Positions 1 through 62,136 of a stretch of 62,136 nt of DNA are shown piece by piece. A model generated the notes under the pieces. That model ran no database searches and was not told the DNA's origin. It saw only the letters and a list, made by a program, of their open reading frames with translations. Origin of the DNA: Alphaproteobacteria bacterium (GTDB lineage Bacteria; Pseudomonadota; Alphaproteobacteria; UBA828); assembly GCA_011523425.1 (NCBI GenBank), contig WTGU01000015.1, forward strand, positions 8,685 to 70,820. Direction: 5' to 3'. Numbering within the stretch: position 1 is the first letter of the stretch; each line of letters begins with the position of its first letter. The translations under genes and the position numbers were made by a program.

Positions 1-769
1 AGATCCACTCCTCGTTCACCGCGTCGTGCAGGCGCGGCACCACCCGCAGCACCTCCGTGCCCCGCGAATCGACCCGGATGTTGGAGCCCACGGCGTCGAG
101 CACGTCGATGGTCTCGGTGGTGCGCAGCTCCCACGAGCGGGCGACGAAGGCGTAGGGCTTGGAGGTGAGCGCGCCGACCGGGCAGAGGTCGATCATGTTG
201 CCGCTGAGCTCGGAGGTCACCGCCTTCTCGACGTAGGTGCCGACCTCCATGTGCTCGCCTCGGAAGACGGCGCCGAACTCCTCCACACCCGCGATCTCGT
301 CGGCGAAGCGGATGCAGCGCGTGCAGTGGATGCAGCGCGTCATGATGGTCTCGATCAGCGGCCCGACATCCTTGTCGCGCACGGCGCGCTTGCCCTCGTC
401 GAAGCGGCTGAAGTGCCGGCCGTAGGCCATGGCCTGATCCTGCAGGTCGCACTCACCGCCCTGGTCGCAGATCGGGCAGTCGAGCGGGTGATTGATGAGC
501 AGGAACTCCATCACCCCTTCCCGCGCCTTCTTGACCTGAGGCGTGTCGGTGCGGATCACCATGCCGTCCGCCGCCGGCATCGCGCAGGAGGCGATCGGCT
601 TGGGCGAACGCTCCATCTCCACCAGGCACATGCGGCAGTTGCCGGCGATCGAGAGCCGGTCGTGGTAGCAGAAGTGCGGGATCTCCTTGCCGGCCTGCAC
701 GCAGGCCTGCATCACGGTCGAGCCGGGCTCGACCGTGATCTCGGCGCCGTCGATGGTGAGCGTCGTCAT
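1..769 (-). CDS. nuoG: NADH-quinone oxidoreductase subunit G, 5' part only
   Basis: This is the first 256 codons of the large Fe-S subunit of complex I; the gene runs off the left edge of the window. It carries electrons from the FMN site of NuoF through a chain of Fe-S clusters in the peripheral arm. The visible part has the N-terminal 2Fe-2S ligands C34, C45, C48 and C62, then the [14 protein letters not shown] segment that binds a 4Fe-4S cluster, then [12 protein letters not shown] for the next cluster and the [14 protein letters not shown] segment. The ATG at 767-769 gives MTTLTIDG, the usual NuoG opening, 13 bases after the nuoF stop. The catalytically silent molybdopterin-like domain would lie outside the window. 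Confidence 0.95.
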
Positions 770-782
770 CGCTCGCTCCCCC

Positions 783-2087
<1,305 letters not shown>

Positions 2088-2089
2088 GG

Positions 2090-2683
2090 TCAGAGCTCGG
2101 TCAGTGTGGTCGGGCCCGAGGCGGGCGCCGAGGTCTGGCGGCCGGTCTGCGAGCCGGGCGCGGGCGGGCTGTCGGCCCTGAAGGCGCGCAGGATCTCCCG
2201 CATGCGCGCGGGGTCCAGGTCCTCGTAGAAGTGATCGTTGATCTGGACCATGGGCGCGTTGACGCAGGCGCCGAGGCACTCGACCTCGGTGAGCGTGAAG
2301 AGCCCGTCCTCGGTGGTGCCGCCGAGGCCGATCCCGAGCTCGTCGCGGCAGGCGTCGCGCAGCGCATCCGCGCCGCGCAGCCAGCAGGGCGTGGTGCGGC
2401 AGAGCTGCACGTGGTAGCGGCCCACCGGCTCCAGGTTCAGCATGGTGTAGAAGGTCGCGACCTCGTAGACCCGGATCGGCGCCATGTCGAGCAGCGCGCC
2501 GACATGCTCCATCGCCGACCGCGAGATCCAGCCGCCGTTCTGCCGCTGCGCGAGGTCGAGCAGCGGCAGCACCGCGCTCGCCTGGCAGCCCGCCGGGTAC
2601 TTGGCGATGTGGGCATCCGCCTTCGCCCGGTTCTCGGGCGTGAAGGTGAAGGCCTCGGCGCCCTGGCTCGCTGCCGCCGTCAC
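2090..2683 (-). CDS. nuoE: NADH-quinone oxidoreductase subunit E (24 kDa, 2Fe-2S)
   Basis: This is the thioredoxin-fold 2Fe-2S subunit (cluster N1a) that sits beside NuoF in complex I. The four ligands are visible as C95 and C100 (CRTTPC) and C136 and C140 (CLGAC). The start is GTG, and it overlaps the nuoD stop in a GTGA arrangement, which points to translational coupling. The last 25 residues, rich in Ser, Thr, Pro and Ala, extend past the conserved domain. Such tails are common in alphaproteobacterial NuoE. Confidence 0.97.
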
Positions 2684-3858
2684 CGGTCGATCTCCCCGAA
2701 TACGATGTCCATGCTGGCGAGGTTGGCCACCGTGTCCGCCAGCATGTGGCCCCGGCTCATGTGGTCGAGCACCTGGAGGTGGGCGAAGCCCGGCGCCCTG
2801 ATCTTGCAGCGGTAGGGCCGGTTGGTGCCGTCGGCGACGAGATAGACGCCGAACTCTCCCTTCGGCGCCTCCACCGCGCGGTAGGCCTCGCCGGCCGGCA
2901 CGTGATAGCCCTCGGTGTAGAGCTTGAAGTGATGGATCAGCGCTTCCATCGATTCCTTCATCACCGCCCGGCTCGGCGGGGTGATCTTGTTGTCCTCGAC
3001 CTTGACCGGACCTTTCGGCATCTTTTCAAGGCATTGCGTGATGATCTTCACGCATTGCCGCATTTCTTCCATGCGGACGAGGTAGCGCTCGTAGCAATCG
3101 CCGTTGGTGCCGATGGGGATGCCGAAGTCGAGGTCGTTGTAGACCTCGTAGGGCTGGTTGCGCCGCAGGTCCCACGAGACTCCCGAGGCCCGCAGGACCG
3201 GCCCGGTGAGCCCCCAGTCGAAGGCCTCCTGCGGGCTCAGGATGCCGATGTCGACCGTCCGCTGCTTGAAGATGCGGTTCTCGGTGAGCACGTTCTCGAT
3301 GTCGTCGACGACCTTGGGGAAAGCCTCGTTCCACGCGCCGATATCGGCGAGCAGGTCGGACGGCAAATCGTAGGCGACACCGCCGGGGCGGAAGTAGGCG
3401 GCATGGAGGCGTGAGCCCGAGGCCCGCTCGTAGAACTCCATGGTGCGCTCGCGCTCCTCGAAGCCCCAGAAGAAGGGCGTCATCGCGCCGACGTCGAGCG
3501 CCATGGTGCAGATGTTCATGAGGTGGTTGGCGACGCGCGAGATCTCGCTGTAGAGCACCCGGATGTATTGCGCGCGCACGGGGATCTCGAGCCCGAGCAG
3601 GGCCTCGACGGCGAGCGCGTAGGCGTGCTCCTGGTTCATCGGCGCGACGTAGTCGAGCCGGTCGAAATAGGGGACCGCCTGCAGGTAGGTCTTGTACTCG
3701 ATCAGCTTCTCGGTGCCGCGGTGCAGCAGTCCGATATGCGGGTCCGCGCGCTCCACCACCTCGCCGTCCATCTCCAGCACGAGGCGCAGCACGCCGTGCG
3801 CCGCCGGATGCTGCGGCCCGAAGTTCACGGTCATGTTGCGGATCTGACGCTCGCTCAC
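2680..3858 (-). CDS. nuoD: NADH-quinone oxidoreductase subunit D (49 kDa)
   Basis: NuoD, with NuoB, forms the quinone-binding pocket where the peripheral arm meets the membrane arm of complex I. The 392-residue product is the usual length for a separate NuoD rather than a NuoCD fusion. It opens with [20 protein letters not shown], which carries the conserved histidines of the quinone site, and has the [16 protein letters not shown] segment. The start codon is GTG, two bases after the nuoC stop. The end overlaps the nuoE start. Confidence 0.97.
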
Positions 3859-3860
3859 GG

Positions 3861-4487
3861 TCAGCGCTCCGCCTCGCCGGCTTCGTCGTCCACCTTCTCG
3901 TCGCCAGGGAGCGGATAGGACGCGCCTTCCCAGGGACTGAGAAAGTCGAAGCGCCGGAACTCCTGGGTCAGCTTGACCGGCTCGTACACCACGCGCTTCT
4001 GCTCAGAGTCGTAGCGGAGCTCGACATAGCCGGTGAGCGGAAAGTCCTTGCGCAGCGGATGGCCGTCGAAGCCGTAGTCCGTCAGCAGCCGCCGCAGGTC
4101 GGGATTGCCGGCGAAGTGGATGCCGTAAAGGTCCCAGGTCTCGCGCTCCCACCAGCCTGCGGCGGGATAGACATCCACCGCCGAAGGCACCGGCTGGTCG
4201 TCGTTGACGCCGATCCTGAGCCGCAGCCGCCGATTGTGGCTGATGCTGAGCAGGTGATAGACGACATCGAAGCGCGGGTCGCGCTCCGGATAATCGACGC
4301 CGCAGAGGTCGATGAGCTGCTCGAAGCGGCAGCGCGGGTCGTCCTTCAGGAACTTGAGGACCCGCACCACCTGATCGGCGCGCGCATCGACCGCAAGCTC
4401 GTCGCGCCGAACCTCGGCCGCGAACACGTAGTCGCTGAGACTCGTCGCCACGTGCTCGCCGAGATCGCGCAGGCCGGCCGTATCCAT
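3861..4487 (-). CDS. nuoC: NADH-quinone oxidoreductase subunit C (30 kDa)
   Basis: This is a structural subunit of the peripheral arm, binding NuoD and NuoB. The 208-residue protein has the family signature [20 protein letters not shown] followed by [20 protein letters not shown]. The ATG at 4485-4487 gives [14 protein letters not shown]. Longer upstream readings in this frame run into nuoB and show no family similarity. It sits 29 bases after the nuoB stop. Confidence 0.96.
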
Positions 4488-4516
4488 CCCCTCGCCCGCT
4501 CCGCTCAACCCGCGCG

Positions 4517-5071
4517 TCAGCGCGCGATGGTCCCCGTGCGCCTGATCTTCCGCTGCAATTGCATGATGCCGTAGAGCAGCGCCTCGGCCGTGGGCGGACA
4601 GCCGGGAACGTAGACATCGACAGGGACGACACGGTCGCAACCGCGCACGACCGAATAGGAATAGTGATAGTAGCCGCCGCCGTTGGCGCAGCTTCCCATC
4701 GAGATGACGTAACGGGGCTCGGGCATCTGGTCGTAGACCCGGCGGAACGCGGGCGCCATCTTGTTGCAGAGCGTGCCGGCCACGATCATCACGTCCGACT
4801 GGCGCGGGCTCGCGCGCGGCACCATGCCGATCCGGTCGATGTCGTAGCGCGAGGCGATGGTCTGCATGAACTCGACCGCGCAGCAGGCAAGGCCGAAGGT
4901 CATCGGCCAGAGCGAGCCGGTGCGCGCCCAATTGATGATGCTGTCGAGCTGGGCGACGACGAAGCCCTTGTCGTTCAGCTCGTCGGTGACGAGCGAGAGC
5001 GCCTGGTCCTGGGCGGCGCCTGCTGGCAGCGGCTTGCCCGGCAGGCCGACGGTCGTGGTCCCTACTCCCAT
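4517..5071 (-). CDS. nuoB: NADH-quinone oxidoreductase subunit B (PSST, cluster N2)
   Basis: NuoB carries cluster N2, the last Fe-S centre before ubiquinone. The four cysteine ligands are visible: the tandem pair C63-C64 ([10 protein letters not shown]), C128 ([12 protein letters not shown]) and C158 ([11 protein letters not shown]). The product is 184 residues. The ATG at 5069-5071 lies inside the end of nuoA, giving a 10-base overlap. Confidence 0.97.
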
Positions 5072-5436
5072 TCCAGCGCGCCCTTCTTCCACTCGTAGAC
5101 GAAGCCGATGGTGAGCAGCCCGAGGAAGACGACCATCGACCAGAAGCCGTAGAGCCCGATCTCGCTGAACGAGACGGCCCACGGAAACAGGAAGGCGACC
5201 TCCAGATCGAAGATGATGAAGAGGATCGCCACCAGATAGAAGCGCACGTCGAAGCGGCCGCGCGCATCCTCGAAGGCGTCGAAGCCGCACTCGTAGGCGG
5301 TGATCTTGTCCCGATCGGGCCGCTGCGGCGCGAGGATGTAGGAGCCCGCGATGGCGGCTATGGCCATCACGCCGGCGATGCCGAGGAAGATGACGATGGG
5401 CAGATACTCGAGGAGGAGCGACGTCGACGCGGTCAT
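5062..5436 (-). CDS. nuoA: NADH-quinone oxidoreductase subunit A
   Basis: This small membrane subunit sits at the junction of the two arms of complex I. The 124 residues hold three predicted transmembrane helices, near residues 10-32, 67-87 and 93-115, with the conserved loop [23 protein letters not shown] between the first and second. It is the first gene of the nuo operon visible here. The ATG at 5434-5436 ([13 protein letters not shown]) is chosen because the 30 codons upstream in frame are Arg-rich and unlike the family. Confidence 0.95.
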
Positions 5437-5607
5437 CGGCCTCAGCCCATCCGCCCGGCGGGCGCGACCGGCACGCTGCGCGCGTCGTCCCTGCGGTGCC
5501 CTCGCCAGAGCCCCCACCGGCCGCACCCGAAGCCCGAACCCTGCATCAAATCGGCACTCCGTTGCAGCCCCTGTGGTCCCGGCTCCGAAATCAGCGCACC
5601 AGGGAAA

Positions 5608-5686
5608 TGGCGGGAGTGACGGGACTCGAACCCGCGACCTCCGGCGTGACAGGCCGGCGCTCTAAACCAGGCTGAGCTACACCCCC
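5608..5686 (-). tRNA. tRNA-Asp (GTC)
   Basis: Read on the minus strand the cloverleaf folds fully. The acceptor is GGGGGTG paired with CACTCCC. The anticodon stem CCGGC/GCCGG encloses the loop CTGTCAC with anticodon GTC. The T arm is GCGGG TTCGAGT CCCGT. Discriminator G is followed by an encoded CCA at 5608-5610. It lies about 170 bases upstream of nuoA on the same strand. Confidence 0.96.
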
Positions 5687-5866
5687 GACGGATCCGGCGG
5701 CGTGCCATCGCCGCGCCGGCCGTCCCCATGTAGAGCAGGGGTCCGGCGGGGTCAAGCCGCTTGGCCGCGCCCCGCAAGGGAGAGGGAACGCAGGCAGCAC
5801 GACGGCCGGCGCACGGTCATGGCGCCGGCGTCTCGCGCGGGGTACGGATGGCGCCCGGCGGGCGCC

Positions 5867-5942
5867 TGGTGGGCGGTGACGGGCTCGAACCGCCGACCTC
5901 TTGGGTGTAAACCAAGCGCTCTCCCGACTGAGCTAACCGCCC
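5867..5942 (-). tRNA. tRNA-Val (TAC)
   Basis: The minus strand folds as a tRNA with acceptor GGGCGGT/ACCGCCC, D stem GCTC/GAGC, anticodon stem CTTGG/CCAAG around TTTACAC (anticodon TAC) and T arm GGCGG TTCGAGC CCGTC. Discriminator A is followed by an encoded CCA at 5867-5869. It lies between hupB and tRNA-Asp, all on the minus strand. Confidence 0.97.
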
Positions 5943-6063
5943 GCGCCTATACCGTTCCTGCCCGACGCCGCCTGCGCATGCGGGCAGGGGCGTCCCCGGC
6001 CGGGTGTGCGGCGCCGGTGGAGGGCGCGACGCAGGGCGCCGCGCCGGCCGGTGGCAGCGGCGG

Positions 6064-6339
6064 TCAGGAGTTGACCGCGTCCTTGAGGGACTTGCCGGCC
6101 TTGAACTTGGGCTGCCTCGAGGCGGGAATCGAGATGGCTTCGCCGGTGCGCGGGTTGCGTCCGCTCGTGGCTTTGCGGTGCGCGACGCTGAACGAACCGA
6201 ATCCCGCCAGCCGGACATCGGAGCCGCTGCGAAGCGTATCCGTGATGGTGTCGAACACGCCGTCCACCGCGCGCGAGGCATCGGCGTTGGAGATGCCGGC
6301 GCTGCTTGCAACAGCCTTGATGAGCTCAGCCTTGTTCAT
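6064..6339 (-). CDS. hupB: HU-family DNA-binding protein
   Basis: This is a 91-residue histone-like nucleoid protein that binds and bends DNA as a dimer. The HU signature is complete: GFGSFSVAHRKATSGRNPRT, the beta-arm that enters the minor groove, after the dimerisation helices MNKAELIKAVASSAG and ASRAVDGVFDTITDTL. The length and lack of extra arms fit HU rather than IHF. It is transcribed towards tRNA-Val. The upstream 320 bases hold a tandem 22-bp repeat that could act as an operator. Confidence 0.97.
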   Translation of the reverse strand: MNKAELIKAVASSAGISNADASRAVDGVFDTITDTLRSGSDVRLAGFGSFSVAHRKATSGRNPRTGEAISIPASRQPKFKAGKSLKDAVNS

Positions 6340-6662
6340 TGCTCGCCCCCCCTTTCGCTCCTAGTGCAAGGAATATCAACGCGTGCGAGTAGCGACTCGA
6401 CGGGGGAAGTGTGGGCATGCCGATGCATGTCGTCAACGGTCACGACACTGTCATCGTGGCGTCACGACGCGGTCATCGTGGCGCCGCGGCACGTTCGGAA
6501 CGGCGGGGTGTGGCCTGCGTCCTCACGCTCTCACCGGATCGGTGCGGGAGCATTCGCCGCACACCGCAACGACGCGGAACGGTGGATGCCCGTTGCGCAT
6601 TGCGACGGCTCGGGGCATGAGGGGCCGCGCAATGAGGATGACCACCTGAGGGGAGACAGCGC
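6340..6662. other. Divergent intergenic region between hupB and a quinone-oxidoreductase gene
   Basis: This 323-base gap must hold the promoters of both flanking genes. It contains two tandem 22-bp repeats (listed separately). A TTGACG hexamer reads towards hupB just beyond the repeats, without a convincing -10 box at 17 bases. A good ribosome site, GGGGAGA at about 6650-6656, precedes the plus-strand gene. I see no coding potential or RNA structure in the rest. Confidence 0.6.
6439..6482. repeat. Two tandem 22-bp repeats, possible operator
   Basis: Two adjacent 22-base units (6439-6460 and 6461-6482) differ at only two positions. Each starts GTCACGAC and ends GTCATCGTGGC. Within each unit the arms CACGA and TCGTG form an inverted repeat separated by eight bases, the shape expected for a dimeric regulator site. 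A period near two helical turns would put both sites on the same DNA face. The location between divergent genes supports a regulatory role, but no regulator is identified. Confidence 0.5.
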
Positions 6663-7634
6663 ATGAAGGCGGTGGTGCTGACCGGCGAGGGGCTCGCGCT
6701 GCGCGAGGTGCCCGTGCCCGAACCCAAGCCCAACGAGGTTCTGGTCAAGGTCGCGGCCAGCGGGCTGAACCGCGCGGACCTGATCATGGCGGCGGGCCGG
6801 CCCCATGGAGCGCTCGGCGGCGCCGGCGCGGTCGCCGGGCTCGAATGGGCCGGCGAGGTCGTCGAGGTCGGCGCCGAAGTGCCGGAGTTCCGGCCGGGCG
6901 ATCGGGTGATGTGCTCGGGCGCCGGCGGCTACGCCGAGTACGCCGTCACCGACTGGGGCCGGGTGTGCCCCCTGCCCCGCGCTGCTCCTGGCCCGGTGGA
7001 CGCGGCGACGTTGCCGATCGCGCTCCAGACCATGCACGACGCGCTGGTCACCAACGGCCGGCTCGCGGCGGGCGAATCGGTGCTGATCCAGGGCGCGAGC
7101 TCCGGCGTCGGGCTCATGGCGATCCAGATCGCCCGCCTCAAGGGCGCCGGCACGATTCTCGCTACCTCGCGCGACGCGGACCGGCGCACCCGGCTCACGG
7201 AGTTCGGCGCGGACCTGGCGCTGGACCCCGGCGATCCGGCCTGGGTGGAGCAGGCGCGCGACGCCACCGGCGGCAGGGGCGTGGACCTCACCATCGACCA
7301 GGTCTCCGGCAGCCTCGCCAACCAGACCATGCAGACGGCTGCGGTGCTGGGGCGGATCGTCAACGTCGGCCGCCTCGGCGGCTTCAGCGCCGAGTTCGAC
7401 TTCGACCTGCACGCGCTGAAGCGGATCGCCTATGTCGGTGTGACCTTCCGCACCCGCAGCATCGAGGAGGTGCGCGCCATCAACGCCGCCATGCGCGCCG
7501 ACATCTGGGAGGCGGTGGAGAGCGGCGCGCTGAGCCTGCCCATCGACCGCACCTTCCCGCTCGAGCAGGCGGCAGAAGCCCAGGCTCACATGCGCGCCAA
7601 CGCGCACTTCGGCAAGATCGTCCTCACCGTCTGA
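6663..7634 (+). CDS. NAD(P)H:quinone oxidoreductase-like medium-chain reductase
   Basis: This is a 323-residue zinc-independent medium-chain dehydrogenase/reductase of the quinone oxidoreductase group (Qor/PIG3 type), which uses NADPH to reduce quinones or activated enones in the cytosol. The N-terminal GroES-like domain has LNRADLIMAAGR and the GLEWAGEVVEVG segment. The nucleotide-binding fold carries GASSGVGLMAIQIAR. The structural and catalytic zinc cysteines of alcohol dehydrogenases are absent, which fits the quinone reductase branch. The ATG is preceded by GGGGAGA. It is transcribed alone and faces the carbamoylase gene. The true substrate is not shown. Confidence 0.85.
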   Translation: MKAVVLTGEGLALREVPVPEPKPNEVLVKVAASGLNRADLIMAAGRPHGALGGAGAVAGLEWAGEVVEVGAEVPEFRPGDRVMCSGAGGYAEYAVTDWGRVCPLPRAAPGPVDAATLPIALQTMHDALVTNGRLAAGESVLIQGASSGVGLMAIQIARLKGAGTILATSRDADRRTRLTEFGADLALDPGDPAWVEQARDATGGRGVDLTIDQVSGSLANQTMQTAAVLGRIVNVGRLGGFSAEFDFDLHALKRIAYVGVTFRTRSIEEVRAINAAMRADIWEAVESGALSLPIDRTFPLEQAAEAQAHMRANAHFGKIVLTV

Positions 7635-7654
7635 GCGAGGGGCGCGCGGGCGCC

Positions 7655-7670
7655 CGCCGGCGCGCCGGCG
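7655..7670. terminator. Perfect GC palindrome between convergent genes
   Basis: The core GCCGGCGCGCCGGC at 7656-7669 is a perfect palindrome, extended by one C-G pair on each side. It lies in the 42-base gap where the quinone reductase and the carbamoylase genes converge. There is no T tract and no loop, so it is not a textbook intrinsic terminator. The same 14-mer occurs at the htpG/DUF1223 convergent junction (27291-27304), which is why it is listed. Confidence 0.4.
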
Positions 7671-7676
7671 CTCTCC

Positions 7677-8624
7677 TCAGGCGGGCGGCGGCTCCGCGCC
7701 GGTGCGACTGCTGATGAGGCCGTAGTGCTCGATCCGCCGGTGGGCGGCGAAGTCGAAGATGGTGTCGCGGATATAGGTGCCGCGCTCGAGATCGACCGGC
7801 GCGGCGATCACCTCGTCGCCCTCGCCCTGGGCCAGGGCCACGATTTCGCCTGTGGGCGCGATGATGCAGCTCCCGCCCATGTGGTGGATCCCCTCCTCCA
7901 TGCCGGCCTTGGCCGCCGCCACCACCCACGTGCCGTTCTGGTAGGCGCCGGCCTGCATGGAGAGGTGGTTGTGGAACATGCCGAGGTGGGGCGCCTCCAC
8001 GCCCTTGGCGAAGGGATTGGTGCTCGGCGTGTTGTAGCCGAGCATGACGAGCTCTACGCCCTGCAGGCCCATGACCCGGTAGGTCTCGGGCCAGCGACGG
8101 TCGTTGCAGATGCACATCCCCATCACGCCGTCCATGGCGCGGAACACGGGAAAGCCGAGGTCGCCGGGCTCGAAGTAGCGCTTCTCAAGATGCTGATGGG
8201 GCTGGCCGGGCTGCGGCTCGGCATGGCCGGGGATATGGACCTTGCGATACTTGCCCGCGATCCTGCCCTCGCGATCGACCAGGATGGCCGTGTTGAAGTA
8301 GCGCTTGAAGCCATCGTCCTGGGTGGCCATTTCCGCGTAGCCGAGATGAAAGCCGACCCCGAGCTCCGCAGCCGCCGCGAACAGCGGCTGGGTCTCGTTG
8401 TTCGGCATCTCGGTCTCGAAGTAGCTGTCGAGCTCTTCAGCGTCGTCGATGACCCAGCGCGGGAAGAAGGTCGTCAGCGCGAGCTCCGGGAACACCACCA
8501 GCGTGGCGCCTGCAGCGTGCGCCTGGTTGAGCATCGCGATCAGCCGGTCGACCACCTGGGTGCGCGCATCAGTGCGCTGGACCGGCCCCATCTGTGCTGC
8601 GGCGACGGTGATCTGCCTCGACAT
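7677..8624 (-). CDS. N-carbamoyl-D-amino-acid hydrolase (nitrilase superfamily)
   Basis: The enzyme hydrolyses the carbamoyl group from N-carbamoyl-D-amino acids, giving the D-amino acid, CO2 and ammonia. The 315-residue product follows the known D-carbamoylase sequence closely along its length, including FPELALTTFFPRW, GKYRKVHIPGH, QHLEKRYFEPGDLGFPVF and CICNDRRWPE. The catalytic triad is E47, K128 and C173. Start ATG at 8622-8624 (MSRQITVAAAQMG); earlier in-frame codons lack similarity. A D-hydantoinase, the usual pathway partner, is not in the window. Two unrelated ATP-dependent hydantoinase-type HyuA genes are found further along. It is divergent from metZ. Confidence 0.85.
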   Translation of the reverse strand: MSRQITVAAAQMGPVQRTDARTQVVDRLIAMLNQAHAAGATLVVFPELALTTFFPRWVIDDAEELDSYFETEMPNNETQPLFAAAAELGVGFHLGYAEMATQDDGFKRYFNTAILVDREGRIAGKYRKVHIPGHAEPQPGQPHQHLEKRYFEPGDLGFPVFRAMDGVMGMCICNDRRWPETYRVMGLQGVELVMLGYNTPSTNPFAKGVEAPHLGMFHNHLSMQAGAYQNGTWVVAAAKAGMEEGIHHMGGSCIIAPTGEIVALAQGEGDEVIAAPVDLERGTYIRDTIFDFAAHRRIEHYGLISSRTGAEPPPA

Positions 8625-8830
8625 CGGCTCCTCCCTGCGTGAGGCGACCCGCCTGCACCGGCCTGCGACGGCGGCGCTACGGCCGCCGCGCTGAGGCGCG
8701 CCGCCATCCGGCATGATAGGGCGCGCGCCATGTCGCGCCAAGGCGCAGCACCCTCCCGCCCCGCGCCACGGCGAGGCGGGAGGAGCCTGACGCTTGACGC
8801 GCGCGCCGAGCCGTGGTCTCTGGTCGATCG

Positions 8831-8886
8831 ACGTGGCGATTTGAGCGACCGGCTTGCGGCCACGCTAAACATGCGCGCTAAAAGGT
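8831..8886 (+). promoter_or_regulatory. SAM-II (SAM-alpha) riboswitch
   Basis: The element matches the SAM-II consensus of alphaproteobacterial met genes: CGTGG, then GATTTGA, then CCGGCTTGC, the closing CCACG, the A-rich segment CTAAAC, and the terminal GCTAAAAGG. CGTGG (8832-8836) pairs with CCACG to form P1, and the 3' GCTAAA strand completes the H-type pseudoknot around S-adenosylmethionine. It lies 43 bases upstream of metZ, a methionine-synthesis gene, which fits repression when SAM is abundant. A TTGACG hexamer at 8794-8799 could be the -35 box. Identification is by eye, not by covariance search. Confidence 0.88.
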
Positions 8887-8897
8887 CGATGGGAGGG

Positions 8898-8924
8898 ACC
8901 CCGGCCAGCGCGGCCGGGGTTTTT
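8898..8924 (+). terminator. Intrinsic terminator between the SAM-II riboswitch and metZ
   Basis: CCCCGGCC (8899-8906) and GGCCGGGG (8912-8919) form an eight-pair stem with a five-base loop, closed by an additional A-T pair and followed by five T residues. Together with the upstream SAM-II aptamer this is a typical attenuator layout. The G run of the 3' arm lies nine bases before the metZ ATG, so the hairpin may also hide the ribosome site. How the aptamer would open the stem is not visible. Confidence 0.85.
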
Positions 8925-8928
8925 GCGT

Positions 8929-10128
8929 ATGGGGAGGAAGGAACGCGAGCGAGCGTGGGCACCCGCCACCCAACTGGTGCGTGGCGGGAGCGAGCGCTCG
9001 CAGCACGGAGAGACGAGCGAGGCCCTCTATCTGACCTCGGGCTTCGTCTACGACAGCGCGGCCCAGGGCGATGCGCGGACGGCGGACGAGGAGGAGGGCT
9101 ATGTCTACGGCCGCTTCGGCAACCCGACCGTCACCATGTTCGAGGAGCGGCTCGCGCTGATCGAGGGCGCCGACGCCTGCCGGGCGACCGCGACCGGCAT
9201 GGCGGCGCTCTTCGCGGCCCTCATGAGCCAGCTGCGCGCCGGCGATCATGTGGTCGCCTCCCGCGTCATGTTCGGCGCCTGCCACGTGATGATCGACCAG
9301 TTGCTGCCGCGCTATGGGATCGAGACCGACCTCGTGGACGGCACGGACCTCGACGCCTGGGAGCGGGCGCTCAGGCCCGAGACCCGTTGCGTCTTCATCG
9401 AGAGTCCCGGCAACCCGACCATGGCCATCGTCGACATCGCCGCGGTCTCGGCACTGGCGCACGCGGTGGGCGCCCGCGTCATCGTCGACAACGTGCTCGG
9501 CATGCCGCTGGTGCAGCGCCCCCTCGCCCACGGCGCCGACATCGTGATCTACTCGACCACCAAGCATGTCGACGGCCAGGGCCGCTGCCTCGGTGGCGCC
9601 ATCCTGGGCAGCGACGATTTCATCACGGACGAGCTGGTGCCCTTCATGCGCACCACGGGTCCCGTCATGAGCCCCTTCAACGCCTGGGTGATGCTCAAGG
9701 GGCTGGAGACGCTGGAGCTCAGGACGGCCCGCATGTGCGAGACGGCGGCGCGACTCGCCGCCGTGCTCGAACGCCACCCGGCGCTTGCCGCCGTCCACTA
9801 TCCGGGGCTGCCCAGCCATCCTCAGCACGCGCTCGCCGCACGACAGATGAGCCGGGGCGGCAGCGTGCTGGCGCTCGACCTCCGGGGCGGCCGGGAGGCG
9901 GCTTTCCGCTTTCTCGATTCGCTCGCGCTGATCGACATCTCGAACAATCTGGGCGACGCCAAGAGCCTCGCCACCCATCCGGCCAGCACCACCCATCAGA
10001 AGATCGGCGCCGAGGCCCGCGCCGCGCTGGGAATCGGCGACGGCCTCGTGCGTCTCTCGGTCGGGCTCGAGGCGGAGTCCAACCTCTGGGCCGATCTGGA
10101 GCAGGCGCTTCATGCCGCAGCGGCCTGA
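8929..10128 (+). CDS. metZ: O-succinylhomoserine sulfhydrylase
   Basis: This PLP enzyme converts O-succinylhomoserine and sulfide to homocysteine, the direct-sulfhydrylation route to methionine. The roughly 400-residue protein has the Cys/Met-metabolism fold: YGRFGNPTVTMFEERLA, ATATGMAALFA for phosphate binding, and YSTTKHVDGQGR with the PLP lysine. The opening WAPATQLVRGGSERSQHGETSEALYLTSGFVYDS matches MetZ proteins rather than MetB or MetY. The ATG at 8929 is preferred; a TTG at 8923 lies in the terminator T tract. No separate Shine-Dalgarno exists except the GGGG of the terminator arm. The SAM-II element upstream supports the assignment. Confidence 0.92.
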   Translation: MGRKERERAWAPATQLVRGGSERSQHGETSEALYLTSGFVYDSAAQGDARTADEEEGYVYGRFGNPTVTMFEERLALIEGADACRATATGMAALFAALMSQLRAGDHVVASRVMFGACHVMIDQLLPRYGIETDLVDGTDLDAWERALRPETRCVFIESPGNPTMAIVDIAAVSALAHAVGARVIVDNVLGMPLVQRPLAHGADIVIYSTTKHVDGQGRCLGGAILGSDDFITDELVPFMRTTGPVMSPFNAWVMLKGLETLELRTARMCETAARLAAVLERHPALAAVHYPGLPSHPQHALAARQMSRGGSVLALDLRGGREAAFRFLDSLALIDISNNLGDAKSLATHPASTTHQKIGAEARAALGIGDGLVRLSVGLEAESNLWADLEQALHAAAA

Positions 10129-10212
10129 GTCCGTGCCGCCCTCGATCCACTCTGGCGCCGGCCGCTGCGCGCGACTAGGATTCGCCGGGCGGCACCGCCG
10201 CGGGTCCCAGGG

Positions 10213-10977
10213 ATGGCAGCGCCGATGAGCCTGCTCGAAGTTCGCGAATTGTCTCGCCATTTCGGCGGCCTCGCCGCCGTGAACGGCCTCTCCTTCACCG
10301 TCGAGGAGGGCAGGATTCACGGACTGATCGGCCCCAACGGCGCCGGCAAGACGACGACCTTCAACGTCATCAGCGGGTTCTACAAGCCGACCGCGGGCGA
10401 GATTGTCTTCGGCGGCCGCCGGATCTCCGGCCTGCGCCCGAGCCGGATCGCGGCGCGCGGCGTCGTCCGCACGTTTCAGGCGACGACCCTCTTCCAGGAG
10501 CTCTCCGTCTTCGAGAACGTGCTCGTCGGCTGCCACCTGCGATCCGGCGTGGGGCCGATCAGCGCGCTGCTCGGCACCAGCCGGCGGGCCGAACAGCAGA
10601 CGGCGGAAAGGGCCGGGGAAATCCTCGAGTTCATGGGCCTGGACGACCGGCGCGACGACGAGACCGTCAACCTGCCCCACGGCCATCAGCGTGCCCTCGG
10701 CATCGCCGTGGCTCTCGCCGCCGAGCCGAAGCTGATACTGCTGGACGAGCCGTTCACCGGCATGAATCCCGAAGAGACGCGGCGGATGATGGAGCTGGTC
10801 GAGCGGGTGCGCGGCCAGGGAGTCACCATCCTCCTGGTGGAGCACGACATGCAGGCGGTGATGGGGCTCTGCGACCAGATCACGGTGCTGAGCTTCGGCG
10901 AGCTGCTGGCGGAGGGAACGCCCGCCGAGATTCGCGCCGACCCGGCCGTGATCGAAGCCTATCTGGGAACCGCCTGA
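10213..10977 (+). CDS. livG: Branched-chain-amino-acid-type ABC transporter ATPase
   Basis: This is one of the two cytoplasmic ATPases that power a high-affinity Liv/Urt-type importer. The 254 residues contain Walker A GPNGAGKTTTFN, the signature region LPHGHQRALGIA, Walker B LILLDEPFTGMNP and the switch histidine in LLVEHDMQAV. The signature has H where most LivG proteins have Q (LPYGQQR). A second ATG at 10225 (MSLLEVREL) is an equally good start. The stop is directly followed by the livF ATG. No permease (livH/livM) or periplasmic binding protein is nearby, so partners must be elsewhere. The substrate is unknown. Confidence 0.85.
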   Translation: MAAPMSLLEVRELSRHFGGLAAVNGLSFTVEEGRIHGLIGPNGAGKTTTFNVISGFYKPTAGEIVFGGRRISGLRPSRIAARGVVRTFQATTLFQELSVFENVLVGCHLRSGVGPISALLGTSRRAEQQTAERAGEILEFMGLDDRRDDETVNLPHGHQRALGIAVALAAEPKLILLDEPFTGMNPEETRRMMELVERVRGQGVTILLVEHDMQAVMGLCDQITVLSFGELLAEGTPAEIRADPAVIEAYLGTA

Positions 10978-11685
10978 ATGCTGTTCGAGATCAAGTCTCT
11001 CACCGTCCACTACAACAAGGTGACGGCGCTGCGCGGGGTCTCGATGGAGGTCGGCGAGGGCGACATCGTGACCCTGATCGGGGCCAACGGCGCCGGCAAG
11101 AGCACGACGCTGCGCACGGTCTCGGGCCTGGTCCGCGCGAGCGCGGGCGAGATCTGGTTCGACGGCACGCGCATCGACACGCTGCAGCCGGACGAGGTGG
11201 TCAAGCTCGGCATCGCCCACGTGCCCGAAGGCCGCCATGTCTTCCCCGAGCTCACCGTCTACGAGAACCTGAACACGGGCGCCTTCCTCAGGCGCGACAA
11301 GAGCGCGATCAGGCAAGACCTCGAGAAGGTCTACGAGCGCTTTCCGCGCCTCAGGGAGCGGCGCACCCAGTACGGCAAGACCCTCTCCGGCGGCGAGCAG
11401 CAGATGCTGGCGATCGGCCGCGCTCTCATGGCGCGCCCGAAGCTGCTGCTGCTCGACGAGCCCTCCCTCGGCCTTTCGCCGGTGATGGTGCAGGAGATCG
11501 CGAAGATCATCGTCGATATCAACTCCCGCGGCGTGCCCGTCGTGCTGGTCGAGCAGAATGCCGAACTGGCGCTCAAGCTCGCGCGCTACGCCTACGTGCT
11601 CGAGACCGGCCGCGTCGCCCTCGAGGGCGAGGCGCAGCGGATTCACGAAGACGAGCATGTCCGCAAGGTGTATCTCGGCGGCTAG
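10978..11685 (+). CDS. livF: Branched-chain-amino-acid-type ABC transporter ATPase
   Basis: This is the second ATPase of the Liv-type importer and heterodimerises with LivG. The 235 residues contain GANGAGKSTTLRTVSG (Walker A), the LivF hallmark HVPEGRHVFPELTVYENL, the signature LSGGEQQMLAIGRAL and Walker B LLLLDEPSLGLSP. The start follows the livG stop with no gap (TGAATG), so the two are co-translated. Twenty-four bases further on lies the GTG of the fused ETF gene on the same strand, so one operon livG-livF-(fusion)-etfA is possible. Confidence 0.88.
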   Translation: MLFEIKSLTVHYNKVTALRGVSMEVGEGDIVTLIGANGAGKSTTLRTVSGLVRASAGEIWFDGTRIDTLQPDEVVKLGIAHVPEGRHVFPELTVYENLNTGAFLRRDKSAIRQDLEKVYERFPRLRERRTQYGKTLSGGEQQMLAIGRALMARPKLLLLDEPSLGLSPVMVQEIAKIIVDINSRGVPVVLVEQNAELALKLARYAYVLETGRVALEGEAQRIHEDEHVRKVYLGG

Positions 11686-11709
11686 GAGCCGAACCGGCCC
11701 GGTGATCGC

Positions 11710-14700
11710 GTGGAAACCCGCGAGCTCTTCTGGGAGATCACCTCCCTAGGCCACACCCTCTTCTTCGTGGTGGCGGGTGCCGCAATGGCGGTGGCAGCGG
11801 CAGGCGTCGGCTGGCATGTCTGGCGCTACGCCCGCGCGCGCCGGAGCCCGGTTCCGGTCCATCCCTGGCGCGGCTTCTGGCGCATGATCTTCGACGTCGG
11901 CTCGCAGCGGACGGTGCACCGACGTGACCGTGCCGCCGGCCACGCGCACACGCCGATCATGTACGGCTTCCTCCTGCTGCTGGCCGCGACCAGCATCATC
12001 ACGGTCGAGTACGACATCTCGGAGCCGTTCTTCGGCTTCACCTTCTGGCACGGCACCTTCTACCTCGTCTTCAGCCTGATCGCCGACCTCGCCGGCCTCG
12101 GGCTGATCGCCGGCTGCGTCTACATGATGTGGCGGCGCTGGAAGCTCCGTCCCGCCAAGCTCGCCTACCGCCGGGACTATCGCGGCGAGACGGAAGAACG
12201 GCCCCGCGCCCGCGCCTGGCTCAGGGACGACGCACTCTTCCTCTGGGCGCTGCTGCTGATCGCGCTGACGGGCTTCCTCCAGGAAGGGGTGCGGCTCGCC
12301 ATGGACCAGCCCGCCTGGGGGGCGTGGTCGCCGGTGGGCTGGGTGCTCGCCCAGATATTCCTGGGGCTCGGCATGGACGAGGCCGCCGCGGCCGCCGTGC
12401 GCCGCGCCAACTGGTGGATTCACGGCATCGCTGCTTTGGCCTTCATCGCCGCGATCCCCTGGACCAAGGCGAAGCACCTGATCGCCGTGCTCGGCTCGCT
12501 CTCGACCCGCGACGCGAGCGCGCTCCGCCGCCTCCCGATGCCCCGCCCGGAGTCCGCAGGCGCCGCCGCCGCGGTGGATGGGAACGACGCCGAGCCCGAG
12601 GTCGGCTTCGGCAGCATCGCGCAGTTCTCGTGGAAGGACCTGCTCAACCTCGACGCCTGCACCAAGTGCGGCCGCTGCCACGAGGCCTGCCCCGCCACCG
12701 CCAGCGGCGCGCCGCTCAGCCCGCGCGACCTGATCCTCGATCTGCGCACCCATGCGGCACGCAGCGCCTTCCGGCCGGGAGAGGACGCGGGACTTTCGCT
12801 CATCGGCGACGTGATCGAGGCGGAGACGCTCTGGTCCTGCCGCTCCTGCGGTGCCTGCATGGAGATCTGCCCGGTCGGCATCGAGCACCCGCCGATGATC
12901 GTGCAGATGCGGCGCCGGCTGGTCGAGGACGGCACCATGGAGCAGCAGTTGCGCGATACCCTCGACATGATCGCCAACCGCGGCAACAGCTTCGGCGAGA
13001 GCCCGCGCACCCGTGCCGGCTGGACCGCGGCGCTCGAGTTCCCGGTGAAGGACATCCGCGAGGAGACTGCCGATCACCTCTGGTTCGTCGGCGACTATGC
13101 CTCCTACGATCCGCGCAACCAGGAGGTCTCGCGCACCGTGGCGCGCCTCTTCCGCGTCGCCGGCCTCGACTTCGGCCTGCTCCACGAGGCCGAGCGGACA
13201 GCCGGCAACGACGTGCGCCGGGTCGGCGAAGAGGGCCTCTTCGAATCCCTCGCGGAGCACAATCTGGGTGCGATGGCGGAGGCAAAGCAGTTCGACGCCA
13301 TCGTGACCACCGACCCGCACAGCTACAACACCATCCGCAACGAGTATCCGGACTTCGGCGATGTCGCGCCCATCCGCCACTACACGAGCGTTCTCGCCGA
13401 GCTGCTGGAGAGCGGGCGGCTCACCGTGACCAAGCCGCTCGGCAGGCGGGTGACGCTGCACGATCCCTGCCATCTGGGCCGGCTCAACGGCCACTACGAC
13501 GAGCCGCGCCGGGTGCTGGAGCTGATCGGCTGCGAGCTCGTCGACATGCCGCGTTGCCGCGACAATTCGTTCTGCTGCGGAGCCGGCGGGGGACGCATCT
13601 GGATGCCCGATCCGGTGGGCAAGGAGAAGCCCGCGGAGAACCGGATGCACGAGGCGGCGTCTCTCGGTAATCTCGACGCCTTCGTTGTCTGTTGCCCCAA
13701 GGACATGACCATGTTCGAGGACGCCCGCAAGACCAGCGGCCACGAGAGCGACTTCGTCGTTCAGGACCTGGCGGAGCTGGTGGCCGAGGCGATCGATCTG
13801 AAGAGCATCGATCTCAAGGAAGTGCCGGCGCTGGTCGATCGCATCGCCGATGCCGCCGCAGCCCGCATCGCCGACGCCGTGGCGGAGCGGCTGGCCGATC
13901 GCCTCGCCGACGCCGTGGCCGACAGGGTAGCGCAGGACCTTTCCGAGCGCGCGCCTGCGCTCGCCGCCGCCGCTCCACAGCCCGCGCCGCAGCCTGCCGA
14001 GGGAGAGGGACCCGCGCCGGAAGCCGGGTCGGAAGTGCCGGCGGCGGACGCTGGCCCCTGGCGCCCGGCGCCGGTCAGCGCGGCAACGCTGCCTCCTTAC
14101 GAGGTGCCGGCGAAGGACGGCCCCCGCGTGCTCGTCGCCGTCAAGCGGGTGGGAGAGCTCAACGCGGACTTCGTCATCGACGAGGAAGCGCGCACCATCG
14201 CCGACGAACACTTCGAGCACGAGCTCAACGAGTGGGACGAAGCGGCCCTCGAGGAGGCGCTGCTGCTGACCGAGAAGCTCGGCGCGGGCGAGGTGGTGGC
14301 GGTCACCATCGGCCCCGAGGATGCCGAGGACACCTTGCGCCGGGCTCTCGCCAAGGGCGCCCACCGGGGCGTCCGGGTCTGGGACGAGACGCTGCGCGAC
14401 GCCGACCCGGTGACCGTCGCCCGCGTGCTGGCGGGCGTCGCCGAGCAGGAGGCGCCGGACATCATCATGACCGGCGCGCAGTCGGCCGACCTCGGCCACG
14501 GCGCCACCGGCTCGGCGCTGGCCCGCGTCCTCGGCGTGCCCCATGCGGCCGTGGTCCTCGGTATCGACTGGGACGGCGGCGAGACGATGACCGTGACCCG
14601 CGAGCTCGAGGGCGGCATGCGCCAGCAGCTTGCGCTCCCGGCGCCGGCGCTGCTCACGATTCAGACCGGCGGCAACACGCCGCGCTACGCCACCATGCGC

Positions 14701-14895
14701 ATGATCAAGCAGGCGAAGAAGAAGCCCGTCGCCGTGGTGGACGGCGCTGGCGTCGGCCTCGACCAGGCGGGCGCGGTGGTGCGCCGGCTCTACGAGCCGC
14801 CCAAGAGCGGCCGCGCGGCGATGATCGAGGGCGACGCGGCGGCGGTCGCCGCAGCCATCGCCGGGATCATTCGCGAGAAGCGGGGAGAAGCGTGA
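11710..14895 (+). CDS. Fusion of a membrane Fe-S/CCG-domain oxidoreductase (DgcB-like) with ETF beta subunit
   Basis: One uninterrupted 1061-residue frame joins two proteins normally encoded separately. Residues 1-260 hold five or six hydrophobic helices like the NarI-type membrane domain, with candidate heme histidines H15, H36, H78, H80, H114 and H238. Residues 317-327 (CTKCGRCHEAC) and 377-387 (CRSCGACMEIC) bind two 4Fe-4S clusters. The second CCG domain has C587 and the pair C622-C623 (FCCGAGGG); the first keeps the fold but reads AERTAGNDVRRVGEEGLF without cysteines. Residues about 707-800 are a linker: an amphipathic helix of IADA/RLAD repeats followed by a Pro/Ala/Glu stretch. Residues about 805-1061 are a full-length EtfB. 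Known DgcB-type proteins pass electrons from methylamine or betaine dehydrogenases to quinone. Start is GTG. etfA follows at once. A covalently tethered ETF:quinone reductase is my inference. Confidence 0.9.
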   Translation: METRELFWEITSLGHTLFFVVAGAAMAVAAAGVGWHVWRYARARRSPVPVHPWRGFWRMIFDVGSQRTVHRRDRAAGHAHTPIMYGFLLLLAATSIITVEYDISEPFFGFTFWHGTFYLVFSLIADLAGLGLIAGCVYMMWRRWKLRPAKLAYRRDYRGETEERPRARAWLRDDALFLWALLLIALTGFLQEGVRLAMDQPAWGAWSPVGWVLAQIFLGLGMDEAAAAAVRRANWWIHGIAALAFIAAIPWTKAKHLIAVLGSLSTRDASALRRLPMPRPESAGAAAAVDGNDAEPEVGFGSIAQFSWKDLLNLDACTKCGRCHEACPATASGAPLSPRDLILDLRTHAARSAFRPGEDAGLSLIGDVIEAETLWSCRSCGACMEICPVGIEHPPMIVQMRRRLVEDGTMEQQLRDTLDMIANRGNSFGESPRTRAGWTAALEFPVKDIREETADHLWFVGDYASYDPRNQEVSRTVARLFRVAGLDFGLLHEAERTAGNDVRRVGEEGLFESLAEHNLGAMAEAKQFDAIVTTDPHSYNTIRNEYPDFGDVAPIRHYTSVLAELLESGRLTVTKPLGRRVTLHDPCHLGRLNGHYDEPRRVLELIGCELVDMPRCRDNSFCCGAGGGRIWMPDPVGKEKPAENRMHEAASLGNLDAFVVCCPKDMTMFEDARKTSGHESDFVVQDLAELVAEAIDLKSIDLKEVPALVDRIADAAAARIADAVAERLADRLADAVADRVAQDLSERAPALAAAAPQPAPQPAEGEGPAPEAGSEVPAADAGPWRPAPVSAATLPPYEVPAKDGPRVLVAVKRVGELNADFVIDEEARTIADEHFEHELNEWDEAALEEALLLTEKLGAGEVVAVTIGPEDAEDTLRRALAKGAHRGVRVWDETLRDADPVTVARVLAGVAEQEAPDIIMTGAQSADLGHGATGSALARVLGVPHAAVVLGIDWDGGETMTVTRELEGGMRQQLALPAPALLTIQTGGNTPRYATMRMIKQAKKKPVAVVDGAGVGLDQAGAVVRRLYEPPKSGRAAMIEGDAAAVAAAIAGIIREKRGEA

Positions 14896-15860
14896 TGGCC
14901 GGCATCCTGGTCGTCGCCGAGCATTTCGACGGCGCGCTGCGCGACATCACGCAGGAAATGATTGGCGCCGCGGCGGCGCTGAAGGAGGACCTCGGCGGCC
15001 CCCTCGCCGTCCTCGTCATCGGGGACGACACGGGGGCGCTGGCCGATACGGCCAACCGGGCCGGCGTCGACGAGGTCGTCACGGTCGCGGCATCCGATCC
15101 GCACTTCGACCCTGCGCTCTACGAGGAGGCCGCGTGCGCCGTGGCCGAAGCGCGCCAGGCCCGCCTCGTGCTGGTCGGCCACACCGCCGCCGGCATGGCC
15201 TTCGGCCCAGCCGTGGCCGCCCGGCTCGGCTCGGGCTTCGCCTCCGACGTCTTCGGGCTCGCGCTGCAAGGCGGCGAGCTCGTCGCCAGCCGGGGTGGCT
15301 ACGGCGGCAAGGTGGCGATGGACCTCGCCTTCCCCGGCAAGCCCGTGGTCGTGCTGACGCTCCGGGGCGCGACCTTCAAGGCGGCGGAAGAGCCCGGCGG
15401 CGCGGCTGTCGTCCCCTTCGCGATCGAGGCGGAATCCCTCGCCGGCACCGGCCGCCACATCGACTACCTGCCGGCGCCGCCGGCCGACGTGGACATCGGC
15501 AAGGCCGAGTTCATCCTCTCGGTCGGGCGCGCCCTCGGGGAGGACACGAACCTGCCCCAGTTCGCGGCGCTTGCGGAGCGGCTGGGGGCCACGCTCGGCT
15601 GCTCCCGCCCGGTCGCGGATTCCGGCTGGCTGCCGAAGGCGCACCAAGTGGGGCAATCCGGCACGATCGCGGCCAACTGCTCGCTCTACCTCGCGCTCGG
15701 CATCTCCGGCGCGGTCCAGCACCTGGCCGGGATGAAGCACGTGGACACCATCATCGCGGTCAACACGGACCCGGAGGCGCCCATCTTCAACGTCGCCCAC
15801 CACGGCGCCTGCGTGGACATCTTCGAGCTCGCCGAGGCGCTTGAGCGCGAGTTCAACTGA
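14895..15860 (+). CDS. etfA: Electron transfer flavoprotein alpha subunit
   Basis: This is the FAD-binding subunit of ETF, which accepts electrons from flavin dehydrogenases such as acyl-CoA or dimethylglycine dehydrogenase. The 321-residue protein has the C-terminal FAD domain motif SRPVADSGWLPKAHQVGQSG followed by LYLALGISGAVQHLAGMK and NTDPEAPIFNVAHHG. The ATG shares its A with the TGA of the preceding fusion gene, so EtfA should be made together with the EtfB moiety and pair with it. Two hairpins lie downstream, before the convergent oxygenase gene. Confidence 0.95.
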   Translation: MAGILVVAEHFDGALRDITQEMIGAAAALKEDLGGPLAVLVIGDDTGALADTANRAGVDEVVTVAASDPHFDPALYEEAACAVAEARQARLVLVGHTAAGMAFGPAVAARLGSGFASDVFGLALQGGELVASRGGYGGKVAMDLAFPGKPVVVLTLRGATFKAAEEPGGAAVVPFAIEAESLAGTGRHIDYLPAPPADVDIGKAEFILSVGRALGEDTNLPQFAALAERLGATLGCSRPVADSGWLPKAHQVGQSGTIAANCSLYLALGISGAVQHLAGMKHVDTIIAVNTDPEAPIFNVAHHGACVDIFELAEALEREFN

Positions 15861-15880
15861 GCCGTCGCGCGTCCCGCCGT

Positions 15881-15915
15881 CAAGAGCGTTTCCGTTTCAC
15901 TCGGAAACGCTCTTG
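15881..15915. terminator. Perfect 14-bp hairpin after etfA
   Basis: The arms 15881-15894 and 15902-15915 are perfectly complementary (arm sequence CAAGAGCGTTTCCG) around a seven-base loop. It lies 20 bases after the etfA stop and is followed by CTCTTTGTC, only weakly T-rich. It probably ends the etfA transcript. Being symmetric, it could also stop the convergent transcript. Similar AGAGCGTTTCCG hairpins recur as intergenic elements in some alphaproteobacteria, from memory. Confidence 0.6.
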
Positions 15916-16028
15916 CTCTTTGTCGCTCACGGCAGCCGGCCTGCGGTCGGCGCCGTCGCGCGTCCACGCGCGCGGAGCGCACGATGCGCGCGCGCCGCAT
16001 GAGCGGCGGGCCGCGGTCGCGGCCTGTC

Positions 16029-16053
16029 GCGTATCCGTCACAGACGGATACGC
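16029..16053. terminator. 11-bp hairpin after the butyrobetaine-hydroxylase-like gene
   Basis: The arms GCGTATCCGTC (16029-16039) and GACGGATACGC (16043-16053) pair perfectly around a three-base loop. The minus-strand oxygenase gene ends at 16055, so this hairpin begins one base beyond its stop codon. There is no T tract on the minus side. It is probably the end signal for that transcript. Confidence 0.5.
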
Positions 16054-16054
16054 T

Positions 16055-17158
16055 CTACTGCACGGTGGTGCGCGACAGGACGCGGATGCGGCTCAGGAGC
16101 TGGTCACGGTCCACGTAGCAGCCCTGCAGGTGGCGACGCCCGGTCGAGGGATCGAACGCCGTCCGCCCGTGCAGCACGCGCCGGTTGTCGAACACCAGGA
16201 GCGCGCCCGCGCGCAGGGGGTAGCGGCATTCCAGCGCCGGGTCGCGGATCACCGACGCGAAGGCGCGCAGCGCACGGCAGAGCGGGCCTATCCGATGCGC
16301 AGGCGCGCTGACCGCGCCCATCACGGCGAAGTTGAAGCGCACCTCCTCGACCGCGCCGGCCTCGTCCAGGCCGATGGTGAGCGCCCGGAAGCGAATGTCC
16401 GAGACGCGGTCCCGGAAGCGGAAGTCGATCGGGTGCCGGCTGAGAAGCCGGAAGGCGGCCGGATCGCGCCGGCGTAGCGTCTCGGCCGCCGCGAAGCCAT
16501 CCACGACGAGCGAATCGCCGCCCTCGGCGTCGTTCTCCAGGCAATGCAGAAGCTGGTAGTCGGGCGGCCGCTCCCAGTTGGGCAGATCGGTGTGGCAGAG
16601 CAGCCCGAGCGCCGTGTAGGCGTTGCTGTTGGGATCGGGCATCGAGACCACGTCGAAGTGCTCGCCGAAGTTGGTCGCCCGCACCGGGCCGATGAGCTGC
16701 GCCAGCGCAAGCACGGAGAGCGGCTCGCGCGGGGTGCCGCGCAGGACGGCAATGCCGCGGTCCCGCAACGTGAGCAGCCACTCCAGGAGGGCGGCGTCGC
16801 TGCCGCTGACCGCGTCGTAGTCCGCGCCCGGCATGGCGTCCGACAGCTCCGCGCCCCAGGTGGCGGGGGCGGGACGGCAGGTGGGACCGTCCGCTCCCGC
16901 CTCCTGATGCCGTCTGAGCCAGCCGGCGGCATAGACGCTGACATGACCCTCGGGCCGCCACTCGACACGGAGCCCGCCGTCGTCGGTGAGCGCGAACGAC
17001 GCCGCATCGAGATCCGTCGGCACCGCGAGAGGATCGAGGATCCGCTCCAGCGTCTGCGGGTGCCGGCACAGCGGACAGCCGCAATTGTCCCTCAGCCAGA
17101 CATGGTGGAAGGTCCCTGCGACGCCGTCGTCCCAGGTAACGCGGATGGAGCGCGTCAG
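16055..17158 (-). CDS. Gamma-butyrobetaine-hydroxylase-like 2OG/Fe(II) dioxygenase, probable CTG start
   Basis: The protein has the two-domain layout of gamma-butyrobetaine hydroxylase. An N-terminal domain carries the zinc motif WLRDNCGCPLCRHPQT, and a TauD/TfdA catalytic domain follows with HTD (CHTDLPNWERPPDYQLLHC) and the distal histidine of FDNRRVLHGRTAF. The 2OG arginine is probably in RRHLQG. Family members hydroxylate gamma-butyrobetaine, trimethyllysine or related betaines. The only in-frame ATG (17296) would add 46 Arg-rich residues inside the upstream Rieske gene. The conserved domain instead begins at a CTG at 17156-17158 that overlaps the Rieske stop as CTGA, giving 367 residues. 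The start is therefore uncertain, but the family is not. Confidence 0.8.
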   Translation of the reverse strand: MTRSIRVTWDDGVAGTFHHVWLRDNCGCPLCRHPQTLERILDPLAVPTDLDAASFALTDDGGLRVEWRPEGHVSVYAAGWLRRHQEAGADGPTCRPAPATWGAELSDAMPGADYDAVSGSDAALLEWLLTLRDRGIAVLRGTPREPLSVLALAQLIGPVRATNFGEHFDVVSMPDPNSNAYTALGLLCHTDLPNWERPPDYQLLHCLENDAEGGDSLVVDGFAAAETLRRRDPAAFRLLSRHPIDFRFRDRVSDIRFRALTIGLDEAGAVEEVRFNFAVMGAVSAPAHRIGPLCRALRAFASVIRDPALECRYPLRAGALLVFDNRRVLHGRTAFDPSTGRRHLQGCYVDRDQLLSRIRVLSRTTVQ

Positions 17159-18240
17159 TCGCCTGGCGCTGCGGAGCCGACGGCCTCCCGCACCATCTCG
17201 TGGAAGTAGAACAGGCCGTTCTCGTGACGCGGACTCAGCGGTCCCCGATCGTAAATGCCGGCCTCTAGGTTCTCCTGGATCAGCGGAACGATCCATTGAT
17301 CCTCCTCCCCGATGAGTCTGCCGTAAGCCACCGTCGCCTCGAAGTCCTCCGCACTCACCGAGTCCGGCTGCCAGAAATTATAGACGAGACGCGTCTCCGC
17401 GTGGCCGACCGGCTCCATCCGCATGAAGGAAAGTCCGTCCGGATATGAGTTGAAGGTGAAATTGGGGAATCGCCACCCGTAGCTGCCGGGATGATTCGAG
17501 TTCCCCTTCGCCGGCGCCTCGTGGAGGCTCCCGCCATGGAAATTGATGACCCGGTAGCGCTTCCAGTCGAGGTCGCGGTGCAATCCCGGGTGCAGCGGCG
17601 GAATGTGGTAGCCCTCCTGATAATTGTCGACATAGGTCTTCCAGTTGCAGCGGACGAGGAACTGCACCTCCCGCCCGAAGCTGGCCCGCTCCGGCGCGGT
17701 CCGCTCGACCGAGTCCTCTACGGGGCCGAGCCACTCGACGAGCGGCGGCGCATCCTCGTCCATGCACACGAAGACGAGGCCGCGCCAAACATCGACGGAG
17801 ACGGGGTAGAGGGACAGCTCGTCCTTCGGAAAATCCGGTGCCTCGCCGAACAGCGGCACGTGGTCCAGCGCACCGTCCGAGCGGTAGCGCCAGCCGTGAT
17901 AGGGGCACTCGATGGTGTTGCAGCGGCCGCTCGGCTCCGTCAGCAGCTTGGACGCCCGGTGCCGGCAGACATTGTGAAAGCCGCGCAGCGTACCGTTCTC
18001 GGAGCGGCGCACGAAGATCGGGAAGCCCGCAGGCGCGGCCGTCAGGTACTGGCCGGGCTCGACCACCTCGCCCTCGCGGCCAATCCAGAGCCACTGGCGG
18101 GCGAAGATGTGCTGCCGTTCCGCCTGGTAGATCGCGGGATCGGCGTACCATCGGGCCGGCAGGGCCCACACCGTAGCCTCGTGCATCCGCTCGGAGATCG
18201 CAGCGTCGACGCCTTCGGCCGGCCGCACGTGGGTATCCAT
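17155..18240 (-). CDS. Rieske non-heme iron oxygenase, alpha subunit
   Basis: This is a 361-residue ring-hydroxylating-type oxygenase that resembles the carnitine monooxygenase CntA, stachydrine demethylase and choline/betaine monooxygenases. The Rieske 2Fe-2S ligands are C92, H94, C112 and H115 (CRHR and CPYHGW). The mononuclear iron site is DNYQEGYHIPPLHPGL, with H212 and H217 and the bridging D205. These enzymes need a separate reductase, and none is adjacent. The next gene is a butyrobetaine-hydroxylase-like enzyme, so a quaternary amine such as a betaine or carnitine is a reasonable substrate class, but this is inference. It starts at ATG 18238-18240. Confidence 0.85.
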   Translation of the reverse strand: MDTHVRPAEGVDAAISERMHEATVWALPARWYADPAIYQAERQHIFARQWLWIGREGEVVEPGQYLTAAPAGFPIFVRRSENGTLRGFHNVCRHRASKLLTEPSGRCNTIECPYHGWRYRSDGALDHVPLFGEAPDFPKDELSLYPVSVDVWRGLVFVCMDEDAPPLVEWLGPVEDSVERTAPERASFGREVQFLVRCNWKTYVDNYQEGYHIPPLHPGLHRDLDWKRYRVINFHGGSLHEAPAKGNSNHPGSYGWRFPNFTFNSYPDGLSFMRMEPVGHAETRLVYNFWQPDSVSAEDFEATVAYGRLIGEEDQWIVPLIQENLEAGIYDRGPLSPRHENGLFYFHEMVREAVGSAAPGD

Positions 18241-18275
18241 GGCGCTCCCCCCGCTGTCGCTGACGATCTTCGCTC

Positions 18276-19082
18276 TTACACCTCTATGCGATCGAGTGCA
18301 CGCCCCTCCGAATCGAAGCAGGCGGCGGCAAGCGAGCCGCCGTAGCCCGCGCCGCCATCGACCGTCGCGACATAGTCGTCGAGGCTCACGCCGCCCTGCG
18401 ACGGATCGTGGCCGCGGATGATCTTCTTGAAGCCGGCAAAGGGCGGGGTGAGCGCCTCAAGCTGCTCGCTCCCCCACCAGAAGGCGTCTCTCTGCGCGTC
18501 GATGGGACGCGTCGGATCGACTCCCGCGTTCACGAAGAGCAGCGCGCCGTCATCGGTGAACGCCGCCTGTCGCACGCTGCCGAGCAACTCCTGATGGCCA
18601 GGGTGCAGACTCATCCTGGCGCGGATTTCGTTGGTCCAGCGGGCGATCTCCTGCGCGCCGTTGCTGACGCGCCCCTCGGCATCGCCGGCATCCCAGCCAT
18701 AGGCCGCGAGCGTCTCCCGCACGCCGCGCTCCAGCATCCAGCGCAGCACGCTGGCAGGCTCGACGGAGAGGTGAAGCTGGAACAGCTTCTGCCACATCTC
18801 CTCCTGGCTGCCGCGCAGGTAGGCCACGTCGCAGACGTTCATGTGCGGCACCGCGAGGAGCGCGCTGCGAAAGGCGACCAGTTCGTCGAGGGTGGCGGCG
18901 ACCGCCGTGCCGAGGCCGAGATAGTTGCCGAGATAGACGATGCGGTCGCCGGACCGGAAGCGCTCCTCGATGGCGGCGTGCAGCTCCGCCAACCTCTCCG
19001 CCTCACCGTGAATGGCGCCGACGGCCCAGATACGTCCGCCGCTGCGGAGCGTCACGAACCGTTCGTTGGTGGCGCAGCCCAC
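18276..19082 (-). CDS. Calcineurin-like (PPP-type) phosphoesterase homologue, probably inactive
   Basis: The 268-residue protein follows the layout of bacterial PPP phosphatases, but the metal-binding residues are replaced. The expected GDIHG reads GAIHG. GDYVDRG reads GNYLGLG. GNHE reads GSQE. The HAG segment reads VNAGVDP. Only the late histidine in IIRGHDPSQGGV is kept. It should therefore bind metals poorly or not at all. The start is GTG, 22 bases after the carD stop, and the Rieske oxygenase follows after 35 bases. It may be a binding or regulatory protein derived from a phosphatase. Function is unknown. Confidence 0.7.
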   Translation of the reverse strand: MGCATNERFVTLRSGGRIWAVGAIHGEAERLAELHAAIEERFRSGDRIVYLGNYLGLGTAVAATLDELVAFRSALLAVPHMNVCDVAYLRGSQEEMWQKLFQLHLSVEPASVLRWMLERGVRETLAAYGWDAGDAEGRVSNGAQEIARWTNEIRARMSLHPGHQELLGSVRQAAFTDDGALLFVNAGVDPTRPIDAQRDAFWWGSEQLEALTPPFAGFKKIIRGHDPSQGGVSLDDYVATVDGGAGYGGSLAAACFDSEGRALDRIEV

Positions 19083-19104
19083 GTGGTCGCGGCGAGGCGG
19101 GATC

Positions 19105-20034
19105 CTACGCCGCGCGTAGGACGTCCTCGAGCTTGTTCGCGGCCTGCTCGGTATCGGTGTTCTCGACCGCCGCGAACTCCCGCGCCAGCCGATCGAGCGC
19201 CGCCTCGTACATCTGGCGTTCGCTGTAGCTCTGATCGGGCTGGCCGACGTTGCGGTGCAGGTCCCGGACGACCTCGGCGATGGAAACTGGATCGCCCGAG
19301 TTGAGCTTCGCCTCGTACTCCTGGGCGCGCCTGCTCCACATGACGCGGCGCGTGCGCGCGCGGCCCCGCAGCGCGGAGATCGCCGCGTCCATGGTCTCCC
19401 GCGAGCTCAGCCGGCGCATGCCGGCGGAATCGACCTTCCCGGTCGGCACCAGGAGGGTCATCTTGTCCTTCTCGAAGGCCACGACGAACATCTGCAGGGT
19501 CTGGTCACCGACCGCACGCTCGTCGATCCCGGTGATGCGGCCGACGCCGTGGGCCGGATAGACCACGTGATCGCCGACCGCGAAACCGTTGACCTTCGTC
19601 GGCGCCTTCTTCCTGCGCCGGGTCTCGCCGCCGGCGCCGCCCTTGCCCCCAGCAGCGGCCTTGCCGGCACGCCGGGGCTTCGTCGCACCCCCGGCCCTGG
19701 CGGCCTTGGCGCCCTTGCTGGCGCTGCTGGTCTTGGTGGCTTTGGCGGTGCCGGATGATCTGGAGGCCTTGGAGGCCGCGGCGCCCTTCGTGCGCCCGGC
19801 CCCCGCCTCCGGCTTCACGGCATCGTCCTCCGGAGCCTCCGGCTGCTTCGTCGCCCGCCGCGGCTCGGAGCGCCGCGCGGTGCCTGCAGCCGTCTTCTTT
19901 GCCGTCGTCCGCGCGCGCGCCGACGCCTGCGACCGAGAGCCGGCCCCCGCTGCGGCGGCGGAGCCTTTTCGAGCCTTGGTCGTGGTCTGCTTCTTGACGG
20001 GGGACTTGGACTTGGACGGCGCCTTGCTGCTCAC
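19105..20034 (-). CDS. carD: CarD/CdnL-family RNA polymerase-binding regulator with histone-H1-like N-terminal tail
   Basis: CarD proteins bind the RNA polymerase beta subunit and stabilise open promoter complexes, notably at rRNA promoters. The domain starts near residue 148 (VNGFAVGDHVVYPAHGVGRI) and runs to the end at 309, with the tryptophan-bearing helix RTRRVMWSRRAQEYEAKLNSGD that wedges into the upstream bubble edge. Before it lie about 145 residues made almost wholly of Lys, Arg, Ala, Ser, Thr and Gly, like histone H1 or an AT-hook-poor HMG tail. Most CarD proteins are about 160-190 residues. The GTG start has AGG seven bases upstream. There is no sign of a frameshift, so the tail appears genuine. 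Confidence 0.9.
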   Translation of the reverse strand: MSSKAPSKSKSPVKKQTTTKARKGSAAAAGAGSRSQASARARTTAKKTAAGTARRSEPRRATKQPEAPEDDAVKPEAGAGRTKGAAASKASRSSGTAKATKTSSASKGAKAARAGGATKPRRAGKAAAGGKGGAGGETRRRKKAPTKVNGFAVGDHVVYPAHGVGRITGIDERAVGDQTLQMFVVAFEKDKMTLLVPTGKVDSAGMRRLSSRETMDAAISALRGRARTRRVMWSRRAQEYEAKLNSGDPVSIAEVVRDLHRNVGQPDQSYSERQMYEAALDRLAREFAAVENTDTEQAANKLEDVLRAA

Positions 20035-20172
20035 TTTACCTGCTGTTCCTTGCTCGAACGGGAGCCGCGCGCTGCTGCAATTTCGGCAACGCCACGGGGC
20101 GGGAAACCGTTCATTCCATACCCGCCACGAGTCGGTTTCACCTTATCACAGTCGAGCCACAAATTCCAGGTT

Positions 20173-20193
20173 TTGGCCCGGATTGCGGGCCAA
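20173..20193. terminator. 8-bp hairpin between fdxA and carD
   Basis: TTGGCCCG and CGGGCCAA pair around a five-base loop. The element lies about 40 bases beyond the fdxA stop in the transcription direction and 140 bases ahead of carD. It lacks a clear T tract on the minus strand, so it is either a weak fdxA terminator or a regulatory hairpin in the carD leader. Confidence 0.4.
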
Positions 20194-20232
20194 TTTCGCT
20201 CGCCGGGGACCCGATCAAGCAAAAACTGCGGA

Positions 20233-20577
20233 TCAGGCCCCTTCTCCCGGCTTGTCGGAGAAATATTTTTCGAACTTGCCGTCCTCGTCCTTGAAATCGT
20301 CGGCGTCATCGGGCGGATCGCCCTTGCGCGTGATATTGGGCCAGATCTCGGCGAACTTGCGGTTGATCTCCAGCCACTTCCCCTCGTCGTCGTCGCCGGC
20401 GGTATCGGGAATGATGGCCTCGACCGGACACTCGGGCTCGCACACGCCGCAGTCGATGCACTCGTCCGGGTGGATCACGAGCATGTTCTCGCCTTCGTAG
20501 AAGCAGTCCACCGGGCACACCTCGACGCAGTCCTGGTACTTGCACCGGATGCAGGACTCGATCACCAGATACGTCAT
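20233..20577 (-). CDS. fdxA: Seven-iron ferredoxin (3Fe-4S / 4Fe-4S)
   Basis: This is a 114-residue FdxA-type ferredoxin, a low-potential electron carrier in the cytosol. Ligands for the 3Fe-4S cluster are C9, C17 and C50, and for the 4Fe-4S cluster C21, C40, C43 and C46, spaced as in Azotobacter ferredoxin I. The C-terminal acidic extension ([17 protein letters not shown]) is typical of the family. It sits between a TerB-like gene and carD, a neighbourhood shared with many alphaproteobacteria. It could donate electrons to the Rieske oxygenase downstream, but nothing in the sequence proves it. Confidence 0.96.
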
Positions 20578-20623
20578 TCGCTTCTCGCTCCGTGCTCCGC
20601 TCGCGCGCGCCGCGGCCGGTCGC

Positions 20624-21103
20624 TCAGGAAGCGGCCGGCTGCTCCCCGCCGTCTCCGGCGCGGGCCAGGACCCGCTTGCGCGCCTCGCCCCGCTCCCGGT
20701 CCGTGATGTGCAGCAACCCGCCGACGCGGCGGATCAGATTGGCCTCGTAGGCGTGCAGGCGGCCGTCCGCGTAGACCACCTGCCACAGCATCTCCATCAC
20801 GGCGAGCCGGTCCGCATGATCGTAGCGGTCGTTGATGGTGCGCGTGAATCGATGCAGGTCGGTCGCTTCGTGGTGGACCGCCTCGGCCTCGCCGATCAGG
20901 GTGCCGGCTTCCGCCTCACTGAGCCCGAAGTGCGCGCCCAGCGCGGCGCAGACGGCATCGCGCTCATCGCCGTCGAACTCCCCGTCCATGCACGCGGCCT
21001 CGACCAGCAGCGCGGCCGCCGCGAGTCGCGGGGTGTCCGGCTCCACCTGCGCGCCGCCGTTCGCGACGCCGGCGCTCAACAGTGTCTTGATGCGATCGAT
21101 CAC
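20624..21103 (-). CDS. TerB-family protein
   Basis: The 159-residue protein is all-helical with the TerB pattern: an acidic metal-binding loop [15 protein letters not shown] and a second one in [19 protein letters not shown]. TerB domains bind metals or act in membrane-stress and tellurite-linked assemblies, though stand-alone chromosomal copies such as this one have no assigned role. It lies between the S4 protein gene and fdxA on the same strand, with gaps of 72 and 46 bases. Confidence 0.8.
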
Positions 21104-21175
21104 GGGCGCTGCGTATCATACCGGCGGCGGCGGACTCAAGAGCGGCGGGGGGCCGCCACCCGCGCTCCCCGGGTC

Positions 21176-21460
21176 TCACTCGCTCCCGATATCCTCGTAA
21201 AGACGCTGCGCCTCGGGTGCCGGCCCGCGCCGCGCCGCCACCGCCGAGACGCGCACGATCCTGACCAGCCGCCCCTGGACGAAGGTCAGCACGTCGCCCG
21301 GACCGATGCTCCGGTGCGCCTTGGTGATGCGGCGGCCGTTAACGCGGATACGCCCGGCTTCGCAGGCCTTCTGCGCCAATCCCCGCGTCTTGAAGAAGCG
21401 CGCGTGCCAGAGCCACTTGTCCAGCCTGCTCACCGCAGGCGCGCGTTCGTCGCGCGTCAC
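21176..21460 (-). CDS. S4-domain RNA-binding protein (HslR/Hsp15-like)
   Basis: A 94-residue basic protein with one S4 domain: RLDKWLWHARFFKTRGLAQK, EAGRIRVNGRRI and IGPGDVLTF. Hsp15 relatives bind stalled 50S subunits carrying a nascent chain and help recycle them. The GTG at 21458-21460 overlaps the stop of the helicase gene as GTGA, and this fixes the start. An internal GTG at 21433 would trim nine residues. Pairing of this gene with a SUV3-like helicase is common in alphaproteobacteria. Confidence 0.9.
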   Translation of the reverse strand: MTRDERAPAVSRLDKWLWHARFFKTRGLAQKACEAGRIRVNGRRITKAHRSIGPGDVLTFVQGRLVRIVRVSAVAARRGPAPEAQRLYEDIGSE

Positions 21461-23997
21461 GACGGACGCGCGGTGCCGGGGGCGAGCACGCGCAGCTTGG
21501 CGAAGGGCGAATCGGGGTCCACCCTCCTCCGCTGGCCGCGCTTTCGCTGCTGCGTCGGCTGGCGCGGGGGCGCGGCGTTCCGCGCGTAGCGCGGGCGCCC
21601 GTCGGTGCCCACGCCCGCCTGCGCGTAGCCGAGAGCTGCAAGGATCTCGTCGAATTTCGCGCGTTTGCAGGCGGCAAGCTTCAGCAGGCCGGGATCGATC
21701 GCGAAGGGCTCGCGCCGGGCCGCCTTGCGAAGGCGGGCAGCGATGCGTTCGGCGATGTCGGCGCGGACCACCTGAGAGCCGAGCGGGACGAGGCCCAGGG
21801 CCGCGTAGCACGCATCGGGAACGGCGGGATCCCGCTCCATCGAGACGGCGGAGCCCGGCACGGGCGGCAGCCGCCCGGCATCGTTCCAGGCCCACCACAG
21901 AAGCCCCGCGCAGCGCATGCGTGCCGGCTTCAGCATGGTCGGCATGAAGACGCTGAGCGCACCGAGCTGCACACCGGCGGCAGCGAGGCCGCGCCGTCCG
22001 GCGGCGTCGAGCGCGGCGATCTGGGGCGCGAGCGCGCGGCGCGGCAGGCAGCCGAGGGCCTCGCCCAGCGCGAAAGCGATGCCGCGTGCCGGCCCGCTCA
22101 GCGGCGCCTCGCCAAGCGTCAGCAGCGGCCCTGCGTCACGCGCGAGGGTGCGATCGAGCCACGACTGCAGGCGCCGGCGCACCCGCTCGCGCTGCGCCGC
22201 GCTCATCTGGTCATCGCCGACGAGCGCCACCTGCGGCCTGAGCGGGACATCGCCCCGGGCGAGGCGGGCAACGGTGGCACCGCGCCAGGCGATCTCTCCC
22301 CAGGGCGGCGCGTCTTCCCGTCCGGGCTCGAGGCCGAGCGCGAACGCATCGTCGCCATCCGCCACCGCCGCCGCGACCCGGCGGGCCACCTCGCGCTCCA
22401 CCGTGCGATGCGCGGCCGCCAGCAGCGCGCGGCTGCGCTCGGCCTCCGTATCGGGACGGAAGCGGAAGCCATGGAAGACGCCGACCCGCTCGCCGTCGAC
22501 CGTCACCGCCCCGCCGTCGCCGACGACGGCGAAGAGCGCCCCGTCGATGCGCCCGCCCTGCCGGTGCCGGCGCGCCTTGCGGTCGACGAAGAGGTGAGTG
22601 AGCCGCGCATGGAGCGCGTCGGAGAGCGCGTCCTCCAGCGCCCGCGTGCGCTCCTGCCAGCCCTGCGCATCGTCGACCCAGCCGGGGCGATGGGAGACGT
22701 AGGTCCAGGTCCGCACGTGGCTGATCCGGGCGGTCAGCGTGTCGATGTCCCCCTCACCCGGCGCCAGCCGCTCGATCGAGCGCGCGACCCAGTCCTGCGG
22801 CAGGCGCCCGCTCTCGACCAGGTAGAGGTAGATCCGGCGGACGAGAGCCACGTGGTCCTCCGCCATGGTCTTGCGGAAGTCGGGGATCTGACACGCCTCC
22901 CAGAGGAGCGCGACCCGGTCGGCGCCGGTCAGGGTCTCCGCCACCGCAGGATCGCGCGCGAGCGTGAGCAGCGTCCTGTGGTCGTCGGTATCGTGGGCGC
23001 GCCTGAGACCCGACAGCGGCGGCGGCGCCGCCAGCGACTCCAGCAGCGCCGGGAGCGAGTCGAACGCGATAGCTGCGTTGCGCCAGTAGGCCCGCTGCAC
23101 CGGCGGGAAACGATGATCCTCGATCGCCTGCACGAGAGCGGGCTCGAAGGGCGGGGCATCGCCGGTGGTGCCGAAGCTGCCGTCGGTGAGGTTGCGGCCA
23201 GCGCGGCCGGCGATCTGCGCAATCTCGGCGGCCGACAGCATCCGCGTGGAACGGCCGTCGAACTTCCGATAGGCGGAGAACGCCACATGCTCCAGGTCCA
23301 GGTTGAGCCCCATGCCGATGGCGTCGGTGGCGACCAGGCTGTCCACCTCGCCCGCCTGGTAAAGCGCCACCTGGGCGTTCCGCGTGCGCGGGCTGAGCGC
23401 CCCCAGCACCACCGCGCAGCCGCCCCGGAGCCCGCGGATGCGCTCGGCCAGCGCGTAGACCGATTCGGTCGAGAACGCGATGACCGCGTTGCGGGGCTTG
23501 AGGCGCGCGGGCTTGCAGTGCCCCTCGTGCGAGAGAGTGGACAGCCTGGGCCGGGCGGTGAATCGCGCCTCGGGCACGAGCGTGCGGAGCAGCGGGCGCA
23601 TCGTGTCCGCGCCGAGGAACATGGTCTCCGCCGTGCCGCGCGCGCGGAGCAGGCGGTCGGTGAAGACGTGGCCGCGCTCGCGGTCGCCGGCGAGCTGGAT
23701 CTCGTCCACGGCGACGAACTCGACCGCCCGCTCCAGCGGCATCGATTCCACGGTGCAGACGAAATAGCGCGGCTCCGCCGGGACCCGCTTCTCCTCCCCC
23801 GTCACCAGGGCGACGGATTGCTCCCCCTTCGCCTCCGCGACCCGGTCGTAGACCTCGCGGGCAAGCAGGCGGAGCGGAAAGCCCATCATGCCGGTGCGGT
23901 GAGCCAGCATCCGCTCGACCGCCAGGTGGGTCTTGCCCGTATTGGTCGGGCCGAGCAGCGCGGTGACGGAGGCGTTTTCGGCAACGGGCCGAGCCAT
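21457..23997 (-). CDS. SUV3-like superfamily 2 RNA helicase
   Basis: This ATP-dependent helicase is related to mitochondrial SUV3, which unwinds RNA for degradation. Walker A is GPTNTGKTH (about residues 16-24), the DExx box is DEIQ in VEFVAVDEIQLAGDRERGH, and the second RecA domain has VATDAIGMGLNLDLEHV and the arginine finger motif QIAGRAGR. The C-terminal 400 residues form the long helical region of bacterial SUV3 homologues, ending in a basic tail. The product is 846 residues from the ATG at 23995-23997; no clear ribosome site precedes it. It overlaps the S4 gene by four bases. Confidence 0.9.
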   Translation of the reverse strand: MARPVAENASVTALLGPTNTGKTHLAVERMLAHRTGMMGFPLRLLAREVYDRVAEAKGEQSVALVTGEEKRVPAEPRYFVCTVESMPLERAVEFVAVDEIQLAGDRERGHVFTDRLLRARGTAETMFLGADTMRPLLRTLVPEARFTARPRLSTLSHEGHCKPARLKPRNAVIAFSTESVYALAERIRGLRGGCAVVLGALSPRTRNAQVALYQAGEVDSLVATDAIGMGLNLDLEHVAFSAYRKFDGRSTRMLSAAEIAQIAGRAGRNLTDGSFGTTGDAPPFEPALVQAIEDHRFPPVQRAYWRNAAIAFDSLPALLESLAAPPPLSGLRRAHDTDDHRTLLTLARDPAVAETLTGADRVALLWEACQIPDFRKTMAEDHVALVRRIYLYLVESGRLPQDWVARSIERLAPGEGDIDTLTARISHVRTWTYVSHRPGWVDDAQGWQERTRALEDALSDALHARLTHLFVDRKARRHRQGGRIDGALFAVVGDGGAVTVDGERVGVFHGFRFRPDTEAERSRALLAAAHRTVEREVARRVAAAVADGDDAFALGLEPGREDAPPWGEIAWRGATVARLARGDVPLRPQVALVGDDQMSAAQRERVRRRLQSWLDRTLARDAGPLLTLGEAPLSGPARGIAFALGEALGCLPRRALAPQIAALDAAGRRGLAAAGVQLGALSVFMPTMLKPARMRCAGLLWWAWNDAGRLPPVPGSAVSMERDPAVPDACYAALGLVPLGSQVVRADIAERIAARLRKAARREPFAIDPGLLKLAACKRAKFDEILAALGYAQAGVGTDGRPRYARNAAPPRQPTQQRKRGQRRRVDPDSPFAKLRVLAPGTARPS

Positions 23998-24063
23998 GGC
24001 GGGAGGATTGGCGGTCCCGCCCGGTTTGGCAAGCCCGTTCAGCGATCCCGTCCCCCTGCGTCC

Positions 24064-24094
24064 TTGACAACCCAATTCAGGAGGCGACTATTTT
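24064..24094 (+). promoter_or_regulatory. Predicted sigma-70 promoter of the lipoprotein gene
   Basis: A perfect -35 hexamer TTGACA lies at 24064-24069. The best -10 candidate is TATTTT at 24089-24094 with a 19-base spacer; ACTATT at 24087-24092 would give 17. The 70 bases around and after it are strikingly AT-rich for this genome. It lies in the divergent gap between the helicase and the first lipoprotein gene, 64 bases before its start. Confidence 0.5.
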
Positions 24095-24157
24095 GTTTTC
24101 CAATAATTCAACATCATCACAAATCTTATCTCGGCCGCCGAATGGGGAGGCAATCTA

Positions 24158-24589
24158 ATGATCCGTATCAATAGAATCGCCGCCATCGGTTTGCCAATCG
24201 CCGCACTCGGTCTCGTCGTCGCTGCGTGCCAACCGCAAGTGCTGCCTCATCCCTCCGACGCGCTGACCCCGGCCGAGGTCGAGGAGCTATTCGTCGGCAA
24301 GACCGCTATAGGCACCGTCCAGGGCCGGCGCGCGGCCACCTATTTCGCGCCTGACGGTACGGCAAGACTCAAGGTGATCGGGCACAACGGCACAATCGTA
24401 GAGTTTGATGGAACGCATTACTTCAATGAGCAGGGTGCGAGTTGTGTGAATTTTCCTACCCTGCCGATTTACGGGAAGGATCGGTGCAACCACATCGTTC
24501 CGCTGGATGACGGTCGGTATCAGCAATCGTACGACGAGGGCATCACGGAGCGGATTCTCGAGGGCAATCGGCTGGACGAGCTGAAGTAG
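24158..24589 (+). CDS. Small lipoprotein, tandem paralogue 1
   Basis: I do not recognise a named family. The 143-residue protein has a lipoprotein signal peptide with lipobox VAAC and modified cysteine C24, so it should be anchored in the outer or inner membrane, facing the periplasm. The mature part begins with AEVEELFVGKTAIGTV, then YFAPDGTARLKV, GTHYFNEQG and two cysteines bracketing NFPTLPIYGKDR, which could form a disulfide. GGGGAGG lies a few bases upstream of the ATG. The next gene is a clear paralogue. Codon use and local base composition are less GC-biased than neighbouring genes. Confidence 0.8.
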   Translation: MIRINRIAAIGLPIAALGLVVAACQPQVLPHPSDALTPAEVEELFVGKTAIGTVQGRRAATYFAPDGTARLKVIGHNGTIVEFDGTHYFNEQGASCVNFPTLPIYGKDRCNHIVPLDDGRYQQSYDEGITERILEGNRLDELK

Positions 24590-24761
24590 CCTTTCCGCGG
24601 TCTTCTCGCGGGAGCGAGCCCTGGCGTCGTGCCCGAGTCGGCGCGCCCATATGCCGGCTCCAGGGCGATCCGCCCTCGGCAATCGCAGCTATGTCAATTC
24701 ACGCAGTCAGCTAGAATGGTCCTGCACAACTCATCCGTTCCTCTCGCCGGGAGATAATCGA

Positions 24762-25229
24762 ATGGCTCGTCTCGCGAAGATTGCAGCCGCCGGCTTGGCG
24801 GCCACGGCCCTGGGTCTCACCGTCGCGGCCTGTCAGCCGCCGCAGATGGCCTCGATAGCGCCGGAACCTGCCGCGCCGGAAGCCGCCACGCCCGCCGGCC
24901 AGATGACCGTTGCCGAAGTCCGGGACCTCGTCGTGGGGAATACCGTCATCAGCGTCGATACCAAGAGAAACATAAACGCAGCGGAGTATTTCTCCGCCGA
25001 TGGAACGGCCAAATTGAAGGCGAAGACGTTGTTTGGCACGTTCAACTACGATGGAACGTATCACTTCGACGACGCCGGCCAATTCTGCACCAATTACCCG
25101 GGCATTCCGATGGGCCCCAAGGAATTCTGCAAGTACGTCACGCCGCTGGGCGACGGCCGCTACGAACAGTCCGACGGCATCGTCCTGGAACGGCTTCTCG
25201 ACGGCGAACAGCTCGGCGCGCTGGAGTAG
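24762..25229 (+). CDS. Small lipoprotein, tandem paralogue 2
   Basis: The 155-residue product has the same architecture as the gene 170 bases upstream. The signal peptide ends in VAAC with C24. The mature part shares AEVRDLVVGNTVIS, YFSADGTAKLK, GTYHFDDAG, the two-cysteine loop (CTNYPGIPMGPKEFC) and a closing DGRYEQ-LERLLDG segment. An extra Ala/Pro-rich spacer follows the lipid anchor. GGAGA at 24750-24754 supports the ATG at 24762; an upstream in-frame ATG would place hydrophilic residues before the signal peptide. It is a likely tandem duplication. Function is unknown. Confidence 0.82.
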   Translation: MARLAKIAAAGLAATALGLTVAACQPPQMASIAPEPAAPEAATPAGQMTVAEVRDLVVGNTVISVDTKRNINAAEYFSADGTAKLKAKTLFGTFNYDGTYHFDDAGQFCTNYPGIPMGPKEFCKYVTPLGDGRYEQSDGIVLERLLDGEQLGALE

Positions 25230-25345
25230 GCACTCGCCTGCCCGCCCTCGTCGCCCGGGGCGAGCGAGCGCGGGCTTGAACCGCTCGCGGCTTCGTCTCA
25301 TATAGCGCCCCGACACGCCGGCCAACGGGCTCATCGGAGGGGCTG

Positions 25346-27277
25346 ATGGCGAACACGAACGGGGAGCGCCACGCGTTCCAGGCCGAGGTCAGCAAGCTGC
25401 TTGGCCTCATGGCCAACTCGCTCTACCGCGACAAGGAGATCTTCCTGCGCGAGCTGATCTCCAACGCATCCGACGCGTGCGACAAGCTGCGCTACGCGGC
25501 GATCACGCAGCCCGACCTGCTCGGCGACGATGCCGCGCTCCAGGTGACGATCACGCCCGACGCCAAGGCCGGCGTGCTGGCGGTCGCCGACAACGGCATC
25601 GGCATGAGCCACGACGAGCTGATCGACAATCTCGGCACCATAGCGCGCTCGGGCACCGAGGCGTTCGTCAAGCAGATGGCCGAGGCGCAGGGCGGCGACG
25701 GGGCGGACGAGGAGGACGGGCAGGACGGACCGGCCGGGCTCGCCGCCGGGCTCATCGGCCAGTTCGGCGTGGGCTTCTACTCCTCCTTCATGGTCGCGAA
25801 GCGCGTCGAGGTCGTGACCCGCAGGGCGGACGAGGCCGAGGGCTGGCGCTGGCGCTCGGACGGGACCGGCTCCTTCACCATCGCGCCCGAGGCTGACGCC
25901 GCACGCGGCACCCGCATCGAGCTCCACCTGCGCAAGGAGGCGCGGGAGTTCCTGGAGCCGCTCCGCATCCGCACCGTCGTCAAGGCCTACTCCGACCATG
26001 TCGGCCTGCCGATCTGGCTCGAGAACGAGGGCGGCCAGAAGGAGATGGTCAACGAGGGCTCGGCCCTCTGGAGCCGGCCGAGGAGCGAGATCGGCGAGGA
26101 CCAGTACCGCGAGTTCTACCACCACGTCGCCCACGTGCCGGGCGACCCCTGGCACACCATCCACCTGCACGCCGAAGGGCGGATCGAATACACCGCCCTC
26201 CTCTTCGTGCCCGACACCAGGCCCTTCGACCTGTTCGACCCGATGCGCCGGCACGGTGTGCGGCTCTACGTCAGGCGGGTCTTCATCACCGACGAGTGCG
26301 AGGGGCTGCTGCCGTCCTATCTCCGCTTCGTGCGGGGCGTGGTGGATTCGGCCGATCTCGCGCTCAACGTCAGTCGCGAGACCCTGCAGAACGACCCGAT
26401 CCTGGCGAAGATCCGCGCCGGGCTGGTCAAGCGGGTCCTCTCCGACCTCGCCAAGCGGGCCAAGAAGGCGCCCGAGGAGTACGCGTCGTTCTGGCAGAAC
26501 TTCGGCGCGGTGCTGAAGGAAGGGCTCTACGAGGACGCCGAGCAGAAGGACAAGCTGCTGCCGCTCGTGCGTTTCCAGTCCGTGCAGGGCGGGGAGCGCT
26601 GGCTCTCCCTCGACGAGTATGTCGAGGCCATGCCGGAGCAGCAGGAGGCGATCTACTACATCAGCGGCGAGGACCCGCAGGCGCTCCGGCGCAGCCCGCA
26701 GATCGAGGGATTCGGCGCGCGTGGCATCGACGTGCTGCTCATGGCCGACCCTGTCGACCAGTTCTGGCTGCCGATGATCGGCGCCTACAAAGAGAAGCCG
26801 TTCCGCTCGGTCACCCAGGGTGCATCGGACCTCGACCGCTTTGCCGTCGAGGACGAAGAGAAGAAGACGGCGGCGGCCGACGCACCGGCGGCGGTCGAGA
26901 TCGACAAGCTGATCGCTCTGGTGAAGCTCACGCTGGCGGACGCGGTCAAGGACGTGCGGACCTCGGAGCGCCTGACCGAGAGCCCGGTCTGCCTCGTCGC
27001 CGACGAGGGCGACATCGACATGCACCTGGAGCGGCTGCTGCGCCAGCACAAGCACGAGGTGCCGGCGCAGAAGCGCGTGCTCGAGATCAACCCCGGCCAC
27101 GACCTGACCCGGGCGCTGGCCAGGATGGTCGGGCAGAAGGGAGCGACCGATGCGCTCGAGGACGCCGCCCACCTGCTGATGGATCAGGCGCTCATCCTCG
27201 AAGGCGAGCCGGTGCCCGATCCTTCGGCCTTTACCCGGCGTCTCTCAGGGCTGGTGTCACGCGCGCTCTCGGAGTGA
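25346..27277 (+). CDS. htpG: Hsp90-family chaperone HtpG
   Basis: This ATP-driven dimeric chaperone of the cytosol has 643 residues. The GHKL nucleotide site shows E36 and N40 (RELISNASDACDKLRY), D82 (VADNGIGMS) and GQFGVGFYSSFMVA. The middle domain has SRETLQNDPILAKIRAG with the catalytic arginine, and the C-terminal dimerisation domain is complete. Compared with E. coli HtpG, the segment before LIGQFGVGF is about 15 residues longer and acidic (roughly residues 112-134), placing an insertion next to the ATP lid. GGAGGGG lies just upstream of the ATG. Confidence 0.96.
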   Translation: MANTNGERHAFQAEVSKLLGLMANSLYRDKEIFLRELISNASDACDKLRYAAITQPDLLGDDAALQVTITPDAKAGVLAVADNGIGMSHDELIDNLGTIARSGTEAFVKQMAEAQGGDGADEEDGQDGPAGLAAGLIGQFGVGFYSSFMVAKRVEVVTRRADEAEGWRWRSDGTGSFTIAPEADAARGTRIELHLRKEAREFLEPLRIRTVVKAYSDHVGLPIWLENEGGQKEMVNEGSALWSRPRSEIGEDQYREFYHHVAHVPGDPWHTIHLHAEGRIEYTALLFVPDTRPFDLFDPMRRHGVRLYVRRVFITDECEGLLPSYLRFVRGVVDSADLALNVSRETLQNDPILAKIRAGLVKRVLSDLAKRAKKAPEEYASFWQNFGAVLKEGLYEDAEQKDKLLPLVRFQSVQGGERWLSLDEYVEAMPEQQEAIYYISGEDPQALRRSPQIEGFGARGIDVLLMADPVDQFWLPMIGAYKEKPFRSVTQGASDLDRFAVEDEEKKTAAADAPAAVEIDKLIALVKLTLADAVKDVRTSERLTESPVCLVADEGDIDMHLERLLRQHKHEVPAQKRVLEINPGHDLTRALARMVGQKGATDALEDAAHLLMDQALILEGEPVPDPSAFTRRLSGLVSRALSE

Positions 27278-27290
27278 CGGGCGCCTAACG

Positions 27291-27304
27291 GCCGGCGCGC
27301 CGGC
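27291..27304. terminator. Perfect 14-bp palindrome between convergent htpG and DUF1223 genes
   Basis: GCCGGCGCGCCGGC lies in the 37-base gap where the two genes converge. It is identical to the palindrome at 7656-7669, which also separates convergent genes. With no loop and no T tract it is not a classic terminator. A shared role in ending or insulating converging transcripts is a guess. Confidence 0.4.
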
Positions 27305-27314
27305 AGAGCGAGGG

Positions 27315-28097
27315 TCAGACCCCGTCGAGCCAGAGCAGATCCGCGCCCAGGATGCGGCCGTGACCCTCCCAGCCCTGCTGCACGAGGACCGCGCAGCCGT
27401 CGCCGAGACCCTTGGTTGACTCCGGCCCCAGCTCGAGCGACGTGGCGCCGCCGGTCCATCTCCCGATGGACTGGAACTCGCGCACCACGTTGTAGTTGGT
27501 GAGCGTGCGCCCCCGGTTCTCGCCAGCATCGACGGGCGTCGTGTGCGCCCGGTCGATCGCCACCAGCATGATCCTGGCGGACCCGTAGTAGCTGTCGTCG
27601 GCGCCGATCTCGATGGCAATCCCGCCGGAGGCCGTGGTCGCCAGCGTGACAGGCACCCGCCTCGCCTTCACCGTCTTCGATGCGGCGATCGCGTTCCTCA
27701 CGTCGTCCCGCCTGGACCCGACCACATGGTGGGCGCCGTCGACCACGAGCTGGGGCGTGTAGACGTAGGCGATGCCGAGCGACTTCGCATACGCCCTCTG
27801 CCGCGCCGTCGTCTCCGCCGACGCGAACGGGTCCTCCCAGCCGATATAGTCCCAGTAATCGACGTGGAACGAGAGGGCGACCACGTCGTCCCGCGTGTCC
27901 GACAGCTCGCCCAGCAGCGCATCGGCCGACGGGCACGACGAGCAGCCCTGGGAGGTGAAGAGTTCCAGCACCACCTTGGGATCGGCTGCGGGGTGGGCCG
28001 CGGGATCGTCCGCCTGCGCCGCCATCGGCACCAGGGCGAGTGCCGCGACGAGCGCTCCGGCGCGGAGCAGGGTTCCGAGTCTCGGTCTTTCGATCAT
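27315..28097 (-). CDS. DUF1223 secreted thioredoxin-fold protein
   Basis: A 260-residue exported protein. A Sec signal peptide ends at AAQA, with cleavage likely after residue 29. The DUF1223 domain opens with VVLELFTSQGCSSCPSADALL, whose C52-S-S-C55 pair lies where thioredoxins have their active site, and continues with LSFHVDYWDYIGWEDPFAS and YTPQLVVDGAHHVVGSR. The family is common in alphaproteobacteria and presumed to act in periplasmic redox work, without a proven substrate. It converges with htpG. Confidence 0.9.
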   Translation of the reverse strand: MIERPRLGTLLRAGALVAALALVPMAAQADDPAAHPAADPKVVLELFTSQGCSSCPSADALLGELSDTRDDVVALSFHVDYWDYIGWEDPFASAETTARQRAYAKSLGIAYVYTPQLVVDGAHHVVGSRRDDVRNAIAASKTVKARRVPVTLATTASGGIAIEIGADDSYYGSARIMLVAIDRAHTTPVDAGENRGRTLTNYNVVREFQSIGRWTGGATSLELGPESTKGLGDGCAVLVQQGWEGHGRILGADLLWLDGV

Positions 28098-28173
28098 GGC
28101 GCGATGCTAGCATGCGGGCGCCACACGGAATCCCAACTCCATTCACATTTGGGTGAGACCTGCGGTGCGGCCT

Positions 28174-29229
28174 TCAGCCGGCGCGCTCCTCCTGCTCGGG
28201 CGGGTAGAGCCACGCCTTCGGCCGCCCTTCCGACCCGCCGGCCGCCGCGGCCTCCAGCCCCGGCGCGCGCTGCTTGGTCAGCTTCATCGTGATGTGCTCG
28301 CCCGAGGTGGTGCGCCCGTAACGCGCCGGATTGTCGGCGCTGACGCAGCTCGGCAGGCACTCGATCACGGCGTCGTAGTTGGGCTGGTGGAAGAAGATGA
28401 GCGACAGGCGATCGAGGTGCGCCTTGTCGCGGGGCGGGTTGGCGATGCGGTGCATGGTCGAGCGCCAGCGATGGTTGGTCCACTCCGCCATGAGGTCGCC
28501 GAGATTGACGGAGAAGCTGTCGGGCAGCCAGGGCACGTCCTCCCAGGCGCCGTCCTCGGTCTGGACCTGCAGCCCGCCCACGGCGGTATCGCAGTGCACC
28601 AGCGTGAGGGAGCCGTAGTCGGTATGGGCACCGCCGCGAAGCTGCTCGGCCTGCGGCGCCTCCTCCTGCGCCGGGTAGTAGATGGCGCTGAAATTGGTGA
28701 TGTGCTCGTCGATCTTCGGCTGGAAGAATTCCTCCGGCATGTCGAGGGCGAGCGCGAATATCCGCATCAGGTCGGCGGACAGCCGGGTCATCTCGCGATA
28801 GTAGGCCTCCCAGACCCGGGGCATGGCCTCGGGCCGGTCGGGCCAGATGTTGGGCGCGAAATAGCGCGCACCGGCGGCGCCGTAGTGATACTCGTCGCAA
28901 GCCCCATCCACCGGCCCCATGCTGAACGCCTCCTTGAGGTCGGGCGGGCGCTCCTCGTCCAGGCTGTAGGCAAGGCTCTCCGTCCCCGGCGGCGTGTAAC
29001 CGCGGTAACGGTCCGCCGGCATCTTGTGCTTCATCTTCTCCCAGTAGGGCAGCGCGAAGTAGGCGCGGCTGACGGCGTGCATCTCCTCGATGAGCGCGTC
29101 CGCCACGCCGTGGCCCGTGATCACCAGCCAGCCCATCTCGCGGCAGGCATCGTCGAGCGCGCGCGCCGTGCGCGCCTTGTCGGCCGCCGAGCCGTGGAGG
29201 AAGGGCGCGATGTCGATCAGCGGGATCAT
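28174..29229 (-). CDS. Isopenicillin-N-synthase-like 2OG/Fe(II) oxygenase
   Basis: A 351-residue cytosolic oxygenase with the DIOX_N domain (MIPLIDIAPFL, GWLVITGHGV) and a double-stranded beta-helix core. Iron ligands are H202, D204 (AHTDYGS) and H260 (STMHRIANP), and the 2OG-binding pair is R274 and S276 (DRLSLIFF). Members oxidise small acids, amino acids or lactams; ethylene-forming and thymine/uracil hydroxylating relatives share this layout. It ends the minus-strand set OsmC, FAD monooxygenase, BKACE and this gene. Substrate unknown. Confidence 0.85.
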   Translation of the reverse strand: MIPLIDIAPFLHGSAADKARTARALDDACREMGWLVITGHGVADALIEEMHAVSRAYFALPYWEKMKHKMPADRYRGYTPPGTESLAYSLDEERPPDLKEAFSMGPVDGACDEYHYGAAGARYFAPNIWPDRPEAMPRVWEAYYREMTRLSADLMRIFALALDMPEEFFQPKIDEHITNFSAIYYPAQEEAPQAEQLRGGAHTDYGSLTLVHCDTAVGGLQVQTEDGAWEDVPWLPDSFSVNLGDLMAEWTNHRWRSTMHRIANPPRDKAHLDRLSLIFFHQPNYDAVIECLPSCVSADNPARYGRTTSGEHITMKLTKQRAPGLEAAAAGGSEGRPKAWLYPPEQEERAG

Positions 29230-29323
29230 GGCTCGTCTGCCCCCGTCGCGGTCGCTGCGCCGTTTCTACACCGATGCCGGGTGCCGCGCATCCGCGCCGG
29301 GGCCGGAGCGCGCGCCGGCCGGC

Positions 29324-30214
29324 TCAGTTGCGCGTACCGAGAATCTCGCGCGCCTCGGCCGCCGTCGCCGGCTCCGCCCCCAGCATGCGGATCAGGCTGA
29401 CCGCCTGCTCCACCAGCGCAGCATTGGAAGGCGCGAGCGCGCCCCGCCCGAGATAGAGATTGTCCTCGAGTCCGGTGCGGACATGGCCGCCGTGCAACAC
29501 CGAGAGCCCGATCACCGGGAGCTGGTCGCGGGAGATGCCGAACGCGGCCCAGTGCGCGCCGGCGGGCAGCAGGCTCTTCATGTAGGAGAGCGCTTCCGGC
29601 GTGGCCGGGGCGCCCCACTCGATGCCGAGGCACAGCTGGAAGAACCCGGGAGCCTCGACGTGCCCCTTCTCGATCAGGTTCGCCGCGAGCCGCACGTGGC
29701 CCACGTCGAAGACCTCGAGCTCGGGCACCACGCCCCACCCGCGCATGGCGTCGGCCATGTAGCGGAGCTGGGGCGGCGAGTTGATCATGACGCTGTGGTC
29801 GCGGATGCCGCCGGAGTTCATGGTCGCCACGTCGAGGCTGCAGATCTCGGGCCTGAGCTCGCCCACGTGGGCGATCCGCCGCGCCGGCGCGGTGAGGGTG
29901 GTGCCGGGCCCGTAGTCGAAGGGGTCCTCCACGCCGGGGCTGAGGCGGGCGCCGTAGCCGGTGGTGAGGTTCAGCACGACATCGGTGTCGCTCTGGCGAA
30001 TCCGGCCGGCGGTCTCGCGGTAGTGGTCGAGCTCCATGCTGGCCTTGCCGGTCTCGGGATCGCGCACGTGCACGTGCACGATGGCCGCGCCCGCCTTGGC
30101 CGCGTCGATCGCGGAGCGCGCGATCTCGTCGGGCGTCACCGGCACCGCCGGGTTCTTCTCCACCGTGTCGGCCGAGCCTGTCACCGCGCAGGTGATGATG
30201 ACCTTGCGCCCCAT
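29324..30214 (-). CDS. BKACE-family beta-keto acid cleavage enzyme (DUF849)
   Basis: BKACE enzymes react a beta-keto acid with acetyl-CoA to give acetoacetate and a new CoA ester; known substrates include 3-keto-5-aminohexanoate and dehydrocarnitine. The 296-residue protein has the zinc ligands H47 and H49 (IVHVHVRDP) and the glutamate of HVRTGLEDNLYLG. NLTTGYG and ATMNSGG line the pocket. It lies about 100 bases from the FAD monooxygenase and the 2OG oxygenase on either side. A role in carnitine or amino-keto-acid breakdown is possible, but the specificity residues cannot be judged by eye. Confidence 0.88.
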   Translation of the reverse strand: MGRKVIITCAVTGSADTVEKNPAVPVTPDEIARSAIDAAKAGAAIVHVHVRDPETGKASMELDHYRETAGRIRQSDTDVVLNLTTGYGARLSPGVEDPFDYGPGTTLTAPARRIAHVGELRPEICSLDVATMNSGGIRDHSVMINSPPQLRYMADAMRGWGVVPELEVFDVGHVRLAANLIEKGHVEAPGFFQLCLGIEWGAPATPEALSYMKSLLPAGAHWAAFGISRDQLPVIGLSVLHGGHVRTGLEDNLYLGRGALAPSNAALVEQAVSLIRMLGAEPATAAEAREILGTRN

Positions 30215-30318
30215 GTTTCACGTCTCCCGAATGGCGTCACCGGGGCGAGGCGCCCCTCGCGCCGATGATGGCACGAATGTCCGCGAGCCGCGATGACGCA
30301 CGGCGGCCGGACGCGGTG

Positions 30319-31572
30319 TCAGGCGCGGGCGCCGGGCTCCCCCGCCCCGACGTAGGCCACCAGATGTGCCGTCAGGTCGCGGGCATCGTCCTCGATGCCG
30401 TGGATGAAGCTCGACTTGCGGCGGCGCAGGACATTTAGGCCGATCCGGTAGAGGCCGGGCGCGCCGGTCACCACGCCGCCATCGTGGCGGAGCCTGCCCT
30501 TGTGGTCGAAGACGGGCAGGTCGATCCAGGAGTGGTCGGCCTCGTAGCCGGTCGCCCAGATCACGGTCCTGATCCCGTTCCGCGCGAGATCGAGCGTGAG
30601 CGGCGGCGTCTCCTCCACCCGCGTCGCCTCGAAGCGCTGCGGCGGCTCCACCTCGTCGTCGACCCCGTTCTCGGCGGCCCACTCGTCGATCGTGTCGAGC
30701 AGCCGACCCTGCTTGAGATCGGCGAGCGTGCACTTGTTGCGGAGCGAGCCTCCGAACTGCGCCGTGCCGTCCGAGAACCCGGCGAGCGGACCGACGAGCC
30801 TGACGCCCGCGTCGGTGAGCGCGTTGAGATTGAGCGTGATGCGCTCCGGCGTGCCCACGAGCTGGGGCGAGGGCAGCCGGCGCGCGCGGACGATGTCGTC
30901 GATCTCGTCGTAGCGCTCGTCGTGCAGGCCGGTGCGATCCATCCACCACAGGATGTCCCTGCCCCGGTAGATGCGCGGCATGCGGACATGCTCGCCCACC
31001 GCGAGCGTCACGGGCCGGCCGGAGCGGTGGACCTCGTCCGCGATCTGCACGCCAGACGCCGACGCGCCCACCACCAGCACGCCGCCTTCCGGCAGCGCCT
31101 CGGGCCGCGCGTAGTCCATGGGCGTCACCGATTCGACGCCGCCGGGAAGTGCGGCCGCGGCCGCCGGCACCTTCGGCAGGTTGCAGGCGCCGGAGGCGAC
31201 GACCGCACTGGCGCAGCGCCAGACGCCGCGATCGGTGACCACCTCGTAGCCCTCGCCGCCGGCCGTCAGCGATTCGACCGTGGTGCCGGTCTCCAGCGGC
31301 GGCGCGACGAGCCGGGCGTAGCGTTCGATGAACGCCACCACCTCGGCCATGGTCATGAAGCCGTCGGGATCGTCACCGTCGTAGGCGAGGCCGGGCACCC
31401 GGGTCAGCCAGTTGGGCGTGAGCAGACGGAGCGACTCCCAGCGCTCCGTCCGCCACGTGTGGGCCACCTCGCCGCGCTCGATCACCACATGGTCGATCCC
31501 GCGCGCGGCGAGGCAATGGCTCACGGCAAGGCCGGCATGCCCGGCCCCGACGACGACGGTGGTCGTATGCAC
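30319..31572 (-). CDS. Flavin-containing monooxygenase-like FAD oxidoreductase
   Basis: A 417-residue class B flavoprotein. The FAD fold opens with VVVGAGHAGLAVSHCLAARG, the NADPH fold with VLVVGASASGVQIADEV, and ATGYEADHSWIDLPVFD marks the C-terminal flavin contact. The exact FMO fingerprint FxGxxxHxxx(Y/F) is not evident, so it may be closer to the CzcO-like or indole-pyruvate monooxygenase group. Such enzymes oxygenate N, S or ketone centres using NADPH. It lies nine bases after the OsmC gene stop codon and so is co-transcribed with it. Confidence 0.8.
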   Translation of the reverse strand: MHTTTVVVGAGHAGLAVSHCLAARGIDHVVIERGEVAHTWRTERWESLRLLTPNWLTRVPGLAYDGDDPDGFMTMAEVVAFIERYARLVAPPLETGTTVESLTAGGEGYEVVTDRGVWRCASAVVASGACNLPKVPAAAAALPGGVESVTPMDYARPEALPEGGVLVVGASASGVQIADEVHRSGRPVTLAVGEHVRMPRIYRGRDILWWMDRTGLHDERYDEIDDIVRARRLPSPQLVGTPERITLNLNALTDAGVRLVGPLAGFSDGTAQFGGSLRNKCTLADLKQGRLLDTIDEWAAENGVDDEVEPPQRFEATRVEETPPLTLDLARNGIRTVIWATGYEADHSWIDLPVFDHKGRLRHDGGVVTGAPGLYRIGLNVLRRRKSSFIHGIEDDARDLTAHLVAYVGAGEPGARA

Positions 31573-31580
31573 GGCCGGGC

Positions 31581-32144
31581 TCAGCTCACCTCGACCGAGA
31601 CGTTCACCGGGTTGGTCAGGATGTCGAACACGGCCGAGCGCTTCTGCGACTGGGCGACGAGCGCCTGGATGTCCTCGGGCGAGGCGTCGGCATCGATGTC
31701 GTAGGTGACCCGGACGTTGCTGAAGCCGTTACGGATATCGGGGTCGGCGCCGAGGATGCCGGCGATGTCCATATCGCCCTCGACCGTGGCCGTGACCGAG
31801 CGAAGCTGGATCTCCCGCACCTGCGCGACCGCCGCGACGCCTGCGGTGAGGCAGCTCGCCAGGCCGACGAGGACGATCTCCACCGGCGTCGCGGCATTAT
31901 CCTCGGCCGCGAACACGAGCGGATGGTCGGACTCGAACTTGTAGGTCGCCTTGTGGTCGTGCTCGCCGCCGAGGCCGAAATAACCCTCGACGGAAGACGC
32001 GCTGTGGGTGCCGTGCAGCCACTGGTTGGTGACGCGCCACTTGAAGAGGCCGGCTTCGGGAGTCTCGCCGAGCGCGTTGCGGGCGCCGAGCAGGTGCTCG
32101 ACGTTGACGCCGTTCAGGCCGGGCGTTGCACTGGTGTCGGACAT
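31581..32144 (-). CDS. OsmC-family protein
   Basis: A 187-residue OsmC/Ohr-like protein. The nucleophilic cysteine segment is VEIVLVGLASCLTAGVAAVAQVREI. At the usual position of the second cysteine the sequence reads KRSAVFDILTNP, so this is a single-cysteine member, as in the YhfA-like branch, rather than an Ohr peroxidase with both cysteines. The ATG at 32142-32144 has AGGAG upstream on the minus strand. It is the first gene of a four-gene minus-strand set. Peroxide or sulfur-related function is uncertain. Confidence 0.85.
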   Translation of the reverse strand: MSDTSATPGLNGVNVEHLLGARNALGETPEAGLFKWRVTNQWLHGTHSASSVEGYFGLGGEHDHKATYKFESDHPLVFAAEDNAATPVEIVLVGLASCLTAGVAAVAQVREIQLRSVTATVEGDMDIAGILGADPDIRNGFSNVRVTYDIDADASPEDIQALVAQSQKRSAVFDILTNPVNVSVEVS

Positions 32145-32645
32145 GGAATTGCTCCTTTCGAGTGGGGTTTTGGGGCGGCGACGCCGCACCACGCGGTGGC
32201 GGCGCCGGACGCTCGGAGGACCAGAGTCTTCCAAGCGTCGTGCCCGTCGGGATCGGCTACGCGCGGCAGCCTAGGTACAGGTGAAACGGGACGCGGCCCC
32301 GGGTGGGGCTGATGGCGGCACGTACGGATTCGTCATCCGGCGGTACTCCTCCTCACTCCTACGCGCTCTGCGAGCGCCGAGAGCGGAGCACCGCCTTCGG
32401 CTGACTCATCGATCAGGCATTGGCACCGCTCTGGGCGGTTGCCGCGGCTTCGAAGGGCCTGTCCCTCCACCGCTCTGGATGAGCGCGTCCAGTGGCCTAG
32501 ACGAACCATACTCGGACCGGGAGGTCAAGAACCTTGTGCCTCGTCTGTGCCCTGCCCGGTTGCCGGGGGCGGAGGCGCCACATACTCTAGTGCGTCAGAG
32601 CGGCGGCCGCCGACGGCGGGCGGGCGCGAGAGGCGGCGGGCGGCG
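32145..32645. other. 501-base divergent intergenic region
   Basis: This gap separates the OsmC gene (minus) from the bicupin gene (plus) and must hold both promoters. A candidate plus-strand promoter is listed separately. The rest is Arg/Ser-rich when translated and has no ribosome sites or family resemblance, so I see no gene in it. It is the longest non-coding stretch in the window and may hold operators for the catabolic genes. Confidence 0.6.
32560..32588 (+). promoter_or_regulatory. Candidate promoter of the bicupin gene
   Basis: TTGCCG (32560-32565) is followed after exactly 17 bases by TACTCT (32583-32588). The match to the sigma-70 consensus is moderate. It lies 57 bases before the bicupin start, with a GAGAGG-like ribosome site between. 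Confidence 0.35.
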
Positions 32646-33800
32646 ATGACCGAGGCGCAGCGGGCGGCTACCGGGACGGACGATCGCGAGGCGGCGCTCG
32701 CCGCGCTCTACGACGACGTCCACCGCGGCCACATGTTCCCCTTCTGGGCGACCACCACCGAGGTCGACCACGACGAGATCAAGCAGCTCATGGCGGGCCG
32801 CGGCGCGGTCCCCCATCTGTGGCGCTACGAGAGCGAGATCGAGCCCCTGCTGCGCCGCTCGGCGGCGCTGGTCTCGATGGCGGATTCCGAGCGCCGCTCG
32901 CTGATCCTGGTGAATCCCGGCCTTGCGCCGACGCGGGCGACGGTCTCCACCATGTACACCGCCTACCGGCTCAACGACCCCAACGAGGTGATGCCGCCCC
33001 ACCGCCACTCGCCCAACGCCATCCGCCTCGGTCTCACGGGCACGATGAACTTCACCGGCGTCGAGGGCGAGGACATCGTGTTCGGCCCCGGCGACATGGT
33101 GCTGACGCCACAGGACACGTGGCACAACCACGGCAACAAGGGCGACGAGGCGGCGGTCAACCTCTCGGTGCTCGACCTGCCGCTGGTCGAGGTGCTCAAC
33201 GCGATCTACTTCGAGCACGACTACAAGGAGGAACGCGACGGCCGCGCGATCGCGGCCCGCGAGCAGTCCGCCCGCTTCAGCCCCGACTACTCGGCAGAGA
33301 TATACGGCAGCGGCGGCCTGATGCCCTGCTTCGTGCCGCACGCGCGCGGCAGCGGCACGTCGTCCCCGATGTACGTCTATCGCTGGGAGCCCATGCGTAC
33401 GCTGCTGGAGGAGCACCGGGAGCGCGACGGCGATCCTTACGAGGCCCTGATGGTGGAATACGTGGACCCCACCCGCGGCGGCCCGGTGTTCAAGACGATG
33501 ACCTTCTTCGCCCAGATGCTGCGCCCCGGCGAGAGCACGCAGCCTCTCAGGCAGACCGCGAGCCTGCTGGTCGCCCCGCTCGAAGGACGCGGCCACAGCG
33601 TCGTTGGCGACGTGCGCTTCGACTGGGCCCCGTTCGATACGCTCGCGGTGCCGGGCGGCGCCTGGTGCCGGCACGTCAACGATTCCGACAGCGAGACCGC
33701 CGTCCTCTTCGTGGCGAGCGACCGGCCGGCGCTGGAGGCGCTCGGTCACTTCAAGAAATGGGGCCGCGACGGCGCGGGCGACACCGTCCGCCTCGTCTAG
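32646..33800 (+). CDS. Bicupin dioxygenase, gentisate 1,2-dioxygenase-like
   Basis: A 384-residue two-cupin protein. The N-terminal cupin (about residues 90-190) has the metal site HRHSPNAIRLGLTG and TPQDTWHNHGNKG. The C-terminal cupin (about 270-370) lacks matching histidines, as in gentisate and 1-hydroxy-2-naphthoate dioxygenases, where only one domain binds iron. Such enzymes cleave the ring of a hydroxylated aromatic acid next to its carboxylate. The ring-fission partners (maleylpyruvate isomerase, fumarylpyruvate hydrolase) are not adjacent, so the real substrate may differ. The 3-hydroxyacyl-CoA dehydrogenase gene begins 43 bases downstream. Confidence 0.78.
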   Translation: MTEAQRAATGTDDREAALAALYDDVHRGHMFPFWATTTEVDHDEIKQLMAGRGAVPHLWRYESEIEPLLRRSAALVSMADSERRSLILVNPGLAPTRATVSTMYTAYRLNDPNEVMPPHRHSPNAIRLGLTGTMNFTGVEGEDIVFGPGDMVLTPQDTWHNHGNKGDEAAVNLSVLDLPLVEVLNAIYFEHDYKEERDGRAIAAREQSARFSPDYSAEIYGSGGLMPCFVPHARGSGTSSPMYVYRWEPMRTLLEEHRERDGDPYEALMVEYVDPTRGGPVFKTMTFFAQMLRPGESTQPLRQTASLLVAPLEGRGHSVVGDVRFDWAPFDTLAVPGGAWCRHVNDSDSETAVLFVASDRPALEALGHFKKWGRDGAGDTVRLV

Positions 33801-33843
33801 GCGGGAACCCGAACAGGCAGTCAGGACAGGGAGAACGACGGAC

Positions 33844-34767
33844 ATGACCACGGCAGCGGTGATCGGCCTGGGCACCATGGGGCCCGGCATGGTGGCGACG
33901 CTCGCGCGCGGCGGGCTCACGGTACGCGCCTTCGACACGGAGGCGGCGCAATTGGAGAAGGCGCCGGGCGCTGCGGCCATCGCCTTCGGCGTGCTCGAGA
34001 AGCTGGGCATGCCGGATCGCGGCGGGGCGGAGCTGATCAGCTATCACGACACGCTGGCGGACGCCGTCGCCGGCTGCGATCTGGTCCTGGAGAGCGTGCC
34101 GGAGAAGGCCGACATCAAGCGCGCCGTGTTCGCCGACCTGGACACGCTGGTGTCGAAGGACTGCATCCTCGCCTCCAACACCTCGGGCATCCCGGTGACG
34201 ACGCTGCAGGAGGGCAACTCGGCACCGGGCCGGGTGGTCGGCATGCACTGGTCCAACCCGCCCTTCATCATCCCGGTCATCGAGGTCATCGCCGGCGCCG
34301 AGACCTCGCAGGCCACCGTCGACCGCATGGTGCAGGCGATCAAGGACCTCAACCTGCTGCCGGTGGTGGTCAAGAAGGACGTGCCCGGCTTCGTCGAGAA
34401 CCGCATCCTCTACGCCATCATGCGCGAGGCCTGCGACCTGGTGGAGAACGGCGTCATCGAGCCGGAGGGCCTGGATACCTGCGTCTCCTGGGGCATCGGC
34501 TACAAGCTCGCGGTGGTGGGGCCGATGTCGCTGCTCGACATGGCCGGCCTCGACATCTACCAGGCGGTCGGCAGCTACCTGAACGCCGACCTCTGCAACC
34601 GCGACAACGTGAGCGGATACATCACGGAGAGGACCGCCAAGGGCGATCTCGGCATGAAGACCGGGACCGGAATCTTCTCCTACACGCCGGACGACATCAA
34701 GGCGTTGCAGGGGAAGCGGGCCGGTCAGCTCGTCGCCGTCCGCCGCGCGCTCGAAGGCCGCTCGTAG
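33844..34767 (+). CDS. 3-hydroxyacyl-CoA dehydrogenase-family protein
   Basis: A 307-residue NAD-dependent dehydrogenase. The Rossmann motif is GLGTMGPGMVATLARGG, the catalytic region has SNTSGIPVTTL and GMHWSNPPFIIPVIEVI with the His of the His-Glu pair, and a C-terminal helical domain follows. It lacks the fused thioesterase of some L-carnitine dehydrogenases. The histidine-proximal sequence differs from fatty-acid FadB (HFFNP), so the substrate may be a short or unusual hydroxy acid. It lies between the bicupin gene and the LVIVD-protein gene on the plus strand. Confidence 0.85.
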   Translation: MTTAAVIGLGTMGPGMVATLARGGLTVRAFDTEAAQLEKAPGAAAIAFGVLEKLGMPDRGGAELISYHDTLADAVAGCDLVLESVPEKADIKRAVFADLDTLVSKDCILASNTSGIPVTTLQEGNSAPGRVVGMHWSNPPFIIPVIEVIAGAETSQATVDRMVQAIKDLNLLPVVVKKDVPGFVENRILYAIMREACDLVENGVIEPEGLDTCVSWGIGYKLAVVGPMSLLDMAGLDIYQAVGSYLNADLCNRDNVSGYITERTAKGDLGMKTGTGIFSYTPDDIKALQGKRAGQLVAVRRALEGRS

Positions 34768-34783
34768 CGGGCGCCGCACGACG

Positions 34784-35917
34784 ATGGCCGACGCGCACCG
34801 CACCCGCCGCATTGCCCATATCGACTGCCCCGGCGGCGGGCAGGTCTGGGTCGACGGCACCACCCTCTTCATCGGCCACATGCGCTGGCCGTCCGGGACC
34901 ACCATCGTCGACGTGGCGGACCCGGCGAAGCCGCGCACGCTCGCCCGCATCGAGCTGCCGGAAGGCTGGCACTCGCACAAGGTCCGCGCGGCCGACGGCG
35001 TGATGCTGGTCAATCACGAGCGGCTCGGCGGCGGCGGGAGCGACGCCAACGGCTTCGGCGGCGGTCTCGGCATCTACGACGTCTCGAACCCCGCCGAGCC
35101 GGCGCTCATCACGAAGTGGCGCACCGCCGGCAAGGGCGTGCACCGCTTCACCTTCGACGGGCGCTACGCCTACATCTCGCCGACGGCGGAGGGCTACGTC
35201 GGCAATATCGTGATGATCCTCGACCTCGCCGACCCGGCGCAGCCCGAAGAGGTCGGCCGCTGGTGGATACCCGGCCAGTGGGAGGCCGGCGGCGAGGACT
35301 ATCCCTGGGGCGAGTGGGTGGCGCCGCGCTGTCATCATCCGCTCCGCCTCGGCGACCGGCTCTACGTCAGCTACTGGCACCACGGCCTCTTCATTCTCGA
35401 TATCGAGGACATGGCGCGGCCGACGCTGGTCTCCGGCGTCAACACCAGCCCCGCCTTCCCCCATCCCACCCATACCTGCCTGCCCTTCCCGCACCCGCTC
35501 AAGGGCCGGCGCATCATGGTAGTGGCGGACGAGGACGTGGCGAAGCTGTGGCCGGCGCCGCCGGCTTTCGCCTGGGTCTACGACATCACCGACGAGCGCT
35601 GCCCGATCCCGATCAGCACGATTCACGTGGACGGCGTGGATCGGGACGGCAGCCCGCAGCCGGACATGACCGGCTGCCACCAGCCCTCGGACAGGTTCGT
35701 GGGCGACGTGGTGCCCTTCGCCTGGTTCGCCCAGGGCCTGCGGCTCGTGGACGTGACCGACCCCTTCGCGCCGCGCGAGGTCGCGCGCTACGTTCCCGAC
35801 CCGCCGGAGGGATGCGAGCGGGCCTCGTCGAACGACGTGACCGTGGACGATCGCGGACTGATCTACCTGATCGACCGCCAGCGGGGCGTGGACATCATCG
35901 AGACCGACGCCCTCTGA
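34784..35917 (+). CDS. LVIVD-repeat beta-propeller protein
   Basis: A 377-residue protein built of repeated blades with the pattern IVDVADPAKPRTLARI, IYDVSNPAEPALITKW, ILDLADPAQPEEVGRW, ILDIEDMARPTLVSGV and LVDVTDPFAPREVARY, which is the LVIVD repeat. There is no signal peptide, so it should be cytosolic. Conserved histidines (HSHK, HRF, CHHP, YWHHG, HPTH, CHQP) could form a metal site, as in selenium-binding-protein-like or carotenoid-oxygenase-like propellers. Function is unknown. It follows the hydroxyacyl-CoA dehydrogenase gene after 16 bases. Confidence 0.8.
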   Translation: MADAHRTRRIAHIDCPGGGQVWVDGTTLFIGHMRWPSGTTIVDVADPAKPRTLARIELPEGWHSHKVRAADGVMLVNHERLGGGGSDANGFGGGLGIYDVSNPAEPALITKWRTAGKGVHRFTFDGRYAYISPTAEGYVGNIVMILDLADPAQPEEVGRWWIPGQWEAGGEDYPWGEWVAPRCHHPLRLGDRLYVSYWHHGLFILDIEDMARPTLVSGVNTSPAFPHPTHTCLPFPHPLKGRRIMVVADEDVAKLWPAPPAFAWVYDITDERCPIPISTIHVDGVDRDGSPQPDMTGCHQPSDRFVGDVVPFAWFAQGLRLVDVTDPFAPREVARYVPDPPEGCERASSNDVTVDDRGLIYLIDRQRGVDIIETDAL

Positions 35918-36038
35918 TCGGCCGCGTCGGGAGGCCGGGCGGAAATGGCCCGCGAGGGTGGCGTCTTCCGCGGAGAGCGCCACCCCTGTAGAACACCGGT
36001 CCGGCCCGTCATCGGACGGGCGGGCGAGTGGTGAGCCG

Positions 36039-39000
36039 ATGAGCGCATTCCAGCGAATTCTTGTGGCCAACCGGGGCGAGATCGCCATCCGCGTCCTGCG
36101 CGCCGCCAACGAGATGGGCAAGGCCACGGTCGCGGTCTACGCCGACGAGGACCGCCTCGCGCTGCATCGCTTCAAGGCGGACGAGTCCTACTGCATCGGC
36201 GAGGGGCGCGGCCCGGTCACCGCCTACCTCGCGGTGGATGACATCGTCCGCGTCGCGGTCGAGACCCGAAGCGACGCCATTCATCCCGGCTACGGCTTCC
36301 TCTCCGAGTCGCCGGAGCTCGCCGAGGCCTGCGAGGCGGCGGGGCTCACCTTCATCGGGCCGCGCCCGGAGACGCTGCGCCGACTCGGCGACAAGGTCTC
36401 CGCGCGCGCCATCGCGGCCGCCGCCGGCGTGCCCACGGTGCCCGCGACCGAGGCGCTGCCAGCGGACCCTCAGGCCGCGCTGGCGCTCGTGCGCGAGGTG
36501 GGCTTTCCGGGCATCCTCAAGGCGAGCTGGGGCGGCGGCGGTCGCGGCATGCGAACGGTCGACGAGCCGGACGAGTTCGAGGCCGCCCTGCTCGCGGCGC
36601 GGCGCGAGGCGGACGCCGCCTTCGGCAAGGACGACATCTACTTCGAGCGCTTCATCCGGCGTGCCCGCCACCTGGAGGTGCAGATCGCGGCCGATGCCTC
36701 CGGCACCGTCGTCCACCTCTTCGAGCGGGACTGCTCGGTGCAGCGCCGCAACCAGAAGATCGTGGAGTGCGCGCCTGCTCCCGACCTGCCTGCGGAGGGC
36801 CGCGACGCCCTCACCGGGCACGCGCTCGCCCTGGCGAAGGCGGCCGACTATCTCAACGTCGGCACTGTGGAGTTCCTGCACGATCTCGATACCGGCCTCT
36901 TTCACTTCATCGAGGTGAACCCGCGCATCCAGGTGGAGCACACCGTCACCGAGCAGGTGACCGGCGTGGACCTGGTGCGGGCCCAGATCCGCATCGCCGA
37001 GGGCGGTGTCATCGGCACCGACCCGGACGCCGCCTGTCCGCCCCAGGACGAGATCGCCCTGCGCGGCCACGCCGTGCAATGCCGAATCACCACCGAGGAC
37101 CCGCTCGACCGCTTCATCCCCGACTACGGGCGGATCACCGCTTATCGGGTGCCCACCGGGTTCGGCATTCGCCTCGACGGCGGCACCGCGTACACGGGCG
37201 CGGTCATCACCCGCCACTACGATTCGCTGCTGGAGAAGGTCACCGCATGGGCGCCCTCGCGGGAGGCCGCGATCGACCGCATGGGGCGCGCGCTGCGGGA
37301 GTTCCGCATTCGCGGGGTCGCGACCAACATCGCCTTCCTCGAGCGCCTCATCGACGACGAGTCGTTCCGGCGCGGGCAAGTGACGACCCGCTTCATCGAC
37401 GACAACCCGGAGCTTCTCACCTTCTCCCGCCCGCGCGATCGGGCGAGCCGCCTGCTCCGCTACATCGCCGAGACCACCGTCAACGGCCACGCCGAGGTGA
37501 AGGGCCGCCCCGCGCCGCCGGCGCACGCGCGCAATCCCGTCCCGCCCCCGCTCCATGCCGAGGCGCCCGCGCCCGGCGCGAAGGCGCTGCTCGACGCGCA
37601 GGGGCCGGAGGCGGTCGCGGCATGGATGCTGGCGGAGACCCGCCTGCTCCTCACCGACACCACCATGCGGGACGCCCACCAGTCGCTGCTCGCGACCCGG
37701 ATGCGCACCTACGACATCTGCCGGGTGGCGGAGGCCTACGCGCACAACCTGCCGCAGCTCTTCTCGCTCGAATGCTGGGGCGGGGCGACCTTCGACGTGT
37801 CGCTGCGCTTCCTCAACGAATGCCCGTGGGAGCGCCTCGCCCGCCTGCGCGCTCACGCTCCCAACATCCTGCTGCAGATGCTGCTGCGCGCGTCGAACGC
37901 CGTCGGCTACACCAACTACCCCGACAACGTGGTCCAGGGCTTCGTGGCAAGGGCGGCTGAGTCCGGTATCGATCTCTTCCGCATCTTCGATCCCCTCAAC
38001 GCGGTCGAGAACATGCGCGTCGCGATCGATTCGGTGCTGGAGACCGGGCGGCTCTGCGAGGCTGCGATCTGCTACACGGGCGACCTGCACGATCCGAGCC
38101 GCAGCCGCTACAACCTCGCCTACTATCTCGACCTCGCCCGCGACCTGCGCGATGCGGGCACCCACATCCTCGGCATCAAGGACATGGCCGGGCTGGTCAA
38201 GCCCGCCGCCGCCCGCGAGCTGGTGCACGCGCTGAAGGAGGAGACCGGGCTTCCGGTACACTTCCACACCCATGACACCTCGGGGATCGCCGGCGCCAGC
38301 GTGCTGGCCGCGGCCGACGCGGGCGTCGACGCGGCGGACCTCGCCATGGACAGCCTCTCGGGCTTCACTTCCCAGCCCTGCCTCGGCTCGGTGGTGGAGG
38401 CGCTGAGGGGTGCTGCGCGCGATACCGGGCTCGATCCCGAGCGCGTGCGGGAAATCTCCGACTACTGGGAGGTCGTACGCGCCCAGTACGCCGCGTTCGA
38501 GACCGACATGCGGGCGCCGGCATCCGAGGTCTACCTGCACGAGATGCCGGGCGGGCAGTTCACCAACCTCCGCGAGCAAGCGCGCGCGCTGGGCCTCGCC
38601 GAGCGCTGGCACGAGGTGGCGCACGCCTACGCCGAGGTGAACCGGATGTTCGGCGACATCGTGAAGGTGACGCCGACCTCCAAGGTGGTGGGCGACATGG
38701 CGCTGGTCATGGTCTCCGGCGGCCTCAGCCGCGCCGATGTCGAGGACCCCGAGCGGGAGATCGCGTTCCCCGATTCCGTCGTGGGCCTGTTCCGGGGCGA
38801 GCTGGGCCGGATGCCGGGCGGCTTCCCCGAGCCGCTCGCCAGCAAGATCCTCAAGGGCGAGAAGCCGATCGAGGGACGCCCCGGCGCCGTGCTGCCGCCG
38901 GCGGACCTCGCGGCCGAGCGCGCCCGTGCGGAGGAGGAGACCGGCTGGTCGCTCTCGGAGGAGGACCTCTGCTCCTGGCTCATGTACCCCAGGGTGTTCG

Positions 39001-39491
39001 CGGACTATGCCGCCGAGCAGGAGAAGTATGGCCCGGTCTCGGCGCTGCCGACCGATGTGTTCTTCTATGGCCTGCCGCCGCAGCGCGAGGTCTCGGTCGA
39101 GATCGAGCGCGGACGGACCCTCGTCATTCGCTGCCTCGCGATCGGCGAGACCGACGAGGACGGCGCGGTGCGCGTCTTCTACGAGCTGAACGGCCAGCCG
39201 CGCACCCTCAAGATCGAGCACGGCGAGGCGGCGGCGAGCGTCGCCCGCCGGCCGAAGGCCGATCCCGCTAACCCGTGCCACGTGTCGGCGCCGATGCCGG
39301 GCGTCGTGGCCTCGCTGGCGGTCGCGAGCGGGCGCGCGGTCATCGCCGGTGACCTGCTGATGACGATCGAGGCGATGAAGATGGAAACCGCGCTGCACGC
39401 GGAGCGGGACGGCACGGTCGCGGCTCTGCACGTCGCGGCCGGGCAATCGGTCGACGCCAAGGACCTGCTTCTGGAATACGCGGAGCCGTGA
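36039..39491 (+). CDS. pyc: Pyruvate carboxylase
   Basis: This biotin enzyme carboxylates pyruvate to oxaloacetate for anaplerosis. The 1150-residue single chain has all parts in order: biotin carboxylase (residues 1-450; ILVANRGEIAIRVLRAANEM, GGGGRGMRTV, EVNPRIQVEHTVTE), carboxyltransferase (about 540-860; LLTDTTMRDAHQSLLATRMR, HFHTHDTSG), the allosteric domain, and the biotinyl domain with EAMKMET near the C-terminus. ATG 36039 (MSAFQRILVANRGEIA) is chosen over an upstream in-frame start that adds 27 unrelated residues. It is flanked by catabolic genes rather than central-metabolism genes. Confidence 0.97.
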   Translation: MSAFQRILVANRGEIAIRVLRAANEMGKATVAVYADEDRLALHRFKADESYCIGEGRGPVTAYLAVDDIVRVAVETRSDAIHPGYGFLSESPELAEACEAAGLTFIGPRPETLRRLGDKVSARAIAAAAGVPTVPATEALPADPQAALALVREVGFPGILKASWGGGGRGMRTVDEPDEFEAALLAARREADAAFGKDDIYFERFIRRARHLEVQIAADASGTVVHLFERDCSVQRRNQKIVECAPAPDLPAEGRDALTGHALALAKAADYLNVGTVEFLHDLDTGLFHFIEVNPRIQVEHTVTEQVTGVDLVRAQIRIAEGGVIGTDPDAACPPQDEIALRGHAVQCRITTEDPLDRFIPDYGRITAYRVPTGFGIRLDGGTAYTGAVITRHYDSLLEKVTAWAPSREAAIDRMGRALREFRIRGVATNIAFLERLIDDESFRRGQVTTRFIDDNPELLTFSRPRDRASRLLRYIAETTVNGHAEVKGRPAPPAHARNPVPPPLHAEAPAPGAKALLDAQGPEAVAAWMLAETRLLLTDTTMRDAHQSLLATRMRTYDICRVAEAYAHNLPQLFSLECWGGATFDVSLRFLNECPWERLARLRAHAPNILLQMLLRASNAVGYTNYPDNVVQGFVARAAESGIDLFRIFDPLNAVENMRVAIDSVLETGRLCEAAICYTGDLHDPSRSRYNLAYYLDLARDLRDAGTHILGIKDMAGLVKPAAARELVHALKEETGLPVHFHTHDTSGIAGASVLAAADAGVDAADLAMDSLSGFTSQPCLGSVVEALRGAARDTGLDPERVREISDYWEVVRAQYAAFETDMRAPASEVYLHEMPGGQFTNLREQARALGLAERWHEVAHAYAEVNRMFGDIVKVTPTSKVVGDMALVMVSGGLSRADVEDPEREIAFPDSVVGLFRGELGRMPGGFPEPLASKILKGEKPIEGRPGAVLPPADLAAERARAEEETGWSLSEEDLCSWLMYPRVFADYAAEQEKYGPVSALPTDVFFYGLPPQREVSVEIERGRTLVIRCLAIGETDEDGAVRVFYELNGQPRTLKIEHGEAAASVARRPKADPANPCHVSAPMPGVVASLAVASGRAVIAGDLLMTIEAMKMETALHAERDGTVAALHVAAGQSVDAKDLLLEYAEP

Positions 39492-39550
39492 GGCGTCCGC
39501 CGCCGCCACCCGTGACATCGGTGAGATATCCGGGCTAGGGTCGCGCCCGC

Positions 39551-39569
39551 CCGGCGGCCGAACCGCCGG
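39551..39569 (+). terminator. GC hairpin after pyc
   Basis: CCGGCGG and CCGCCGG pair around a five-base loop, 60 bases after the pyc stop and 33 bases before hyuA. There is no T tract, so termination would be partial at best. Confidence 0.35.
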
Positions 39570-39601
39570 CCGTAGCGGCTAGACGACACGGCGGGAGTGC
39601 C

Positions 39602-41665
39602 ATGCGATTCGCGGTCGATACCGGGGGAACGTTCACCGACCTCGTCGTCGAGTCGGACGACGGCGGCCTGCGCATGTACAAGGCGCCGACGACGCCGTCG
39701 GACCCGGTCGCCGGCGTGCTGGAGACGCTCTCCCGCGCCGCCGCGGACCTGGGCGAGAGCCGCGATACCCTGCTCGGCCGGGGCGAGATGCTGATCCACG
39801 GCACCACGCACGCGATCAACGCGATCGTGACCGGCAACACCGCGCGCACCGCCTTCCTCACCACCAAGGGGCACCCGGACGTTCTGGTGTTTCGCGAGGG
39901 CGGGCGCATCGAGCCGTTCAACTTCACCGTGCCCTACCCCGAGCCCTACGTGCCGCGCTCGCTCACCTGTGAGGTGCCCGAGCGGGTGGCCTACGACGGC
40001 ACCGTGACCGAGCCGCTCGACGAGGCGGCCGTCGTCGCGATCATCGAAGAACTGAAGGACCGGGAGATCGAGGCGATTGCCGTCTGCCTGCTCTGGTCGA
40101 TCGTCAACCCGGCGCACGAGCTGCGCGTCGGCGCGCTGCTCGAGCGCCACCTGCCCGGCGTACCCTACACGCTCTCGCACGTGCTCAACCCCTCGCTCCG
40201 CGAGTACCGCCGCGCGTCGTCCACCTGCATCGACGCCTCGCTCAAGCCGCTCATGGGCGACTATCTGGGCGGTCTGGAATCGCGTCTGCGCGACGCGGGC
40301 TTCGGCGGTCGCGTGCTGGTGGTGACCACCCAGGGCGGCGCCATGGATGCCGCCGACATGGCGCACGCGCCGATCCACTCGATCAACTCCGGCCCGGCCA
40401 TGGCGCCGATCGCCGGCCGCGCCTACGCCCAGGCCGACAGCGGCGTCGATACCGCCATCATCGCCGATACCGGCGGCACCACGTTCGACGTGAGCCTGGT
40501 ACGCGGAGGCCGCATTCCGTGGACGCGGGAGACCTGGATCGGCCAACCCTACCGCGGGCACATGACCGGCTTCCCGGCGGTGGACGTGAAGAGCATCGGC
40601 GCCGGCGGCGGCAGCATCGCCTGGGTCGACGAAGGCGGTCTGCTTCATGTCGGGCCGAAGAGCGCGGGCGCCGTGCCCGGCCCGGTCTGCTACGGCACCG
40701 GCGGCACCGAGCCGACGGTGACCGATGCCTCGGTGGTTCTCGGCTGGATCGACCCGGCCTACTTCCTCGGCGGCACCATGGCGCTGGAGACCGATGCCGC
40801 GGCCGCGGCGATCGAGAGCCACGTCGCAGAGAGGCTCGGCCTCTCGCTGCACGAGGCGGCGGCGGCGATCATGAGCGTCGCGACCGAGAACATGGTGCAC
40901 GCCATCGAGGACATCACCGTCAACCAGGGCATCGACCCGCGCGAGGCCGCGATCGTCGGCGGCGGCGGCGCTGCCGGCCTCAACGCGGTCGCCATCGCGC
41001 GCCGGCTCGGCTGCGCGCAGGTGATCCTACCCGAGGTCGCAGCCGCGCTCAGCGCCCATGGTGCGCTGATCTCGGAGCTCCGGGCCGAGTACAGCGGCAC
41101 CCTCTACACCTCGACCGGCGGCTTCGACTTCAACGGCGTGAACGCGCTGCTCGAAGGGCTGGAGGAGAAATGCCGCGCCTTCATCGAGGGCCCGGGCGCG
41201 GGCTCGCTGGAGCAGGAGATCGAGTTTACCGCCGAGGCGCGCTATCCCAGCCAGATCTGGGAGATCGAGGTGCCGCTGCGCGGCGGGCGGATCGAGGACG
41301 AGAACGCGCTCGCGGCCTTCGTGGAGGACTTCCACAAGACACACGAATCGCTCTTCACCTTTGCCGACTCCGAATCGACCATCGAGACGGTCGGCTGGCG
41401 CGCCAACGTGCGCTGCCGCCTGCGCGACGGCGTCAACCTGAGCGTGGAGAGTGCCGGCGGCGGTCCGGAGATCGAAGCCGGCCGCTCGGTCTACTTCCCC
41501 GATACGGGCTTCGTCGAGGCGCGGGTGGTGCACTTCGACGGCATGGGGCCGGGGGAGACCGTCGAAGGGCCGGCCATCATCGAATCGTCCTTCACCACCG
41601 TTGTGATCGACCCCGGGGCCAAGGCCGAGCGCCGGCCCTCGGGCAGTCTCCTGATAACGCCCTGA
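39602..41665 (+). CDS. hyuA: Hydantoinase/oxoprolinase subunit A family protein
   Basis: HyuA-type proteins bind ATP through an actin-like fold and, with HyuB, open N-methylhydantoin or 5-oxoproline rings or carboxylate ketones. The 687-residue protein has the phosphate loop AVDTGGTFTDLVVE, the GTTHAINAIVTGNTARTAFLTTKG segment, IADTGGTTFDVSLVRGG in the second actin-like half and VGGGGAAGLNAVAIARRLG. The C-terminal domain is present. hyuB follows after 16 bases. Residues that separate hydantoinase from carboxylase cannot be judged here, so the substrate is open. Confidence 0.85.
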   Translation: MRFAVDTGGTFTDLVVESDDGGLRMYKAPTTPSDPVAGVLETLSRAAADLGESRDTLLGRGEMLIHGTTHAINAIVTGNTARTAFLTTKGHPDVLVFREGGRIEPFNFTVPYPEPYVPRSLTCEVPERVAYDGTVTEPLDEAAVVAIIEELKDREIEAIAVCLLWSIVNPAHELRVGALLERHLPGVPYTLSHVLNPSLREYRRASSTCIDASLKPLMGDYLGGLESRLRDAGFGGRVLVVTTQGGAMDAADMAHAPIHSINSGPAMAPIAGRAYAQADSGVDTAIIADTGGTTFDVSLVRGGRIPWTRETWIGQPYRGHMTGFPAVDVKSIGAGGGSIAWVDEGGLLHVGPKSAGAVPGPVCYGTGGTEPTVTDASVVLGWIDPAYFLGGTMALETDAAAAAIESHVAERLGLSLHEAAAAIMSVATENMVHAIEDITVNQGIDPREAAIVGGGGAAGLNAVAIARRLGCAQVILPEVAAALSAHGALISELRAEYSGTLYTSTGGFDFNGVNALLEGLEEKCRAFIEGPGAGSLEQEIEFTAEARYPSQIWEIEVPLRGGRIEDENALAAFVEDFHKTHESLFTFADSESTIETVGWRANVRCRLRDGVNLSVESAGGGPEIEAGRSVYFPDTGFVEARVVHFDGMGPGETVEGPAIIESSFTTVVIDPGAKAERRPSGSLLITP

Positions 41666-41681
41666 GCGAGGCAGGCGAGCG

Positions 41682-43460
41682 ATGGCAAGGAACACGCTGA
41701 CCCTCAACGACGACGGCACGCTGGACGGCGTGCAGATGGCGATCATCAACAAGCGGATGGAGGCCATCTGCGCCAAGATGGCCAACACGCTGCTGCGCAC
41801 CGGGCGCTCGGGCGTGCTCAACAGCGCGCGCGACTTCTCCTGCTGCATCGTGACCGCCGAGAACCGGCTGCTCACGGTCAACGAGAGCCTGCCGATCCAC
41901 GTCCTGCGCGGCGCCGACATGATGTGCGAGTCGATGCAGGCGTTTCATCCCGACCTCGAGCGGGGCGACGCCTATCTCCACAACTCGCCCTATCACGGCT
42001 GCTCGCACCCGGCCGATCACACCACGCTCGTACCGGTGGTGGACGACGAGGGCGTGCACCGCTTCACCATGGTCGCCAAGGCCCATCAGGCGGACTGCGG
42101 CAACTCCATCGCCACCACCTATCATGGCAGCGCGCGCGACGTGTACGAGGAGGGCGCCCTGATCTTCCCGGCCGTCCAGATCCAGCGGGACTACGAGGAC
42201 ATCGAGGACATCGTGCGCATGTGCCGGCTGCGCATCCGCGTGCCGGAGCAATGGTGGGGCGACTACCTGGCGGCGCTGGGGGCTGCGCGGATCGGAGAGC
42301 GCGAGATCCTGGGCTTCGGCCGGGAGATCGGCTGGGACACCCTCGCTCAGTTCGCCGACCAGTGGTTCGACTACAGCGAGCAGCTCATGATCGCGGCGGT
42401 GAGGAAGATGCCGGGCGGCCGCGCCGAGACCACCTCGATGCACGATCCCTTCCCCAACGCCGAGGACGGCATTCCGGTCAAGATCGTGGTGGACGTGGAC
42501 CCCGACGAAGCGATGATCGACATCGACCTCCGCGACAACCCCGACGCGATGCCCTGCGGCCTCAACCTGTCGCAGGCCTGCTGCGAGAGCACGCTGCTGC
42601 TCGGCGTCTTCAACAGCATCCCCGAAGCGGTGCCGACCAACACCGGCTCCTTCAGGCGCGTCCGCATGCACCTCAAGGAGAACAGCGTCTGCGGCATTCC
42701 CAAGCACCCGACAAGCTGCTCGGTGGCCACGACCAATCTCGCCGACCGCGTGGGCAACGCCGTGAGCCGCGCCATCGCCGATCTGGGCGACGGCTACGGC
42801 ATGGCGAGCACCGCCTCGATCATCCCGCCCTCCCTCGGCGTCATCTCCGGCACCAGCGAGAAGACCAAGGGCGCCTACGTCAACCAGATCTTCCTCGGCT
42901 GGGGCGGCGGCGCGGCGAGCGCCCAGGCTGACGCGTGGCTCTCCATCGGCCATCTCGGCAACGCCGGCATGTCCTATCAGGATTCCATCGAGCTCGACGA
43001 GATGCGCTTCCCGCTCACCGTGCGCGGTCGGCACTTCATCACCGATTCCGGCGGCCACGGCCGCACCCGGGGCGGCGCCGGGGTCTACTGCGAGTTCGGG
43101 CCGACCGAGGGCGATCTGGAGGTCGGCTACGTCAGCGACGGCAACGTCACCGCGCCGGAGGGCGCGCGCGGCGGCACCCCCGGCGGACGGGCGAACCAGT
43201 TCCGGCGCGATGCCAACGGCGACCTCCACCGGCTCGACCCCTGCGCCCAGGCGATCATCCCCGAGGGCCACACCATCGTCTCCTATTCGTGCGGCGGCGG
43301 CGGCTATGGCGCGCCCACCGAGCGGCCGGCGCCGCAGGTGGCGATCGACGTGCGCGAGCGCTGGGTCTCCGCCGAAGCCGCGCGCGAGACCTATCGCGTG
43401 GTCGTCGACGACGCCGGGGACCTCGACGAGGACGCGACCGCGCGCCTCCGCAACGGCTGA
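41682..43460 (+). CDS. hyuB: Hydantoinase/oxoprolinase subunit B family protein
   Basis: The 592-residue partner of HyuA. HyuB sequence marks are MEAICAKMANTLLRTGRSGVLNSARDFSCCI, then RGDAYLHNSPYHGCSHPADHTTLVPVVDDEG, FPAVQIQRDYEDIEDIV and the C-terminal GGHGRTRGGAGVYCEFGPTEG. HyuB carries the zinc-dependent hydrolytic or carboxylating site in structurally known relatives. It ends 18 bases before the convergent aldolase gene. Confidence 0.87.
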   Translation: MARNTLTLNDDGTLDGVQMAIINKRMEAICAKMANTLLRTGRSGVLNSARDFSCCIVTAENRLLTVNESLPIHVLRGADMMCESMQAFHPDLERGDAYLHNSPYHGCSHPADHTTLVPVVDDEGVHRFTMVAKAHQADCGNSIATTYHGSARDVYEEGALIFPAVQIQRDYEDIEDIVRMCRLRIRVPEQWWGDYLAALGAARIGEREILGFGREIGWDTLAQFADQWFDYSEQLMIAAVRKMPGGRAETTSMHDPFPNAEDGIPVKIVVDVDPDEAMIDIDLRDNPDAMPCGLNLSQACCESTLLLGVFNSIPEAVPTNTGSFRRVRMHLKENSVCGIPKHPTSCSVATTNLADRVGNAVSRAIADLGDGYGMASTASIIPPSLGVISGTSEKTKGAYVNQIFLGWGGGAASAQADAWLSIGHLGNAGMSYQDSIELDEMRFPLTVRGRHFITDSGGHGRTRGGAGVYCEFGPTEGDLEVGYVSDGNVTAPEGARGGTPGGRANQFRRDANGDLHRLDPCAQAIIPEGHTIVSYSCGGGGYGAPTERPAPQVAIDVRERWVSAEAARETYRVVVDDAGDLDEDATARLRNG

Positions 43461-43478
43461 GGGGCGACCGGGGGGGCG

Positions 43479-44288
43479 TCAGTAGATGCTCCCGCTCTTG
43501 ACCTCGGTTTGCTCCCGGCCCGTCAGGCTGCGCCATGAGGCGACCGAGGCGCCTGCGGCGGCGGCGAGCAGCCGCGAATCGGCCGCCACCGCGGTCCACT
43601 CGTAGCCCCATTCGATGGTCCGCAGCGCATACTCGGGCGTGCCGCAGTGGATGCCCGCCTTGATGCCGTTCGCCCGGCAGATGTCGGCGATGCGGCGGAT
43701 GAGGGCGATCATCTCGGGCTCCTCGCGGTCGAGGCCGGGCGGCAGCCGCCCCTCCTGGGTGCCGAGCGTCAGGTCGGCCGGCCCGACATAGACGCCGTCG
43801 AGGCCGGGGGTGGCGCAGATCTCCTCCAGGTTGCGGACACCGTCGGCGGTCTCGATCATCGCCATCGCCAGCACCTCGTCGTTCGCCGCGACGCCGTATC
43901 CCGGCATGGCGACGGCCGCGCGTGTCGGCCCGAAGCTGCGCTGACCCTTTGGCGGGTAGCGCATATAGGAGACCAGCGCTTCCGCATCCTCGCGCGTGTT
44001 GACCATGGGGCAGATGATGCCCATGGCGCCCGCGTCGAGCGTCTTCATGATGATCCCCGGCTCGAGCCAGGGGACCCGCGCCAGGGGCACGGCGCCGGAC
44101 GCGCGCACCGCCTGTAGCATGGGAAGGAGCGCGGCGTAGTCCAGCGCCCCGTGCTGGGCGTCGACGTTGATCGCGTCGTAGCCCTGGGCCGCCATGATCT
44201 CGGCGGTGAAAGGATTGCCGATGGAGCACCAGCCGACGAGCACCGGCTGTCCCGCCGCCCAGATCTCTTTCAGCCTGTTGCGTTGCAT
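43479..44288 (-). CDS. HpcH/HpaI-family class II aldolase
   Basis: A 269-residue TIM-barrel aldolase that cleaves 4-hydroxy-2-oxo acids to pyruvate and an aldehyde using a divalent metal. The metal-binding glutamate and aspartate are in AMIETADGVRNLEEI and DGVYVGPADLTLGTQ. The arginine is in PLARVPWLEPG, and the helper histidine in NVDAQHGALDYA (QHG where most members read EHG). It converges with hyuB. It may supply pyruvate, which the neighbouring pyruvate carboxylase uses, but this link is inference. Confidence 0.88.
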   Translation of the reverse strand: MQRNRLKEIWAAGQPVLVGWCSIGNPFTAEIMAAQGYDAINVDAQHGALDYAALLPMLQAVRASGAVPLARVPWLEPGIIMKTLDAGAMGIICPMVNTREDAEALVSYMRYPPKGQRSFGPTRAAVAMPGYGVAANDEVLAMAMIETADGVRNLEEICATPGLDGVYVGPADLTLGTQEGRLPPGLDREEPEMIALIRRIADICRANGIKAGIHCGTPEYALRTIEWGYEWTAVAADSRLLAAAAGASVASWRSLTGREQTEVKSGSIY

Positions 44289-44496
44289 GTCGTTTCCCTC
44301 GGAAGACGGCCTGATGAGAGCGCGCTCGACGGACTCGCCGACCTCCCCTCCCGCTGCGCTCTCGTTCCTACCACCGCTGGCGGCGGAACGCGATCAGCCG
44401 CCCCGCTCCTCCCCTGCGGTCTGCTGCCCGCAGTCGTTGCGGCCGTTGCGGCGGGCCGGCGATTCGCCAACTTCTTGATCTGCCGGGGAAAGGCGG

Positions 44497-44569
44497 TGCC
44501 GCAGGAGAGATTCGAACTCCCGACCCATGCATTACGAATGCATTGCTCTACCGACTGAGCTACTGCGGC
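44497..44569 (-). tRNA. tRNA-Thr (CGT)
   Basis: The minus strand folds with acceptor GCCGCAG/CTGCGGC, D stem GCTC/GAGC, anticodon stem ATGCA/TGCAT around TTCGTAA (anticodon CGT) and T arm GGGAG TTCGAAT CTCTC. The discriminator is A. No CCA is encoded, unlike the other four tRNAs in the window. Confidence 0.97.
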
Positions 44570-44653
44570 CCGATCCCGCGCCGGACTATCGTCAAGCGAG
44601 CCGTCGTTGTAAAGGCGCCAGTCTGAACGCGGCCCCGCCGTCCAGGCTCCAGA

Positions 44654-46024
44654 TCAACCGGCGGCGGCCTGCACCGGGCGCGGCTGCTCGTCGTCCTCGT
44701 CCGCCGCCGCACCTGGCGGCAGGGCATCCGCCTCGGCCCGCGGCGGGGTGCGCCACTCGATCGAGTCGAACGTGCCGCAGCCCTCGCAGGCGATCGCCCA
44801 GGCCGGACTCGCGCTGGCGCAGCGGGTGCAGAGCCATGCCGGGTCGGGCGGGGCCTCGCTCGCCTGCCTGAGCCGCTGCCGCACCGCGTCCCCGTCCCCG
44901 TTCTCCGCTTCCTCGAGGCGGGCGAGCAGACGATAGACGGCGGCGGTGGGGCGTTGCTCAGCGACGCGCTCCAGGTGCCGGCGCGCCGTCCCCCACTGCC
45001 TGGCGTCGAGGGCCTGCTGCGCCAGCAGCATGTGGCTCTCCGCGTGGTCGCTGTTGCCGGCCACCAGCTTCTCGACCCGCTTCAGCTTCTCGGCGGCGGA
45101 GCTGTCGGCATGGAGCGCGAGGAAGAGCCGGCCGAGCGCGGGGTGCGGGCAATGGCGCCAGGCGTCCGTGACGGTCCGCACCGCGGCGCTGTCGCGGCCC
45201 GCTTCCTTGGCGAGGCCCGCGCCGAGCAGCGCCGCCGGCAGGAAGGACGCATCGACCGCGCGCGCCTCGTCGGCGACGCGCAGCGCCTCCCTGGCCTCGC
45301 CCTGCTCGCGCAGCGCCCGGGCACGCTCGAACAGCAGCCCGGCCTGGCGGCGGCGCCCGGCCTCCTCCGTCACCGCGCCGTGGCGGAGCGCCTCCTTCAC
45401 CGTGACGAGCGCATCCGACCAGCGGCCCGTGCGGGTCTGCAGCTCCAGCAGCGCGGTCAGCACCCAGGGCGTCTCGGGGCGCAGCGCGAAGGCACGTTCG
45501 GCATGCTCGAGCGCCGCCGCCGTGTCGCCGGTGCGCTCGGCCTGGACGAGCAGGCCGCGCAAGCCGAGGAATGCCGTTGCCGGCTGGTCGAGCATCGCCT
45601 CGAAGTAGCCGCGCGCGGCGCGGTCGTCGCCCTCGAGCTGCGCCGCCTGGGCCGAGAGCAGCAGGGTGAGCGGCGGCTCGTCCAGCAGCAGGTTGGCGCG
45701 GCGGGCGAAGCGGCGGGCGCGCCGCGGATCGCCGGCCGCCGCGGCGACCAATCCCTGCGTGAGGGCACGGTAGCCGAGACGCTCGCGCCGACGCCGGCGC
45801 GCCAGGGCAAAGCGCCGGGGGCCGATCCAGACGAAGCGCACCACGGCGCCAATCACGAGCACGATGGTCGCGGCCACGGCGACGAACGCCGCCAGGATTC
45901 CCGGCGACGTCTCGACCGCATAGTCGCCCCAGGCGATCTCGACCCGGCCGGGCGGCTCCGAAATCCAGGTCGCGACCGCCGCCACGACGATCACCGCGAC
46001 GATGAAGGCGACGATGCGGATCAT
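44654..46024 (-). CDS. hemY: HemY-like TPR membrane protein
   Basis: A 456-residue inner-membrane protein of the HemY_N/TPR family encoded beside heme genes; its exact role in porphyrin metabolism is unproven. Two transmembrane helices lie at residues about 1-20 and 42-62, followed by the SPGILAAFVAVAATIVLVIGAVVRFVW region and a long TPR array (TPR-like helices from about 85 to 380). The C-terminus carries a zinc-ribbon-like motif, CTRC followed by CEGC, about 55 residues from the end. The ATG overlaps the mitofilin-gene stop as ATGA. Confidence 0.85.
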   Translation of the reverse strand: MIRIVAFIVAVIVVAAVATWISEPPGRVEIAWGDYAVETSPGILAAFVAVAATIVLVIGAVVRFVWIGPRRFALARRRRRERLGYRALTQGLVAAAAGDPRRARRFARRANLLLDEPPLTLLLSAQAAQLEGDDRAARGYFEAMLDQPATAFLGLRGLLVQAERTGDTAAALEHAERAFALRPETPWVLTALLELQTRTGRWSDALVTVKEALRHGAVTEEAGRRRQAGLLFERARALREQGEAREALRVADEARAVDASFLPAALLGAGLAKEAGRDSAAVRTVTDAWRHCPHPALGRLFLALHADSSAAEKLKRVEKLVAGNSDHAESHMLLAQQALDARQWGTARRHLERVAEQRPTAAVYRLLARLEEAENGDGDAVRQRLRQASEAPPDPAWLCTRCASASPAWAIACEGCGTFDSIEWRTPPRAEADALPPGAAADEDDEQPRPVQAAAG

Positions 46025-47487
46025 GGCGAGGTACCGCCCGCTGCCCAACGACCGCCGACTCGGTCGCGCACGACAGCGGCGAGCGCGGCATGGGCATCGT
46101 CGGCCTCGCGGCGCGCGCGGGCGTCGCGCAGCCACTCCCTGGCGATGGCGGCCTCCGGGGTGCCGGGCACCAGCGCCTCGACGAGAGCGATCGCCTGCGC
46201 GAGGTCGCCGGTCGCGAGCGCCTCCTCGGCCAAGACCAGGCGGCCGTCGACGCTCTCGGGGTCGAGGGCGCCGCCGGTGCGGCGAATGGTCACGAGCTGG
46301 CTCAGCCGCGTGACGGTCTCGTCGATCCAGCCGTCGTCGTCGCTCGCGGCGCCTGCGCGGACGATGGCGTTGGCGACCTCGGGGAAGCGCGCCCTCAGGC
46401 CATCGAGCGTCTCGACGCCGATGCCCGCGAAGGGCGCGAGGCGCGCCAGAGCCCTCTCGATCTCCGCATCCTCGCCGGCGATGCCGTTCAGCGCGTCGAA
46501 TGCCGGCGCGAAGGCGCGCGACGAGCCGAGGGCGGCGGCGAGGTCGCCGGTCGCCAGCACCAGCACCATCAGGCGCCCGTCGGCGGCGGCCTGCCGGGCG
46601 CCCTCCTCCTCCAGCCGCGCGATGCGCGCGCCGGTCTCGGCGAGCGCGGCCTCCAGCACGCCCCGTTGCTTCTCCCATGCGGCAAGCGCCCGGTCCAGCG
46701 TCGCGCGCGCGGGATCCTCCTCGAGCACGCGGACCCGCTCCGCCAGAGCGGTCACCACCGCGCCGGAGGCGAGCGCACCGGAGGCCTGAGCCTCCAGCAC
46801 GCCCAGCCGGGCCTCGAGCGCGTCCGGCGCCTGTGGCGCAGCGGCAGCGGCCTCGGGCAGCGCAGCAGCCGGCGACGGCGCGGCGGGCTCCGGGTCCGCC
46901 GGCAGCGAGGGGCGCGCGGACTCGCTCCCTTCGGCCGCAGGTGCGCCCTCGGCCGAGACAACGGTAGCCTCCGAATCCTCCGGTGGCTCGGCCGCGGCGC
47001 TCGTCCCGGCAGCCGCTTCGGCACCCGCCATGATTGCCGCCTCGGCATCGACGACCGGGGCCGCATCCCGCGACGGGGCCTCGGCCGGCGTCTCGTCCCC
47101 GCCTTCGTCCGCAACGACGAGGGGGACGCCGGCGCCATCGGATGGGGGCGGCGTGGCGGTGGCTCCTCCCGCCTCATCGCCGCCGGCGCCCGCGGCTGTG
47201 GCTGGGGCCTGGCTTGCGGCGGGGGCGGGCGCCGAGGCGGCAGCCGGCTCGCCGCTCGTACCAAGCATGTCGCGTCCGACCTCGGACCATGCGGCGTAGA
47301 GGCCGACGCAGACGAGGGCAGCGACCAGCCCCCAGAGCACCGGCAGGGGCACGCGTCGGCCGCGGGGACGCTCCGGCTCCCCGGCGTCCCGGGAGTCGCT
47401 CGTCTCCTGCGCCGACGGCAGCCGCCAGATCACGGCGCGCCGGCCGCTGTCCTGCGCCTTCCGGCCCTCGTCCTTCCGCGCGGCCAT
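46021..47487 (-). CDS. Mitofilin (Mic60)-like inner-membrane protein
   Basis: A 488-residue protein with a short basic N-terminus, one transmembrane helix at about residues 46-66, a 160-residue Ala/Pro/Glu-rich low-complexity stretch, and a helical C-terminal half ending in the mitofilin-signature-like region. Alphaproteobacterial Mic60 lies between hemD and hemY, exactly as here, and is thought to shape intracytoplasmic membranes and bind outer-membrane partners. Similarity is mainly architectural and by position, so the call rests on synteny. Confidence 0.8.
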   Translation of the reverse strand: MAARKDEGRKAQDSGRRAVIWRLPSAQETSDSRDAGEPERPRGRRVPLPVLWGLVAALVCVGLYAAWSEVGRDMLGTSGEPAAASAPAPAASQAPATAAGAGGDEAGGATATPPPSDGAGVPLVVADEGGDETPAEAPSRDAAPVVDAEAAIMAGAEAAAGTSAAAEPPEDSEATVVSAEGAPAAEGSESARPSLPADPEPAAPSPAAALPEAAAAAPQAPDALEARLGVLEAQASGALASGAVVTALAERVRVLEEDPARATLDRALAAWEKQRGVLEAALAETGARIARLEEEGARQAAADGRLMVLVLATGDLAAALGSSRAFAPAFDALNGIAGEDAEIERALARLAPFAGIGVETLDGLRARFPEVANAIVRAGAASDDDGWIDETVTRLSQLVTIRRTGGALDPESVDGRLVLAEEALATGDLAQAIALVEALVPGTPEAAIAREWLRDARARREADDAHAALAAVVRDRVGGRWAAGGTSP

Positions 47488-47496
47488 CCGTCTCTC

Positions 47497-48237
47497 TCAC
47501 CCGCCCGGCGCAAGCGTGCGCACCACGCTTGCGACGAGCGCATCCTGCCGCGGCGCGGCCGCCACGGTGACTCGATGCCAGGAGAGGGTCGCTGCCGCCA
47601 TGGCCACCGCCTGGCTCAGGCAGAACGCGGTGAGCGTCCGCGCCGTCGATTCAAGCTCCGACTCGCGCGCGAGCTTAGCAAAGAGGCGCGCGGTGCGGGG
47701 AGAGAAAAGCAGAACGCCGGCGAGGGTTTGCGCCTGCAGCGCCCGGCGCGCCGACGGCGAGAGCGTTTCGGCGGCAACCGCTTCGTAGAGGGGCACGCGC
47801 TCCGTCTCGAAGCCGGCGGCCCGCAGCCTCTCCGCAAGATCGCCTATGCTGACCCGGCCGGCCACGTGGACGAGGCGGCCCTTCTCCGGGCGGAGCCGCT
47901 TCGTGGCGAGCGCGACGAGCGCGTCCACGTCGCCATCGGCCGCGGTCACCGCACCAAAGCCGGCCTCCCGCGCGGCCTGCGCCGTCGCGCAACCGACTGC
48001 CAGAACCGGGAGCCGGCGCGCCTCCGGGCAGGCGGAGGCGGCCGCCAGCGCCCTGGCGCCGTTGGCGCTGGTGAGCAGAACCGCCTGCACGCCCGACAAG
48101 TCGAGCCCTGCGCGCGTTTCCATGCGGATCGTCATCAGCGGCTCGATCAGCGACTCGATGCCGTGGTCCTTCAGGACCGCCGCGAGCGCCGTCGAATCCT
48201 CGCGCGGGCGGGTCAGCAACAGGCGGGGGAGGCTCAC
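47497..48237 (-). CDS. hemD: Uroporphyrinogen-III synthase
   Basis: The enzyme cyclises hydroxymethylbilane with D-ring inversion. The family diverges strongly in sequence; this 246-residue protein shows LLLTRPREDSTALAAVL at the start, VLLTSANGARALAAAS, VGCATAQAAREAGFG and VPLYEAVAAETL, which are the family's usual landmarks. The GTG at 48235-48237 overlaps the hemC stop as GTGA. It is followed by the mitofilin gene after nine bases. Confidence 0.88.
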   Translation of the reverse strand: MSLPRLLLTRPREDSTALAAVLKDHGIESLIEPLMTIRMETRAGLDLSGVQAVLLTSANGARALAAASACPEARRLPVLAVGCATAQAAREAGFGAVTAADGDVDALVALATKRLRPEKGRLVHVAGRVSIGDLAERLRAAGFETERVPLYEAVAAETLSPSARRALQAQTLAGVLLFSPRTARLFAKLARESELESTARTLTAFCLSQAVAMAAATLSWHRVTVAAAPRQDALVASVVRTLAPGG

Positions 48238-49193
48238 CAGTCGAACCAGTCCGGTCCGGCGGCGGCCCTGAGCGCGGCGCCGGCGTCCCGTCCGATCGCC
48301 GCTGCGTCGGCCATGGCGCCGGTGCGCTCGATGCGGTGGCAGGCGCTGCCGTCCGGCCGGGCGATGAGGGCGTCGAGGCGGAGCCCCCCGGCCCCGTCGC
48401 TCTCGGCAAGGCCGGCGATGGGCGTCCGGCAGGAGCCGTCCAGCACCTCCAGGAGCGCCCGCTCGCAGGCGACGGCGGCGGTCGTCGTCGGATCGGCGAC
48501 GGGCAGCAGCGCCTCCCGCGTCGCGACATCGCCGATGCGGCATTCGATTCCGAGCGCCCCCTGGCCCACCGCCGGCAGCATCTCGCCTGGCGTCAGCACC
48601 GCCATCGTCCCCGTATCCTCCCCGAGCCGCCTCAGGCCCGCCAGCGCCAGCAGGGTGGCGTCCGCCACCCCGTCCGCCACCTTGCCGAGGCGGGTGCCCA
48701 CATTGCCGCGAAAGGGGACGATGGTGAGATCGGGGCGCTGCGCCAGGAGTTGCGCCTGGCGGCGGAGCGACCCGGTGCCGACGCGGGCCCCTGCGCGCAG
48801 ACCGGCGAGGCCGGCGGTCGCGTCCGCCGCATCCGACTCGTCTGCCGCGTCGCGCACGATCAGCACGTCGCGCGGGTCCTCGCGCTCAGGCATCGCGGCG
48901 ATCTCGAGCCCCTCCGGCAGCCGCGTCGGCAGGTCCTTCATCGAGTGCACGGCGAGGTCGATGCGCCCGTCCAGGAGCGCCTCCTCGATCTCCTTCGTGA
49001 AGAGGCCCTTGCCGCCGATATCGGCAAGCGGCCGGTCCGTGAAGCGATCGCCCGAGGTGGCGATGACCCGGGTCAGCAGGGCGCCCTCTTCCGCCAGCGC
49101 CGGATGAGCGGCGACGAGCCGGGCGCAGACATGGCGGGTCTGGGCGATGGCGAGCGGGCTGCCCCGCGTTCCGACGGTGATTGGCAGGCGCAC
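48234..49193 (-). CDS. hemC: Hydroxymethylbilane synthase (porphobilinogen deaminase)
   Basis: It joins four porphobilinogens into hydroxymethylbilane. The 319-residue protein has GTRGSPLAIAQT, the substrate-binding HSMKDLPTRLPEG, GTGSLRRQAQLL with conserved arginines, and the dipyrromethane cofactor cysteine in LEVLDGSCRTPIAG. The start is GTG. It is divergent from tsaD across 131 bases in which I find no clear promoter hexamers. Confidence 0.96.
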   Translation of the reverse strand: MRLPITVGTRGSPLAIAQTRHVCARLVAAHPALAEEGALLTRVIATSGDRFTDRPLADIGGKGLFTKEIEEALLDGRIDLAVHSMKDLPTRLPEGLEIAAMPEREDPRDVLIVRDAADESDAADATAGLAGLRAGARVGTGSLRRQAQLLAQRPDLTIVPFRGNVGTRLGKVADGVADATLLALAGLRRLGEDTGTMAVLTPGEMLPAVGQGALGIECRIGDVATREALLPVADPTTTAAVACERALLEVLDGSCRTPIAGLAESDGAGGLRLDALIARPDGSACHRIERTGAMADAAAIGRDAGAALRAAAGPDWFDW

Positions 49194-49324
49194 GTGAGCG
49201 GCACCGATTCGGGGCGTCGTGGCCCCTTCTACACAGCGACCGGACGCGATGCGAGCGCTTTTCCGCCGGCTTGCCAGACCACGGCCGTTGCGGTGGCGCC
49301 GTCCGCCGGCTATGTGCTCGCACC

Positions 49325-50398
49325 ATGATCGTCCTCGGCATCGAGACGAGCTGCGACGAAACGGCGGCCGCCGTGGTGACCGGCGAGCGCCGGATGCTAG
49401 CGAACCTCGTGCTCTCCCAGTGCGCCGATCACGCGCCCTACGGCGGCGTCGTGCCCGAGATCGCCGCGCGCAGCCACGTCGACCATCTCGATCGCCTCGT
49501 CGCCCGCGCCATGGAGGAAGCCGGCGTCGACTTCGCCGCCCTCGACGGCGTGGCGGCCACGGCCGGCCCCGGCCTGATCGGCGCGGTCATGATCGGGCTG
49601 ATGACGGGCAAGGCGATCGCCGCCGTTCACGACCTTCCGCTGCTCGCCGTCAACCACCTGGAGGGGCATGCGCTGAGCCCCCGGCTGATCGACGAGGGCC
49701 TCGCCTTCCCTTACCTGCTGCTCCTGGTATCGGGCGGACACTGCCAGTTGCTGCTCGTCGAGGAGGTGAGCCGCTACCGGCGGCTGGGGACCACCATCGA
49801 CGACGCGGTGGGCGAGGCCTTCGACAAGGCGGCGATGCTGCTCGACCTCGGCTATCCGGGCGGGCCGGCGATCGAGCGGGCGGCACGCGACGGCGATCCC
49901 GAACGCATCGCCCTGCCGCGACCGCTGGCGGGCCGGCCGGGATGCGACTTCTCGTTCTCGGGCCTGAAGACGGCGCTGCTCCACGCGGTGCAGGCCCACG
50001 ACGCATTGTCGGACGGCGCGCGCGCCGACCTCGCCGCCTCGTTCCAGCGGGCGGTGACCGACGTGCTGGCGGACCGGACGGCCAATGCGATCGCCATGCT
50101 GCGCGAGGAGGAGACGCAGCCGACGGCGCTGGTCGTCGCCGGCGGCGTCGCGGCGAACGCGGAGATCCGGCAGCGCATCGAGGAGCTGGCGGCGCGCCAC
50201 CGGCTCGCGCTCGCGATCCCTCCCGCCAGGCTCTGCACCGACAATGCGGCGATGATCGCCTGGGCGGGCATCGAACGTCTCAGCCGCGGCCTGGTCGATG
50301 CGCTCGACGCCTCGCCGCGCGCCCGCTGGCCTCTCGACGAGGAGGCGGGCCTCGCCTCCGGTGCCGGCACGCCCGGCAGGCTCGGGCGCCGGGCCTGA
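49325..50398 (+). CDS. tsaD: tRNA N6-threonylcarbamoyladenosine transferase TsaD
   Basis: It transfers the threonylcarbamoyl group to A37 of ANN-decoding tRNAs, with TsaB, TsaE and TsaC. The 357-residue protein opens with MIVLGIETSCDETAAAVV, holds the iron-binding HxxxH in VNHLEGHALSP, and has LLLVSGGHCQLLLV and VVAGGVAANAEIRQRI. The ATG at 49325 is fixed by the family N-terminus. Its usual neighbour gpsA is one gene further on, separated by an inverted insertion. Confidence 0.97.
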   Translation: MIVLGIETSCDETAAAVVTGERRMLANLVLSQCADHAPYGGVVPEIAARSHVDHLDRLVARAMEEAGVDFAALDGVAATAGPGLIGAVMIGLMTGKAIAAVHDLPLLAVNHLEGHALSPRLIDEGLAFPYLLLLVSGGHCQLLLVEEVSRYRRLGTTIDDAVGEAFDKAAMLLDLGYPGGPAIERAARDGDPERIALPRPLAGRPGCDFSFSGLKTALLHAVQAHDALSDGARADLAASFQRAVTDVLADRTANAIAMLREEETQPTALVVAGGVAANAEIRQRIEELAARHRLALAIPPARLCTDNAAMIAWAGIERLSRGLVDALDASPRARWPLDEEAGLASGAGTPGRLGRRA

Positions 50399-50417
50399 GC
50401 GGGGCGACCCCCTCGGT

Positions 50418-51236
50418 TCAGGGATCGCCGGCGCAGCGAAAGCCCACCATGTCGAGGCCAATGTCGGGCGGGTTCTTGTGGCGATAGCTCACCCTGAGGC
50501 AGAATGGATTGTTGCCCCAGCCGCCGCCCCTGAGCACGTACTTCCCGCTGTCGCCGTCGGGGCTCGCCGTCCATTCCCAGACATTGCCGGCCATGTCGTG
50601 GAGGCCGAAGGGCGAGACGCCGTCCGGGTAGGAGCCGACCGGCGCCGTCTCGTGGTAGCCATCGGTCATGTCCGCGCCGCAGCACTTGGTAGTGCCGTAG
50701 TTGGCGCGCCTCGTGCCGCCCTCGTCGGGCGCCTCCGGCCCCCAAGGGAAGATGCGCTCGTCCGTCCCGCGCGCGGCGAACTCCCACTCCTCCTCGCTGG
50801 GCAGGCGGAGGCCGTGGTGGCGGCAGAAAGCGCGCGCGTCCTGCCAGCTCACCTGGACCACCGGGTGATCGTCGAGGCCAACCGGGCTCGACGCCGGGCC
50901 GCTGCGATGGCGCCAGTCGGCGCCCGGCACCTTGATCCAGCGTCCGGGCCAGACGTAGCCGAAGCCGCGCCGCTCGGGATCGGTGACGTGACCGGTGGCG
51001 GCGACGAAGGCGGCGAACTGGGCGTTCGTGACCTCGAAGCGCATGAGCCGGAAGGGCTCGACCGTCACCGGGCGGGGCGCCTCGTCCGCCCGGCCGTCCG
51101 GATCGCCCGCCTCGAAGCTGCCGGCCGGAATGTCGACCATCTCGAATGGATCGCCGGCCCGGGCAGCCGGTGCCGCCGCCAGAGCGATCAACAGCGCAGC
51201 GAGCGAATGCCGGAACCGCGCTCTCACCCGCACCAT
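50418..51236 (-). CDS. Secreted SUMF1/FGE-domain protein
   Basis: A 272-residue exported protein with a signal peptide (LAALLIALAAAPAARA) and one formylglycine-generating-enzyme-type domain: MVDIPAGSFEAGD, FEVTNAQFAAFVAATGH, PVVQVSWQDARAFCRHHGLRLPSEEEWEFAARG and NVWEWTAS. At the active site, true FGE has two cysteines; here the segment VLRGGGWGNNPFCLRVSYRH keeps only one. It is therefore unlikely to make formylglycine and may be a binding or ergothioneine/hercynine-like relative. It stands in reverse orientation between tsaD and gpsA. Confidence 0.85.
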   Translation of the reverse strand: MVRVRARFRHSLAALLIALAAAPAARAGDPFEMVDIPAGSFEAGDPDGRADEAPRPVTVEPFRLMRFEVTNAQFAAFVAATGHVTDPERRGFGYVWPGRWIKVPGADWRHRSGPASSPVGLDDHPVVQVSWQDARAFCRHHGLRLPSEEEWEFAARGTDERIFPWGPEAPDEGGTRRANYGTTKCCGADMTDGYHETAPVGSYPDGVSPFGLHDMAGNVWEWTASPDGDSGKYVLRGGGWGNNPFCLRVSYRHKNPPDIGLDMVGFRCAGDP

Positions 51237-51373
51237 GCGCCGCTTCCCCTCTGCGTCACCGCCCTGCCCGCGGGTCCACTATACGCGGCACCGCATGGGC
51301 TTGCCCGCATCGCGTGGGCGTCGGCTAGACTGCACGCCATGAAACGCACGATCTCCTCCGCAGGCGCGGCAGG

Positions 51374-52384
51374 ATGAACCGCATTGGCGTGATCGGCGGC
51401 GGCGCCTGGGGAACGGCGCTGGCTGCAGTGGCGGCGCGCGCGGGCCGCGAGGTGACGCTCTGGGCGCGCGAGCCCGACGTCGTCGAGGCGATCAACGGGC
51501 GGCACGAGAACCGGCGCTTCCTGCCTGGCGTTCCGTTGGAGCCGGCGATCCGGGCGACGGCGGATCTGGGCGAGGCGGCGGCCGGCGACCTCCTGTTGCT
51601 CGCGACTCCGGCACAGAATCTCGCCGCCATTGCGGCGGAGGTGGCCGGGGCATCGGACGGCCACGTGCCGGGCGTGGTCTGCGCCAAGGGAATCGAGCGC
51701 GGAACCGGCGCCCTGATGAGCGACGCGCTGCGCCGGGTGGCGCCCGACATGCCCCTCGCCGCGCTCTCCGGCCCCACCTTCGCGCGCGAGGTGGCCGAGG
51801 GCCTGCCCGCCGCCGTGTCGCTCGCCTGCGAGGACGCCCGCCGGGGCGCCGCGATCGTGGAAGCGCTCGGCAGCCCGGCCTTCCGCCCCTACCTCACGGA
51901 CGACCTGATTGGCGTCCAGGTGGGCGGCGCCGTCAAGAACGTGATCGCCATTGCCGCCGGAATCGCCGTCGGCCGCAACCTCGGGGACAACGCCCGCGCC
52001 GCCATCGTCGCGCGCGGCTTCGCCGAGCTGGTCCGCCTCGCCGTCGCCAGCGGAGGCCGGCCGGAGACCCTCGCCGGCCTCTCGGGCCTGGGCGATCTGG
52101 TGCTCACCTGCACCAGCGAGCAGTCGCGCAATTTCACCCTCGGCCGCGCGCTCGGCGCCGGCGAGAGGGCGGACGCGGTGCTGGGCGCCCGCGAGGCGGT
52201 GACCGAGGGGGTGGCCAGCGCGCCGGCCGTGATGACGATGGCGGCGGGTCTCGGGGTCGAGATGCCGATCGCCGGTGCGGTGCACGCGGTGCTCCACCGG
52301 AGCGCCTCGATCGACGATGCGATCGGCGGCCTGCTCTCCCGCCCCTTCAAGCCGGAGGCCGGCGCGGGGCGCGGCGGGCGCTGA
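51374..52384 (+). CDS. gpsA: Glycerol-3-phosphate dehydrogenase [NAD(P)+]
   Basis: It reduces dihydroxyacetone phosphate to sn-glycerol-3-phosphate for phospholipid synthesis. The 336-residue protein has the dinucleotide fold GVIGGGAWGTALAAV, CAKGIERGTG, ALSGPTFAREVA and the catalytic lysine in GGAVKNVIAIAAG. GLGDLVLTCTSEQSRN is the C-terminal signature. The ATG is preceded by GGCAGGA. It lies downstream of a reversed gene that separates it from tsaD. Confidence 0.97.
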   Translation: MNRIGVIGGGAWGTALAAVAARAGREVTLWAREPDVVEAINGRHENRRFLPGVPLEPAIRATADLGEAAAGDLLLLATPAQNLAAIAAEVAGASDGHVPGVVCAKGIERGTGALMSDALRRVAPDMPLAALSGPTFAREVAEGLPAAVSLACEDARRGAAIVEALGSPAFRPYLTDDLIGVQVGGAVKNVIAIAAGIAVGRNLGDNARAAIVARGFAELVRLAVASGGRPETLAGLSGLGDLVLTCTSEQSRNFTLGRALGAGERADAVLGAREAVTEGVASAPAVMTMAAGLGVEMPIAGAVHAVLHRSASIDDAIGGLLSRPFKPEAGAGRGGR

Positions 52385-52473
52385 AACCGGACCCGCGTCG
52401 ATGGCGGCTTGACAAGCCGCGCCATTACCCTGTTTTCTCCGCTCCGCCGGCTCGTCGAGCACGGCATTTTCTC

Positions 52474-52560
52474 GCGGCTGTGGCGGAACAGGTAGACGCG
52501 CAGCGTTGAGGGCGCTGTGGGGGCGACCCCGTGGAGGTTCGAGTCCTCTCAGCCGCACCA
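52474..52560 (+). tRNA. tRNA-Leu (GAG)
   Basis: A class II tRNA of 87 bases: acceptor GCGGCTG/CAGCCGC, anticodon stem CAGCG/CGCTG around TTGAGGG (anticodon GAG), a long variable arm (TGGGGGCGACCCCGT) and T arm GGAGG TTCGAGT CCTCT. A is the discriminator and CCA is encoded at 52558-52560. A second leucine tRNA follows nine bases later. Confidence 0.97.
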
Positions 52561-52569
52561 TCTGACCGG

Positions 52570-52656
<87 letters not shown>

Positions 52657-52679
52657 GATGGGCGCCCGGCGGCGGGCGG

Positions 52680-52898
52680 TCAGCGCTTCGGCGGCTTCTC
52701 GCCCGAGAGGAAGGAGCCGAGCATCCGCCCCACCTCGCGCGCGGGGTCCTTGGCGACTGCGACCTTCGCCACCTTGTCGGCCGCCTTGTCCATCTTCCCG
52801 TCGACGGCCCGGAACGCCTGCCCCGCCTTCTTCTGCACGCGCGGATCGGCGGCGGCGCGCCTGGCCAACGACCAGAGAACCGTGCGCAGGATAGCCAT
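52680..52898 (-). CDS. Small conserved hypothetical protein
   Basis: A 72-residue basic protein that I do not recognise. It begins MAILRTVLWSLARRAAADPRVQ and continues with a helical Lys/Ala/Asp-rich middle (KMDKAADKVAKVAVAKDP), ending in GEKPPKR. There is no signal peptide or cysteine. The start is ATG 52896-52898. It converges with the leucine tRNA genes, 23 bases away. Regular codon bias supports coding, but not a function. Confidence 0.6.
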   Translation of the reverse strand: MAILRTVLWSLARRAAADPRVQKKAGQAFRAVDGKMDKAADKVAKVAVAKDPAREVGRMLGSFLSGEKPPKR

Positions 52899-52999
52899 GG
52901 CGCCATTCTAACGCGTTCGCCCGCCCGCCATTCAAGATTCTCTCCCTCGACTCCGGCGCGCCGCTTGGGCACAAGGAGCGGCTGCAAGGAGGGCCTAAG

Positions 53000-53779
53000 A
53001 TGAAGCTGCCGTCCAGGATCGTCGACATCTCCCAGCCCCTCGACAACGAAACGGTCGTGGACCCCGACTTCATGCGGCCCTCGATCCGCTACGTGACGGG
53101 GAAGGAGAGCGCGGCGCTCATGTGCGAGCTGTTCCCCGGCCTCAGCGAGGACCAGCTTCCGAACGGCGAGGGCTGGGCGATCGAGTTCATTGAGCTCGCC
53201 ACCCACAACGGCACCCACATGGATGCGCCCTACCACTACAACTCGCGGGATTCGAAGGGCAACCGGATGCCGACCATCGACGAGATGCCGCTCGACTGGT
53301 ACTTCCGGCCGGGCGTGAAGCTCGACTTCCGCGATCTCGACGACGGCTACGTCGCGACGCCGGCGGACGTCGAGGCCGAGCTCGGGCGGATCGGCTACGA
53401 GCTCCAGCCCATGGACATCGTGCTGGTGAACACGCGGGCGGGCGAGAGATACGGCCACGACGACTACATCCACTCCGGCTGCGGCATGGGCCGCGAGGCG
53501 ACCCATTACCTGACCGAGCGCGGCGTGCGCGTGACCGGCATCGACGGCTGGAGCTGGGACGCGCCCTTCTCGGCGACGCGCGAGCGCTGGCTGAAGACGC
53601 GGGACCCCCGGATCATCTGGGAAGGCCACTATGCCGGGATCGACACGCCCTACTGCCACATGGAGAAGCTCCGGCACCTGGAGGAGCTGCCGTCCTTCGG
53701 CTTCACGGTCGCGTGCTTCCCCTGCAAGATCAAGGCGGCGTCCGGCGGCTGGACCAGGGCCGTCGCGCTCTTCGACTGA
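53000..53779 (+). CDS. Cyclase-family metal hydrolase (kynurenine-formamidase-like)
   Basis: A 259-residue protein of the cyclase family (PF04199 type). The metal-binding motif HNGTHMDAPYHY supplies two His and an Asp. DISQPLDNETVVDPD opens the domain and TGIDGWSWDAPF lies later. Members include kynurenine formamidase, isatin hydrolase and other amide or lactone hydrolases. AAGGAGG lies just upstream of the ATG. A second HyuA gene follows after 48 bases, so both may act on cyclic amide substrates; this is inferred from context only. Confidence 0.85.
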   Translation: MKLPSRIVDISQPLDNETVVDPDFMRPSIRYVTGKESAALMCELFPGLSEDQLPNGEGWAIEFIELATHNGTHMDAPYHYNSRDSKGNRMPTIDEMPLDWYFRPGVKLDFRDLDDGYVATPADVEAELGRIGYELQPMDIVLVNTRAGERYGHDDYIHSGCGMGREATHYLTERGVRVTGIDGWSWDAPFSATRERWLKTRDPRIIWEGHYAGIDTPYCHMEKLRHLEELPSFGFTVACFPCKIKAASGGWTRAVALFD

Positions 53780-53827
53780 ACCGATTCTTTCCGCGTTTAC
53801 GCATCAGGCTTGCCCCCAGGAACTCGC

Positions 53828-55948
53828 ATGAGCACTTACCTCTGCGGCATCGACATCGGCGGCACCTTCACCGACTGCGTGGTGGTGGACGAGGAGGGCC
53901 GCGTCACCACCGGCAAGGCGCCGTCCACCCCGGCCGACTTCGGCGAGGGGCTGATCGCCGCCCTCGACATCGTCGCCGGCAAGCTCGACACGCCGCTCGA
54001 TGCGCTCTGCCGCGAGCTCGCGGTGCTGGCCCACGGCACCACCGTCGGCACCAACGCGATCATCCAGAAGAAGGGCGTCAAGGTCGGCCTCATCACCACC
54101 AGGGGCCACAACGACGTCATCCACATCATGCGCGGCTCGCGCGGGCTCACCGGCCGCGACATCCGCCTCGTCGTCCACATCCCGGAGAGCAGCAAGCCGG
54201 ACCCCATCGTGCCGAAATACCTGATCGAGGGGGTATCGGAGAGGGTCGACTGCTTCGGCAAGGTCGTCGTCGAGCTGAACGAGGAGGAGGCGGAGCGGGC
54301 GATCCGCCGGCTGGTCGCCGACGGGGTGGAGGCGATCGCGATCTGCTTCCTCTGGTCCTTCCTCGCGCCCGAGCACGAGCGCCGCGTCAAGGCCATGGTG
54401 GAGCGCATCGCGCCCGGCCTGTTCGTCACCTGCTCGTCCGAGCTGGTGCCGAAGTGGGGCGAGTACGAGCGCACCGCCGCGGTGGCGCTCAACGCCTATA
54501 TCGGCCCGCTGGTGACCGGCTACCTCGCCCGCATGGACAGGCGTACGACCGAGCTCGGCTACCGCCACCCCTTGCAGATCACCCAGTGCGCGGGCGGCAC
54601 GATCCCGGTGGCCAAGGCGATGGCGGCGCCGCTGCTGACGCTTGATTCCGGTCCGGTCTCGGGCGTCACCGGCTCGCGCTACGGCGGCGGCATCATGGGC
54701 TACGAGAACGTCATCACCACCGACATGGGCGGCACCTCCTTCGATGTCGGCATCATCCACGGCGGCGAGCCGGCGTTCTCCTACCGCAGCCTGGTCCACC
54801 AGTACGAGTACTACCTCTCCAAGGTCGACATCCAGGTGATCGGCGCGGGCGGCGGCAGCATGGCCCGGATCGACGAGACCACCGGCGCGCTCCGCGTCGG
54901 CCCGGAGAGCGCAGGCGCGGACCCCGGCCCGGTCTGCTACGGCCGCGGCGGCAGGGTGCCGACGGTCACCGACGCCGACCTGGTGCTCGGCTATCTCGAC
55001 CCGGACAACTTCGCCGGCGGCGCCATCGCGCTGGACCGGGACGCCGCGGCCCGCGCGCTGGAGCCCGTGGGCGCGAGCCTCGGCCTCGGGCTGGACGAGA
55101 CCGCGAGCGGCATCGCCCGCATCGTCGAGTTCCAGATGGCCGACCTGATCCGCAAGGTGACGATCCAGAAGGGCCACGATCCGCGCGACTTCGTGCTCTT
55201 CGCCTTCGGCGGCGCGGGCCCGGCCCATGCCGGGGTCTTCGCGCAGGAGCTCGGGGTCTCGAAGGTGATCGTGCCGCAGCGCGAGACCGCTTCGGTCTGG
55301 TGCGCCTTCGGCGCGGCGGCGGCCGACCTGCTGCACGTCCACGAGCGGGTCAACATCATGCGCTCGCCCTTCGACGTCGGCACGATCAACGCCATGCTGG
55401 CCGGGCTGAAGGAGCGCGGCGCCGCCGATCTCGCAGCCGACGACATCGCGCCGGCGGACCGGCACTACCGCTTCACCCTCGACATGCGGCACAAGGGCCA
55501 GATCAACGAGGTCGAGGTGGAACTGGCGGGCGAGGCCGTGGCCGCCGACGAGGTCGCCGCGCTGCACGAGGAGTTCCGCCGCCGCTACGAGGCGCTCTAC
55601 GGGCGCGGCGCCGCACTCCCCAACGCGCAGCTCGAGATCGTCACCTTCCGCTGCCGCGCCTCGGGCGTGACGCCGAAGCCCCGCCTCAGCAGGGCCGACG
55701 GACTTCAGGCGGAGCCCGCGCCCGACGCCATCCGCCCGCCGCGCTCGGTCTACTGGGCCGCATGGGAACGCCGGGCGGAGACGCCTATCTTCGACGGCGC
55801 GCGCCTCGTCCCCGGCAACCGCATCGAGGGGCCCGCCGTCATCGACACGGAAGTCACGACTGTGGTGGTCCACCCCGGGCAATCGCTCCTGGTCGATTCT
55901 TACGGCAATTTCGAGATCACCCTGGCCGCCGGCACGGACGGCGCGTGA
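53828..55948 (+). CDS. Hydantoinase/oxoprolinase subunit A family protein, second copy
   Basis: A 706-residue HyuA-type protein, paralogous to the gene at 39.6 kb. Landmarks are CGIDIGGTFTDCVVVDEEG, AVLAHGTTVGTNAIIQKKG, TTDMGGTSFDVGIIHGG and LFAFGGAGPAHAGVFAQELG. The ATG at 53828 (MSTYLCGIDIGG) is chosen over an in-frame start 18 bases upstream. Unlike the first copy, no hyuB follows; a small unrelated gene overlaps its end. It could share the distant HyuB, or its B subunit may lie outside the window. Confidence 0.85.
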   Translation: MSTYLCGIDIGGTFTDCVVVDEEGRVTTGKAPSTPADFGEGLIAALDIVAGKLDTPLDALCRELAVLAHGTTVGTNAIIQKKGVKVGLITTRGHNDVIHIMRGSRGLTGRDIRLVVHIPESSKPDPIVPKYLIEGVSERVDCFGKVVVELNEEEAERAIRRLVADGVEAIAICFLWSFLAPEHERRVKAMVERIAPGLFVTCSSELVPKWGEYERTAAVALNAYIGPLVTGYLARMDRRTTELGYRHPLQITQCAGGTIPVAKAMAAPLLTLDSGPVSGVTGSRYGGGIMGYENVITTDMGGTSFDVGIIHGGEPAFSYRSLVHQYEYYLSKVDIQVIGAGGGSMARIDETTGALRVGPESAGADPGPVCYGRGGRVPTVTDADLVLGYLDPDNFAGGAIALDRDAAARALEPVGASLGLGLDETASGIARIVEFQMADLIRKVTIQKGHDPRDFVLFAFGGAGPAHAGVFAQELGVSKVIVPQRETASVWCAFGAAAADLLHVHERVNIMRSPFDVGTINAMLAGLKERGAADLAADDIAPADRHYRFTLDMRHKGQINEVEVELAGEAVAADEVAALHEEFRRRYEALYGRGAALPNAQLEIVTFRCRASGVTPKPRLSRADGLQAEPAPDAIRPPRSVYWAAWERRAETPIFDGARLVPGNRIEGPAVIDTEVTTVVVHPGQSLLVDSYGNFEITLAAGTDGA

Positions 55949-56289
55949 TGGACGCGCGCAACGAGGCCGGCGCGGAGACAGGCGAAAGGCGCATCATGGA
56001 CCTGACGGGCTTCGAACGTTCGCTCGAGGAGGCCGCGCCGCCGGAGGGCCTGAGCACGCCGCTCCAGGCGCTCTGGCAGGAGGCGCGCGGTCACTGGGAC
56101 GAGGCCCATGCGCTCGCCCAGGCCGACAAGGGCCCGGCCGGCGCCTGGGTCCACGCCTATCTCCACCGCGTCGAGGGCGATCTCCGCAACGCCGGCTACT
56201 GGTACCGGCGCGCCGGCCGGCCGGAATCCAAGCAGGCGCTGCGCGACGAATGGCGGGCGATCGCGACGACGCTCCTGGCGGAGGGCTAG
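55948..56289 (+). CDS. Small conserved hypothetical protein
   Basis: A 113-residue helical protein without signal peptide or cysteines. The core WQEARGHWDEAHALAQ, GAWVHAYLHRVEGDLRNAGYWYRRAGRP recalls a short conserved alphaproteobacterial family of unknown role, remembered only loosely. The ATG at 55948 overlaps the hyuA stop (TGATG). An internal ATG at 55996 (MDLTGFERSLEEAAPPEG) fits the conserved start better and would give 97 residues. Confidence 0.7.
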   Translation: MDARNEAGAETGERRIMDLTGFERSLEEAAPPEGLSTPLQALWQEARGHWDEAHALAQADKGPAGAWVHAYLHRVEGDLRNAGYWYRRAGRPESKQALRDEWRAIATTLLAEG

Positions 56290-56342
56290 CGACCCTTTCG
56301 GCACGCGCGCGCTACCCCCATCGCGCCCCGCCATGGCGACCG

Positions 56343-56434
56343 GAAGTGGGATTCGCCAACAAGGGGGGGCATGCGGGATTCGCCGGGATGGCAAGGGATT
56401 CCGGGCGGGACAGGCGGCCTCCATATCCCACTTC
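56343..56434. repeat. Cluster of GGGATTCGCC direct repeats inside a 10-bp inverted repeat
   Basis: GGGATTCGCC occurs at 56348-56357 and 56375-56384, with a partial copy GGGATTCC at 56395-56402. The arms GAAGTGGGAT (56343-56352) and ATCCCACTTC (56425-56434) form an inverted repeat enclosing the whole set. Several short sites in fixed orientation upstream of a promoter could bind a regulator cooperatively. Confidence 0.45.
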
Positions 56435-56568
56435 GCCACCCCCCTGCCGTGCACCGCTCCTTCCCGCCCGTCCCCGCTCTCGCACGTCATGCCGCCACAC
56501 TCGCACGGCCCGCCCGCGCCGTGCACCGCACCATCGTCCGGGGTCGGCGCGCGCAGGGCGGCGGGCCG

Positions 56569-56597
56569 TTGACGGGCCCCGGCGCGCTACCTACATT
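56569..56597 (+). promoter_or_regulatory. Predicted sigma-70 promoter of trxA
   Basis: TTGACG (56569-56574) and TACATT (56592-56597) are separated by exactly 17 bases. Transcription would start near 56604, with the ribosome site GGAGGAG at 56614-56620 and the trxA ATG at 56627. Confidence 0.6.
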
Positions 56598-56626
56598 CCG
56601 GTGATCGCCGTCCTGGAGGAGCCCCG

Positions 56627-56947
56627 ATGAGCGTCACGCACGTCACCGATGCCGAGTTCGAAGAGAAGGTCCTCAACGCCGAAGGCCCGGTTCTGGTCGA
56701 CTTCTGGGCCGACTGGTGCGGCCCCTGCAAGGCCATCGCGCCGGCTCTGGAGGAGATCGCCGGCGAGATGGGCGAGTCGCTCTCGGTGGCCAAGCTCGAC
56801 GTGGACTCGAACCCGTCGACGCCCGCGAAGTACGGCATCCGGGGGATTCCGACCCTGATCCTCTTCAAGGGCGGCGAGGTGGCCGATACCAAGGTGGGCG
56901 CGCTGCCCAAGGCCAAGCTCGCCGAGTGGCTGCGCGGCGCGGTCTGA
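56627..56947 (+). CDS. trxA: Thioredoxin 1
   Basis: A 106-residue cytosolic thioredoxin. The active site is W30-C31-G-P-C34 in [18 protein letters not shown]. The buried aspartate is in LVDFWAD, and the cis-proline in [15 protein letters not shown]. It has its own promoter and ribosome site and converges with folC. In many alphaproteobacteria trxA follows folC on the same strand; here it points the other way. Confidence 0.97.
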
Positions 56948-56983
56948 GCCGGCCGCTGCGGGGCGGAACGCCGGCCTGCCCGC

Positions 56984-58294
56984 TCAGGCAGCCGGGACTT
57001 TCGCCGCCGCGAGCACGTCGCCCGCCAGATAGAGCGAGCCGCAGACGAGGATGCGGGCCGGCCCGGCCGAGCCCGCGGTGAGATCCGCGATCGCCGCGGC
57101 AACGCTTGTCCCCGTCTCCGCCTCGATCCCGACTTCTCGCGCTGCGGCGCGGATATCGTCCGGTGCCGCGCTGGCGGCCTGATCCGGGATCGGCACAGCG
57201 ACCAGCCGCCGCGCGACCGGCGCGAGCGACCGCAAGAAATCCGCCGGCGGTCGCGTGTTCAACATGCCCACCACGAGGTCGAGCGGACGGTCGGCCCAGC
57301 CCTCTGCGACGCGGGCCAGCGCCGCCGCCGCGGCCGCGTTGTGGCCGCCGTCGAGCCAGAGTTCCCAGCCCTCGGTTAGGCCCGGCCAGGGCAGGCGCTG
57401 CAGACGTCCGGGCCAGCGCGCCTCCCTGAGGCCCTTCGAGATGGCGGCATCGTCGAGGGAGAACCCCTGCAGGCTGCGCGCGCAAGCCGCGGCGAGCGCG
57501 GCGTTCTCGACCTGGTGAGGGCCGGCGAGTCCCGGCAGGGAATAGCGCCCGGCACCCCGCCCGTCCCGCACGCTCAGATGCCCGCGAACGCACTCGAAGG
57601 ACCACTCCCGGCCCAGCCGCGCGAGCGGCGCGCCCACCTCCCCGGCGACCCGCTCGATCGCCGCAGCGGCGTCGGCCTCCTGCCGGCCGATGACGCCGGT
57701 CACGCCCTCCTTCAGGATGCCGGCCTTCTCGGCGGCGATGAGGGGGAGCGTCTCACCCAGATAGTGCGTGTGGTCGATGGAGACCGGCGTGATCGCCGTG
57801 AGCGCGGGGCGGTCGATCACGTTGGTGGCGTCGAGCCGGCCGCCGAGGCCGACTTCCAGCAGCAGCACGTCCGCCGGGTGCTGCCGGAAGGCGTGGAAGG
57901 CGGCGGCGGTGGTGATCTCGAAGAAGGTGATCGGCGCGCCGCCGTTGACGGCCTCGCAATGGGCGAGGCTCGCGCGCAAGTCCTCCTCCCCGATCGGTAC
58001 GCCATCGAGCCGGATCCGCTCGGCGAAGCGCACCAGGTGGGGCGAGACGTAGCTCTGCACGCGATGGCCGGCGGCGCGCAGCATCGCTTCCAGATAGGCG
58101 ACGACGCTGCCCTTGCCGTTGGTGCCGGCGACGTGGACGACGGGCGGCGCGGCGCGCTCCGGGTTGCCCAGCGCATCGAGCAGCCGGGTCATGCGCCCGA
58201 GCGAGAGGTCGATGGCCTTGGGATGGAGCGCGAGCAGGCGCTCGAGGATCGCGTCGGACTCGAACGCCGCCTCGCGGTCGGGCGCGGCGCTCAC
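56984..58294 (-). CDS. folC: Dihydrofolate synthase / folylpolyglutamate synthase
   Basis: This Mur-ligase-type enzyme adds glutamate to dihydropteroate and then to folates. The 436-residue protein shows VVHVAGTNGKGSVVAYLEAML (ATP loop), SPHLVRFAERIRLDG, EVGLGGRLDATNVI, SIDHTHYLGETLPLIAAEKAGI and WLDGGHNAAA. The start is GTG 58292-58294 (MSAAPDREAAFES), 41 bases after the accD stop. It ends the trpF-trpB-trpA-accD-folC series. Confidence 0.95.
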   Translation of the reverse strand: MSAAPDREAAFESDAILERLLALHPKAIDLSLGRMTRLLDALGNPERAAPPVVHVAGTNGKGSVVAYLEAMLRAAGHRVQSYVSPHLVRFAERIRLDGVPIGEEDLRASLAHCEAVNGGAPITFFEITTAAAFHAFRQHPADVLLLEVGLGGRLDATNVIDRPALTAITPVSIDHTHYLGETLPLIAAEKAGILKEGVTGVIGRQEADAAAAIERVAGEVGAPLARLGREWSFECVRGHLSVRDGRGAGRYSLPGLAGPHQVENAALAAACARSLQGFSLDDAAISKGLREARWPGRLQRLPWPGLTEGWELWLDGGHNAAAAAALARVAEGWADRPLDLVVGMLNTRPPADFLRSLAPVARRLVAVPIPDQAASAAPDDIRAAAREVGIEAETGTSVAAAIADLTAGSAGPARILVCGSLYLAGDVLAAAKVPAA

Positions 58295-58335
58295 CTCACC
58301 GCCCCGGGGCACGCCGCACGCGCACGGGCGCGGCT

Positions 58336-59271
58336 TCAGTCGGCGCCGGCCGGCGCAGGCTCGTCCTTGCCCTCGCGCGCGCCCGCCGCGCTCCCATGCA
58401 GCGCGATGATCTCCGCAGCGGGCTTCTTGTCTCGCAGCAAGGCCAGCAGCAGCGACAGGGTCTCGCGCAGCTTGCGGCGGTGCACCACCATGTCGACCAT
58501 GCCGTGGTCGCGCAGGTACTCCGCGCGCTGGAAGCCCTCGGGCAGCCTCTCGCGGATAGTCTCCTCGATCACGCGCGGGCCGGCGAAGCCGATGACCGCG
58601 CCGGGCTCGGCGATGGCGATGTCGCCGAGCATCGCGAAGGAGGCGGTCACGCCGCCCGTCGTCGGGTTGGTGAGCAGCACGATATAGGGTACGCCCGCTT
58701 CCTTCAGCTCGTCGACCGCGACGGTGGTGCGCGCCATCTGCATCAGCGAGAGCGCCCCCTCCTGCATGCGGGCGCCGCCCGACGACGGGATCACGATCAG
58801 CGGCGAGTCCTGAAGCACCGCGAGCCGCGCGGCCGCGAGCAGGCTCTCGCCGACGGCGGTGCCCATGGAGCCGCCGAGGAAGCCGAACTCGAACGAGGCG
58901 ATGACCGCCGGCGCGCCGCCGATGCGGCCGTGGGCCACCACGATCGCGTCGTCGTGGCCCGTCTTGCCGCGCGCCTCGCGGAGCCGGTCGACGTAGCGCT
59001 TGCGGTCGCGGAAGCGGAGCGGGTCCTCCGTCACGGCGGGCAGCTCGATGGTCTGGTAGCCGTCGTCGTCGAAGAGCAACGCCAGGCGCTTCTCCGCGCC
59101 GAGCCGCATGTGGTGGTCGCAGCGCGGGCAGACCCGGAGATTGCTCTCCAGCTCGCGGTGAAAGATCATCTGCTCGCACTCGTTGCACTTCTCCCACAGG
59201 TCGTGCGGGATGTCGTGCCGGCGGAAGAGGCCGCTCACCTTGGGCCGCGAGAACCGATCGAGCCAGCTCAC
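58336..59271 (-). CDS. accD: Acetyl-CoA carboxylase carboxyltransferase subunit beta
   Basis: With AccA, it transfers CO2 from biotin to acetyl-CoA in fatty-acid synthesis. The 311-residue protein has the N-terminal zinc ribbon C29, C32, C48 and C51 (KCNECEQ and VCPRCDHHM) and the carboxyltransferase core [34 protein letters not shown] and [18 protein letters not shown]. The GTG start overlaps the trpA stop as GTGA. Confidence 0.97.
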
Positions 59272-60103
59272 GATGTCGCCTCCTGCCGCGCCCCGCGCAC
59301 GCCCTTCCCCAGCGCGCGCACCAGCGCCAGCGCGTTGTCGCGGCAGGCAGGCGTCGCCCCGCCGTCCGCGTCGAGACCCTCCTCGATCTCCGCGATCAGG
59401 GCCGAGCCCACGACCGCGGCATCGGCGACCCGGGCGATCTCCGCCGCCTGGGCCGGAGTCTTGATGCCGAAGCCGACGGCGATCGGCAGTTGGGTGTGGC
59501 GGCGCAGGCGCTCGACGGCGGCCTGCGTCGCCGCGGCGGCGGCCCCTGCCGCGCCGGTGATCCCGGTGATCGAGATATAGTAGACGAAGCCGCTCGTGTT
59601 GGTGAGCACGGCCGGCAGGCGGGCGTCGTCGGTCGTCGGTGCCGCCAGCCGCACGAAGGAGAGGCCGGCGTCGAGCGCGGGCCGGCAGAGCTCGTCGTCC
59701 TCCTCGGGCGGCAGGTCGACCACGATCATGCCGTCGAGGCCGACCGCCAGCGCATCCTCCAGGAAGCGCTTCACGCCATAGATGTAGATGGGGTTGTAGT
59801 AACCCATGAGGACCAGCGGCGTGGCGTCGTCCCGCTCGCGGAAGCGCCGCACCAGCTCGAGCGTCTTGCCGAGCGTGATGCCGGCCTTGAGCGCACGCTG
59901 GCCGGCGCGCTGGATCACCGGCCCGTCCGCCATGGGATCGGTGAAGGGCGAGCCGATCTCGATGATGTCGGCGCCGGCCTCGGCGAGCCCCTCCAGGATA
60001 GCGAAGGAGGTCTCGATGTCGGGATCGCCCATCATGGTGAAGGTCACGAGCCCGGCGCGGCCCTCATCGGCAAGGGCGGCGAAGCGCCTCTCGATGCGCC
60101 CGC

Positions 60104-60107
<4 letters not shown>
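59268..60107 (-). CDS. trpA: Tryptophan synthase alpha chain
   Basis: It cleaves indole-3-glycerol phosphate and passes indole through a tunnel to TrpB. The 279-residue TIM barrel has catalytic E50 and D61 ([20 protein letters not shown]), [13 protein letters not shown], and the phosphate site [15 protein letters not shown]. The GTG at 60105-60107 overlaps the trpB stop as GTGA, so it is translationally coupled. Confidence 0.97.
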
Positions 60108-61311
<1,204 letters not shown>

Positions 61312-61315
<4 letters not shown>

Positions 61316-61983
61316 GCCGCGGCTCCGTCCGCCGCCTGCCCGGCCGCGGCCGCCGCGGCGAGGAAGGCGCCGATCTTCTCCGGGTCCTTGCGGCCGGGCG
61401 CCGCCTCGATCCCGGACGAGACGTCGACGGCCCGCGCGCCGGTGATCCTGATCGCCTCGCCGACGTTGCCCGCATCCAGCCCGCCGGAGAGCAGCCAGCC
61501 CGTCGCGGGCGGCGGCGCCGCCTGGAACAACCGCCAGTCGAAGGCCTGCGCGTTGCCGCCGGGGCGGGTGGCGTCGGCGCTCGCCTTGGCGTCGAACAGG
61601 ATCAGGTCGGCGCTCTCGCGGTAGTCCTCCGCGCGGCCGATGTCGGCGGCGTCGGAGACGCTGATGGCCTTGATGATGCGGCAGCCGGTGCGCGTGCGGA
61701 TCGCGTCGGCCCGCGCCGGGCTCTCGTTGCCGTGGAGCTGGATGTAGTCGAGTCGCATGTGGGAAAGGATACCCTCTATGAAGTCGTTGTCGGGATCGAC
61801 GACCACGCCCACGGTCGCGGTGCCGGCGGGCAGGTCGGCGGCGAGCGCCGCGGCGTGCTCCGGCGAGACGTCGCGCGGAGACGGCGGGAAGAACACGAAT
61901 CCCAGGAATCGCGCGCCGCCGTGCACCGCCGCATCGACGGCGCGGCGGTCGCTCAGTCCGCAGGTCTTGACCGCTACAGGCAT
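61312..61983 (-). CDS. trpF: Phosphoribosylanthranilate isomerase
   Basis: It converts phosphoribosylanthranilate to CdRP by Amadori rearrangement. The 223-residue barrel opens with [16 protein letters not shown] (catalytic Cys8; T replaces the common I), and has [36 protein letters not shown] with the catalytic aspartate, [12 protein letters not shown] and [20 protein letters not shown]. The ATG is 61981-61983. It is the first visible gene of the trp block. Confidence 0.97.
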
Positions 61984-62103
61984 GGCCTACCCTACCCGAT
62001 CGCTGCTGCTACAGCACGATCCGACCGGACAAGACCATGCCCAGTCGCCACACGTTCTCACCTCTTGTGCGGTGCGGGCCGAGACTCCCCCACCTCACCC
62101 CGG

Positions 62104-62131
62104 CCCTCTCCGCCCCCGGGGGCGGAGAGGG
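62104..62131. repeat. Perfect 28-base palindrome, probable dispersed intergenic hairpin
   Basis: The arms 62104-62117 (CCCTCTCCGCCCCC) and 62118-62131 are exact reverse complements with no loop, preceded by CCTCACCCCGG. This CTCACCCCGGCCCTCTCC layout is typical of a hairpin repeat scattered between genes in many proteobacteria. It is 120 bases upstream of trpF, at the window edge. Confidence 0.5.
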
Positions 62132-62136
62132 AGTAA

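Follow-up and report, generated by a model that had tools for sequence, protein, structure and literature searches.

A predicted PPP-fold pseudophosphatase family encoded beside carD in Alphaproteobacteria

The closest described counterparts of the protein analysed here are the bacterial PPPs of the PrpA/PrpB and lambda types and ApaH, which share with its family the fold, the order of the five active-site loops and a helical insert. Common to the intact bacterial PPPs and the family are W115, G120, Y128, H163, Q197, W203, D242 and G244. In contrast to these enzymes, the window protein, i.e. the product of one gene in the 62,136-nucleotide stretch of alphaproteobacterial DNA that was analysed as a whole (the window), has retained neither the catalytic His nor either phosphate-binding Arg, and four of the six metal ligands are missing from it (five of six in much of its family). 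Inactive phosphoesterase folds serving as scaffolds are a kind already known from eukaryotes, where, in Vps29 and the small B-subunits of the DNA polymerases, the dead fold has been put to use as a scaffold for binding within larger assemblies; these proteins belong to other branches of the superfamily, and none of them is known to be linked to CarD or to the RNA polymerase (RNAP) of bacteria. Pseudoenzymes in general are well studied in eukaryotes, and few are known in bacteria.

On the side of transcription, the CdnL of Caulobacter, the best studied among those of Alphaproteobacteria, binds RNAP and supports rRNA transcription (PMC5324124). CarG of Myxococcus binds the N-terminal domain of CarD (PMC4374960), an example of how a member of the CarD family can have a partner protein of its own, as is proposed below for the pseudophosphatase.

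The gene, its neighbours and the former active-site motifs of its product are compiled in Table 1.

Table 1. Features of the locus in window coordinates, with residue numbers of the window protein.
Feature	Position	Strand	Evidence and remarks
Probable CarD-linked pseudo-PPP phosphatase	18276..19082	minus	ORF; GTG start; 268 aa; AF2 model; PPP fold; 138 orthologue loci with common lost ligands
carD (CdnL type)	19105..20034	minus	PF02559 2e-15, PF21095 1e-23; RNAP-interaction domain preceded by a K/A-rich N-terminal extension
fdxA, next upstream of carD	20233..20577	minus	NF045490, 169 bits, over cut-off; present in 108 of 138 loci
Rieske oxygenase gene, 3' of the pseudophosphatase	17155..18240	minus	PF00848/PF00355; takes the place of rpoH in many relatives
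First metal motif VGAIHG, residues 21-26	19005..19022	minus	D→A23, H25 kept; lambda D20/H22 equivalents; family A/S 136/138
Second motif GNYLGLG, residues 52-58	18909..18929	minus	D→N53, D→G56, R→L57; lambda D49/D52/R53 equivalents; family N 132/138, G 138/138
Third motif GSQEE, residues 91-95	18798..18812	minus	N→S92, catalytic H→Q93; lambda N75/H76 equivalents; family Q 129/138
NAG replacing HAG, residues 185-187	18522..18530	minus	H→N185; lambda H139 equivalent; family N 58, H about 57, S 16
S205 replacing phosphate-binding Arg	18468..18470	minus	lambda R162 equivalent
RGH replacing HGH, residues 223-225	18408..18416	minus	H225 = lambda H186; F/Y in most of the family

Despite the PPP fold indicated by structure, no Pfam model matched the window protein at E 1, the gathering score of PF00149 (Metallophos) was not reached, and the only NCBIfam match was ApaH at a sub-threshold E of 0.013. 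Among 104 aligned family members, Metallophos models were touched by few (E about 0.004), with PF00149 matching a single member (best E 0.0036), and ApaH was the nearest curated model by member number (30 weak matches, best 6.5e-7); none of the Pfam or NCBIfam models was found to claim the family in these 104 members. A literature search, in which subscription journals were thinly covered, retrieved neither an account of the family or of its carD link nor any bacterial PPP pseudophosphatase, and a class-wide bacterial dead phosphatase tied to carD and rpoH appears to be undescribed so far.

The initial annotation, made from the letters alone, had read a phosphatase fold with PPP layout and had suggested a structure prediction. 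AF2, run on the family's own 104-sequence alignment, returned a PPP fold with a mean pLDDT of 95.7, in agreement with that reading. The best structural match by VIA-align was RLPH2 (5VJV), with Z 21.6 and 221 residues aligned at 2.9 Å and 17% identity, and further matches were the PnkP phosphatase domain (Z 20.3), a putative Ap4A hydrolase (20.0), lambda phosphatase (18.8) and ApaH (17.6). As modelled, the protein has the calcineurin-like beta-sandwich with metal loops at the strand ends by which the PPP superfamily is recognised. RLPH2, which we take to be catalytically active, retains GDIHG and GDYCDRG, in contrast to the window protein.

For the former active site, residues were mapped by full realignment with lambda phosphatase and 22 intact bacterial PPPs, the functional roles being those of the lambda residues. 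Replacement of the three front metal motifs (GAIHG, GNYLGLG, GSQE), as read initially, was evident from this alignment. Of the six ligands that hold the metals, which in lambda phosphatase are D20, H22, D49, N75, H139 and H186, four are replaced and the equivalents of H22 and H186 remain; lost as well are the catalytic His, corresponding to lambda H76, and the Asp that partners it (D52), and both phosphate-binding Arg residues, R53 and R162, are exchanged for L57 and S205. Judged from sequence, neither the six-ligand set, nor the catalytic His with its Asp partner, nor the phosphate-binding Arg of an active PPP is present, and no alternative complete ligand set is visible.

Genome scans yielded 68 loci from named genomes; of 289 genomes sampled from the class, about 100 gave a hit. 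After further regions had been fetched, 138 orthologue loci were aligned, a few genomes being counted twice via two collections. The orthologues, 28–84% identical to the window protein, were found in Alphaproteobacteria only, in roughly a third of the genomes of the class that were sampled. One locus labelled Chloroflexota (L006, JAPPNP010000037.1), with a pseudophosphatase 79% identical to that of the window and the same fdxA-carD block, is most likely a mis-binned alphaproteobacterial contig.

Throughout the family, GD.HG has become [AS]-x-H-G, GDxxDRG has become GN-x-x-G and GNHE has become G[SA]QEE, so that the same substitutions are fixed in the 138 loci (Table 1). A family signature is proposed as [AS]-x-H-[GA], L-G-N-x-x-G, R-G-[SA]-Q-E-E-M-W and R-G-[FY], to which the window protein conforms (VGAIHG, LGNYLG, RGSQEEMW, RGH) with the last aromatic as the sole mismatch. 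H25 is kept in about 89% of the family, position 57 is R in about one third, and position 205 is mostly S, G or N. Of the metal ligands, the family retains the H22 equivalent, plus that of H139 in about half. The remark that the AG motif lacks its histidine was right for the window and its relatives, but about half of the family keeps the HAG histidine. Similarly, the late histidine noted at the outset is present as H225, but it is not an ancestral family feature: about 5 of the 138 orthologues have His at this position, most others F or Y, and all six nearest relatives (78–84% identity) have F. By this alignment, H225 is a local exception of the window.

In a phylum-wide sample of 349 genomes, every strong match fell within the window's own class. 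Weaker matches with motifs read were PPPs with intact GDxHG/GDxxDRG/GNHE/HAG/HGH, and among the matches so read in the 289 class and 349 phylum genomes no intermediate between the family and intact PPPs was found. Orthologues with intact ligands, by which the window copy could have been explained as simply degenerate, were likewise not found in these genomes. An intact PPP paralogue (L002), which is left out of the orthologue counts given here, is encoded elsewhere in the window's genome. Plasmid records gave 13 distant matches only (26–31% identity), the annotated ones being metallophosphoesterases. In a tree computed without 22 motif columns, 51 family members were split from 22 intact PPPs with an SH-aLRT of 100, which is consistent with one origin of the family.

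The ratio dN/dS (Nei-Gojobori) was 0.09–0.22 in the window's own clade and 0.01–0.14 in most other pairs. The former active-site loops are more conserved (3.36 bits per position) than the rest of the protein (2.42 bits; p 3e-7), and a good part of the residues conserved in the family only, among them R72, R90, E95, M96, W97, K99 and R223, lies in or beside these loops. This argues that the face of the old pocket has a new job and is not dead weight. Given sequence, structure prediction, tree and dN/dS, we conclude with high confidence that the window gene belongs to an alphaproteobacterial family of PPP-fold pseudophosphatases kept by purifying selection for a non-catalytic role. The initial proposal of a selected pseudoenzyme rather than decay is thus upheld by the fixed substitutions, the purifying selection and the missing intact-ligand orthologue.

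The start of the pseudophosphatase ORF lies 22 nt past the carD stop, which had been taken initially as a hint of a regulatory link. This placement is class-wide and not a local accident, since in 123 of the 138 loci (at a distance of 1.5 kb in one of these) carD was the immediate upstream neighbour, in the same orientation. The gap was below 50 nt in 26 of the 122 loci measured, and in one locus (L095) stop and start overlap by 4 nt; this overlap was the closest approach to a natural carD-pseudophosphatase fusion (Rosetta stone), none of which was found. The heat-shock sigma gene rpoH (sigma-32) follows directly downstream in 59 of the 131 loci for which the flank was long enough, and its strand is nearly always that of the pseudophosphatase gene. 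In much of the class, a second rpoH type is a neighbour of carD, with or without the pseudophosphatase between the two (L127, L119 and 57 other loci; G033, G039, G121, G123 and others).

The main rival, which we regard as rather unlikely, holds that the pseudophosphatase is selected for a function unrelated to transcription and that its position beside carD is an old, vertically inherited order. It draws on 40 genomes without the gene, all of which encode CarD: as read from the listed coordinates, carD and rpoH are adjacent in 12 of them, so the neighbourhood is ancient and part of the linkage is old inherited gene order. Several carriers, moreover, hold the pseudophosphatase away from carD (L039, L054, L103, L110, L114 and others), next to dapF in L054. 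Against this reading, most loci keep adjacency and orientation across deeply diverged lineages, the gaps are short, one pair of genes overlaps, and rpoH still adjoins the pseudophosphatase in two loci from which the carD neighbour is gone (L119, L127).

Of 13 carriers without carD as direct neighbour that were checked, 11 encode CarD elsewhere, and no match was obtained in G166 (80% complete) and G187, both drafts. The use of carriers without CarD as a natural experiment was dropped, as only these two draft genomes were available. Pairwise family distances track those of CarD (r 0.71) more closely than those of FdxA (0.47), with a partial r of 0.62; with FdxA being short and all genes sharing the species tree, this mirror-tree signal for CarD is weak evidence. 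A promoter and terminator scan gave nothing informative in the intergenic stretches of the window.

A specific functional connection with the linked rpoH was also considered, and the window itself weakens it. Downstream of the pseudophosphatase, the window has the Rieske oxygenase gene and a gamma-butyrobetaine dioxygenase-like gene, and the best RpoH of its genome is 45% identical to the linked type, resembling the unlinked RpoH class found elsewhere. CarD is favoured over RpoH as the partner because the linked rpoH type has apparently been lost from this genome, in which the pseudophosphatase gene is nevertheless intact beside carD.

Two further observations were made in the window. The window CarD has a roughly 140-residue, Lys/Ala/Ser-rich, histone-H1-like extension ahead of the RNAP-interaction domain; long tails of this sort are shared by the nearest relatives (L003-L008, L071, L076) and a few distant ones (L061, L124, L126, L133), most alphaproteobacterial CarD proteins here having none. 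In addition, a 1061-aa ORF on the plus strand (11710-14895) combines a membrane/Fe-S oxidoreductase part with an entire electron-transfer-flavoprotein beta subunit (EtfB, residues 806-1057) and is followed by an apparent ETF alpha subunit; taken with the two genes at 16-18 kb, for a GbcA-like Rieske oxygenase and a carnitine-type dioxygenase, it resembles a betaine/carnitine catabolic cluster.

On balance, a selected pseudophosphatase acting as a docking partner in the CarD/RNAP module is, with moderate confidence, the best overall explanation of these data, and the protein probably serves transcription by binding and not by catalysis. The two-metal centre, the catalytic acid and the phosphate clamp were lost, most simply once in a common ancestor. 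The remodelled face, comprising N53-x-x-G56, R90-G-x-Q93-E94-E95-M-W and R223-G, would then offer a docking surface for a macromolecular partner. This partner may be sought in the transcription-initiation module encoded around the gene, most likely CarD or CarD-bound RNAP; that CarD/RNAP is contacted directly is suggested only tentatively. Docking could tune the stabilisation of open promoter complexes by CarD. In its furthest and more speculative form, the proposal is that of an unrecognised alphaproteobacterial initiation factor, a dead phosphatase that might dock via its converted active site on CarD or CarD-bound RNAP, possibly also on the sigma-32 holoenzyme, and set the levels of CarD-dependent promoters such as those of rRNA. 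CarG, which presumably does not have a PPP fold, would differ from the pseudophosphatase in this respect.

The conserved pocket loops would also suit a non-catalytic ligand sensor, in which a nucleotide, e.g. Np4A or a different alarmone, is bound in the old pocket and its presence is relayed to the transcription machinery. The weak ApaH matches described above fit this idea, as does the C-terminal LDxGCGxGG motif, which we take to resemble ApaH. It is nevertheless an unlikely reading, as the equivalents of lambda R53 and R162 are missing and so are the phosphate-holding metals.

Strong conservation of H25, N53, E94, E95 and D199 could, in principle, point to an enzyme that uses these residues and R223 for another kind of metal site or for chemistry without metals. 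E94, however, is also kept in intact PPPs, the sequence offers no other full ligand set, and we know of no PPP that works without the lost residues, all of which makes such an enzyme highly improbable. A decaying gene copy, or pseudogene in the making, for which the loss of several catalytic motifs might speak, was rejected with near certainty, given a frame that is open in every listed match, substitutions that are the same throughout and fixed, and a dN/dS of at most 0.22.

The docking proposal concerns a strongly conserved pseudophosphatase whose gene, located between the transcription genes carD and rpoH, is carried by roughly one in three of the alphaproteobacterial genomes in the sample. 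Caulobacter is suspected by us to be without the gene, and if so, this partner would be missing from the best-studied alphaproteobacterial CdnL model. If the link to CarD is true, the pseudophosphatase would be an extra component of initiation control in a large bacterial class.
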